Below are positions 1 to 32,857 of a stretch of DNA of 32,857 nucleotides, in pieces. A program made the position numbers and the translations under genes. The stretch lies in assembly GCA_022826025.1 (NCBI GenBank), contig JAJDVR010000206.1, positions 1 to 32,857 on the forward strand, in the 5' to 3' direction. Under the pieces are notes generated by a model. That model saw only the letters and a list, made by a program, of their open reading frames with translations, was not told the origin of the DNA and ran no database searches. Positions within the stretch are counted from its first letter, which is position 1, and each line of letters opens with the position of its first letter. The DNA is from Gemmatimonadota bacterium (GTDB taxonomy: Bacteria; Gemmatimonadota; Gemmatimonadetes; Longimicrobiales; Gaopeijiaceae).

Positions 1-1169
1 GCGAGCCGCTCCAGCGCCTCGGCATCGCGGAGCAGCACCCCGGCCTGGGCGCCCCGCGCCGTGGCCACCATGATCGACACCGGCGTGGCGAGGCCGAGCG
101 CGCAGGGACACGCGATGATCAGGACGCTGACGGCCGCCACGACCGCATGCCCGAGCGCGGGCTCGGGGCCGAGAATCAGCCACGCAACGACGGTGAGCAC
201 GGCGACCACGATCACGGCCGGCACGAAGTAGGAGGAGACCCGGTCGGCGAGCGCCTGGATCGGCGCCCGCGAGCGCTGCGCCGCGGCGACCATGGCAACG
301 ATTCGCGACAGGACGGTGTCGCCGCCCACGGCCTCCGCCTCCATCACGAACGAGCCGGTCCTGTTCAGCGTGCCGCCCGTGACGGCATCGCCCCCGACCT
401 TCTCGACCGGAACGGGTTCGCCGGTGATCATGCTCTCGTCGACCGAGGAGCGACCTTCCACGACGGCGCCGTCGACCGGCACCGCCTCGCCGGGACGCAC
501 CCGCAGCCGATCCCCCACCCTCACGGCGCTGAGCGGGACATCCTCATCGCCCGCATCCGTCACCCGCCGCACCGTCTTCGGCGAGAGGTCGAGGAGCGCC
601 CGGATCGCGTCGCCCGTCCGGTCGCGGGCGGTCAGTTCCAGCACCTGTCCGACGAGGACGAGGATCAGGATGACGGCTGCCGCCTCGAAATACAGCGGCG
701 GATGGAGTCCCTCCGCCAGGCCCTCCGGAAAGATCCCGGGCGCAAGCAGCGAGACGACGCTGAACGCATAGGCGGCACCGGTCCCGATCGCGATGAGCGT
801 CCACATGTTGAGCTGGCGGGTGACGATGGATTGCCAGCCCAGTCTGAAGAAGGGCTGCGCGACCCATGCGACGACCGGCGTGGCCAGCGCGAACTGGAGC
901 CACCGGACCGCTCCCGCCCCGAGCCAGGCATCCCACGGGAGACCCAGCACCCCGCCCATCTCGAGCAGGAGGACCGCCAGCGCCAGCGGTGCGCCGATCG
1001 AGAGCCTGCGCCGGAAATCGACGAGTTCCGGGTTCGGCCCGGTGGCCGCCGTGGGCATCGCCGGTTCGAGCGCCATGCCGCAGATCGGGCATGCGCCCGG
1101 CCCGGCCTGTGTGATTTCGGGGTGCATCGGGCAGGTGTAGACTGTGCCCTCCGGCTGGGATTCCGACAT
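1..1169 (-). CDS. copA: Copper-translocating P-type ATPase (5' part, runs off window)
   Basis: The gene encodes a heavy-metal P1B-type ATPase that exports Cu(I) across the inner membrane using ATP. Only about the first 389 codons are in the window. The N-terminus carries a Cys-rich metal-binding domain (residues 11-32: YTCPMHPE followed by CPICGM). Hydrophobic segments and the actuator motif TGEPVPVEK follow, and then the membrane metal-site motif CPC in the context [12 protein letters not shown] (near base 110). The phosphorylation motif DKTG and the nucleotide domain would lie beyond base 1. The start was chosen because the ATG at 1169 is preceded by a perfect AGGAGG (about 1179-1184). It is divergent from a CueR-type regulator and has a MerR-type promoter upstream. 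The family call is secure. Copper specificity rests on CPC and the regulator type. Confidence 0.95.
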
Positions 1170-1263
1170 TCGCCAATCCTCCTGGGCGTGGCCCCGACCC
1201 GTGCGTCCTCCACGCGAGCGACGGTCGCACTCGTCGGCGCCGGTTGACTGTTGTTTGCCTTGC

Positions 1264-1294
1264 ATCCTAATCTCTCCAGTAACTGGAGAGTCAA
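1264..1294 (-). promoter_or_regulatory. MerR/CueR-type operator-promoter of copA
   Basis: Reading the minus strand there is a -35 TTGACT (1294-1289), a 19-bp spacer and a -10 TAGGAT (1269-1264). The over-long 19-bp spacer is the hallmark of promoters activated by MerR-family DNA distortion. The spacer region holds a perfect dyad, CTCTCCAGT-A-ACTGGAGAG (1272-1290). The promoter points at copA, leaving a leader of roughly 90 bases. The regulator encoded at 1308 is the obvious partner (inference). Confidence 0.9.
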
Positions 1295-1307
1295 GGGGGG
1301 CTGCGTG

Positions 1308-1709
1308 ATGAAGATTTCCGCCGCAGCGAACGCTGCGGGACTGCCTGTGAAGACAGTTCGGTACTACGCGGACATCGGGCTGGTATCGGCACCGCGGCGG
1401 ACGGGGGCGGGATACAGGACCTACGACGACCGCTCGGTGCTGAAACTCGTGTTCGTCCGCCGGGCCAGGGAGCTCGGATTCTCCATCGACGAGTGCAGGG
1501 AGCTGCTCGGCCTCTACGAGGATCGCCATCGCTCGAGCGCGGACGTCAAGCGTATCGCGGCAGCGCGGCTCGAGGAGATCGCGCAAAAACGGCGGGAACT
1601 GGAGTCTCTGCACGACGAGCTCACTCACCTCGTCGGCGCCTGCAAGGGCGATCACCGGCCGGATTGTCCGATTATAGACAGCCTGGGCAACCGACACCCG
1701 GGTCTGTGA
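1308..1709 (+). CDS. cueR: CueR-type Cu(I)-responsive MerR regulator
   Basis: This is a 133-residue MerR-family activator. The N-terminal winged helix contains the recognisable segments [10 protein letters not shown] and GYRTYDD. A dimerisation helix covers roughly residues 78-108. The metal-binding loop has C112 and C120 in the form [12 protein letters not shown], the same Cys-X7-Cys spacing and numbering as E. coli CueR (established knowledge). Ser77, which marks regulators of monovalent ions, is also conserved (SADVK). The ATG at 1308 starts a protein of normal CueR length. An in-frame start at 1251 would overlap the operator and is unlikely. It should bind the dyad at 1272-1290 and turn on copA when Cu(I) is present. 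Its stop overlaps the start of the next gene (TGATG). Confidence 0.93.
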
Positions 1710-2803
1710 TGCCCGGTAGACCGCCAGTATTCGCGGGGGTCGTTCTCTCCGTGACCCTCATGGCCGCTGGATGCACCCGGGACCAGCCGCAGACCATCAC
1801 CGTCGTGTCATGGGGTGGTTCCTATGGCCGCGCCGTCGACGAGGGCGCCATTCTCCCCTTCACCGAGGCGACCGGCATCCCGGTCAACGTCGAGGACTAC
1901 AACGGGGGCCTCGCCGAAATCCGGGCCCAGGTGGACATCGGCAACATCCACTGGGACGTGGTCAGCCTGGAGATCTCCGACGCGGTGCGGGCCTGTGACG
2001 AAGGGCTGCTCGAGCCGATCGACATCGACGCTCTGCCCCCCGGTCACGACGGCACGCCCGCGGCCGAGGATTTCGTCCCCGAAGCCCGAACCACCTGCGG
2101 CGCCGGCTTCCTGTACGCGTCCACCGTTTACGCCTACAACGAGGACTACATTCCCGCGGAAACGCCCGCCACGATGGCCGACTTCTTCGACCTGGAGAAG
2201 TTCCCCGGCCGGCGCGGGATGCGCCGCGTTCCACAGGGGAATCTGGAGTTCGCGCTGATGGCCGACGGAGTGCCGCGGGACCAGGTCTACCCTGCCCTGA
2301 CCACGCCCGAAGGGCTTGAACGCGCCTTTCGCAAGCTCGACACGATCAAGGACGAGGTGATCTGGTGGGAGGCCGGCGCCCAGCCACAGCAGATGCTGGC
2401 CGACGGCGAAGTCGTGATGAGCACCGCGTACAACGGGCGCGTCTTCAACGCACGGGTACTGGAGGACCAGCCGTTCGTGATCGTCTGGGATGGCCAACTG
2501 CTCGCCGTCGGCCAGCTCGGGATCCTCCGGGGCACGCCGAGACTCGAAGAGGCGCTCAGCTACCTGGGCTTCGCCACCAGCGCCGAGTCGCTGGCGCGGA
2601 TCGCCAGCCGCATCTCCTACTCCCCGACGCGCAGGTCCGGCATGCCACTGGTGACGACCCACATACCGAGCGGCGTCGAGATCGGCCCGCACATGCCGGC
2701 GACCCCCGCCAACGCCGCGCGCGCCCTGCTCTACGACTGGTCGTTCTGGGTCGACCACCAGGACGAGCTGAACGAACGCTTCAGCACCTGGCTGGCGCGT
2801 TAG
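1709..2803 (+). CDS. Polyamine-type ABC transporter substrate-binding lipoprotein (orphan)
   Basis: This is a 364-residue extracytoplasmic binding protein of the PotD/PotF type. The N-terminus is a lipoprotein signal with the lipobox ending in AAGC (Cys22). The mature protein opens with [13 protein letters not shown], the typical first strand of spermidine/putrescine-binding proteins. Later family-like segments are [18 protein letters not shown] and the C-terminal SPTRR...MP region. The ATG overlaps the stop of the CueR gene (TGATG), so translation is probably coupled and it may share the regulator's mRNA. No permease or ATPase gene is adjacent, because the next gene downstream is convergent. 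The ligand cannot be read from the sequence. Polyamines, another cationic amine or a metal complex are possible. Confidence 0.85.
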
Positions 2804-2832
2804 GAGGCGGGATCTCCCAGGACTCCCACGGG

Positions 2833-3354
2833 TCAGCGTTCCATGGACGCCTCCACGGCTTCCCGGGCAGCGGCCTCGATCGCCCAGGGGATGGCGGCAT
2901 CGCGATAGAGCGCGGCCCCGTTGGACAGGGTGGCGCGTTCGCCCCGTGACGGACCGCGGGAGTCAGCCGATGGGATCGGCGGCAGGCCTGTGGGCACGGA
3001 CTTCGGGCTCATCCGCGCATCCGCCTCCACCCCTGGCCTCGACGCGTCCGCTCGCGCTCGCTCCTGCAGCGCATCGGCCCCCGCCCGCCCCACCGGCGGC
3101 GCATCGGCCAGTACGCGCCCGCCACGCGTGAAGAACAGCACCGTCCCGTCCGGGCTCATCCCCACCTTGACTCGCCCCTCGTGAACCGTGCGGTGGTGCC
3201 GGCGGCAGAGGAGAACCGTGTTCCTCAGGCTCGTCTCGCCCCCGTCCGCCCAGTGCTTCACATGGTGCGCCTCCGTGAAACGGCTCGCGCATCCCGGAAA
3301 GCGGCATCCCCGGTCCCGCTCCTCCAACGCCCGCCGGATGTGCGGCGGGATCGT
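2833..3354 (-). pseudogene. 3' half of a split DUF222-HNH endonuclease gene
   Basis: This is the C-terminal part of a DUF222/13E12-type HNH protein. It contains the Zn-HNH core: CRFPGC, then HHVKHWADGGE, N and LLCRRHHR. A low-complexity tail of about 100 residues follows. The piece begins at the conserved TIPPHIRRAL motif. Upstream of that motif the reading frame continues only into foreign sequence, with a TTG at 3390 as the best available start. The matching N-terminal half lies at 9129-10187 in the same orientation and also ends at TIPPH. The two halves are therefore one gene interrupted by the intervening element. On its own this fragment would make at most a short HNH peptide. DUF222-HNH proteins are often multicopy; their role is not firmly known. 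Confidence 0.82.
3340..3354. repeat. Left attachment-site repeat (attL candidate)
   Basis: GTGCGGCGGGATCGT, matching 14 of 15 bases of the copy at 9129-9143. On the minus strand it reads ACG ATC CCG CCG CAC (TIPPH) in the HNH frame. It marks the left junction of the element. Confidence 0.75.
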
Positions 3355-3375
3355 CCGGCAGTGCGATCTATGTAA

Positions 3376-3385
3376 GTCACGTGAC
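3376..3385. repeat. 10-bp perfect palindrome near the left end
   Basis: GTCACGTGAC is a perfect palindrome 22 bases inside the left junction. It could be a protein-binding site of the element. Its function is unknown, and a chance origin is possible. Confidence 0.4.
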
Positions 3386-3415
3386 CACAACAGGATGTGC
3401 CGATTTTACATTAGT

Positions 3416-3426
3416 TGTTATCACTA
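3416..3426. promoter_or_regulatory. Candidate integrase arm-type site, left end
   Basis: TGTTATCACTA, sharing GTTATCAC with two copies near the right end (8993-9000 and 9006-9013), all in the same orientation. Short repeats at both ends, inside the core sites, are typical of arm-type binding sites of tyrosine recombinases. The assignment is inferred. Confidence 0.45.
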
Positions 3427-3589
3427 TTGATATGCCTCTTTCTGAACGACTTCCTTGGATCTCAAGAGAGGTCTGCGGACGAGTGCGAGGCCGACTTGAA
3501 GCGTTCCCTTGGCCTTGGGGAGGCGGACAGGGGCAGCGTCGGAGTCGGCTTGCTCGGGTGATGGGTCTTCCAGTAAGATCCTCCCCGCC

Positions 3590-4297
3590 ATGGGACAGAA
3601 CAAGCTGAAGGACAAAGAGCGGGGACCGTCGTGGAGGCGTTCGTTCCTCAGGAGCGCGTGCCTTGTTTTCAGTCTCTTGACGGTCCGCGTCGTGGCGCTA
3701 CAGGCCTTTACCATAACGTCCGGCTCCATGGAGCCCACGTTGATGGCGGGGGACTTCCTGCTCGTCAATAAGGCCGCGCTGGGCTCGCGAATCCCGTTCA
3801 CCGATGTCCGCGTCCCCGGCTACTCGGAGCCGAGGAGGGGGGAGATCCTAGTCTTCGATCCTCCGCACGAGGACACGCTCATCGTCGTCAAGCGGCTCAT
3901 CGGCATGCCCGGCGACACGCTGGAGATGCGGGACAAGACCTTGTATCTGAACGGGCAGGCGCAGGACGAACCATACGTGCGGCACACGGATGGCGAGCCC
4001 AATTTCGCCGTAGCCGCGATGCTGTGGCAACAAGAGATCCTCGTTGGCGGTCCGAGGGGGGATTACCTGCCGACCCGCGACACATGGGGTCCACTCGCGA
4101 TTCCCGACGGTCGGTACTTCATGCTCGGCGACCATCGCGACGAGAGTCTGGATTCACGCACTTGGGGACTTCTGGAGCGCTGGCGCTTCGAGGGGCGGAT
4201 CATCGTCCGATACTTCTCCTACAACCGGGATTCCTACCGGCCATTCCCCTTCATCCGCGAGATACGCTGGAGCCGGATCGGAACCCGACCTAGGTAG
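3590..4297 (+). CDS. lepB: Signal peptidase I (element cargo)
   Basis: This 235-residue type I signal peptidase cleaves Sec signal peptides at the outer face of the inner membrane through a Ser-Lys dyad. One N-terminal membrane segment is visible (about residues 22-42). The nucleophile is Ser46 in SGSMEPTL, the general base is Lys101 in VVKRLIGMPGDT, and the conserved box E is GDHRDESLDSRTWG at 180-193. All key residues are intact and the length is normal for a compact bacterial enzyme. The ATG at 3590 is preferred because it places the membrane segment close to the N-terminus; no strong ribosome site is visible, and an in-frame ATG at 3509 is an alternative. It lies inside the integrative element, upstream of a lipoprotein gene in the same direction. 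It is likely an accessory peptidase copy. Confidence 0.92.
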   Translation: MGQNKLKDKERGPSWRRSFLRSACLVFSLLTVRVVALQAFTITSGSMEPTLMAGDFLLVNKAALGSRIPFTDVRVPGYSEPRRGEILVFDPPHEDTLIVVKRLIGMPGDTLEMRDKTLYLNGQAQDEPYVRHTDGEPNFAVAAMLWQQEILVGGPRGDYLPTRDTWGPLAIPDGRYFMLGDHRDESLDSRTWGLLERWRFEGRIIVRYFSYNRDSYRPFPFIREIRWSRIGTRPR

Positions 4298-4570
4298 GCA
4301 CGAGAGAAATAGCTACCGTCAGTAGGGGTCGAAGACTTCGCTCGCGAGCCGTGATGGGAAGGAGAACGGAAGTTCGCGGAGGACCCGTTGGTGGCGGCGG
4401 TAACCTCCGAGGGCTCCAGCGAGCGGGAGACGTTGGAACTACAACGTTGTGCCGCAGGTCTGTTGGCGGGGACGCAGGTACCAGCACCCCAGCGCAAGCG
4501 GCCCTGAACCTTCCGGATCCGTTTCGCGGTCTATTGCTGACACGCGACCGCATGATCGCGCAGGAGACGA

Positions 4571-5683
4571 ATGTTGCAAAGGACTAGTGACCCAGTCGCG
4601 GGACGGGTAAGGCCTACGATCTGTCTCTGTCTCTTGATCCCCCTGGGTGGTTGCAATACCGAGAACTCGGCACCCTCGATGGCTGCTTTGCCCCAGATTG
4701 ACCTGCCTCCCGGCGTTGTTGTACGGGAGCTTCAGGTTCGCCGCGCACGCACGATCGAGCTAGGCGAGGACAGCGTCGGATTCGTCAATTCGATCACGGA
4801 AATCGCGCGATCGGACTCCCTGCTGTTCGTGCTCGATGGAATGGCGCAGACCATCAAGGTCTACCAGGAGTCAGACGGAGCGTTCGTGCGCAGTTTCGGG
4901 GGACGGGGTCGCGGACCGGGGGAGTTCGGCGATCCGATGGCTCTGGCTGTCTTCGATGATACTGTCTACGTACTGGATCCGACGCTTGGCCCAACAGTTT
5001 CGGTTTTCAGGCACGACGGGACGTTCATCGAGCTTCGGGGCCTGGAGGTGTCGGGCAACCCGACGGACATCATCGCGGATGCGGCGGGGCTTGTGGTCCT
5101 CACGCCTTTCCTGCCGGAGCGGGAGTCCGGCGAGTGGAATATCGCTCATCGGCTTACCCACGAAGGTGAGTGGCTTTCAAGTTCCTGCTCGCGCGACCGC
5201 CGCTTTGCGATCAGCGAAGCGGAGGGTGGCATGCTCGCCCTGATCCAGTACTCCGCTCTGACGGCAACGACGGACGCCATCAGCTGCACCCAGCCGATCT
5301 CACCGACCATTCAGGTGATTGAGGGTGAGGTACCTGGCCCGAGCTACGCACCGCCGTTCTACCAGGCGCCCGAGGATCGGCCGCTCGCGGGTGCGGCGCA
5401 GTCTGATGTGCTCGCCTTTTTATCGACCTGGACGAGTCACGGCGAGGCATATGTATGGCACGACCGCTTCCTGTCGGTCTACACAAGCCACGACGAGGAG
5501 TCGGCCACCGTCTTCAATCACTTCTTCACGTGCGTCCTGGACCGTGGTCGTGTGCAGGAGTGCGGAATGGTAGAAGGACTTGGCAGGATCGTGGATGTAC
5601 CGCACCGCGATACAATCCATGTTGAGGAGATATCTGACGCGGCTGCTCCGACAGCTATCGCGGTGCTCTCGATCGAATGGTAG
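4571..5683 (+). CDS. 6-bladed beta-propeller lipoprotein
   Basis: This is a 370-residue exported protein. The N-terminus has a hydrophobic stretch ending in the lipobox LGGC (Cys28), so it should be lipid-anchored in the envelope. The body has repeated beta-propeller blade signatures such as IKVYQESDGAFVRSFGG, the glycine-rich turn GRGRGPGEF, and VSVFRHDGTF. This matches NHL-like 6-bladed propeller proteins. Two to four Cys in the C-terminal half (CSRD, CTQP, CVLD, ECGM) could form disulfides. The start at 4571 follows AGGAG (4562-4566). The 273 bases upstream, back to the signal peptidase gene, show no credible gene. No enzymatic role can be read. A binding or scaffold function is the usual guess for this fold. 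Confidence 0.8.
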   Translation: MLQRTSDPVAGRVRPTICLCLLIPLGGCNTENSAPSMAALPQIDLPPGVVVRELQVRRARTIELGEDSVGFVNSITEIARSDSLLFVLDGMAQTIKVYQESDGAFVRSFGGRGRGPGEFGDPMALAVFDDTVYVLDPTLGPTVSVFRHDGTFIELRGLEVSGNPTDIIADAAGLVVLTPFLPERESGEWNIAHRLTHEGEWLSSSCSRDRRFAISEAEGGMLALIQYSALTATTDAISCTQPISPTIQVIEGEVPGPSYAPPFYQAPEDRPLAGAAQSDVLAFLSTWTSHGEAYVWHDRFLSVYTSHDEESATVFNHFFTCVLDRGRVQECGMVEGLGRIVDVPHRDTIHVEEISDAAAPTAIAVLSIEW

Positions 5684-5687
5684 TTCT

Positions 5688-5713
5688 TGGTCCCTTGCCG
5701 GTGTTTGGGACCA
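5688..5713 (+). terminator. Hairpin after the beta-propeller gene (weak terminator candidate)
   Basis: TGGTCCC (5688-5694) pairs with GGGACCA (5707-5713) around a 12-base loop, four bases after the stop codon. No T-tract follows, so intrinsic termination is uncertain. It may only stabilise the mRNA 3' end. Confidence 0.35.
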
Positions 5714-5726
5714 CAACCGGTCGAGG

Positions 5727-5836
5727 ATGACCAAGCCGACCTCGAAGAGCGGGCCGCCGATGCGATCCGACGAAGAGTCACCAAGAGGGATTGCGGGCTG
5801 GTCGTCGACGCCTTCCTCGACGCCGTCGAGCTATAG
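5727..5836 (+). pseudogene. Remnant of an HU/IHF-type DNA-binding protein gene
   Basis: An ATG with GAGG just before it starts MTK. A one-base deletion then shifts the frame, and the continuing frame reads ADLEERAADAI and VTKRDCGLVVDAFLDAV before a TAG. This matches the N-terminal helices of HU-family proteins (MTKADL..., ...TKKDA..VVDAF). The DNA-binding arm that should follow is missing or scrambled. I read this as a broken histone-like protein gene. The similarity was judged by eye, and chance cannot be excluded. Confidence 0.45.
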
Positions 5837-5890
5837 AGGGTCCGGGCCACCGTCGAGACGGCGCTGGCTCGAAGCACCGCTTAGGTGCTC

Positions 5891-5918
5891 AAGCAAGCAA
5901 GCAAGCAAGCAAGCAAGC
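5891..5918 (+). repeat. (AAGC)7 tetranucleotide tract
   Basis: Seven perfect tandem copies of AAGC. The tract lies at the start of a short open frame (ATG-less; it reads as KQAS repeats). Tetranucleotide tracts of this kind are slippage-prone and underlie phase variation in some bacteria. Here no convincing downstream protein is seen, so the consequence is unclear. Confidence 0.9.
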
Positions 5919-5973
5919 CAGCCGACTCCGTGTTCAACACGGCGGACTGGCAAGGGGACGCTCGGCTCCCCTT
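5917..5973. other. Two adjacent hairpins downstream of the AAGC tract
   Basis: The first hairpin has the core CCGTGTT-C-AACACGG (5928-5942), extended outward with one bulge to GCCAG (5917) and CTGGC (5951). The second is AAGGGGA (5952-5958) pairing perfectly with TCCCCTT (5967-5973) around an 8-base loop. Back to back they could be a bidirectional terminator or part of a structured RNA. No T-tract follows. Confidence 0.5.
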
Positions 5974-6325
5974 AGACCCCTGGTGTTTCCGCGTCGGTGT
6001 CGGCGCGGCGGCTCGACGCCGGCTGGAGGGACGGGGGATCCGTCCCGGAGGCCGGGGGGACCGGCGCCGAAGCGGTGGGGAACGCCGACCACGCCGCCGC
6101 CGGTCACGGCGCAGGCGCACGACGCGAAAACCGACGGCCTCGACCGGCGGTGATCGGTGGTCGGCGGGAGAATATCCGGCGCCCGGCCGCCGGGAATGTT
6201 CGGCCAGGCGGAAGCCCGGGCGGACTCCCTAACCGCGAACGCTGCCGGAGCGGAGGTTTTTTCCGGGGGGATCGAAGGGGGGCGGAGCACCCTTCGCCAG
6301 AGCGCGAATGTTTTACATCGCGTGT
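5974..6325. other. Non-coding stretch inside the element
   Basis: The stretch is very GC-rich with several overlapping open frames on both strands, none with a recognisable motif or a credible ribosome site. I see no gene here. It may be decayed sequence between the HU remnant and the repeat-flanked gene. Confidence 0.5.
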
Positions 6326-6361
6326 GCTGGCTTAGCCACAGTAAGAGTGGCTCAAGTCAGC
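6326..6361. repeat. Imperfect inverted repeat (hairpin)
   Basis: GCTGGCTTAGCCAC (6326-6339) pairs imperfectly with GTGGCTCAAGTCAGC (6347-6361) around a 7-base loop. It lies just outside the left copy of the diverged direct repeat. It may mark the boundary of that repeat unit; function unknown. Confidence 0.45.
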
Positions 6362-6387
6362 GCGGCGGAGCCGCCGAAACGGCCTCT

Positions 6388-6537
6388 CGGGGCACGGTCC
6401 GGAACAGCGTCCACCGAACCGTCGCGGGCAAGCTCCTCGGCCTCGTGGCCGCCAGCCTTACGGACGGCGCGGGCGACGGATGCCCCTTCGCTCCTTCGGT
6501 GACGGCGGCGCTTCCTACTGCACACCGGTTTTCGCCA
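6388..6537. repeat. Diverged direct repeat, copy A
   Basis: About 150 bases with clear similarity, by eye, to 7418-7571. Shared blocks include CGGAACAG, GTCGCGGGCAAGCTCCTCG, a block around ACGGACGGC, and GACGGCGGC. The two copies lie in the same orientation and flank the gene at 6558-7259. On the minus strand both encode EELARDG in an open frame, so they may derive from a coding sequence. Confidence 0.65.
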
Positions 6538-6557
6538 CGCCTCCGAAACGGTCAAGC

Positions 6558-7259
6558 TCACACCAACACTCCTCGATCGCCCCACCGGTCCACGAACTCG
6601 CGAAGTCGCCGCCGCATTCCGTTGTCCGGGTTGATGATGAAGAACGTCCGGTTGCGCCAGCGACGCCACCAGTAGGCCATTGTACCGCGAGGGAGGTGGT
6701 GTTTCCAACACAGAATCTCGTTGCGGTGGCCACCCTTGAATCTCGTGTTGTGGTGGTAGATCACGGCGGCTCGGCCTTCCGCCAGCCCCATTGCCTCACG
6801 GAGTGGGATCCGCTTGGCACTCTTCCTTCGCCTAGGGTTGAAACGGGCGTCCGGAAAGAGTCCGTTGTCAGGATCGGCAAACACGAGATCGCACTCGGTG
6901 AGTTGACTTCTCGTTCGGTCGAACCACTGCTGCCGCCAGCGCTCGTGGTTGCGGTGCTCGATGTCGTCGACCGCGAGGCGGTCGGCGGCAAAAACAGCAT
7001 CGCCGAGAATGCCCGACTCCTGGATGTTCGCGACGGACCGCCGGTCGGGGATCAGCTCCCCCAGCGCATCAAACAGCTCAGGGTCAAGGTGTCGCCACTC
7101 GTCCGGATCACGAAGATAGGCAGTGTGTCCCCCATCACCGACCGGTCCAGCGTTGGGATGCAGATACCAAGCGACGCCGAGACTTTTTTCTCCGCGGATG
7201 GCCCTCAGAAGTCCATACTTGACGAAGTCCCCGATATCCCCGACGTAGCGGTCTTGCAT
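6558..7259 (-). CDS. Uncharacterised 233-residue protein with YVGDIGDFVKYGLLR motif
   Basis: I do not recognise a named function. The start MQDRYVGDIGDFVKYGLLRA resembles a conserved N-terminus of unannotated proteins that I associate with accessory regions (recollection, not a search). Visible features are a central ECDLVFADPDNGLF, whose acidic DPDNG loop resembles the catalytic loop of Rossmann-type transferases or nucleases, and a C-terminal basic region with WRRWRNRTFFIINPDN. It has no signal peptide or membrane segment, so it is probably cytoplasmic. AGGAG lies 8 bases upstream of the ATG. The gene sits alone between two diverged direct repeats within the integrative element, which suggests cargo. 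A defence role is possible but unproven. Confidence 0.75.
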   Translation of the reverse strand: MQDRYVGDIGDFVKYGLLRAIRGEKSLGVAWYLHPNAGPVGDGGHTAYLRDPDEWRHLDPELFDALGELIPDRRSVANIQESGILGDAVFAADRLAVDDIEHRNHERWRQQWFDRTRSQLTECDLVFADPDNGLFPDARFNPRRRKSAKRIPLREAMGLAEGRAAVIYHHNTRFKGGHRNEILCWKHHLPRGTMAYWWRRWRNRTFFIINPDNGMRRRLREFVDRWGDRGVLV

Positions 7260-7417
7260 ACGGTCGCTCTCCTGTCCGATTGGCCCAGCGGCTGGGAATC
7301 ACCGAATCCGAGCGGAAGCGATTCTGAGCGAACTCACGCGGTGGCTCATCTGCGGCACGCTCGTCTCGGCGGCTGGCTCTGCCCCGCAATATAGCGCCCG
7401 TCACTGGCCGTCGGATT

Positions 7418-7571
7418 CGGGGCAACGGTTCGGAACAGAGCCGACCCGGCCGTCGCGGGCAAGCTCCTCGCCCTCTCGGTCGTCAGCCTCAACGGACGGC
7501 CAGGGCGAACAGGCCGACCCGTTACTCCTCGGCGACGGCGGCACCTTCTGCCGCACGGCCCGTTTCCGGCC
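7418..7571. repeat. Diverged direct repeat, copy B
   Basis: Second copy of the roughly 150-base repeat described at 6388-6537, in the same orientation, about 1.03 kb away. The best-conserved block covers 7450-7470. The rest of 7260-7797 shows no convincing gene on either strand. Confidence 0.65.
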
Positions 7572-7797
7572 TGCCCGTACCCCTCGGAGACCGGAGATTC
7601 GTCCATCCTGGGCGCTCTCGGAGCCCGTAGACATCCCGAAACCCCTCCAGACCGTCCGTTCCTCGACACCCGTGAGACGTCCTGGGACGTAAATTAGGAA
7701 ATCTCCTAGGTCGCCGGACCGCTCCTGCGGCCTCTCTCGCCGCCCGTGGAGGCCGGAACGCCCGGAAACGGTCTCCCGGCCCGGTCGCGGGTCCCGA

Positions 7798-8970
7798 TCA
7801 GGGCTCGGTGCTTGCCCTCCGGCCCGCGAGATACGCCGCCCAGTCCTCCATGACTCGGCGCCTGCGCTCGAACAGGTCGCTCCTGAAGTACGCTCCCTCG
7901 ACCCCGCCGACCTTGTGCGCCAGCGCCGCCTCGGCGACCGTGCGGTCCACGCCTGTCTCCGCGGCCCAGTCGCGGAACGAACTCCGCAGCCCGTGCACCG
8001 TGCTCGGGATGCCGAGGTCCCGAAACGCCCCCGCCACCTGCGGGCTCCGCAGCTCCAGCCCCTTGAAGCTGGGGAAGATCAGTCCCGATCCGTTCTCAAG
8101 CTCCCGCGCCCGCTCCAGCACCGCCAGCGCGCCCGACGACAGAGGCACCCGGTGCTCGCGTCCACCCTTCATGCGCTCCGCCGGCACCGTCCACGTCGCG
8201 CCGTCCCGGTCGATCTCCGGCCAGCGCGCCCGGCGCGCCTCGCTGCTCCTCGTCGTCGTCAGGGCCACGAACTCCAGACATAGCCGGATGCCCAGCCACG
8301 CTTCCGATGCCCGCACCGCCTCAAGCGCCGCCCCGACCTCGCCGTGGGGAAGGGCGCGGAAGTGCGTCCGGTGCCGCCCGCCCCGCGGCAGAGCCGCCGC
8401 GATGGCGTCGCCGGCCGGGTTGTCCTCCCGGTAACCCCTGGCCACCGCCCACTTCATCACCGCGCCGATGCGCCTCCGCACCCGCGCCGCCGTGGGGCGC
8501 TTCTCGTTCCAGATCGGCACCAGACAGGCCAGCACGTCGGCGGTCGTGATCTCGCCGACCCGCTTGTGTCCCAGCTTCGGGAACACGTAGTCCCGAAGAC
8601 ACTGCCGCCACTGCTTCTCGCTGGCGTTTCCCTTCCAGTTCTTGGCGTGGAGCGCGATTACCTTCTCGGCGGCCCGCTCGAACGTCGGCATGCCGCCGCT
8701 CCGGGGATCCATGCCCTTCTCGATGGCGCGCCGGTTCTCGAGCGCCTTCGCCCGCGCCTCGGCCAGCGTCACGACCGGATACGGACCCAAGCCGACGTTG
8801 AAGGGCCTGCCGCCGATCCGCATCCGCTGCGCCCACGTCTTCGACAGCCGTCCCGAGGCCGTAGGCTTGACCAACAGAGAGAGTCCGTATCCGCCGCGAC
8901 CGTCCCCGTACCGCCCCGGCCGCTTGACGGTCCGAACGAACGCGGCGCTCAGGCGTTTGGGTCGTGTCAT
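7798..8970 (-). CDS. P4-type tyrosine recombinase (integrase) of the element
   Basis: This 390-residue integrase cuts and rejoins DNA at the attachment sites through a covalent 3'-phosphotyrosine. The N-terminal arm-binding domain (about residues 1-90) has RYGDGRGGYGLSLLV and the P4-family segment GLGPYPVVTLAEARAKA. A SAM-like core-binding domain follows (about 98-185). The catalytic domain shows Arg241 (TTTRSSEARR), a basic hairpin with Lys268, His326 and Arg329 (HGLRSSFRDWA), His352 (ALAHK) and the nucleophile Tyr361 (AYFRSD). All catalytic residues are present, so it looks active. The ATG at 8970 is preferred because GGGAG lies 6 bases upstream. The gene begins about 160 bases from the right junction and reads into the element. 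A GGTTATCAC repeat lies 22 bases upstream of the start, which could allow autoregulation. Confidence 0.93.
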   Translation of the reverse strand: MTRPKRLSAAFVRTVKRPGRYGDGRGGYGLSLLVKPTASGRLSKTWAQRMRIGGRPFNVGLGPYPVVTLAEARAKALENRRAIEKGMDPRSGGMPTFERAAEKVIALHAKNWKGNASEKQWRQCLRDYVFPKLGHKRVGEITTADVLACLVPIWNEKRPTAARVRRRIGAVMKWAVARGYREDNPAGDAIAAALPRGGRHRTHFRALPHGEVGAALEAVRASEAWLGIRLCLEFVALTTTRSSEARRARWPEIDRDGATWTVPAERMKGGREHRVPLSSGALAVLERARELENGSGLIFPSFKGLELRSPQVAGAFRDLGIPSTVHGLRSSFRDWAAETGVDRTVAEAALAHKVGGVEGAYFRSDLFERRRRVMEDWAAYLAGRRASTEP

Positions 8971-8991
8971 GCGGTGCTCCCGGCGGATTTT

Positions 8992-9015
8992 GGTTATCAC
9001 CATAGGTTATCACTA
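8992..9015. promoter_or_regulatory. Paired candidate integrase arm-type sites, right end
   Basis: Two direct copies of GGTTATCACYA (8992-9002 and 9005-9015) lie 13 bases apart, between the integrase start and the right junction. A third copy lies at the left end (3416-3426). The layout fits arm-type sites or an integrase/excisionase-controlled promoter. Confidence 0.5.
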
Positions 9016-9128
9016 CATGACCAAGACTACACGAAACCGCCTGAGAGGTCAACGGACAGACAATACAAGTGATGGCAATGTGTTAGGCAGCATTACGATA
9101 CGTTATGGGACCTTGCTGAACGCCTATA

Positions 9129-9143
9129 GTGCGGAGGGATCGT
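9129..9143. repeat. Right attachment-site repeat (attR candidate)
   Basis: GTGCGGAGGGATCGT, one mismatch to 3340-3354. On the minus strand it reads ACG ATC CCT CCG CAC (TIPPH), in frame with the N-terminal half of the HNH gene. It marks the right junction of the element. Confidence 0.75.
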
Positions 9144-10187
9144 GCGCGTCTTGCGCCCCACGCTCAGCACCGATCCGTCCTTCGCATGCACCATCGCCAC
9201 GACCGCGGCGTCGCACGCCATCCGCCGCGACGTTTCCGCGGAAACGCGGACCCCGTCCAGATCCGAGCGCCCGGGCTCGCCTTCCGCCGCCAGAGTCGCG
9301 GCGTCGCAGTGGACCATGACCTGGTAGCGCTCCGCGCGGGTACCGGATTCGACGCGTGGTTCGCCGAGGTCACCGCCGTCCGAGTCATGAGAGCCGTCGC
9401 ATTCGCGCCTTCCGAAGCCCGCCGACAGCGCCCGCTCCGCCAGCAGCCCGACCGCGTCCGCACGGCGCTGCCTGGGCTTCGGTTCGGCATCGCCGGCAGC
9501 GCGCGAATCGTCGGCAGCATGCTCATCGCCGCTAGCGCGGGCAACGCTGGAGCCGCGCGAATCGCCGGCGCCCTCTTCGCGCCGGAACAGCGCATCGGAT
9601 GCCGCTTCCACGGCCCGCATCAGCACCGCCCCGACCTCCGGTTCAAGCCGCCCCTTCACCACGTACATCCCGTCGCCGTCCACGAAGACCGAGAAGGTTC
9701 GGCTGCGGTGCCGGGCCTCCTCGGCCGTCAGCTCGCCCTCGCGCGACAGCTTCTTCCACATGCGCACCATCCCCTCCAGTCTTGCCGCCGAACCGGCCTG
9801 CGCGAACTCGAGCAGCTCGGCTTCGCTTGCGGGCGTCGCCACGCGGGTGAGCGCCCGCACCTTCGTGTAAGAGATCCGGCCTTCCCGAAGAGCCTCGGCG
9901 GTCTGCGGCAGGCCCGCGAGTGCACGGGCCGTCCGGACCCGTTCGCGCGCCGGGCCGATCTTGATGCCGATTCTCCAGGCCAGCCACTCGGCGCAGGAGG
10001 AGTACTCGCCCTTCCAGCCGCCCCGGCGATCGAACTCGGCGATCAGGGCCATCATCCGCGCCTCGGCGGAGTTGATGCCCGCCGCCAGCTCCGCGATGCG
10101 TTCGCCGAGGCGGTAGAGTTCGTCGTCGCAATCATCAGCAACGCCGGCATCGGAGGGACCGGGGAGGAGGTCCGGAGATGCGATCAT
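9129..10187 (-). pseudogene. 5' half of a split DUF222-HNH endonuclease gene
   Basis: This is the N-terminal DUF222 part of a 13E12-type protein, about 353 residues up to the conserved TIPPH. It has a helical N-terminal domain with WKGEYSSCAEWLAWRIGI and RERVRTARALAGLPQTAEAL, then VDGDGMYVVKGRLEPEVGAVL, a variable low-complexity middle, and the pre-HNH segment CDAAVVAMVHAKDG. The frame then enters element sequence and stops 11 codons later (9093). The start at 10187 is fixed by AGGAG 5 bases upstream. The Zn-HNH part lies 5.8 kb away at 2833-3354. A stable truncated product without a nuclease domain is possible. The promoter of this gene now points at the integrase. Confidence 0.85.
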
Positions 10188-10394
10188 TGTTTCTCCTAAC
10201 ATGAGATGGTGCAATGATTTATGTACCAATATAACACCGCCCGAATCGGCCTCTCAGGATGGCCTGTACTGGCCTAAATCGGGTTGGGAGACCTCCGAAG
10301 GAAGAAGGGGCCCAGTTCGCCGTCAGAGGGCCCGTGAGCCCCTCGAAGGGGGAACCGGCTCTGGATCCCGGACATCCTCGAACCGTGAGACTCA

Positions 10395-10537
10395 GACTCC
10401 GTCAATGGCAGAACGGGACTACCGGATGTGAATTCGGCCGCACCGGCCGCTGGGTCAGTGCGACCCCAGGATCCTCGGACTCCGTCAATGGCAGAATGGG
10501 ACTACCAGATGTGAATTCGGGCCGGACCGGCTGCTGG
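10395..10537. repeat. Two 60-bp direct repeats in an intergenic region
   Basis: Copies at 10395-10453 and 10478-10537 share GACTCCGTCAATGGCAGAA, GGGACTACC, GATGTGAATTCGG and a GC-rich tail with only a few differences; the period is 83 bases. The surrounding 10188-10613 region contains no credible gene. It also holds the promoter region of the DUF222 gene, which is AT-rich around 10205-10235. The role of the repeat is unknown. Confidence 0.85.
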
Positions 10538-10613
10538 CGACGCGATGCTGGCGGCGCCGTTCAGCAACCCCGGGACGCGCCGGTTGGAGACAGTCGCGAT
10601 CCGCGAAGCCGGC

Positions 10614-11009
10614 TCACGCGCCCGGGATCACCCGGATGTCGGGACACTGCAGGAGTGACTCGTCCGCCGTGACCAGGATGAGTTCGTGCACCACGGCGGT
10701 GGCCGCGATGAAGCGGTCGGCCGGATCGTCATGACCGAGGCGGATGCTCCGGCTGCCGAGCGCGATGTCGAACGTCAAGGGGACCTCACGCATGGGCCGG
10801 ACGGTCAGGGCGGTGCGGATCCAGCTCCAGGGATCGGGGCGGAGGAGCACGCGTCCCTTTTCGGCCAGCACCAGCGCCTCCCAGACGCTGACGGCCGAAA
10901 GCGCCAGGGTGTTCGCCGGATCGATCAGTTCGCTGCACGCCCGGTCGGAAAGCCGATCGGGATCCAGCAGGCTCCAGAGCCAGATGTGGGTGTCGAGGAG
11001 GAGATTCAC
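10614..11009 (-). CDS. vapC: PIN-domain toxin (VapC/FitB type)
   Basis: This 131-residue PIN-domain ribonuclease toxin would cleave RNA with a Mg-dependent acidic cluster. The acidic residues visible are Asp6 (LLLDTHIWLW), Glu44 (SVWEAL), Asp95/Asp98 (DDPADRFIAATA) and Asp116 (VTADESL), all intact. The start is a GTG at 11009 that overlaps the stop of the upstream antitoxin gene (GTGA), giving tight translational coupling. Upstream ATGs in this frame would overlap the antitoxin extensively and do not fit the family's N-terminus. Neutralisation by the neighbouring antitoxin is inferred from the gene arrangement. Confidence 0.92.
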   Translation of the reverse strand: MNLLLDTHIWLWSLLDPDRLSDRACSELIDPANTLALSAVSVWEALVLAEKGRVLLRPDPWSWIRTALTVRPMREVPLTFDIALGSRSIRLGHDDPADRFIAATAVVHELILVTADESLLQCPDIRVIPGA

Positions 11010-11398
11010 GGCTTCCGGACATCGTTGGGCTCGCCGATGTGCGAGCGCAGTACGGCCCACTCGGAGGGTTCGGTCGCCGGGGACACGATGTCGCCGACGA
11101 TCTCACCGACATCGCTCATGGCGCCCATCCATTCTCCGCTGCCGGACTGGATACCAGCGCCCGTGTCAGGGGCTGGCCCGGCCGCCTCGGCCACAGTCTC
11201 CCGGACGCCCGGATTCGCCCGGTATCTGGCAGCCATCCGGGCTCGCTCGCGCACGATGCCGAGCGTGGATCTCGGGGCCGCGGAGCGGGCAAGCAGGTAG
11301 CGCAGTTCTCCCTCGAGCGAGCGATGGTTCGCCCTGGCTCGCGCCTTGAGGGCGGCGATGACGTCGTCGTCGACGTTGCGAATTGTGAGTACGCCCAT
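11006..11398 (-). CDS. FitA/VapB-like ribbon-helix-helix antitoxin
   Basis: This is a 130-residue antitoxin. The N-terminal 45 residues form an Arc/MetJ-type ribbon-helix-helix domain: GVLTIRNVDDDVIAALKARA, then NHRSLEGELRYLL. That domain binds its own promoter as a dimer. The C-terminal part, longer than in FitA (about 80 residues in total), should wrap the PIN toxin. GGAGG lies 4 bases before the ATG. It is the first gene of the pair and overlaps the toxin start by four bases. The long tail (about residues 70-130) is unusual and of unknown role. Confidence 0.88.
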   Translation of the reverse strand: MGVLTIRNVDDDVIAALKARARANHRSLEGELRYLLARSAAPRSTLGIVRERARMAARYRANPGVRETVAEAAGPAPDTGAGIQSGSGEWMGAMSDVGEIVGDIVSPATEPSEWAVLRSHIGEPNDVRKP

Positions 11399-11465
11399 GC
11401 GTCCTCCGTGCGCGTGAGGATGGCGGTGACGGTGTCTTCAGCGGTGGTGTGACGGCGTCGTCAGC

Positions 11466-11513
11466 GATGATGACAGCGTAACATATGCGAAACGCCTTCA
11501 TTATGCCATCATC
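11466..11513. promoter_or_regulatory. Candidate autoregulatory inverted repeat upstream of the antitoxin
   Basis: GATGATGACA (11466-11475) and TGCCATCATC (11504-11513) are inverted with one mismatch, 28 bases apart, in an AT-richer patch about 70-115 bases upstream of the antitoxin start. The arrangement suits an RHH antitoxin operator. FitA binds a related TGCTATCA-type repeat, but with a different arm order and spacing, so this is inference only. Confidence 0.4.
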
Positions 11514-11573
11514 AAACCGAGCGCCCTGCCGATCGGCGGGTTTGACTTCTGGGGACGGCAAGAACTCCCCCCC

Positions 11574-12653
11574 CTACAGCACCTCCCACTCCACGCCGTC
11601 GAACTGGCGAACGAAATCGGCGCCGTACGCCGATGACGGCGTCTGATATCCGGGCTTGAAGTCGCCCCTCAGCGCTCGCACTCCGATCGCCACCAGGGCC
11701 TTTGCGGTGAATCCGTAGGGATCGGGAACGCGCATGCGGGCGGCGGCGCGCCGGCCCCGGGCATCCTCGATTTCCGCGACCATGATCCCCTCGCTCGTCC
11801 CGCGCTCGGCGTCGCTCGGTCCCGGAGGTCCGCGGTCAACCATTCCGCGCAGCAGCGCCTGGGCCGCCCGTCCGGCCAGCAGCCAGCCGAGCCACCGGCT
11901 CAGCCTCATCAGCCGCGGGAGTCTTCTTCCCGCGCGATTGTAGGTCTCGATGTTCTCGATTCCCGTCGACCACCAGGCCGTCGACACGTCCGTGAGAGGG
12001 GTCACGAGAGCTTCGGTCGGCCCTCGCCCGAAGTCGAAGTCGTGCCGCAGGCTGCCCGCGGTGACCCGCCTGATCTCGCCGTCGCGCCGGATGCGCATCG
12101 CGTTTACGCTCTCGAGGGCGGTCTTGATCGTGCCGCGCGAGGCTCCGGAGCGCACCCACAGACCCAGCCGCAGAATGCGTCCCCCGGGATGCCGCGCGGC
12201 GAGATCGGCGATCAGGCAATCGCTCGGCACGACATCGAAGCCGGCGGCGGGCAGCACCATGATCCCCGCCGCGCTCGCCTCCGCGTCCCGGGCCGCGAGC
12301 GCTTCGCACACGGCGATCTCGCCGGTGATGTCCACATAGTGGGTGCGGGCCTCGAGACACGCCTCGAACATCGGCAGCGCCGTCCGCGAGAAGGGCCCGG
12401 CGCAGTGGAGCACCACATCGATGTCCTCCAGGGCCGCCGCGATCCCGGCCGCGTCGTCCAGGTCGAACGCGCGCGTCTCAGGCGGCCCGCGCCGGGATCC
12501 CCCGCCCGCAGTCACGGAATCGCCCATCGCCCCGAGCTTCCCCGCATCGCGGCCGGCGAGCACGGGCCACACGCCGGCCTCGACCGCCTCGGACGCGACC
12601 AGCCGGCCGGTGTAGCCGGTCGCGCCGTAGATCATCAGCTTTCGTTCGCGCAT
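11574..12653 (-). CDS. Saccharopine dehydrogenase-like oxidoreductase (trans-acting enoyl reductase type)
   Basis: This is a 359-residue NAD(P)-dependent oxidoreductase of the saccharopine dehydrogenase-like family. The N-terminal Rossmann fold has the nucleotide loop YGATGYTGR (Gly10, Gly13, Gly16). It is followed by ALEDIDVVLHCAGPFSR, HYVDITGE and LPAAGFDVVPSD, the conserved signature blocks of this family and of mycobacterial trans-acting enoyl reductases. The C-terminal domain ends with GADFVRQFDGVEWEV. The start at 12653 sits right before the Rossmann strand. An in-frame ATG 36 bases upstream would add an unlikely basic leader. The gene stands between two toxin-antitoxin pairs and has no operon partner. 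The substrate is unknown; true saccharopine dehydrogenase activity is unlikely. Confidence 0.85.
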   Translation of the reverse strand: MRERKLMIYGATGYTGRLVASEAVEAGVWPVLAGRDAGKLGAMGDSVTAGGGSRRGPPETRAFDLDDAAGIAAALEDIDVVLHCAGPFSRTALPMFEACLEARTHYVDITGEIAVCEALAARDAEASAAGIMVLPAAGFDVVPSDCLIADLAARHPGGRILRLGLWVRSGASRGTIKTALESVNAMRIRRDGEIRRVTAGSLRHDFDFGRGPTEALVTPLTDVSTAWWSTGIENIETYNRAGRRLPRLMRLSRWLGWLLAGRAAQALLRGMVDRGPPGPSDAERGTSEGIMVAEIEDARGRRAAARMRVPDPYGFTAKALVAIGVRALRGDFKPGYQTPSSAYGADFVRQFDGVEWEVL

Positions 12654-12800
12654 GAACCACAGGAGACGTCCCCTCCCGCCCCGCGGCAAGTGGCCACGGG
12701 CGCGGCTGGTCCGCTGCTCCGGTCCGACGTCCGTGCTCGTGGCTGCTCACGCCGAGGCCTGCGCGATGGGCGATGGCCTCGCGGCGCCGCACGCCAAGTG

Positions 12801-12825
12801 ATATTATTTTGATATCGTTTTGATA
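12801..12825 (+). promoter_or_regulatory. AT-rich promoter/operator of the second antitoxin-toxin pair
   Basis: A sharp AT-rich island in otherwise GC-rich DNA contains two direct copies of TTTTGATA (12807-12814 and 12818-12825), 11 bases apart (one helical turn). It ends 26 bases before the antitoxin start. It probably combines the promoter with an RHH antitoxin operator (inference). Confidence 0.5.
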
Positions 12826-12851
12826 CCCATGAGGCTTGAAGAGGTGAGAGC

Positions 12852-13112
12852 ATGCCCGACGTGGCGCTCCGGGGGATTCCGGAAGAGTTGCATCGAGAAC
12901 TGAAGGCGGCGGCCAGGAGAGGGCACCGCAGCCTGAACGGAGAGATCCTCGCGAGGCTGGCGGCTTCGGTTCGTCCGCAGCCGGTCGACGCGGCCGCTCT
13001 CCTGGAGCGAATCCGGCGTCGACACGAGGCCCTGGGGCCCATCGATTTGAAGGAGAGGACACTGCGCCGACTTCGAAATGAAGGACGGAGGCGCTGGAGG
13101 AGAGGCGAGTAG
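12852..13112 (+). CDS. FitA-like ribbon-helix-helix antitoxin
   Basis: This is an 86-residue antitoxin. An RHH domain at the N-terminus (DVALRGIPEELHRELKAAA, then GHRSLNGEILARLA) is followed by a basic C-terminal toxin-binding tail ending RRRWRRGE. The length fits FitA. The ATG follows the purine-rich GAGGTGAGAG. It is co-directional with the PIN toxin 63 bases downstream. The N-terminal domain shares the HRSL..E motif with the antitoxin at 11006, but the tails differ, so the two systems are probably separately specific. Confidence 0.87.
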   Translation: MPDVALRGIPEELHRELKAAARRGHRSLNGEILARLAASVRPQPVDAAALLERIRRRHEALGPIDLKERTLRRLRNEGRRRWRRGE

Positions 13113-13142
13113 GTCCGGAGTTGGCGACTGTGGCGGCGGGCG

Positions 13143-13179
13143 GATGAACCGGAGGCAGATGAACCTGAGGCGGTCATGA
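13143..13179 (+). repeat. Tandem 15-bp repeat forming a tiny coupled ORF before the toxin
   Basis: Two copies of GATGAACCKGAGGCR (13143-13157 and 13158-13172), each holding an ATG and a GGAGG- or GAGG-like sequence. The ATG at 13144 opens an 11-codon frame (MNRRQMNLRRS) whose TGA overlaps the toxin ATG at 13176. It may simply be a duplicated ribosome site, or a leader that couples toxin translation. Confidence 0.55.
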
Positions 13180-13571
13180 TCGTCGTCGACACCAACGTGA
13201 TGGTGCGCTTCGTCGTCGGCGGCCGTCAGGGAGCGGATGCCGCGCGGCTCTTTCTGAAGGACCCGGAGTGGGCCGCGCCCGCGATCCTCATGAGCGAGCT
13301 GACGAACGTGCTGCTGGGCTTCGTGCGCCGAGGTTCGATGACCCCGGACCAGGCCAAGGCCATGTGCGACGACGCGGCCACCGTGCTGGGCCCCCGCGTG
13401 ATCAGCGTCCCGCCCGACCGCGTCATGGATGTCGCTCTGGAGTGCGGACTCACCGCGTACGACGCCGAGTTCGTGGTGGTTGCGCGGCAACTGGGGGTCC
13501 GGCTGGCCACTGGCGACAAGGCAACTCTGTCAGGCGCCGGCGATGTGGCCGTGGGCCGCCGAGTGTGGTGA
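13176..13571 (+). CDS. vapC: PIN-domain toxin (VapC type)
   Basis: This 131-residue PIN-domain ribonuclease has its acidic metal site intact: Asp5 (MIVVDTNVMVRF), Glu41 (SELTNVLLGF), Asp96 (TAYDAEFVVVARQLG) and Asp114 (LATGDKATL). The last motif is the classical VapC C-terminal signature. The start is immediately downstream of GAGGCGG within a tandem repeat. It pairs with the RHH antitoxin 63 bases upstream. It converges with the S9 peptidase gene 24 bases downstream, with no obvious terminator between them. Confidence 0.92.
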   Translation: MIVVDTNVMVRFVVGGRQGADAARLFLKDPEWAAPAILMSELTNVLLGFVRRGSMTPDQAKAMCDDAATVLGPRVISVPPDRVMDVALECGLTAYDAEFVVVARQLGVRLATGDKATLSGAGDVAVGRRVW

Positions 13572-13595
13572 ATTCGACGGCCCGGCCACCGCCGA

Positions 13596-15650
13596 CTATC
13601 CGCCGTCCTCCTGTGTCACCGTCCCCGTCCGGTACTTGTCGAACCACGCCTTGATGTAGAGCTGCGTCATGATCCGGTGCGAAACGGAGCGCGAGCCGTG
13701 GTATTCGTCCGGAATCTTGACGTGCATCGTCTCCTGGCCCAGCACCTTGAGCGCGCGGTAGAACTCCTCCGCCTGCGGCATCGGCGTGCGCAGGTCCTCG
13801 ACGCCGGAGAGGAGCATCGTCGGCGTGGTGACGTTGCCGACGTAGTGCAGCGGCGAACGCTCGGCGTACTCCACCGGATCCTCCCAGGGATAGGAGCGGA
13901 AGCGCCGGTACCAGCCCGACCCGTCCGTCGTCCCCACGAAGGAGTGCCAGTTGATGACCGGTCGCTGCGACACCGCCGCGCGGAAGCGGTCGGTGTGTCC
14001 CACGACCCAGGCGGTAAGGACGCCGCCGCCGCTGCTTCCGGTGACGAACATGTTGTCCTCGTCGATGAAGCCGCGCTCGATGGCCGCGTCGACGCCGGCC
14101 ATGAGGTCGTGGAAGTCGTTGCCCGGATAGAAGTAGTTGATGCCGTTCACGAAGTCCTGGCCGTATCCGGTGCTGCCGCGCGGGTTCGTCCAGAGGACCG
14201 CGTAGCCGTCCGCCGCGAAGTTCTGCCAGTTCCAGTTCCAGCGCACGGTGTACATCGAGACCGGCCCGCCGTGGATCCACAGCAGCAGCGGGTACTCCCG
14301 GCCGGGCTCGAAGTCGGCGGGTTTCATGAGCCAGCCCTGCACCGGCCAGCCGTCGACGGACTCGGTCCAGATCTCCTCGACCTCGCCCAGCCTGATGTCG
14401 GCCAGGACGTCCTCGTTGTAGTCGACCAGCGTCTCGAGCTCGCCCGGATTGTCCAGGTCGAAGGTGATGAGGTAGTTCGGGCGGTAGAAGGTCGAGTTGG
14501 TGGCGGCCACCCGGCCGTTCTTCGCGATGGAGACGCCGGTGATGTAATGGACGCCGTCCGTGACCTTGCGGATGTCACCGCTTGTGGACACGAAGTGGAG
14601 GTTCGACGAGCCCTCTTCGCCGAGCGTGAAGTAGAGACCGGAGCCGTCGGGCGCCCAGGTGACGCCTCCGGGCGAGTTCTTGAGATTGCCGGCGAGCATC
14701 CGGCCGCCCGAGCCGTCCGCGTCCATCAGGTACAGGTTCGACAGGTTGCTGTAGTTCTCGTTCTGGTCGTAGCCGGTGTAGGCGATCATGCTGCCGTCCG
14801 GCGACACGACGGGGCCGTTGTCGGGCCCGAGGCGGTCGGTGAGCGTGGTGATCTCCAGCGTCGCGAGGTCGATGGCGTGGACCTCGGAGTTGCCGCGCTC
14901 GTAGCCCTCCTCGGGGATGAGGTCACCGCTGAAATAGAGCTTCGTGCCGTCCGGCGCCCAGCGCGGATTGCCGTGCGAGGTGTCGCCGAAGGTGATCTGG
15001 CGCGGGGTGCCGCCGAGGTCCGCATCGACGATGAAGATCTGGGTGTTGCCCCTGCGCGTGTACCCGGTCCCGTCGCGCTGCCACGCGATCCGGTCCTCCA
15101 CCACGGCCGGCTTGGCCAGGTTCGCGCCCGGCGGGAAGGCGGGCATCGTTATCGGCAGCGGAGACCCGGTATCCGGGATGAAGGTCGTAAACGAGATCTG
15201 CGCCCCGTCGGGCGACCAGCGGATGCCGCCGGGGGCCCGGTCGAGGTTGGTGAGCTGCTTGGTCTCGCGGGTGTCAAGCCACATCACGTGGATCTGGCTG
15301 GTCCCGCTCTTGTCGGACAGGAAAGCGATCCTGCTGCCGTCCGGCGACCAGATCGGCGACGACACCTCGAAGCTGCCGGTCTCGAGCTCGCTGATCCGCC
15401 GCGTCGACAGATCCATGATCATCAGCTCGCTCTTGTTGCGGTCGTTCATCTTGTCCACGCTCCCGCGCGTGAAGAGGATGTAGCCGCCGTCCGGCGAGAT
15501 CCTGGGGCTCCCGACCGACTCCATCTCCATGTAGGTGTCCATGTCGAGGAGTCCGCCGGGCTGCTGCGCGGCGGACGGGGCGGGCGGGGCAAGGGCGATC
15601 GCGAGGGCGAGGAAGCCGGGGGCGGTTCGGAGGTGGCGGCGGGCGGTCAT
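13596..15650 (-). CDS. Exported S9 family serine peptidase (prolyl oligopeptidase type)
   Basis: This 684-residue peptidase has an N-terminal Sec signal (about residues 1-29, ending SAAQQ) and acts in the periplasm or outside the cell on oligopeptides. Residues 40-430 form a beta-propeller with TolB-like repeats such as IWSPDGSRIAFLSD, IRWSPDGAQISF and PRWAPDGTKLYFSG. The C-terminal alpha/beta-hydrolase domain has IHGGPVSMY, the nucleophile Ser540 (GSSGGG), Asp619 (GVEDLRTPM) and His651 (EYHGSR), so the triad is complete. The start at 15650 has AAGGAG upstream. The open frame continues upstream for another 550 codons antisense to the next gene, but that extension lacks any protein signature. 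It resembles acylaminoacyl-peptidases and dipeptidyl peptidases; exact specificity is unknown. Confidence 0.93.
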   Translation of the reverse strand: MTARRHLRTAPGFLALAIALAPPAPSAAQQPGGLLDMDTYMEMESVGSPRISPDGGYILFTRGSVDKMNDRNKSELMIMDLSTRRISELETGSFEVSSPIWSPDGSRIAFLSDKSGTSQIHVMWLDTRETKQLTNLDRAPGGIRWSPDGAQISFTTFIPDTGSPLPITMPAFPPGANLAKPAVVEDRIAWQRDGTGYTRRGNTQIFIVDADLGGTPRQITFGDTSHGNPRWAPDGTKLYFSGDLIPEEGYERGNSEVHAIDLATLEITTLTDRLGPDNGPVVSPDGSMIAYTGYDQNENYSNLSNLYLMDADGSGGRMLAGNLKNSPGGVTWAPDGSGLYFTLGEEGSSNLHFVSTSGDIRKVTDGVHYITGVSIAKNGRVAATNSTFYRPNYLITFDLDNPGELETLVDYNEDVLADIRLGEVEEIWTESVDGWPVQGWLMKPADFEPGREYPLLLWIHGGPVSMYTVRWNWNWQNFAADGYAVLWTNPRGSTGYGQDFVNGINYFYPGNDFHDLMAGVDAAIERGFIDEDNMFVTGSSGGGVLTAWVVGHTDRFRAAVSQRPVINWHSFVGTTDGSGWYRRFRSYPWEDPVEYAERSPLHYVGNVTTPTMLLSGVEDLRTPMPQAEEFYRALKVLGQETMHVKIPDEYHGSRSVSHRIMTQLYIKAWFDKYRTGTVTQEDGG

Positions 15651-15776
15651 GCGGGTCTCCTTGGAATTGCGAGTCGCGCGAGGCTTTCGGCCTGCGTGGC
15701 GTCGGGCGATTGGGGGCAATCTCGGGGTCCGCGTGCACGAAATCAAACGCTGAACCCCTCGGTCCCGTACATCACC

Positions 15777-15806
15777 TTGCACCCCGCGCCGAAGGGGTAG
15801 TAGGGT
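15777..15806 (+). promoter_or_regulatory. Weak candidate promoter for the amidohydrolase pair
   Basis: TTGCAC (15777-15782) and TAGGGT (15801-15806) are separated by 18 bases, about 58 bases before the start of the amidohydrolase gene. The rest of 15651-15863 between the two divergent genes shows nothing else clear. The match is moderate only. Confidence 0.3.
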
Positions 15807-15863
15807 TCGCCATGCCAGGAAGCAGAGGGAGACCCCGACAAGCATGAGGGAGACCCGCCCGGA

Positions 15864-17501
15864 ATGAGGAAAACGCCAGTTCGCACCGCCGCGATCGCCC
15901 TTGCGGGATCGCTGTTGTTCGTCGCGCCGCTCGTGGCCCAGCACAGGAGCGTCCCGCCTCCCGCAGCCTACGCCATCGAGGGCGTGACGGTCGTCGGACC
16001 CGGCCTTCAGGAAGAGGCGGGCGTCACGGTCATCGTTCGAGGAGGACTCATCGAGGCGATGGGCGCCGGAGTCGCGATTCCCGCGGACGCGGAGCGGCTG
16101 GAAGGGGACTCCCTCTTTCTCTACCCGGGTCTCGTCGACGGCGACGGGGTGGGCGAGTTCGAGTTCCCCGAAGCCCCCGAGGATGGTCCGCCGTCCTGGG
16201 CGCCCACCCGCATCGCCCAGCGCGTCACCCCGCACCGGCGCGTCGCCGACTACGTGACGGCGACCGGAGGCGCGCAAACCGAGCAGCGAAGACGCGGGAT
16301 CGTCGCCGCAGCGGTGCATGCCGGCGACGGAATCGCACCGGGCCGGAGCGCGGTCCTGCTGAACAGGGTCGACGCGGAGACCTCCCGCGAGCTGATCGCC
16401 CGCCCCGACGCCGGGCTCTCCATGAGCTTCCAGACGGCGCAGGGCGTGTATCCATCGACGCTCCTCGGCGTGATGGCCACCATCCGCCAGGCGTTCCTGG
16501 ACGCCGAACGCCAGGCCACCCTCGAGAGCGCCTTCGCGAACGGCCGCGCCGGAATGACGATGCCCGACTGGGATCCGGACTACGAGGTGCTCCGCGATGT
16601 TGCTGCCGGCGAGATGCCCGTGTTTTTCCGGGCCGTGGACTCGGAGGATATCCGCCGGGTGCTCGGGCTCGCGGACGAGATCGGCCTCCGCCCGGTCATC
16701 GTGGGCGGTGACGAGGCGTGGCAGGTCGCGGAGCAACTCGCCGACCGGGGCGTTCCCGTCCTCATCGACACGGACTTTCCCGAACCCGACGAATGGGACC
16801 CGGAGAGCGAGGAGGAACTCGAACCCGCGGCCTTCCGCGAGAAGCGCGACCTCGAGGCGGTGTACGCCAACGCCGCCGCGCTCGAGGCCGCCGGCGTACA
16901 GTTCGCGCTGACGAGCGGAGAGGGCGACGCGGATCCGATCGAGGGAGCCCGCAAGGCCGTCGAGTACGGGCTGTCCCGGAACGCGGCGGTCGCGGCGCTG
17001 ACCACTGCGCCCGCCGAGATCCTGGGCGTGCCGTCCCTCGTCCAGGTCGACGAGGGGCGGCCGGCGACCTTCATCCTCGCGACCGGCCCGCTGCTCGAGG
17101 AGGGGAGCGAGATCGCCTACACCTTCGTCGAGGGCAGGTACGAGGTCGGGCCCGGATCCGGCGCCGGGGGCGGCGAGGCTCCCACGGTCAACGTGTCGGG
17201 CTCCTGGGAAGTGGAGGTGACCGCGCAGGGGATGACCGTCCCGATCGAGATGGAGCTCGAGCAGGAAGGAAGCGAGTTCTCGGGCACAGCGGCCGCCGAC
17301 ATGTTCGGTGACGCGCAAGTGCGCGGCGGACGGATTTCGGGCAGCGAGATCTCGTTCCGCCTGGTCGTCGCGGCCGGCGGCCAGTCGATGGAGCTGTCGT
17401 TCGAGGCCGACGTCGAGGGCGATCGCATGAACGGTTCGGGATCGAGCCCGATGGGGGACTTCCAGATGACGGCCCGACGGGCTCCGGGAGGTGCGCGATG
17501 A
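15864..17501 (+). CDS. Exported amidohydrolase-like protein lacking the metal-binding HxH
   Basis: This 545-residue protein has a Sec signal peptide (about residues 1-25, ending VAQ). The amidohydrolase N-terminal beta-sandwich is recognisable (AIEGVTVV, VIVRGGLIEAMGAG), then YPGLVDGDGVGEF. In active family members that segment reads PGxxDxHxH, but here residues 93-95 are Gly-Asp-Gly, so the first two zinc ligands are absent. The rest follows the fold (VIVGGDEAWQVAEQLADRGVPV, and AAVAALTTAPAEILGV near the end of the barrel). A C-terminal extension of about 110 residues (from GSWEVEVTAQGMTVPIEMEL) looks like a separate beta-domain. It is probably a non-catalytic or repurposed homologue. It overlaps the next, larger amidohydrolase gene by four bases (ATGA), so they are coupled. 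Confidence 0.85.
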   Translation: MRKTPVRTAAIALAGSLLFVAPLVAQHRSVPPPAAYAIEGVTVVGPGLQEEAGVTVIVRGGLIEAMGAGVAIPADAERLEGDSLFLYPGLVDGDGVGEFEFPEAPEDGPPSWAPTRIAQRVTPHRRVADYVTATGGAQTEQRRRGIVAAAVHAGDGIAPGRSAVLLNRVDAETSRELIARPDAGLSMSFQTAQGVYPSTLLGVMATIRQAFLDAERQATLESAFANGRAGMTMPDWDPDYEVLRDVAAGEMPVFFRAVDSEDIRRVLGLADEIGLRPVIVGGDEAWQVAEQLADRGVPVLIDTDFPEPDEWDPESEEELEPAAFREKRDLEAVYANAAALEAAGVQFALTSGEGDADPIEGARKAVEYGLSRNAAVAALTTAPAEILGVPSLVQVDEGRPATFILATGPLLEEGSEIAYTFVEGRYEVGPGSGAGGGEAPTVNVSGSWEVEVTAQGMTVPIEMELEQEGSEFSGTAAADMFGDAQVRGGRISGSEISFRLVVAAGGQSMELSFEADVEGDRMNGSGSSPMGDFQMTARRAPGGAR

Positions 17502-20272
17502 CTATCCGGCACACGACGACTATCCGGCACACGACGACTGTCCGAAAGATGGTACGCGCGGGTCTGGCGATCGCGACGATCGGCCTCCTTTCGGGGACCC
17601 CGGCGGCGGCGCAGGAATGGGACGTGCAGCTCCCGGCAGACGCGGGCAGCTACCCCACCGGCGACCTGTTCGTCCAGGGTCTCGCGGCCGTGCACACGGC
17701 GGCCGGCCCGGTGCTCGAAGGCGTCTCGATTCTGATCCGGGACGGGATCATCGAGCAGATCGGACCTGGCCTCGCCGCGCCCGACGGCGTGCGCGTCATC
17801 GACGGGACAGGCCTTACCGCGATGCCGGGCATCGTCGACGAGCACTCACACACCGCGCTCATTGCCGGCAACGAGGGCACCGCCCCGATCGTGCCCGAGG
17901 TGCGGGTACTGGACGCTCTCACGACCGAGGACTTCGGGATCTATCGGGCTTTGTCGGGCGGGGTGACGACAGCCCGCATCATGCACGGCAGCTCGAACCC
18001 GATCGGCGGCCAGAGCGCCGTCATCAAGATGCGCTGGGGCATGGACGCCACGGAGCAGCTGTTGATGCCCGGCGCGCCGAAGTTCGTGAAGTTCGCCCTC
18101 GGTGAAAACGTGACCCGAAAAGCGGCTCCACCGAGCACCGATTCCCGGTTCCCGCTGAGTCGCGCGGGCGTGGAGGCGATCTACGTCGAGGCGTTCACGG
18201 CCGCGCAGGCGTACCGGGCGGAGTGGAACAGCTTCCGCGCAAACCCGGCCGCCTTCCCCGTTCCCCCGCGGCGCGATCTCCGGCTCGAGGCGCTGGTCGA
18301 CATCATGGAGGGACGCATCCGCATCCACGCGCACTCCTACCGCGCGGACGAGATCCTCATGCTCATCCGTCTCGCGGAACGGTTCGGGTTCAGGATCGAC
18401 GTGTTCACGCACGTCATGGAGGGATACCGGGTCGCGACCGAGATGGCTGAGCACGGCGCCGCCGGCTCGACCTTCTCCGACTGGTGGCAGTACAAGCTCG
18501 AGGCGTACGAGTCGATCCCGCACAACGCCGCCATCATGCACCAGCACGGAGTGCTCACCGCCATCAACTCCGACATCCCCTCGCTCCAGCCGTTCATGCA
18601 CCGCGAGATCGTGAAACCGGTGAAGTACGGGGGCGTGAGCGAGCTCGAAGCGCTGCAGATGCTGACGCTGTTTCCTGCCAGGATGATGTACCTGGACGAC
18701 CGGGTTGGCAGCCTGGAGGAAGGCAAGGAAGGCGATGTCGTGCTGCTCGACGGATCGCCCTTCGACTCGTTCAGCCGCGTCGAGAAGACCATCGTCGACG
18801 GAATCGTCCACTACGACGTGGACGATGAGGCGGGGACGCGGGGCGAGCCTGTTCGCGCGGTTACGGATGTCGTCGCCGCCCCGGCAACGCCCCGGACCTC
18901 AACCCCCGGCGACGGCCCGGATTCCGCCGACGCTGGCGCGCCGCGGACTGCAACCTCCGGCGACGGCTCGAGCTCCGGGACCGGGATGGCACCCGGGACG
19001 CCGAGTGCGAACGGGATGGACGGAGAAACGCCGCCGCGAACAGCAGCCGCGCAGGAGGCCGCGACGGCTCTCGTGGGCGCGACGGTTCACACGGTGTCGG
19101 GCGGGACGATACCGGACGGGGTGGTGCTCATCCGCGGCGGGACCATCGAGGCCGTGGGCACCAGGTCGCAGGTCGAGATCCCCGCCGATGCGGCGCGCGT
19201 CGAGGTGGCCGGACGGCACGTCTATCCGGGCATGACCGACCCGTTCACGACGCTCGGACTGCTCGAGTTCGGCGCCGTCGGCCAGGCCACCGACATCGCC
19301 GAGATCGGGGACTACAACCCGCACATCCGTGCGCTTCCGGCGGTGAACCCCTACTACCCGAGCCTGAACGTGGCGCGGGCCAACGGCATCACCACGGTTC
19401 AGACCGCACAGGGCGGCGGTGTGGTTCGGGGTACGGGCTCGGTCATCCAGCTCAACGGCGGAGACACTTTCGAGAAGGTGGCCGTGGCTCCGGAAGCCTC
19501 CCTGATCGTCGATCTGCCGGCGGGTCCCGAGGGCGACGACGAGGAGGAACCGGAGCTCGACAGCAGCGCCATGGAAGGCCTCGTCGACCTGTTCGAGCGC
19601 GCCGTCGCATACGGAGCGAACCCGGCGACCTCCGACGACCCGACCGCGCCCTTCGAGGCCAACACCTGGGGCGGAGAGGCCGTCCTGCTCGACGCGCTGC
19701 AGCCGGCGCTCGCCGGAGAGAGGCCGGTCTTCCTCTCGGTGGACACGGCCTGGGAGATCCGCACCCTGTTCGTCTTCCTGGACGCGTTTCCGACCATCGA
19801 CGCCATCGTTCTGGGCGGACGGGAGGCGTATCGCGTTGCCTCCGGCCTGGCCGCCCGCAGCATCCCCGTCATCCTCACGGGCACCCTCCAGGCACCCGCC
19901 GACCGGGACGTGGCCGTCACCTCGGGCTACCGCAACGCCGGGCTCCTGCACGCGGCGGGCGTCGCGGTCTCGTTCTCGACGGCCAGCGACGCCGACGTCC
20001 GCAACCTCCCCTACCATGCGGCGCTCTCGGTCGGCTTCGGGCTCCCCGAGGATGCCGCCCTGCGCGCCGTGACCCTGGGCCCGGCGGAGGCACTGGGTCT
20101 GGGCGACCTCATGGGAAGCATCGAGCCCGGAAAGCGGGCGGATCTGCTCGTCACGGACGGCTCCCCGCTGCAGTCGCTGACGCGGATCGAGCGCATGTGG
20201 GTCGGCGGTCTCGAGGTGGATCCCCGGGCAAACAAGCACGACCGGTTGTGGGAGGCGTTCCGAGGTCGGTAG
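17498..20272 (+). CDS. Exported two-domain amidohydrolase: one intact and one degenerate domain
   Basis: This 924-residue fusion has an exported N-terminus (hydrophobic segment about residues 19-38). Domain 1 (about 55-450) is a complete amidohydrolase: PGIVDEHSH supplies His116 and His118, and later ligands include IHAHSYRADEI, FTHVMEG and INSDIPS. A linker rich in Pro, Gly, Thr and Ala follows (about 450-525). Domain 2 (about 525-915) repeats the fold (LVGATVHTVSGG, VLIRGGTIEAVG), but its metal motif reads YPGMTDPFTTLG, without HxH. Its barrel end is intact (LGPAEALGLGDLMGSIEPGKRADLLV). GGGAGG precedes the ATG at 17498, which overlaps the previous gene's stop. Reaction unknown; cyclic amide or peptide-like substrates are typical for the family. 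Domain 2 and the upstream gene look like regulatory or binding homologues. Confidence 0.88.
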   Translation: MTIRHTTTIRHTTTVRKMVRAGLAIATIGLLSGTPAAAQEWDVQLPADAGSYPTGDLFVQGLAAVHTAAGPVLEGVSILIRDGIIEQIGPGLAAPDGVRVIDGTGLTAMPGIVDEHSHTALIAGNEGTAPIVPEVRVLDALTTEDFGIYRALSGGVTTARIMHGSSNPIGGQSAVIKMRWGMDATEQLLMPGAPKFVKFALGENVTRKAAPPSTDSRFPLSRAGVEAIYVEAFTAAQAYRAEWNSFRANPAAFPVPPRRDLRLEALVDIMEGRIRIHAHSYRADEILMLIRLAERFGFRIDVFTHVMEGYRVATEMAEHGAAGSTFSDWWQYKLEAYESIPHNAAIMHQHGVLTAINSDIPSLQPFMHREIVKPVKYGGVSELEALQMLTLFPARMMYLDDRVGSLEEGKEGDVVLLDGSPFDSFSRVEKTIVDGIVHYDVDDEAGTRGEPVRAVTDVVAAPATPRTSTPGDGPDSADAGAPRTATSGDGSSSGTGMAPGTPSANGMDGETPPRTAAAQEAATALVGATVHTVSGGTIPDGVVLIRGGTIEAVGTRSQVEIPADAARVEVAGRHVYPGMTDPFTTLGLLEFGAVGQATDIAEIGDYNPHIRALPAVNPYYPSLNVARANGITTVQTAQGGGVVRGTGSVIQLNGGDTFEKVAVAPEASLIVDLPAGPEGDDEEEPELDSSAMEGLVDLFERAVAYGANPATSDDPTAPFEANTWGGEAVLLDALQPALAGERPVFLSVDTAWEIRTLFVFLDAFPTIDAIVLGGREAYRVASGLAARSIPVILTGTLQAPADRDVAVTSGYRNAGLLHAAGVAVSFSTASDADVRNLPYHAALSVGFGLPEDAALRAVTLGPAEALGLGDLMGSIEPGKRADLLVTDGSPLQSLTRIERMWVGGLEVDPRANKHDRLWEAFRGR
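17501..17536 (+). repeat. 18-bp tandem duplication at the start of the two-domain amidohydrolase gene
   Basis: ACTATCCGGCACACGACG occurs twice in perfect tandem, with a third partial copy (ACTGTCCG) after it. It encodes two copies of a TIRHTT unit ahead of the signal peptide. It looks like a recent slippage duplication that lengthens the N-terminus in frame. Confidence 0.9.
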
Positions 20273-20307
20273 ACCCGGCACGGCGAGGAGGCTGAGAACG
20301 GAAGGGC

Positions 20308-21501
20308 CTACGGTAACTCCCAGCCGCTGCCCGGCATGATCCGCCGCATGAATCCGTCGAAGCGGGGGACCGTAAATGCCGTGTCGCCGTGACTCGGGCT
20401 CCAGACCATCCCCTTGAAGATCAGCTTGGCCCGCACCGGACCGAGGGAGGTCACGGAGCGACCGAGCACTGTGGCTATGTCGCCCGAGCGATGAGGTCCC
20501 GATCCCAATTCAGCCATGGCGCGCAGGTACTTTCGTTCTGAAGGCGTCAAACGATCGAAGCGTACCATGAAGAAGCTCTCGTCCAGCGCAGCGAGGGCGG
20601 ACACGGAGGCAGCGTACACATCCTGCCCGGTTACCGGCGAGCGTTCGGCGACATCCCACACATGCTTGCCCCATTCCTGAAGGAAGTAGGGATATCCTTC
20701 CGATTCTGCGACAATCATGTCGAGCGCCTCCTTCTGGAACTCGACGCCGAGATCCGCTGCGGGCTTGGTGATCGCGACGGCGGCGGCTTCGGGCGGAAGC
20801 GGTCCCACCTCCGGAAAGTCGAACAGCCTCTCGGCATAGGATTTTGCGCGCCCCATTCGGCCCCGGAGCTGTGGCAGTCCCGCGCCCATGAGCGTGACGG
20901 GCAGTTGCCGCTGGGCGGTGCGATGTAGCGCGACGATCAGTGCCGCCAAGTCGTCTTCGGGTACATACTGGAGTTCGTCGACGAACATCGCCAAGCCTGT
21001 CCCGGCACTGGCACAGGCCTCGCCGACGGACTCGAGAAGCGCTTGCAGGTCGAGTTCCAGGTCTCCGTTGTCCGCGAGTCCCGGCTCGGGATCGAAGTCG
21101 AGCCCAACCTCGATGTCCCGATACTTCACCTTGAGAGCGCCGACAAAACCCGCCAGGCCCCGGAGCGCGCGTCTGGCCAGCTCTTGGCCGCGGGACTTCC
21201 TCGCGAGCCGGATCATCGCCAACCGCAGTCCCGGAGCCAGCATCGCGGGCAGGGAGCGGGACTCCGGAGCTTCCACCTCCGTGACCAGAATGCCTCGCGA
21301 GCGGGCGTAGTCGCTCATCTTGAGTAGAAGGACCGTCTTGCCTACACCCCGAAGGCCGACGAGCAAGACGCTCTTCGCGGCACGGCGGGCGCGCATTCGC
21401 TCCAACGCTATGCCCGCCCTGGACAACAGCGGTGCGCGTCCTGCCAACTCAGGTGGCGGCATGCCCGCGCCGGGCGAATAGGGGTTCTGAATCGGATCCA
21501 T
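20308..21501 (-). CDS. AAA-type ATPase with winged-helix C-terminus
   Basis: This is a 397-residue P-loop ATPase of the ORC/Cdc6-STAND-like type often annotated only as 'ATP-binding protein'. Walker A is GLRGVGKT (Lys55), Walker B is AMFVDELQYV (Asp175, Glu176), and a sensor-1-like region follows in LPVTLMGAGLPQLRG. A helical lid (GYPYFLQEWGKHVWDVAE) and a C-terminal winged helix (LTPSERKYLRAMAELG, GDIATVLGRS, LIFKGMVW) complete the protein. It is intracellular. The ATG at 21501 sits only about 12 bases below a TATAAC, so the mRNA may have a very short leader. It stands alone, convergent with the amidohydrolase gene. Its function is unknown; DNA- or stress-related roles are possible for the family. 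Confidence 0.85.
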   Translation of the reverse strand: MDPIQNPYSPGAGMPPPELAGRAPLLSRAGIALERMRARRAAKSVLLVGLRGVGKTVLLLKMSDYARSRGILVTEVEAPESRSLPAMLAPGLRLAMIRLARKSRGQELARRALRGLAGFVGALKVKYRDIEVGLDFDPEPGLADNGDLELDLQALLESVGEACASAGTGLAMFVDELQYVPEDDLAALIVALHRTAQRQLPVTLMGAGLPQLRGRMGRAKSYAERLFDFPEVGPLPPEAAAVAITKPAADLGVEFQKEALDMIVAESEGYPYFLQEWGKHVWDVAERSPVTGQDVYAASVSALAALDESFFMVRFDRLTPSERKYLRAMAELGSGPHRSGDIATVLGRSVTSLGPVRAKLIFKGMVWSPSHGDTAFTVPRFDGFMRRIMPGSGWELP

Positions 21502-21512
21502 CTCGGACTCAA

Positions 21513-21559
21513 GTTATACCAGGATTAGCGAGTTTATCGTGGGAAGATAATATCGCTAA
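21513..21559 (-). promoter_or_regulatory. Promoter and inverted repeat upstream of the ATPase gene
   Basis: On the minus strand a -10-like TATAAC lies at 21518-21513. An inverted repeat, TTAGCGA (21525-21531) with TCGCTAA (21553-21559), lies just upstream in a notably AT-rich patch. No good -35 is visible, which would fit an activator-dependent or repressed promoter. Autoregulation by the winged helix is a guess. Confidence 0.4.
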
Positions 21560-21591
21560 ACTTGCTATAAACGCCAGGAGCCTGCCGCACC

Positions 21592-23301
21592 CTACCCTCC
21601 CCCGAACAGCACGCTCAACCCCTGCTGGAAGACGATGTCGCGCGGGATCCCGGCTGAATCCAGCCGGTCGAGGCCGGCCTGGAGTTCGGCGGGCACGAAT
21701 CCCCGCTCCTCCATGAGCTGCGCAACCCCGTCGTAGTCGCCGTCCCCCTGGAGCGTGAGGATCAGCTCGCTCAGGCCGCTCACCGCCTCGCGCATCGCCG
21801 CGAAGTCGACGCGGTACTTCCCGGTGCCCTCCTCGCGGGTGAAGGCGCCCTGTTCCAGGAAGTAGTTGAAGCGCACCATGTTGGCGCGGCCGTGCGCGCT
21901 CGCCGCGCCGAAGCGGACCGAGCGGAAGATCCCCGCCAGGAAGGTCACGTAGTGGTGCTCGACCGAGGGCTCCGTGATCTCGCCCCGCTCGAGGAGCTCG
22001 GTCACCATGTGCAGGCCGACCACATCGGCCTTTCCCTCCTCCATCGGCGAGGCGTGCTCGCGCAGGGCCTCCCGCACCGTCCCCTTCCCCGTGATGGTGT
22101 TCTTGATGCCGAGCCCATGCGCCACCTCGTGGAACATGGTGTTGCCGAAGAAGGCGTCGAAGACGACGTATTCCCGCTGGTCCTCGACGATCAGTTCGCG
22201 CGTGATCGGCACCATGATCTCGTCGAACTTGGCCTGCATCGCGTTCTTGAGCTGGAGCCGGCGCGTGCCCTTGGCGAGCTGTACCTCCTCGTCGTTCGGG
22301 AGGTTGATGGCGATCGTCTTGGCCCCGGCATTGGCGTCGCCGGCGTAGTAGACGGCGTCGTACGCGTTCAGATCCGAGTCCGTCCCCGGCGCCTCCGCCT
22401 TGTACCGGTCTGCGACGGGCAGGCTCTCCTGCAGGCCGGGAAGAAGCGCGGCAAAGCGCTCCAGCCTCTCGCTCCACTCCATGTCCTTGATGAGGACGAA
22501 GCTCTCGTGGGCCGCCTTGGCGCCGAAGAGCAGGTCCTCGTAGGTCTCGATCGGCCCGATCACGACTTCGATCGGGTTCTCCTTCATGTCCAGCCACGCC
22601 ATGTCGCTCGGCTGGTAGTCGTCGGATTCGAGCGCGTCCGCGCGCAGGCGCAGGTACGTCGCAAGGCCGGGGTCGCTCGCCAGTTCGGCAGCCTCGCGCA
22701 GCTTCGCCGCGGCGGCCGCGTGTTGCTCCGCGAAGGCCTCGTGATACGGAACCGCGACCAGGGCACCTTCCTCATCCCGGCGCACGAGCGTGTAGAGCGA
22801 GCGGAGCGCGTCGTTGTCCGCCGCCGCCGCATCGAACTCATCCGCCGTCATGTCGGCGGGATAGAAGTTCGCGCCCGCCGGCTTGGCCCCGATCCCGGCG
22901 ACGAAGGGATCGTCCGCGCGGAGCCGGTCCCAGGGCCCGTAGTTGATCTCCATGTAGCGCCGCACAGCCGGGTCGCCCTGCGCCAGGGTGAGCGCCTCCT
23001 CCCTGTTGCCGTACGCCTGCATCCAGAAGACGTCGTCCATGGGCCGGGACGCCTCGATCAAAAGACGCACGACCTCCCGGTCGCTCTCCGACAGGTGGGA
23101 GAGATCGGCCTGCAGCCGGAACACCGCGTACCCGTTCACGAGATCCTGTATGCTCGTCCCGTCATCTTGTATGTCGTCCTGTATGATACTTGTATGCTCC
23201 TGCGCGTTGCGGGCCTCATCGCCCGGGGCGGCGCAGGCGGTGAGCGAGGCGAGAAGGACGGCTGTGGCTCGGTAATGGAAGTGTTGCGACGCTCTGATCA
23301 T
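21592..23301 (-). CDS. M49-like (dipeptidyl-peptidase III family) metallopeptidase lipoprotein
   Basis: This 569-residue zinc peptidase is anchored in the envelope. The signal ends in the lipobox LTAC (Cys23). A short low-complexity linker rich in IQDD repeats follows. The zinc motif is HEVAHGLG (His391, Glu392, His395), with the third ligand in MEEGKADVVG (Glu421/422). These positions and the motif pair match dipeptidyl-peptidase III, but classical DPP III has HExxxH (HELLGH), whereas this has HExxH, as in some bacterial variants. The start at 23301 has AGGAG 7 bases upstream. It probably trims peptides outside the cytoplasm, unlike cytosolic eukaryotic DPP III. It is divergent from the FAD oxidoreductase gene. 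Confidence 0.88.
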   Translation of the reverse strand: MIRASQHFHYRATAVLLASLTACAAPGDEARNAQEHTSIIQDDIQDDGTSIQDLVNGYAVFRLQADLSHLSESDREVVRLLIEASRPMDDVFWMQAYGNREEALTLAQGDPAVRRYMEINYGPWDRLRADDPFVAGIGAKPAGANFYPADMTADEFDAAAADNDALRSLYTLVRRDEEGALVAVPYHEAFAEQHAAAAAKLREAAELASDPGLATYLRLRADALESDDYQPSDMAWLDMKENPIEVVIGPIETYEDLLFGAKAAHESFVLIKDMEWSERLERFAALLPGLQESLPVADRYKAEAPGTDSDLNAYDAVYYAGDANAGAKTIAINLPNDEEVQLAKGTRRLQLKNAMQAKFDEIMVPITRELIVEDQREYVVFDAFFGNTMFHEVAHGLGIKNTITGKGTVREALREHASPMEEGKADVVGLHMVTELLERGEITEPSVEHHYVTFLAGIFRSVRFGAASAHGRANMVRFNYFLEQGAFTREEGTGKYRVDFAAMREAVSGLSELILTLQGDGDYDGVAQLMEERGFVPAELQAGLDRLDSAGIPRDIVFQQGLSVLFGGG

Positions 23302-23364
23302 TGCGATGCTCCTGGAAGACAGAGGATCCGGCGCGATTGACAATAGAAGGCCGATGTGGTCGCG

Positions 23365-23408
23365 ATCAACGCTGCTTGTTGGACGCTCCGCAATCGCGTA
23401 GCGTTGAT
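23365..23408. promoter_or_regulatory. 9-bp perfect inverted repeat upstream of the FAD oxidoreductase
   Basis: ATCAACGCT (23365-23373) and AGCGTTGAT (23400-23408) are perfect inverted copies 26 bases apart in the divergent intergenic region. The right arm overlaps the first possible start codon of the oxidoreductase gene. It could be an operator or an mRNA hairpin hiding the ribosome site. Confidence 0.45.
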
Positions 23409-24804
23409 GCCCATGTCAGAGAGCACATCCGCGCCGCGCCGCATAGCCATCATCGGCGGAGGCATATCGGGGCTCGCGGCCGCGTGGGCCCTCGACCACC
23501 ACCGGGACCGGTTCGACTTCCGCCTGTACGAGGCGCAGGACCGAATCGGCGGGAATGCGGTCACGGCGGACATGCCCCAGCGCGACGGCAGCTCCATCCC
23601 TTTCGACATCTCCGTCACCGCCTGCATTCCGTCAGTGTACCGGCACATCATGCTGTTGATGGAAGAGTACGGCATCCAGCTGATCGACACTCGATTCAGT
23701 TACAGCGTGAAATACCGGGGCGGCATCTATGCCCACGATTTCGACTCCGACATCAGGGATCAACTGCAACCCGAGATCGCAAAGTTCCAGCGAATCCTCG
23801 GGTGGCTGCACCGGTTCGGCTGGCTGACGCGGTCCCGGTCGAAATTCCTGAACGCCCTCAACCCGTTCAACTACGTCAGCATGGGGACGGTCCTGAACCT
23901 GGCCGGACTGTCCGGGGACTTCAGGTACAAGGTGCTGAAGCCCATGTTCGTCAACTTCCTGATGGCGACGAACGTGTTCGATATGCCCGCGGCGCTCTTT
24001 TCACGGTACCTCGAGTTTTTCGACATCGAGTCCGCCACGCCCATGCAGACGTGGGACCAGGGGACGCGGCGCATCTACGAGCATCTGACGGCGAACTTCC
24101 GGGACCGGATCTACCTCAACCGGCCGGTACGGAAGGTGTATCGTCACCCGTCTCATGTGGTGGTCGAGGATGAGGCGGGCGTCAGGGAGGAGTTTGACCA
24201 CGTGATCTTCGCATGTAATGCGAACCAGACGCTGATGATGCTCGACGACCCCACGCTGCTCGAGCGCTACATTCTCTCGTCGGTGCGCTACGAGAGCGAA
24301 CTCCACAACCATACCATCATCCACTCCGACGCGTCCGTCCTTCCGGACAACGAAGTGAAGCCCCTGACGACGCGCAGCAATCACATTGAACAATACGGCG
24401 CCAGGCCGGACAACTATGAGATCACATATATCATGCACAACCAGCAGCCATGGGCCAGCCGGTCCGACCGGCCCTGCCTGGTGACCTACAATCCCATCAG
24501 CCGAATCGATAATCGAAAGATCATCGGCAAGTGGTGGTTCCAGCATATCGTGCATGACGTGCGCCACGTCGCATGGCTTGTGCCGCTGTTCCGCAGGATC
24601 CAGGGCAGGAAGCGGACCTGGCACTGTGGTGCGCATACCCTCATCAACAGTCAGGAAACCTGTTTCGTCACCGGGCTGGCCGCCGCGACACAGCTCGGCG
24701 CGGACTATCCCTTCGACGATGCCGAGGCGAGGCGCTCGTTCAATCACTACGGGAGCATTCTGCACGGCTGGCGATTCCGGAAGGTGAAGGGTCAGGAACC
24801 ATGA
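23407..24804 (+). CDS. FAD-dependent amine-oxidase-like oxidoreductase
   Basis: This is a flavoprotein of about 465 residues in the COG2907/amine-oxidase superfamily. The N-terminal dinucleotide fold has RIAIIGGGISGLAAAWALD (Gly17-Gly22) and the ribose-binding acidic residue in YEAQDRIGGN (Glu42). A family-like C-terminal FAD block is visible at WHCGAHTLINSQETCFVTGL. There is no signal peptide, so it is cytoplasmic or membrane-associated. The start is ambiguous between ATGs at 23407 and 23413, with no strong ribosome site. Its stop overlaps the start of the PLP enzyme gene (ATGA), indicating one operon. The substrate is unknown; an amine or lipid-like compound is possible. Confidence 0.82.
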   Translation: MPMSESTSAPRRIAIIGGGISGLAAAWALDHHRDRFDFRLYEAQDRIGGNAVTADMPQRDGSSIPFDISVTACIPSVYRHIMLLMEEYGIQLIDTRFSYSVKYRGGIYAHDFDSDIRDQLQPEIAKFQRILGWLHRFGWLTRSRSKFLNALNPFNYVSMGTVLNLAGLSGDFRYKVLKPMFVNFLMATNVFDMPAALFSRYLEFFDIESATPMQTWDQGTRRIYEHLTANFRDRIYLNRPVRKVYRHPSHVVVEDEAGVREEFDHVIFACNANQTLMMLDDPTLLERYILSSVRYESELHNHTIIHSDASVLPDNEVKPLTTRSNHIEQYGARPDNYEITYIMHNQQPWASRSDRPCLVTYNPISRIDNRKIIGKWWFQHIVHDVRHVAWLVPLFRRIQGRKRTWHCGAHTLINSQETCFVTGLAAATQLGADYPFDDAEARRSFNHYGSILHGWRFRKVKGQEP

Positions 24805-26105
24805 ACACCACTCGACGCAGCTTTCTTCGCCGATCGGCAGGGGCACTGGCTCTCGCTCCGGTGGTGCCCGTCGGGCATCTCGCCCTCCTGGGCGGGAGAG
24901 ATGGGGCGGTCCCGACAGCAGCCGGGGCCCTTTCGCCCCAGGAGGCCTGGGTGGCCCGCGCCCGCGCCGAGATCCCCGCCTCGACCGGCAGCCTCTATTT
25001 CCAGACCGGCGGGATCGGGCCCTCCCCCGAGCCGGTCATCGACCACGTCCGGGAACGCCTCGCATTCCAGAACGAGAGCCCGGCCGAGCCCCGGATTGCG
25101 ACCGAGATGGCCCGCATCGAACCCGACCTGAGGGCGCAACTGGGGCGGGTGTTCGGAGCCGAGACCGAGGAAGTCGCGCTTACGCACTCTACCTCGGAGG
25201 GGATCTCCATCGTCGCCTGGAGCCTGAACTGGCAGCCGGGCGACGAGGTCGTGATTTCCAACACGGAACATCCTGCCAACGTCATCCCCTGGTACGTCCT
25301 CCGGGACCGGTTCGGAATCGTGATCCGCGAAATCGATCTGAGCACGGGAACGGGGCTCATCGACGAGGTCCGCGGCCAACTCTCGGACCGCACGCGCATG
25401 GTGAGCATCAGCCATGTATCCCGGAACAACGGACGCACGGTGCGCACAGACGAATCCGCGGAACTGGGCGCGTTGCTCCGCTCCCGCGGCGTCCGCTACC
25501 ACCTGGACGGCGCGCAGGGCCCCGGCTGCGTCCCCACCGACTTCCGCGCCCTCGGCTGCGACTGCTATTCCACCTGCGGCCACAAGTGGCTGCTCGGCCC
25601 CAAGGGCACGGGGGCGCTCTTCGTGCGACGGGAGCTGCTCGACGACGTGCGGCTCAGCTGGGCCGGCTCCCACAGCCACGCGACCATGGACTACGAAGGC
25701 GCGTACACCCTGCTTCCCAGCGCCGCCCGCTACGAATTCGGCACCCGCGCCCTGGCGGACTTCGCCGGCTTCGCGCGCGCCGTCGAGTGGATGGAGGAAA
25801 TCGGCCTGGCGAGGATCGAGGAGCGGATCCAGTCGCTGGTCGACCACGCGACCGAGGCGGTCGACGGCACGGACGGGCTCGGCGTGTCGTCACCGCGCAC
25901 GCCTCCGGACCGGTCGGGCGTGTTCGTCCTCCAACTCCCGGAGGGGTGCGACGCCACGGAGCTCTACAACGACCTGCGGGACGGCGACGGCATCCTCGCC
26001 TCCCCGGTGCGGCAGCCGCGCGACTTCCGCCTGTCGATCCATTTCTTCAACACGCGCGACGAGATCGACGCCGCGATCGATGCGATTGCGGCACGGTGCG
26101 GGTGA
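24801..26105 (+). CDS. Tat-exported class V aminotransferase-like PLP enzyme
   Basis: This 434-residue PLP enzyme is of the isopenicillin-N epimerase/cysteine desulfurase fold. The N-terminus carries a twin-arginine signal (TTRRSFLRRS followed by a hydrophobic stretch), so the folded holo-enzyme should be exported. PLP-binding features are the THSTSEG loop, His/Asp in YHLDGAQGPG (Asp236), and the Schiff-base Lys262 in STCGHKWLLGPKG. There is no SufS-type active-site Cys in the usual C-terminal position that I can see, so desulfurase activity is unlikely. The ATG overlaps the stop of the FAD enzyme gene. An epimerase, lyase or transaminase acting on an envelope amine or peptide is plausible. 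Confidence 0.88.
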   Translation: MNTTRRSFLRRSAGALALAPVVPVGHLALLGGRDGAVPTAAGALSPQEAWVARARAEIPASTGSLYFQTGGIGPSPEPVIDHVRERLAFQNESPAEPRIATEMARIEPDLRAQLGRVFGAETEEVALTHSTSEGISIVAWSLNWQPGDEVVISNTEHPANVIPWYVLRDRFGIVIREIDLSTGTGLIDEVRGQLSDRTRMVSISHVSRNNGRTVRTDESAELGALLRSRGVRYHLDGAQGPGCVPTDFRALGCDCYSTCGHKWLLGPKGTGALFVRRELLDDVRLSWAGSHSHATMDYEGAYTLLPSAARYEFGTRALADFAGFARAVEWMEEIGLARIEERIQSLVDHATEAVDGTDGLGVSSPRTPPDRSGVFVLQLPEGCDATELYNDLRDGDGILASPVRQPRDFRLSIHFFNTRDEIDAAIDAIAARCG

Positions 26106-26200
26106 ACGCCGCGGGAATCGAAGACACCTCGTATCGGCGAAATGAAAGAAACAGTCCGTCCAAAAGAAAGATTGGCGTTCGGCCAAACGAAAAAACAGTG

Positions 26201-26214
26201 AGGAGGCCAGCCTG
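26201..26214 (+). promoter_or_regulatory. Strong ribosome site before a possible CTG start
   Basis: A perfect AGGAGG (26201-26206) stands 5 bases before an in-frame CTG (26212). The next in-frame conventional start is the GTG at 26242, 35 bases away, which has no ribosome site of its own. The symporter may therefore start at CTG with ten extra residues. Confidence 0.45.
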
Positions 26215-26241
26215 CCGGCAACCCGCAGCATCCCAACCTAC

Positions 26242-27408
26242 GTGTGGACGTTCCTGGCCCTGGTCGCTGGCCTGGCCGCGGGTGGCGTCTTCCCTGCTCC
26301 CCTCGCTCCCGTCGCCGACGCCACCGCCACGCTCATCGCCTGGATCGTCGCGATCGTACCACTGCTGATCCTCGCGGCCCTCAGCCCGGCCATCGCCACC
26401 CTGGTGCGACGCGGGCTCGCCGGGCGCTTCGCGGGAGCGGTGGTCGTCTGGTACGTGTTTACCTCGACGGTCGCCGGGCTCATCGCCCTCGTGACCTCCG
26501 CGGCCATCTTCCGCATCCCCCTGACCACGGGCGGCCGGGGCGTGTGGACCGAAGCCGCGACGATGCTCGAGAGCCTCGGGGCGGGCGGCGCATCGTGGCC
26601 CCTCCTGGCGATTCTCGCGGGCATCCTGCTCGGGCTCTGGGGCGCCCGCCACGACCCGACGTACCGGGTGCTTAAGCGCGTCGCTGACGCCATTGAGAGC
26701 GCGGGGAGCGGGCTCGCCTATGTGATGCTGCCGCTCATCCTCGCCTTCGGCATCACCCTGGGCGTCCGCTTTGGGGCGAGGCTGGGCCTCTCGCACTACC
26801 TCACCATGACGGCCTACACGGGTGCGCTCGTGCTCGTCTGGTGGGCCTTCTACACCTTCGTGCTGGTGCGCAGGGTCGGGCGCCGGCCGGTGGGCCCCGT
26901 CCTGAGCGGCTACTACGTCCCGACGGCGGTGTTCGCCGCGGGGACGTGTTCGTCGCTGGCGACGCTCCCCGTCAACCTCGCCAACGCCAAGCGGGTCGGC
27001 GTGCGCGACGAGGTGGCTGACTTCGTCCTGCCGTTCGGCGCGGTCGTGAACCTCGACGCCAGCGCGCTCGCCTACGTCGCGTACGGGCCCTTCGTCGTGA
27101 GCCACGTTTTCGGCCTGGAACTCAGCTGGATGATGATGCTGGCCGCCTGGCCGGCCGTCGTCCTCTTCACCATCGCCGCCCCGGGGCTGCCGGCCGGGAT
27201 GGGCACGGCGCTCTGGAGCGCGACCCTCTTCGCCAGCATTCTGGGGCTCGAGGGCCCGGCTCAGGGCGAGTTCATCGCGAGCTGGATCGCGCTTTCCGGA
27301 GGGATCCCCGACATGCTGCGCACCGCGACCAACTGTACGGGAGACGGCTACACCGCGATCATCTTCGATGGCCGGTTCGATGAGTTCTTCGGGAGGGAAC
27401 ATGGCTGA
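26242..27408 (+). CDS. Dicarboxylate/amino acid:cation symporter (DAACS/SDF family)
   Basis: This secondary transporter has about 388 residues and takes up dicarboxylates or acidic/neutral amino acids with Na+ or H+. There are about eight membrane segments. Signature motifs are the serine-rich hairpin FAAGTCSSLATLPVNL, the substrate/cation site FVLPFGAVVNLDASALAY, and the C-terminal GGIPDMLRTATNCTGDGY (the family's DxxRTxxNxxGD). The GTG at 26242 opens directly into the first membrane helix; an upstream CTG with a perfect ribosome site is the alternative start. The protein is slightly short for the family at the N-terminus. It lies downstream of the PLP enzyme and upstream of an M29-like enzyme, suggesting uptake of a product of the exported enzymes. 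Confidence 0.9.
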   Translation: MWTFLALVAGLAAGGVFPAPLAPVADATATLIAWIVAIVPLLILAALSPAIATLVRRGLAGRFAGAVVVWYVFTSTVAGLIALVTSAAIFRIPLTTGGRGVWTEAATMLESLGAGGASWPLLAILAGILLGLWGARHDPTYRVLKRVADAIESAGSGLAYVMLPLILAFGITLGVRFGARLGLSHYLTMTAYTGALVLVWWAFYTFVLVRRVGRRPVGPVLSGYYVPTAVFAAGTCSSLATLPVNLANAKRVGVRDEVADFVLPFGAVVNLDASALAYVAYGPFVVSHVFGLELSWMMMLAAWPAVVLFTIAAPGLPAGMGTALWSATLFASILGLEGPAQGEFIASWIALSGGIPDMLRTATNCTGDGYTAIIFDGRFDEFFGREHG

Positions 27409-27478
27409 GGCGGGCGGGACCGAGGCCGCAGCTCCGGCGACCGGGGAGTCGCGCGATCGCGAGGGCGGGCATGGCTGA
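27401..27478 (+). CDS. Possible 25-codon bridging ORF
   Basis: An ATG with GGGAGG just upstream overlaps the end of the symporter gene. The frame runs 25 codons (beginning MAEAGGTEAAAP), and its TGA overlaps the start of the next gene. It may relay ribosomes between the two genes, or it may be an accident. There is no recognisable protein feature. Confidence 0.3.
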   Translation: MAEAGGTEAAAPATGESRDREGGHG

Positions 27479-28448
27479 GTCGAGGGCCGACCTCTCCCCG
27501 GGCGCGGAGCGGCTGGTGCGGGTGAACGGGCGCGTCCAGCCCGGCGAGGCGGTGCTGGTCGTGACCGACCCGACCATGCGGCGCTACGCGGATGCGGTCG
27601 CCGGGGCCGCCCGGGAAGCCGGAGCCGACGTCACCGTCTCCGTCATCCCCGTGCGGGACCAGGATGGCCAGGAGCCGCCACCCCCGGTCGCGCGCGCCAT
27701 GACCGAGGCGGCCGTGATCTTCTCCCCCGTCCGCATCTCCATCACCCACACGCGCGCGATGCGAGCGGCCCTCGAAGCGGGGGCGCGGGTGTGCATGATG
27801 ACCGCGTACACCGACGCGATCATGACCAGCCCGGCCCTGCTCGAGACCGACTTCGAGGCACAGGCCGACGTCTGCCGCCGCCTTGGCGCGGCGTTCACGG
27901 AAGGCCGGTCGGTGCGCCTCACCTCCCCGCGCGGCACCGACCTTCGCTTCGGCACCGAGGGCCGGGTCGCCAACGTGCTGACCAACATCCCCGATCCCGG
28001 GCAGCTGGCGCCCGTGCCCGACATCGAGGTCAACGTGGTGCCGGTCACGGGGTCCGCCGAGGGAACCATCATCGCCGACGCCTCCGTCCCCTATCTCGGC
28101 ATCGGCATCCTGGAAGAGCCCATCGTGTGCTCCGTGCGCGAGGGCTACATCGTCGAGATGACCGGCGGCGCGCAGGCCGACTTCCTGCGCGGGCACCTGG
28201 AGTCGTTCGGCGACCGGCACTGCTTCAACGTCGCGGAGCTGGGCGTGGGCCTGAACCCGAACGCGCGCCTCACCGGGGAGATGCTCGAGGACGAAGGCGT
28301 GATGGGTACGATCCACATCGGCATCGGCACCAGCCATACGCTCGGAGGGGAGATCGTGGCGCCCACGCACTACGATCTGCTCATGTGGAAGCCGACCATC
28401 GCCGTCGACGGCCGCGTGGTGCAGCGGAACAGACAGGTGCTGGCGTAG
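27471..28448 (+). CDS. M29 aminopeptidase/NicX-like metalloenzyme
   Basis: This 325-residue protein belongs to the aminopeptidase T (M29)/2,5-dihydroxypyridine dioxygenase superfamily (COG2309). The conserved C-terminal metal region is visible as FNVAELGVGLNPNARLTGEMLEDE, IHIGIGTSHTLGG and PTHYDLLMW. The His300-x-Asp302 pair matches the His-x-Asp iron ligands of NicX, and Glu256 and His289 are further candidate ligands. It has no signal peptide, so it is cytoplasmic. Its start follows a GAGGG-type site. It is last in a run of FAD enzyme, PLP enzyme, symporter and this gene. It could hydrolyse imported peptides (M29) or open an N-heteroaromatic ring (NicX); the sequence alone does not decide. 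Confidence 0.83.
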   Translation: MAESRADLSPGAERLVRVNGRVQPGEAVLVVTDPTMRRYADAVAGAAREAGADVTVSVIPVRDQDGQEPPPPVARAMTEAAVIFSPVRISITHTRAMRAALEAGARVCMMTAYTDAIMTSPALLETDFEAQADVCRRLGAAFTEGRSVRLTSPRGTDLRFGTEGRVANVLTNIPDPGQLAPVPDIEVNVVPVTGSAEGTIIADASVPYLGIGILEEPIVCSVREGYIVEMTGGAQADFLRGHLESFGDRHCFNVAELGVGLNPNARLTGEMLEDEGVMGTIHIGIGTSHTLGGEIVAPTHYDLLMWKPTIAVDGRVVQRNRQVLA

Positions 28449-28450
28449 GG

Positions 28451-28828
28451 TCAGACCGCCATGGTCTGGACGTCATACAGGCGTATGCGCTCGTCTCGCG
28501 TGACGAGGACAAGCCCTTCGGTTTGCGCCTGCGCGACGAGCATCCGGTCGAACGGATCACGATGATGCATCGGCAGAGCGGCCGCCCTCTCCGCGTGCTC
28601 GAAGGTCAGCGGAAGGTGCTCGAAGTGTTTTTCGTCGACCATTGCGCTCAGGTTGTCCGGCGCGACGAGCCGGCCCCTGGCCTTCCTGATCGCTATTTCC
28701 CACCCCGACACGCCGCTGACGAAGACCTCATTCCCGGGATCGGCGATGGCATCCCGGGTGGTTTCGCCGATTTCTCTCCAGTCCGACAGCCACCAGAGGA
28801 ACGTGTGCGTGTCCAGGAGCAACCGCAT
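28451..28828 (-). CDS. vapC: PIN-domain toxin of a Phd-VapC module
   Basis: This 125-residue PIN toxin has intact acidic residues: Asp6 (LLLDTHTFLWW), Glu44 (SGWEIAIRKARG), Asp91/Asp94 (HHRDPFDRMLVAQA) and Asp112 (VTRDERI). The DTHxFLWW and HRDPFDR motifs are typical of VapC partners of Phd-type antitoxins. The ATG at 28828 lies two bases after the antitoxin stop, so translation is coupled. It converges with the M29-like gene with only two bases between stops. Confidence 0.93.
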   Translation of the reverse strand: MRLLLDTHTFLWWLSDWREIGETTRDAIADPGNEVFVSGVSGWEIAIRKARGRLVAPDNLSAMVDEKHFEHLPLTFEHAERAAALPMHHRDPFDRMLVAQAQTEGLVLVTRDERIRLYDVQTMAV

Positions 28829-28830
28829 CG

Positions 28831-29082
28831 TCACTCCATGCCCGGAAAGAGCGTGTAGTTCTCGAAGCCCGCGATGATCTCTTCGTCGTCCGCGTCGAAG
28901 TCGGCACCGATGCGGATCTGACCCTCCAGCCCACCCGGTTGCCGGCGCTCGAGCCGCTCCCGATACGGAATCAGCCGCAGCCAGGGCTGTCCCGACTTGC
29001 AGATCACGATGTCCTCTCCCTGCCACGCCCGCCTGGCGAGACGTGACAATTGTGACTTCGCCTCGTGCATGTTGACCTTCAT
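28831..29082 (-). CDS. Phd/YefM-type antitoxin
   Basis: This 83-residue antitoxin starts with the classical Phd/YefM domain (MKVNMHEAKSQLSRLARRAW, then GEDIVICKSGQPWLRLIPY). The C-terminal part is acidic (ADFDADDEEIIAGFENY) and should cover the PIN toxin. The dimer normally binds its own promoter. It is the first gene of the pair. Confidence 0.93.
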   Translation of the reverse strand: MKVNMHEAKSQLSRLARRAWQGEDIVICKSGQPWLRLIPYRERLERRQPGGLEGQIRIGADFDADDEEIIAGFENYTLFPGME

Positions 29083-29126
29083 TGGGCTTCCATCGACCGG
29101 AGGTGAGAGATCTTGGTCAAGCTAGA

Positions 29127-29963
29127 CTAAGCTAATAGAAAGCGCCGGATCTCGGGCACCATGACCGCCGGATCCAGGATGGCGGCCGTATCCGCTCCGG
29201 GAATCTCGCGCACCATCCAACCCATCGCCTCAAGTGCCGGCCGGACTTCCCGGAGCCGCTCCACGAGGCGCAGCGGGATTCCCGCCACGGCGCTTTCGGC
29301 GCTGGAGCCGATCAACGCCAGGCGCGGACAGGTGATCGCCGCGACAACATCTTCCTCCGGCCATTCCTGCATGGCGGCGTAGAAGGTGCGCCACTGCGCG
29401 TACTGTGCGGGGTCGCGCAGGATCACCATGGCGTGCGCCGGGGGCTCCGCAAGCTGCATCTCGACGCCCCGGAGCATGTCCGGATAGGGCGCGCCCAGCG
29501 GAGGCCAGGTGCCGCAGATGAGCGCGGAGACCCGGTCGGAGCGCGACGCCAGCATGAGCCCGTTGATCGCGCCCCAGAGGTGACCGCAGTACGCGAAGCG
29601 ATCAATACCCGCAGCGTCCGCGACCGAAAGCAGGTCCGAGTACACCCGGTCGGGGGTCATTTCGCCGGGGGACGGGACCCTGCTCCTGCCCACGTTTGGA
29701 TAGTCCACCAGAAGGACGCGATAGCGATCGGTCAGCATGTCCAGGTAGCCGTCCTTTACGGCGGTGGCCAGATCCGGGCCGAAGATCTCGCCGTAGGACG
29801 CCATCAGGGGAAAGCCCAGAAAGAGCGGGATGCCGTTATCGGGGCCGTGCACTTCAAAGTAGATGGGAGAAGTCTCCGCAACGCGGCAGGACGGCAGGAC
29901 CGCCCCCGCAGCGAACGTTGCCGAGACCTGGACGAAGCGGCGGCGATTCATCCCGGGGATCAT
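29127..29963 (-). CDS. Alpha/beta-hydrolase homologue with lost catalytic Ser and His
   Basis: This 278-residue alpha/beta-hydrolase-fold protein has a Tat-like lipoprotein signal (NRRRF, hydrophobic stretch, Cys26). The fold is clear (LLVDYPNVGRSRVP, LICGTWPPLG, CPRLALIGSS, PAVMVPEIRRFL). The nucleophile elbow reads CGHLWGA: position 129 is Leu where active enzymes have Ser (GHSxG). The usual catalytic His is also gone (GADTAAIL, Thr259, where GADH is expected). The protein is therefore probably not a hydrolase, but it is not a frameshifted pseudogene. Its start overlaps the stop of an intact membrane alpha/beta hydrolase gene by four bases (ATGA). A binding or regulatory role toward that partner is possible (inference). 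Confidence 0.87.
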   Translation of the reverse strand: MIPGMNRRRFVQVSATFAAGAVLPSCRVAETSPIYFEVHGPDNGIPLFLGFPLMASYGEIFGPDLATAVKDGYLDMLTDRYRVLLVDYPNVGRSRVPSPGEMTPDRVYSDLLSVADAAGIDRFAYCGHLWGAINGLMLASRSDRVSALICGTWPPLGAPYPDMLRGVEMQLAEPPAHAMVILRDPAQYAQWRTFYAAMQEWPEEDVVAAITCPRLALIGSSAESAVAGIPLRLVERLREVRPALEAMGWMVREIPGADTAAILDPAVMVPEIRRFLLA

Positions 29964-31150
29964 CCCGGGGAGAGTTCCGCCAGCAGATCACGCACGACTC
30001 CGACCACGAATTCCGGTGTCTGGTAGGGGTAGTTGTGTCCCGTCCCCGGGGGCGTGTGGATCAGGCGTGCGTCGGACGACACCTCGAGATACCGCACGCG
30101 CACGCGCTCGAAGAAGTTGATGGCGCGGGTGGCCGCCGCCTCGTCCATGCCCAGCGGCTCGATGATCCCGGCGGCGCTCTCGTCGGGGATCACGACCAGG
30201 ACCGGCATGTCGCCGAGTTCGCCGTCGTACACCATCAGATCGGGGGCCGTGGCCGAGACCACGTCCGCGGCGAACTCGCGGAAGATCGAAGCCTCGGCGA
30301 AGGACGACGCTGCGCGCCGGCGGTTCGCCTCCACCGCGTCGCCTACATCAGCGAGCAGGCGGCGCTGGCTGCGCACGATCCCGCCGATCTCCGTGTCCGT
30401 CTCGGCCAGCGCGTCCTCGGGGTCTGTCCATTTGCCGAACACCTTGGCGAGTCCCTGCCGCTCCGCATCCTTCACCAGTTCATCCAGGGCGCCCGCGCCG
30501 TATGCCGGCGCGTAGATGAAGGCATCGGGAGGAGAAGCGTCGAGGAGCACGAGGGCGGCGGTCCGGTCCGGATGGCGCCGGGCGAAATTCGCCGCAAGCA
30601 GCCCGCCGTAGGAGTGGCCGGCCAACACGAACGGTCCGGCCTCCCCGGCCCCTTCGAGCAACTCCGCCAGCTCTTCGGCCTCGAACGCCGTGCGGCGCGG
30701 AAACGGCCCCGGGTCGCTCCACCCGGTGCCGGGGCGGTCGAAAAGGATCGAACGGGTCTCGTCGCGGATGGCGGCGTGCAGGTGGTAGAGGGCGAGTCCC
30801 TGGCCGTGACCGCCCGGAATCCAGATGACGGTCGGCCCGCCCCGGGCGTCTCCCTCCGCGATGATGTGCATGCGGTAGCCGCCGACGTCCACGAGTGCGC
30901 CGGGCGGGGGATGGTCGAGCGCGAGCCGCGAGATGTCGACAAAGGACGTGATGCCGCCCCAGAGCAGAATAGCCGACGACGCACCGGCGCCCAGGACGAC
31001 GAGGGTCCCCGCGCGCGACCACAGGGAGCGCGGCTGCGGTTGGAGGCGCCGGAGGCCGATTGCGAACAGGGAGGCGATCACGGCGATGCCGGCCCCGATG
31101 GCCATACCCGCCCATGGCTGCGAGAGAAACGGATACATCAGGGGCAACAT
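29960..31150 (-). CDS. Membrane-anchored alpha/beta hydrolase
   Basis: This 396-residue protein has two N-terminal membrane segments (about residues 13-32 and 48-66) and a C-terminal alpha/beta-hydrolase domain. It has the oxyanion region WIPGGHGQGL, FDRPGTGWSD, the nucleophile Ser180 in AGHSYGG, and the catalytic His372 in GTGHNYPYQ. The triad looks complete. The substrate is not evident; esters or small lipophilic compounds are typical. Three bases separate its ATG from the upstream HAD gene's stop, and it overlaps the degenerate hydrolase gene downstream. Confidence 0.9.
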   Translation of the reverse strand: MLPLMYPFLSQPWAGMAIGAGIAVIASLFAIGLRRLQPQPRSLWSRAGTLVVLGAGASSAILLWGGITSFVDISRLALDHPPPGALVDVGGYRMHIIAEGDARGGPTVIWIPGGHGQGLALYHLHAAIRDETRSILFDRPGTGWSDPGPFPRRTAFEAEELAELLEGAGEAGPFVLAGHSYGGLLAANFARRHPDRTAALVLLDASPPDAFIYAPAYGAGALDELVKDAERQGLAKVFGKWTDPEDALAETDTEIGGIVRSQRRLLADVGDAVEANRRRAASSFAEASIFREFAADVVSATAPDLMVYDGELGDMPVLVVIPDESAAGIIEPLGMDEAAATRAINFFERVRVRYLEVSSDARLIHTPPGTGHNYPYQTPEFVVGVVRDLLAELSPG

Positions 31151-31153
31151 GAT

Positions 31154-31783
31154 TCAGAGCGACTCGATCACGTCCGCCAGTCGTCCCAGATCATCGATCA
31201 CCGCGATGGCGAGATGTTCCGCCCCGCCCCCGTCCAGCCCCGCCGGATTGTGCCACACGACCTCGAGGCCCGCCGAAACCGCACCCCGTATGTCGCGCGG
31301 CGAGCCCGCCACGAACAACACCTCGCGCGCGGGGACGCCGAGCGCCTCCACCCCCGCATGATACATGCGCGGGTCAGGCTTGTAGAACCCGGCTGACTCG
31401 GCCGTGACGACCGAGCGAAAGGGGGCTCCGATCAGCCCTGCCGCGCGCACACCCAGCACCTGCGAGCAGTTGGTCGCCACGCCGATCGGCATCTCCCGCG
31501 CGATTCGCCGCAGCGCTGCGCCCGCGCCCGGCCACGGGGCCAGTTCGTCCCAGCGCGCTTCGAGCTCGCCGGCAAGCGCGCGCGGCAGGCCGACGGCAGC
31601 CGCAGATTGCGCAACGAGGTCCAGGTACGGCACGTAGGCGCCGGTCCCGTACGTGAGCCGCAGGTACTCGAAGCGCCAGCGACGGCCTCGCTCCTCGCTC
31701 CCCGCGATGTCGTCCCAGAGCGACCACGAGTCGAGCAGCGCCGAGAGCAGGTCGAAGAGGACGCCTCTCAAGGCAACGCTCAT
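31154..31783 (-). CDS. HAD-superfamily hydrolase (haloacid dehalogenase type II-like)
   Basis: This 209-residue HAD enzyme has the nucleophile Asp11 (VLFDLLSALL), motif II Thr104/Asn105 (GVATNCSQ), motif III Lys135 (GFYKPDPRMY) and motif IV around Asp164 (LFVAGSPRDIRGAVSAG). The last block and VVWHNPAG resemble L-2-haloacid dehalogenases more than phosphatases. Motif I lacks the usual Gly-Thr after the nucleophile (Ser-Ala here), which is atypical. It is cytoplasmic. Its ATG overlaps the stop of the DUF1080 gene (ATGA) and it is followed closely by the membrane hydrolase gene. Confidence 0.87.
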   Translation of the reverse strand: MSVALRGVLFDLLSALLDSWSLWDDIAGSEERGRRWRFEYLRLTYGTGAYVPYLDLVAQSAAAVGLPRALAGELEARWDELAPWPGAGAALRRIAREMPIGVATNCSQVLGVRAAGLIGAPFRSVVTAESAGFYKPDPRMYHAGVEALGVPAREVLFVAGSPRDIRGAVSAGLEVVWHNPAGLDGGGAEHLAIAVIDDLGRLADVIESL

Positions 31784-32857
31784 GATCCCCCGAGATCCAC
31801 CATCCGGAGATTCCGCCAGCGAACCTTGATCCCACCGCCATCGTGGATCTGGAGCGCGATCGAGCCCTCGGCCTCGCCGATCCTCGCATCCTCGAAATCC
31901 ACCATGCGCGTCCCGTTCAGCCAGGTCGTGACCCGGTCGCCCACCGCCCGCACCCGCAGCGTGTTCCAGTCGCCCATCCTGAGCGCAGCGTCGAGCGCCG
32001 GATCGGGCTGCACCAGCCAGCCGCGCCCGTAGGACTCGTAGATCCCACCGGTGAAGAGCCCCGGCGGCGCCACCTCGGCCTGCCAGCCGGTCACGACCGT
32101 GCCCTCCACGCTGGAGCGGAAGAAGACGCCGCTGTTGCCGTCCGCTTCCTGCTTGAAGTCGACCGTCAGGTCGAAGTCTCCAAATAACTGCTCTGTCGTC
32201 AGATAACCGTACTCGGCGTCAGGACCGCTCTCACACACCAGCTCCCCGTTTTCGACATACCAGAGTTCGGTTCCGTGCACGCGCCAGCCGTCGAGGTTCT
32301 CGCCGTTGAAGAGCGAGACCGGCCCCAGCGGCAGGATCCTGATGTTCCGATAGAAGACGTTGCGCCCGTGGTCCTGGAGCCCGATGGGACCCGACGCCGC
32401 GCGCCCGTAGCGCGGATAGGGCGCGAACTTGCTGGCGGCGACCAGCGCCTCCCATTCCGCCGAGCCGAGTTCGTATTCCACGGTTTTCACGCCGTTCAGC
32501 CAGTGCTCCACGTGGTTGTTCGCGATGCGGATGCGGCCCTCGTTCCACTCTCCGGGGCCGTGCAGCGTCTTCTCGCCCGCAGCGTGCAGGTCGTAGTTGT
32601 CCCCGGTAAGATGCGTGCGCATGTCCATCGTGCCCATCTCGATGTACGCGGTGTCGTCGAGCACCTGGTACTCGGGCGCGTTGAACCAGATCTCGGCTTC
32701 CTCCTCCTCGATCACGCGGTACAGGACGCCGCTGTTGGCCACCTCCGAGAGCATGAAGTCGAACCTGAGGTCGAAGTCCGAGAAGGATTCGGTGGTGACG
32801 ATGTCGCCGCCCACGGGGACATCCGGATCCACCGCGGTCGCGCCGACCACAAGCATG
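31780..32857 (-). CDS. DUF1080 (3-keto-disaccharide hydrolase-like) protein with two domains, 5' truncated
   Basis: About 358 residues are visible and the gene continues past the window end. Two DUF1080 concanavalin-like domains are seen. Domain 1 is incomplete at its start: SFSDFDLRFDFMLSEVANSG, APEYQVLDD, WNEGRIRIANNHVEHWLNG, GPIGLQDHG. Domain 2 is complete: SLFNGENLDGWRVHG, LTTEQLFGDFDLTVDFKQE, DWNTLRVRAVGDRVTTWLNG, GSIALQIHDGG. Because domain 1 lacks its usual LFNGxxLxGW opening, the in-frame ATG at 32856 is not the true start. The family includes periplasmic 3-keto-disaccharide hydrolases and carbohydrate-binding proteins. It overlaps the HAD gene and heads a four-gene operon. Confidence 0.9.
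   Translation of the reverse strand, partial: MLVVGATAVDPDVPVGGDIVTTESFSDFDLRFDFMLSEVANSGVLYRVIEEEEAEIWFNAPEYQVLDDTAYIEMGTMDMRTHLTGDNYDLHAAGEKTLHGPGEWNEGRIRIANNHVEHWLNGVKTVEYELGSAEWEALVAASKFAPYPRYGRAASGPIGLQDHGRNVFYRNIRILPLGPVSLFNGENLDGWRVHGTELWYVENGELVCESGPDAEYGYLTTEQLFGDFDLTVDFKQEADGNSGVFFRSSVEGTVVTGWQAEVAPPGLFTGGIYESYGRGWLVQPDPALDAALRMGDWNTLRVRAVGDRVTTWLNGTRMVDFEDARIGEAEGSIALQIHDGGGIKVRWRNLRMVDLGGS

Follow-up and report, generated by a model that had tools for sequence, protein, structure and literature searches.

The familiar picture of an integrase is that of an enzyme with a single att site in the genome; for P4-type integrases, the usual, though not obligatory, target is a tRNA gene. 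The element phiRv1 is said to have been described in REP13E12 by Bibb and Hatfull in 2002. According to the available part of one source, this prophage-like element of Mycobacterium tuberculosis is located in a REP13E12 repeat (PMC9317374), and in the available part of another, REP13E12, HNH endonuclease and DUF222 are placed in one group (PMC10589994). For genomic islands, the accessible text of a third source places many attB sites in protein-coding genes and states that the gene is reconstituted in many cases (PMC12884075). Our literature searches found nothing on the 13E12 repeat family with attB and nothing on integrases or mobile genetic elements of sponge Gemmatimonadota.

Here we analyze a window of 32,857 nucleotides (the whole stretch of DNA studied) from a Gemmatimonadota bacterium. 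Comparison with related genomes leads us to conclude, with a probability of roughly 0.94, that a tyrosine-integrase element integrated site-specifically at the R-T-I-P-P-H codons of a multicopy DUF222-HNH gene, severing the DUF222 domain from the HNH domain.

The split DUF222-HNH gene and its empty site

The initial annotation had proposed a 5.8-kb element interrupting a single DUF222-HNH gene. The features on which this proposal depends are as follows.

2833..3354, minus strand: C-terminal half of the split gene (HNH nuclease domain, PF01844); window positions 2829-3357 align to 8072-8600 of the intact orthologue L260
3340..3354, no strand: far core copy (HNH side), GTGCGGCGGGATCGT; the short empty-site alignment ends at 3354
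3355..9143, no strand: integrated element, 5,789 bp including one core copy, from the core-to-core distance; absent at the orthologous site of G006
9093..9128, minus strand: element end read as the tail of the DUF222 half, 11 residues (YRRSARSHNVS) and a stop, from junction comparison
9129..9143, no strand: integrase-side core copy, GTGCGGAGGGATCGT, from junction comparison and empty-site alignment
9129..10187, minus strand: N-terminal half of the split gene (DUF222, PF02720); window positions 9129-10164 align to 8583-9654 of L260

Pfam scores were 32.2 bits for the HNH domain (cut-off, 21.4) and 90.3 bits for DUF222 (cut-off, 24.4). The target belongs to a multicopy, 13E12/REP13E12-like family in which DUF222 is followed by HNH in one frame. 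As annotated, an imperfect 15-bp repeat occupies both junctions in the same codon phase, the two core copies being identical at 14 of 15 bp and encoding R-T-I-P-P-H. The rebuilt frame of about 521 codons also stands, by arithmetic, since the element is preceded by 353 codons and followed by 169, the last of them the stop, for a total of 521 residues.

Taken alone, the 15-bp repeat is weak evidence and not significant, and it was hence never used as sole evidence: the window contained 229 pairs of 15-mers (≤1 mismatch, >200 bp apart) versus 127 to 173 in 10 first-order Markov control sequences. It gains significance from three observations: it sits at both homology breakpoints, it is the 15-bp stretch by which alignments with the orthologous empty site overlap, and the break falls at the same codons in 19 additional junctions of related genomes, 9 to 10 on each side with the G008/G009 twins counted.

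The search for an uninterrupted gene in related genomes led to G006 (contig C62, locus L260), in which the orthologue is an intact 590-aa open frame containing both PF02720 and PF01844 and a single core copy. Both window junctions align to this empty site and overlap by the 15-bp core GTGCGGNGGRATCGT at RTIPPH; longer alignments overlap by 18 bp. The right flank of the window matches G006 at 86 to 94%, with one local rearrangement further out. The left flank is not beside the gene in G006 and is bridged only via G005; there, the orthologue of the window's gene is interrupted at two of the three conserved positions used by a second tyrosine integrase family.

Each half is an open frame by itself, and in L177 and L179 (the same loci as L063 and L064) an in-frame ATG for the far half lies inside the element, as might be expected if the halves were separate paralogous genes merely resembling a split gene. 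The intact orthologous locus of G006 refutes this explanation, to which we attach practically no probability, and the matches listed further include 33 intact full-length copies of the main DUF222-HNH subfamily in 11 genomes. A tRNA target was ruled out, the window containing neither a tRNA nor a tmRNA gene.

Recurrence of the insertion in related genomes

Other DUF222-HNH genes broken at the same codons, which the initial annotation had suggested looking for, were found beside near-identical integrases. Among the matches listed, all 10 integrase relatives with 93 to 100% identity lie next to a DUF222 gene that is interrupted at these codons. Within a set of 79 named integrase loci, the seven at 93 to 95% identity adjoin a broken DUF222 gene, and none was seen at the other 72. 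Eleven integrase-side ends, all at this motif, were present in 8 of the 11 genomes of the genus, with a maximum of three per genome. This number and the 33 intact copies agree with the proposal of a multicopy target family offering many landing sites. The insertion point was identical at all 21 junctions (11 integrase-side and 10 far-side, twins included), in draft assemblies in which several element ends lie at contig edges. The position of the tail's stop was unchanged in 10 of the 11 integrase-side ends, the eleventh (L183) being cut by the contig end before the stop. Outside the genus, the end pattern (≤3 mismatches) had one match, in G119 (3 mismatches; L213), which was taken as chance, the fetched stretch having no integrase or DUF222 match. 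A backward control pattern matched once in G008 and once in G009.

Multiplication of a single insertion by duplication of the broken gene, with no repeated targeting, would explain why G002 and G003 have one flank in common, why G002 and G008:C47 have the other, and why G008:C11 and G009:C169 correspond to one locus; the G008 and G009 insertions, being near-identical, are not independent. Against duplication, the flanks on each side fall into five groups, with mutual matches limited to short stretches, and the core wobble base varies between and within elements. Moreover, the locus common to G009:C169 and G010:C127 differs in far-end sequence and adjacent frames, and G006 lacks the element at the window's locus. 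Duplication, shown to be false for several sites, may be valid for a few; as the general explanation it is very improbable.

A transposon with a loose target preference, generating a 15-bp target-site duplication, would likewise leave an element flanked by a short direct repeat. We regard this possibility as negligible, because the window element's four long frames include no transposase, the insertion point is invariant at the 21 junctions, a tyrosine integrase lies at a fixed distance, and the repeat differs at one base, the core wobble base, between the two ends of 3 of the 5 complete elements, unlike a fresh duplication.

Integrase, proposed arm-type sites and cargo

Site-specific integration by a tyrosine integrase, the reading that we prefer, is further based on the following features of the element.

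3417..3424, no strand: single GTTATCAC site, proposed arm-type, 84-85 bp from the far end; same place in 5/5 complete elements
3509..4297, plus strand: signal peptidase I (LepB), likely start 3590; PF10502; TIGR02227, 134 bits (cut-off, 47)
4571..5683, plus strand: cargo, 6-bladed beta-propeller protein; PF17170, 30.5 bits (cut-off, 22.9)
6558..7259, minus strand: cargo, 233-aa protein without a family match in Pfam, NCBIfam or PADLOC at E 0.001
7798..9003, minus strand: P4-type tyrosine integrase, 401 aa; PF13356, PF22022 and PF00589
8993..9000, no strand: GTTATCAC, proposed arm-type site, from comparison of complete elements
9006..9013, no strand: GTTATCAC, proposed arm-type site spaced 13 bp from that at 8993..9000, from the same comparison

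The annotation as a P4-type integrase was borne out by Pfam, with Arm-DNA-bind_3, Phage_int_M and Phage_integrase domains, all above cut-off, forming the P4-type architecture. The CP4-like integrase 3jtz was among the PDB sequence matches (E 2.2e-5), and TRSSE, MKGGREH, HGLRSSF, LAHKVGG and GAYFRS were selected by eye as candidate catalytic segments against the motifs R, K, H-x-x-R, H and Y. The more probable start is at 8970 (MTRPKRL), since the longer frame extends across two of the proposed arm-type sites. Of 111 loci, drawn from overlapping sets and in some cases with a short upstream sequence, 2 had a tRNA gene within 1.5 kb upstream of the integrase.

Five complete elements of 3.2 to 27 kb differ in cargo and have in common their ends, their core and three GTGATAAC sites, located at +130, at +143 and 84-85 bp from the far end. 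Each element contains exactly these three (n = 5), for a chance expectation of 0.05 in the 5.8-kb element and 0.23 in a 27-kb element, and none was found outside elements in about 54 kb. These sites are probably the arm sites of the integrase. We infer that its N-terminal domain would bind the GTGATAAC sites and its central and catalytic domains the ACGATYCCNCCGCAC core. Strand exchange would occur within ACGATYCC or CCGCAC and not over the wobble base between them, since that base differs between the ends of three complete elements. Cargo is interchangeable between elements, and the element supplies a stop codon, the gene not being rebuilt. Many paralogues conserve the target motif in their DNA sequence, so that a single genome offers many landing sites.

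A signal peptidase lies beside the far end also in L172, L177, L179 and L207, that is, at 5 of 10 far ends. PADLOC identified no defence family in five proteins scanned, four of them from the window element, and Pfam detected neither relaxase or conjugation genes nor phage structural or packaging genes in the four long frames of that element. At G007:C8 (L173), a relaxase (PF03432) is encoded on the element side of the integrase; the far end of that element was not seen. The arm-type sites, the recurrent signal-peptidase cargo and the second integrase family are additions to the initial annotation.

The joint of an excised circle had no exact match in 154 assemblies or in IMG/VR; with ≤2 mismatches, its pattern matched the 11 integrated ends, two sites in G032 (2 mismatches each) and nothing else in the assemblies, and it had no match in IMG/VR. 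This result and the truncated integrase remnants in G000:C113 and G006:C6 would suit a fossil, once site-specific, that has lost its mobility. We consider this unlikely, in that the integrase frame of the window is intact and 93 to 95% identical to copies elsewhere, and the ends, core and arm-type sites are all intact.

Other targets and comparison with known systems

A different tyrosine integrase family occupies three other conserved positions of the DUF222-HNH family. A sister integrase with 70% identity lies beside a member of another multicopy coding family, which is interrupted at YGGLQDNG, the position expected from the spacing rule. This BNR-like insertion rests on one end, since the far end was not found in ~40 kb more of G020 sequence and the loci compared, and the two genomes that carry it may share one ancestral event. 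The arm pair with the exact 13-bp spacing was present at 9 of the 79 integrase loci, and the evidence for the spacing rule comes from these nine, which comprise seven loci from the target clade plus the pair at 70% identity. The arm pair was absent from IMG/VR. The next-closest integrase, L039/L068 (73-74%), adjoins neither the DUF222-HNH nor the BNR-like family, and in several of 14 relative loci whose upstream frames were inspected by eye, the neighbour of the integrase resembled a whole divergent gene.

We lean slightly toward a broader scenario, in which the P4-type integrases here would have moved from tRNA genes to conserved-motif codons of high-copy families. Arm pair and core spacing would be the same in the two clades and the core would differ (RTIPPH of DUF222-HNH; YGGLQDNG of a Sortilin/BNR propeller). 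DUF222-HNH would then be a genus-wide platform for at least two integrase families at four motifs, with broken copies about as numerous as intact ones, each element severing or disabling a nuclease.

This uncultured bacterium and its close relatives offer mobile DNA a landing site in the form of a protein motif conserved across a multicopy gene family, the relatives having the same kind of element at the same codons of other copies. Targeting a conserved coding motif in a repeated family allows transposon-like copy number with site specificity kept. The many natural attB variants and cargo swaps make core tolerance, arm-site function and clade retargeting both readable from sequence and testable. 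The broken genes also provide a natural catalogue for DUF222-HNH, a widespread family of unknown function, and whether loss of HNH benefits the elements or the host becomes a testable question.

The nearest precedent is phiRv1, as an integrative element inside a REP13E12 repeat. However, phiRv1 is an actinobacterial prophage with a serine recombinase, whereas the element described here has a P4-type tyrosine integrase, other cargo and a host from another phylum. P4/CP4-type elements and genomic islands at tRNA genes resemble it in integrase architecture, in a short direct-repeat core, in the integrase beside one end and in inferred arm sites on both arms. They differ in that here the target is a protein motif of a multicopy family, the gene is broken and not rebuilt, and several copies occur per genome. 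For islands in protein-coding genes, the accessible text of PMC12884075 does not mention conserved motifs of high-copy families as targets. The mechanism is ordinary; the target strategy is unusual.

The split gene and its uninterrupted counterpart

The DUF222-HNH gene of the window is divided by an integrative element encoding a P4-type tyrosine integrase:

2833-3354, minus strand, HNH part of the split gene (Pfam domain profile)
7798-9003, minus strand, tyrosine integrase
9129-10187, minus strand, DUF222 part of the split gene (Pfam domain profile)

As the initial annotation had claimed, both halves end at one motif, their break point being the R-T-I-P-P-H codons, and the 15-bp repeat (the core) is in the same codon phase at both ends, the far copy (3340-3354) and the integrase-side copy (9129-9143) differing once, at a third codon position. 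Taken alone, this repeat is unremarkable, since the window contains 229 such near-repeat pairs versus 127 to 173 in ten Markov controls. A search of related genomes recovered the uninterrupted gene in G006, a genome of the same genus, as a 590-aa open frame (contig C62, locus L260). Window positions 9129-10164 align with L260 positions 8583-9654, and positions 2829-3357 with 8072-8600. The junctions coincide with the repeats, short alignments to L260 breaking exactly at the two edges of the core, where the left one stops and the right one starts.

The right flank (window 10163-12647) also adjoins the gene in L260 (86% identity), and two more blocks farther out on that side have 88-93% matches there, arranged in a different order. 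The left flank, containing a solute-binding-protein gene, is not beside the gene in G006. A G005 contig (C198, locus L262) carries this left flank (92-94%) together with a piece of the left flank of G006 (94%), which indicates, from the alignments, that the window, G005 and G006 share one and the same locus.

Just outside the split gene, a PIN-domain protein adjoins a FitA-like ribbon-helix-helix protein (10614-11398, minus strand), likely forming a toxin-antitoxin pair. Stretches of ~40 bp are repeated 5' of several DUF222-HNH copies (window 10399-10544, L026, L027, and L028). Similarity among the copies reaches past the gene boundaries, and a repeated unit may thus include the genes themselves.

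Element ends and cargo

Complete elements, each contained in one contig
Window: 5,789 bp
G002:C133: 3,779 bp
G009:C169: 3,184 bp
G010:C1: 3,172 bp
G009:C70: 27,054 bp

All five complete elements contain exactly three copies of GTGATAAC on the same strand, two lying at +130 and +143 relative to the integrase-side core and the third 84-85 bp from the far end, with none in ~54 kb outside these elements; chance would provide 0.05 copy per 5.8-kb element and 0.23 per 27-kb element. Lambda-type integrases bind arm-type sites through their N-terminal domain, and the layout of GTGATAAC would be that expected of such sites. The initial codons of the long integrase frame share sequence with the two integrase-proximal copies, which makes 8970 the probable translation start. 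In three of the five elements, the two ends differ at the wobble base separating ACGATYCC from CCGCAC, suggesting that strand exchange would lie to one side of this base.

An element-derived stop codon follows 11 residues past the core in 10 of the 11 integrase-side ends, the eleventh being cut by the contig end. Differences in this short tail, compared by eye, mostly change the amino acid, and the tail therefore looks constrained as DNA rather than as protein. Insertion breaks the DUF222-HNH gene without rebuilding it and severs the nuclease domain.

A signal peptidase I gene adjoins 5 of the 10 far ends found (window, G002, G009:C169, G010:C1, and G008:C11), the G009:C169 and G008:C11 cases being one locus in twin genomes. 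None was seen near the far end in L249, L255, L256, or L184, and L251 is too short to tell. In its place, the 27-kb element carries McrBC-, AbiU2-, TonB-receptor-, exonuclease-, and Ig-like proteins. In G007:C8, for whose element no far end was seen, a relaxase gene lies ~2 kb past the integrase. Since each of the 11 genomes has two to five signal peptidase matches in all, the element-borne gene is an extra copy. Relatives of this gene in L203 to L206 and L208 to L212, in stretches containing no DUF222 or integrase match, are possibly cargo of other elements.

Related integrases and other break positions

Searching 154 genomes of the order, with up to 12 integrase candidates scored per genome, revealed at least 10 integrases of 93-100% identity among the matches listed, all in the genus of the window. 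As the search for other genes broken at the same codons was expected to find, a DUF222 gene broken at one profile position directly adjoins the integrase in all 10 listed. In a named collection (best 79 of 497 candidate loci), the seven integrases at 93-95% are located within DUF222 genes that are broken. Such a location was seen for none of the remaining 72, a few loci starting too near the integrase to tell; one of the 72 (L090) has a DUF222-HNH frame ~4 kb away. Truncated integrases at 90-91% in two species (G000:C113, L023; G006:C6, L180) consist of the same 185- to 186-residue C-terminal piece, an old remnant, and no DUF222 match was found in the stretches read around them.

The integrase-side end pattern has 11 exact matches in 8 of the 11 genus genomes (two in G008, three in G009, and one in each of six others), and G119 has one 3-mismatch match with no integrase or DUF222 gene in the stretch examined. 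Counting both types of end, 19 junctions lie beyond those of the window. Seven N-side flanks form five groups, as do eight C-side flanks; the G008 and G009 insertions are near-identical and hence not independent. Elsewhere, two tandem copies of an uncharacterized gene family (MYTTC.FC...) lie upstream of a 64% integrase relative in L073, and this family also adjoins L071. A tRNA (Val) gene occurs within 1.5 kb upstream of the integrase only in L094 and L110 among 111 loci scanned.

A hand count gave at least 33 intact copies of the main DUF222-HNH subfamily (profile start ≤74 and end ≥546), one flagged for an internal stop, in the 11 genomes. Broken copies among the matches listed were likewise counted by hand, from profile coordinates, part of them being read; the counts include the G008/G009 twins, twice-broken copies, and some contig-edge fragments.

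Break positions in DUF222-HNH genes of 11 genomes
Site A (VRMWKK): at least 9 N-parts, at least 8 C-parts
Site B (RTIPPH): at least 11 N-parts, at least 10 C-parts
Site C (LLCRRHH): at least 5 N-parts, at least 9 C-parts
Site D (LFRR): at least 3 N-parts, at least 4 C-parts

In the loci read, a different tyrosine integrase adjoins the breaks at site A (L261, L279, L280, and L281), site C (L256, L262 at 4762-5919, L264, and L288; partial in L282), and site D (L278). The five proteins of this second family that were scanned (L256, L262, L278, L280, and L288) have PF00589 and lack the Pfam arm domain. The cores are GCGCATGTGGAAGAAG at site A, derived from two different contigs, GCTCTGCCGGCGG at site C in L256, with 9 bp exact in L262, and CGCTGTTCCGGCG at site D. 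This family has 158 matches in the 11 genomes (E ≤1e-60; 1 to 33 per genome), of which at least 13 of those listed adjoin DUF222 fragments by coordinates; thus, most members have other targets. The orthologue of the window's gene in G005 is broken at both A and C, and one copy in G008/G009 at both B and C. Two to three second-family copies occur in a row in G009:C118 (12487-15849), G001:C42, G001:C47, and G010:C74, reminiscent of recombinase-in-trio elements.

The arm pair recurs in L069 and L095, whose integrases have 70% identity. The sequence 130 bp back from it, located by hand, is GACAACGGC[T/A]CCCGG, which lies within the codons for YGGLQDNG in a family of Sortilin/BNR propeller genes (14 to 21 matches in each of four genomes searched). 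In most matches similarity ends at this motif (residues 465-470 of 486); most homologues have an open frame of 900-1,200 aa, and the five intact ones shown continue with DNGSW. The other end of this insertion in the Sortilin/BNR gene was not found in ~40 kb of additional G020 sequence or in the loci examined, and the L069 and L095 insertions may be one event shared by two genomes. The L039/L068 integrase (73-74%) adjoins neither gene family.

Comparison with known systems

We found no published description of such a system in searches for DUF222-HNH genes with or without integrase, a 13E12 attB, or sponge Gemmatimonadota integrases, subscription journals being mostly outside their scope. Genomic islands in coding genes are already known (PMC12884075). 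The nearest precedent for the DUF222-HNH gene family is phiRv1, located in REP13E12 (PMC9317374). Unlike the element in the window, with its tyrosine integrase, phiRv1 has a serine recombinase.
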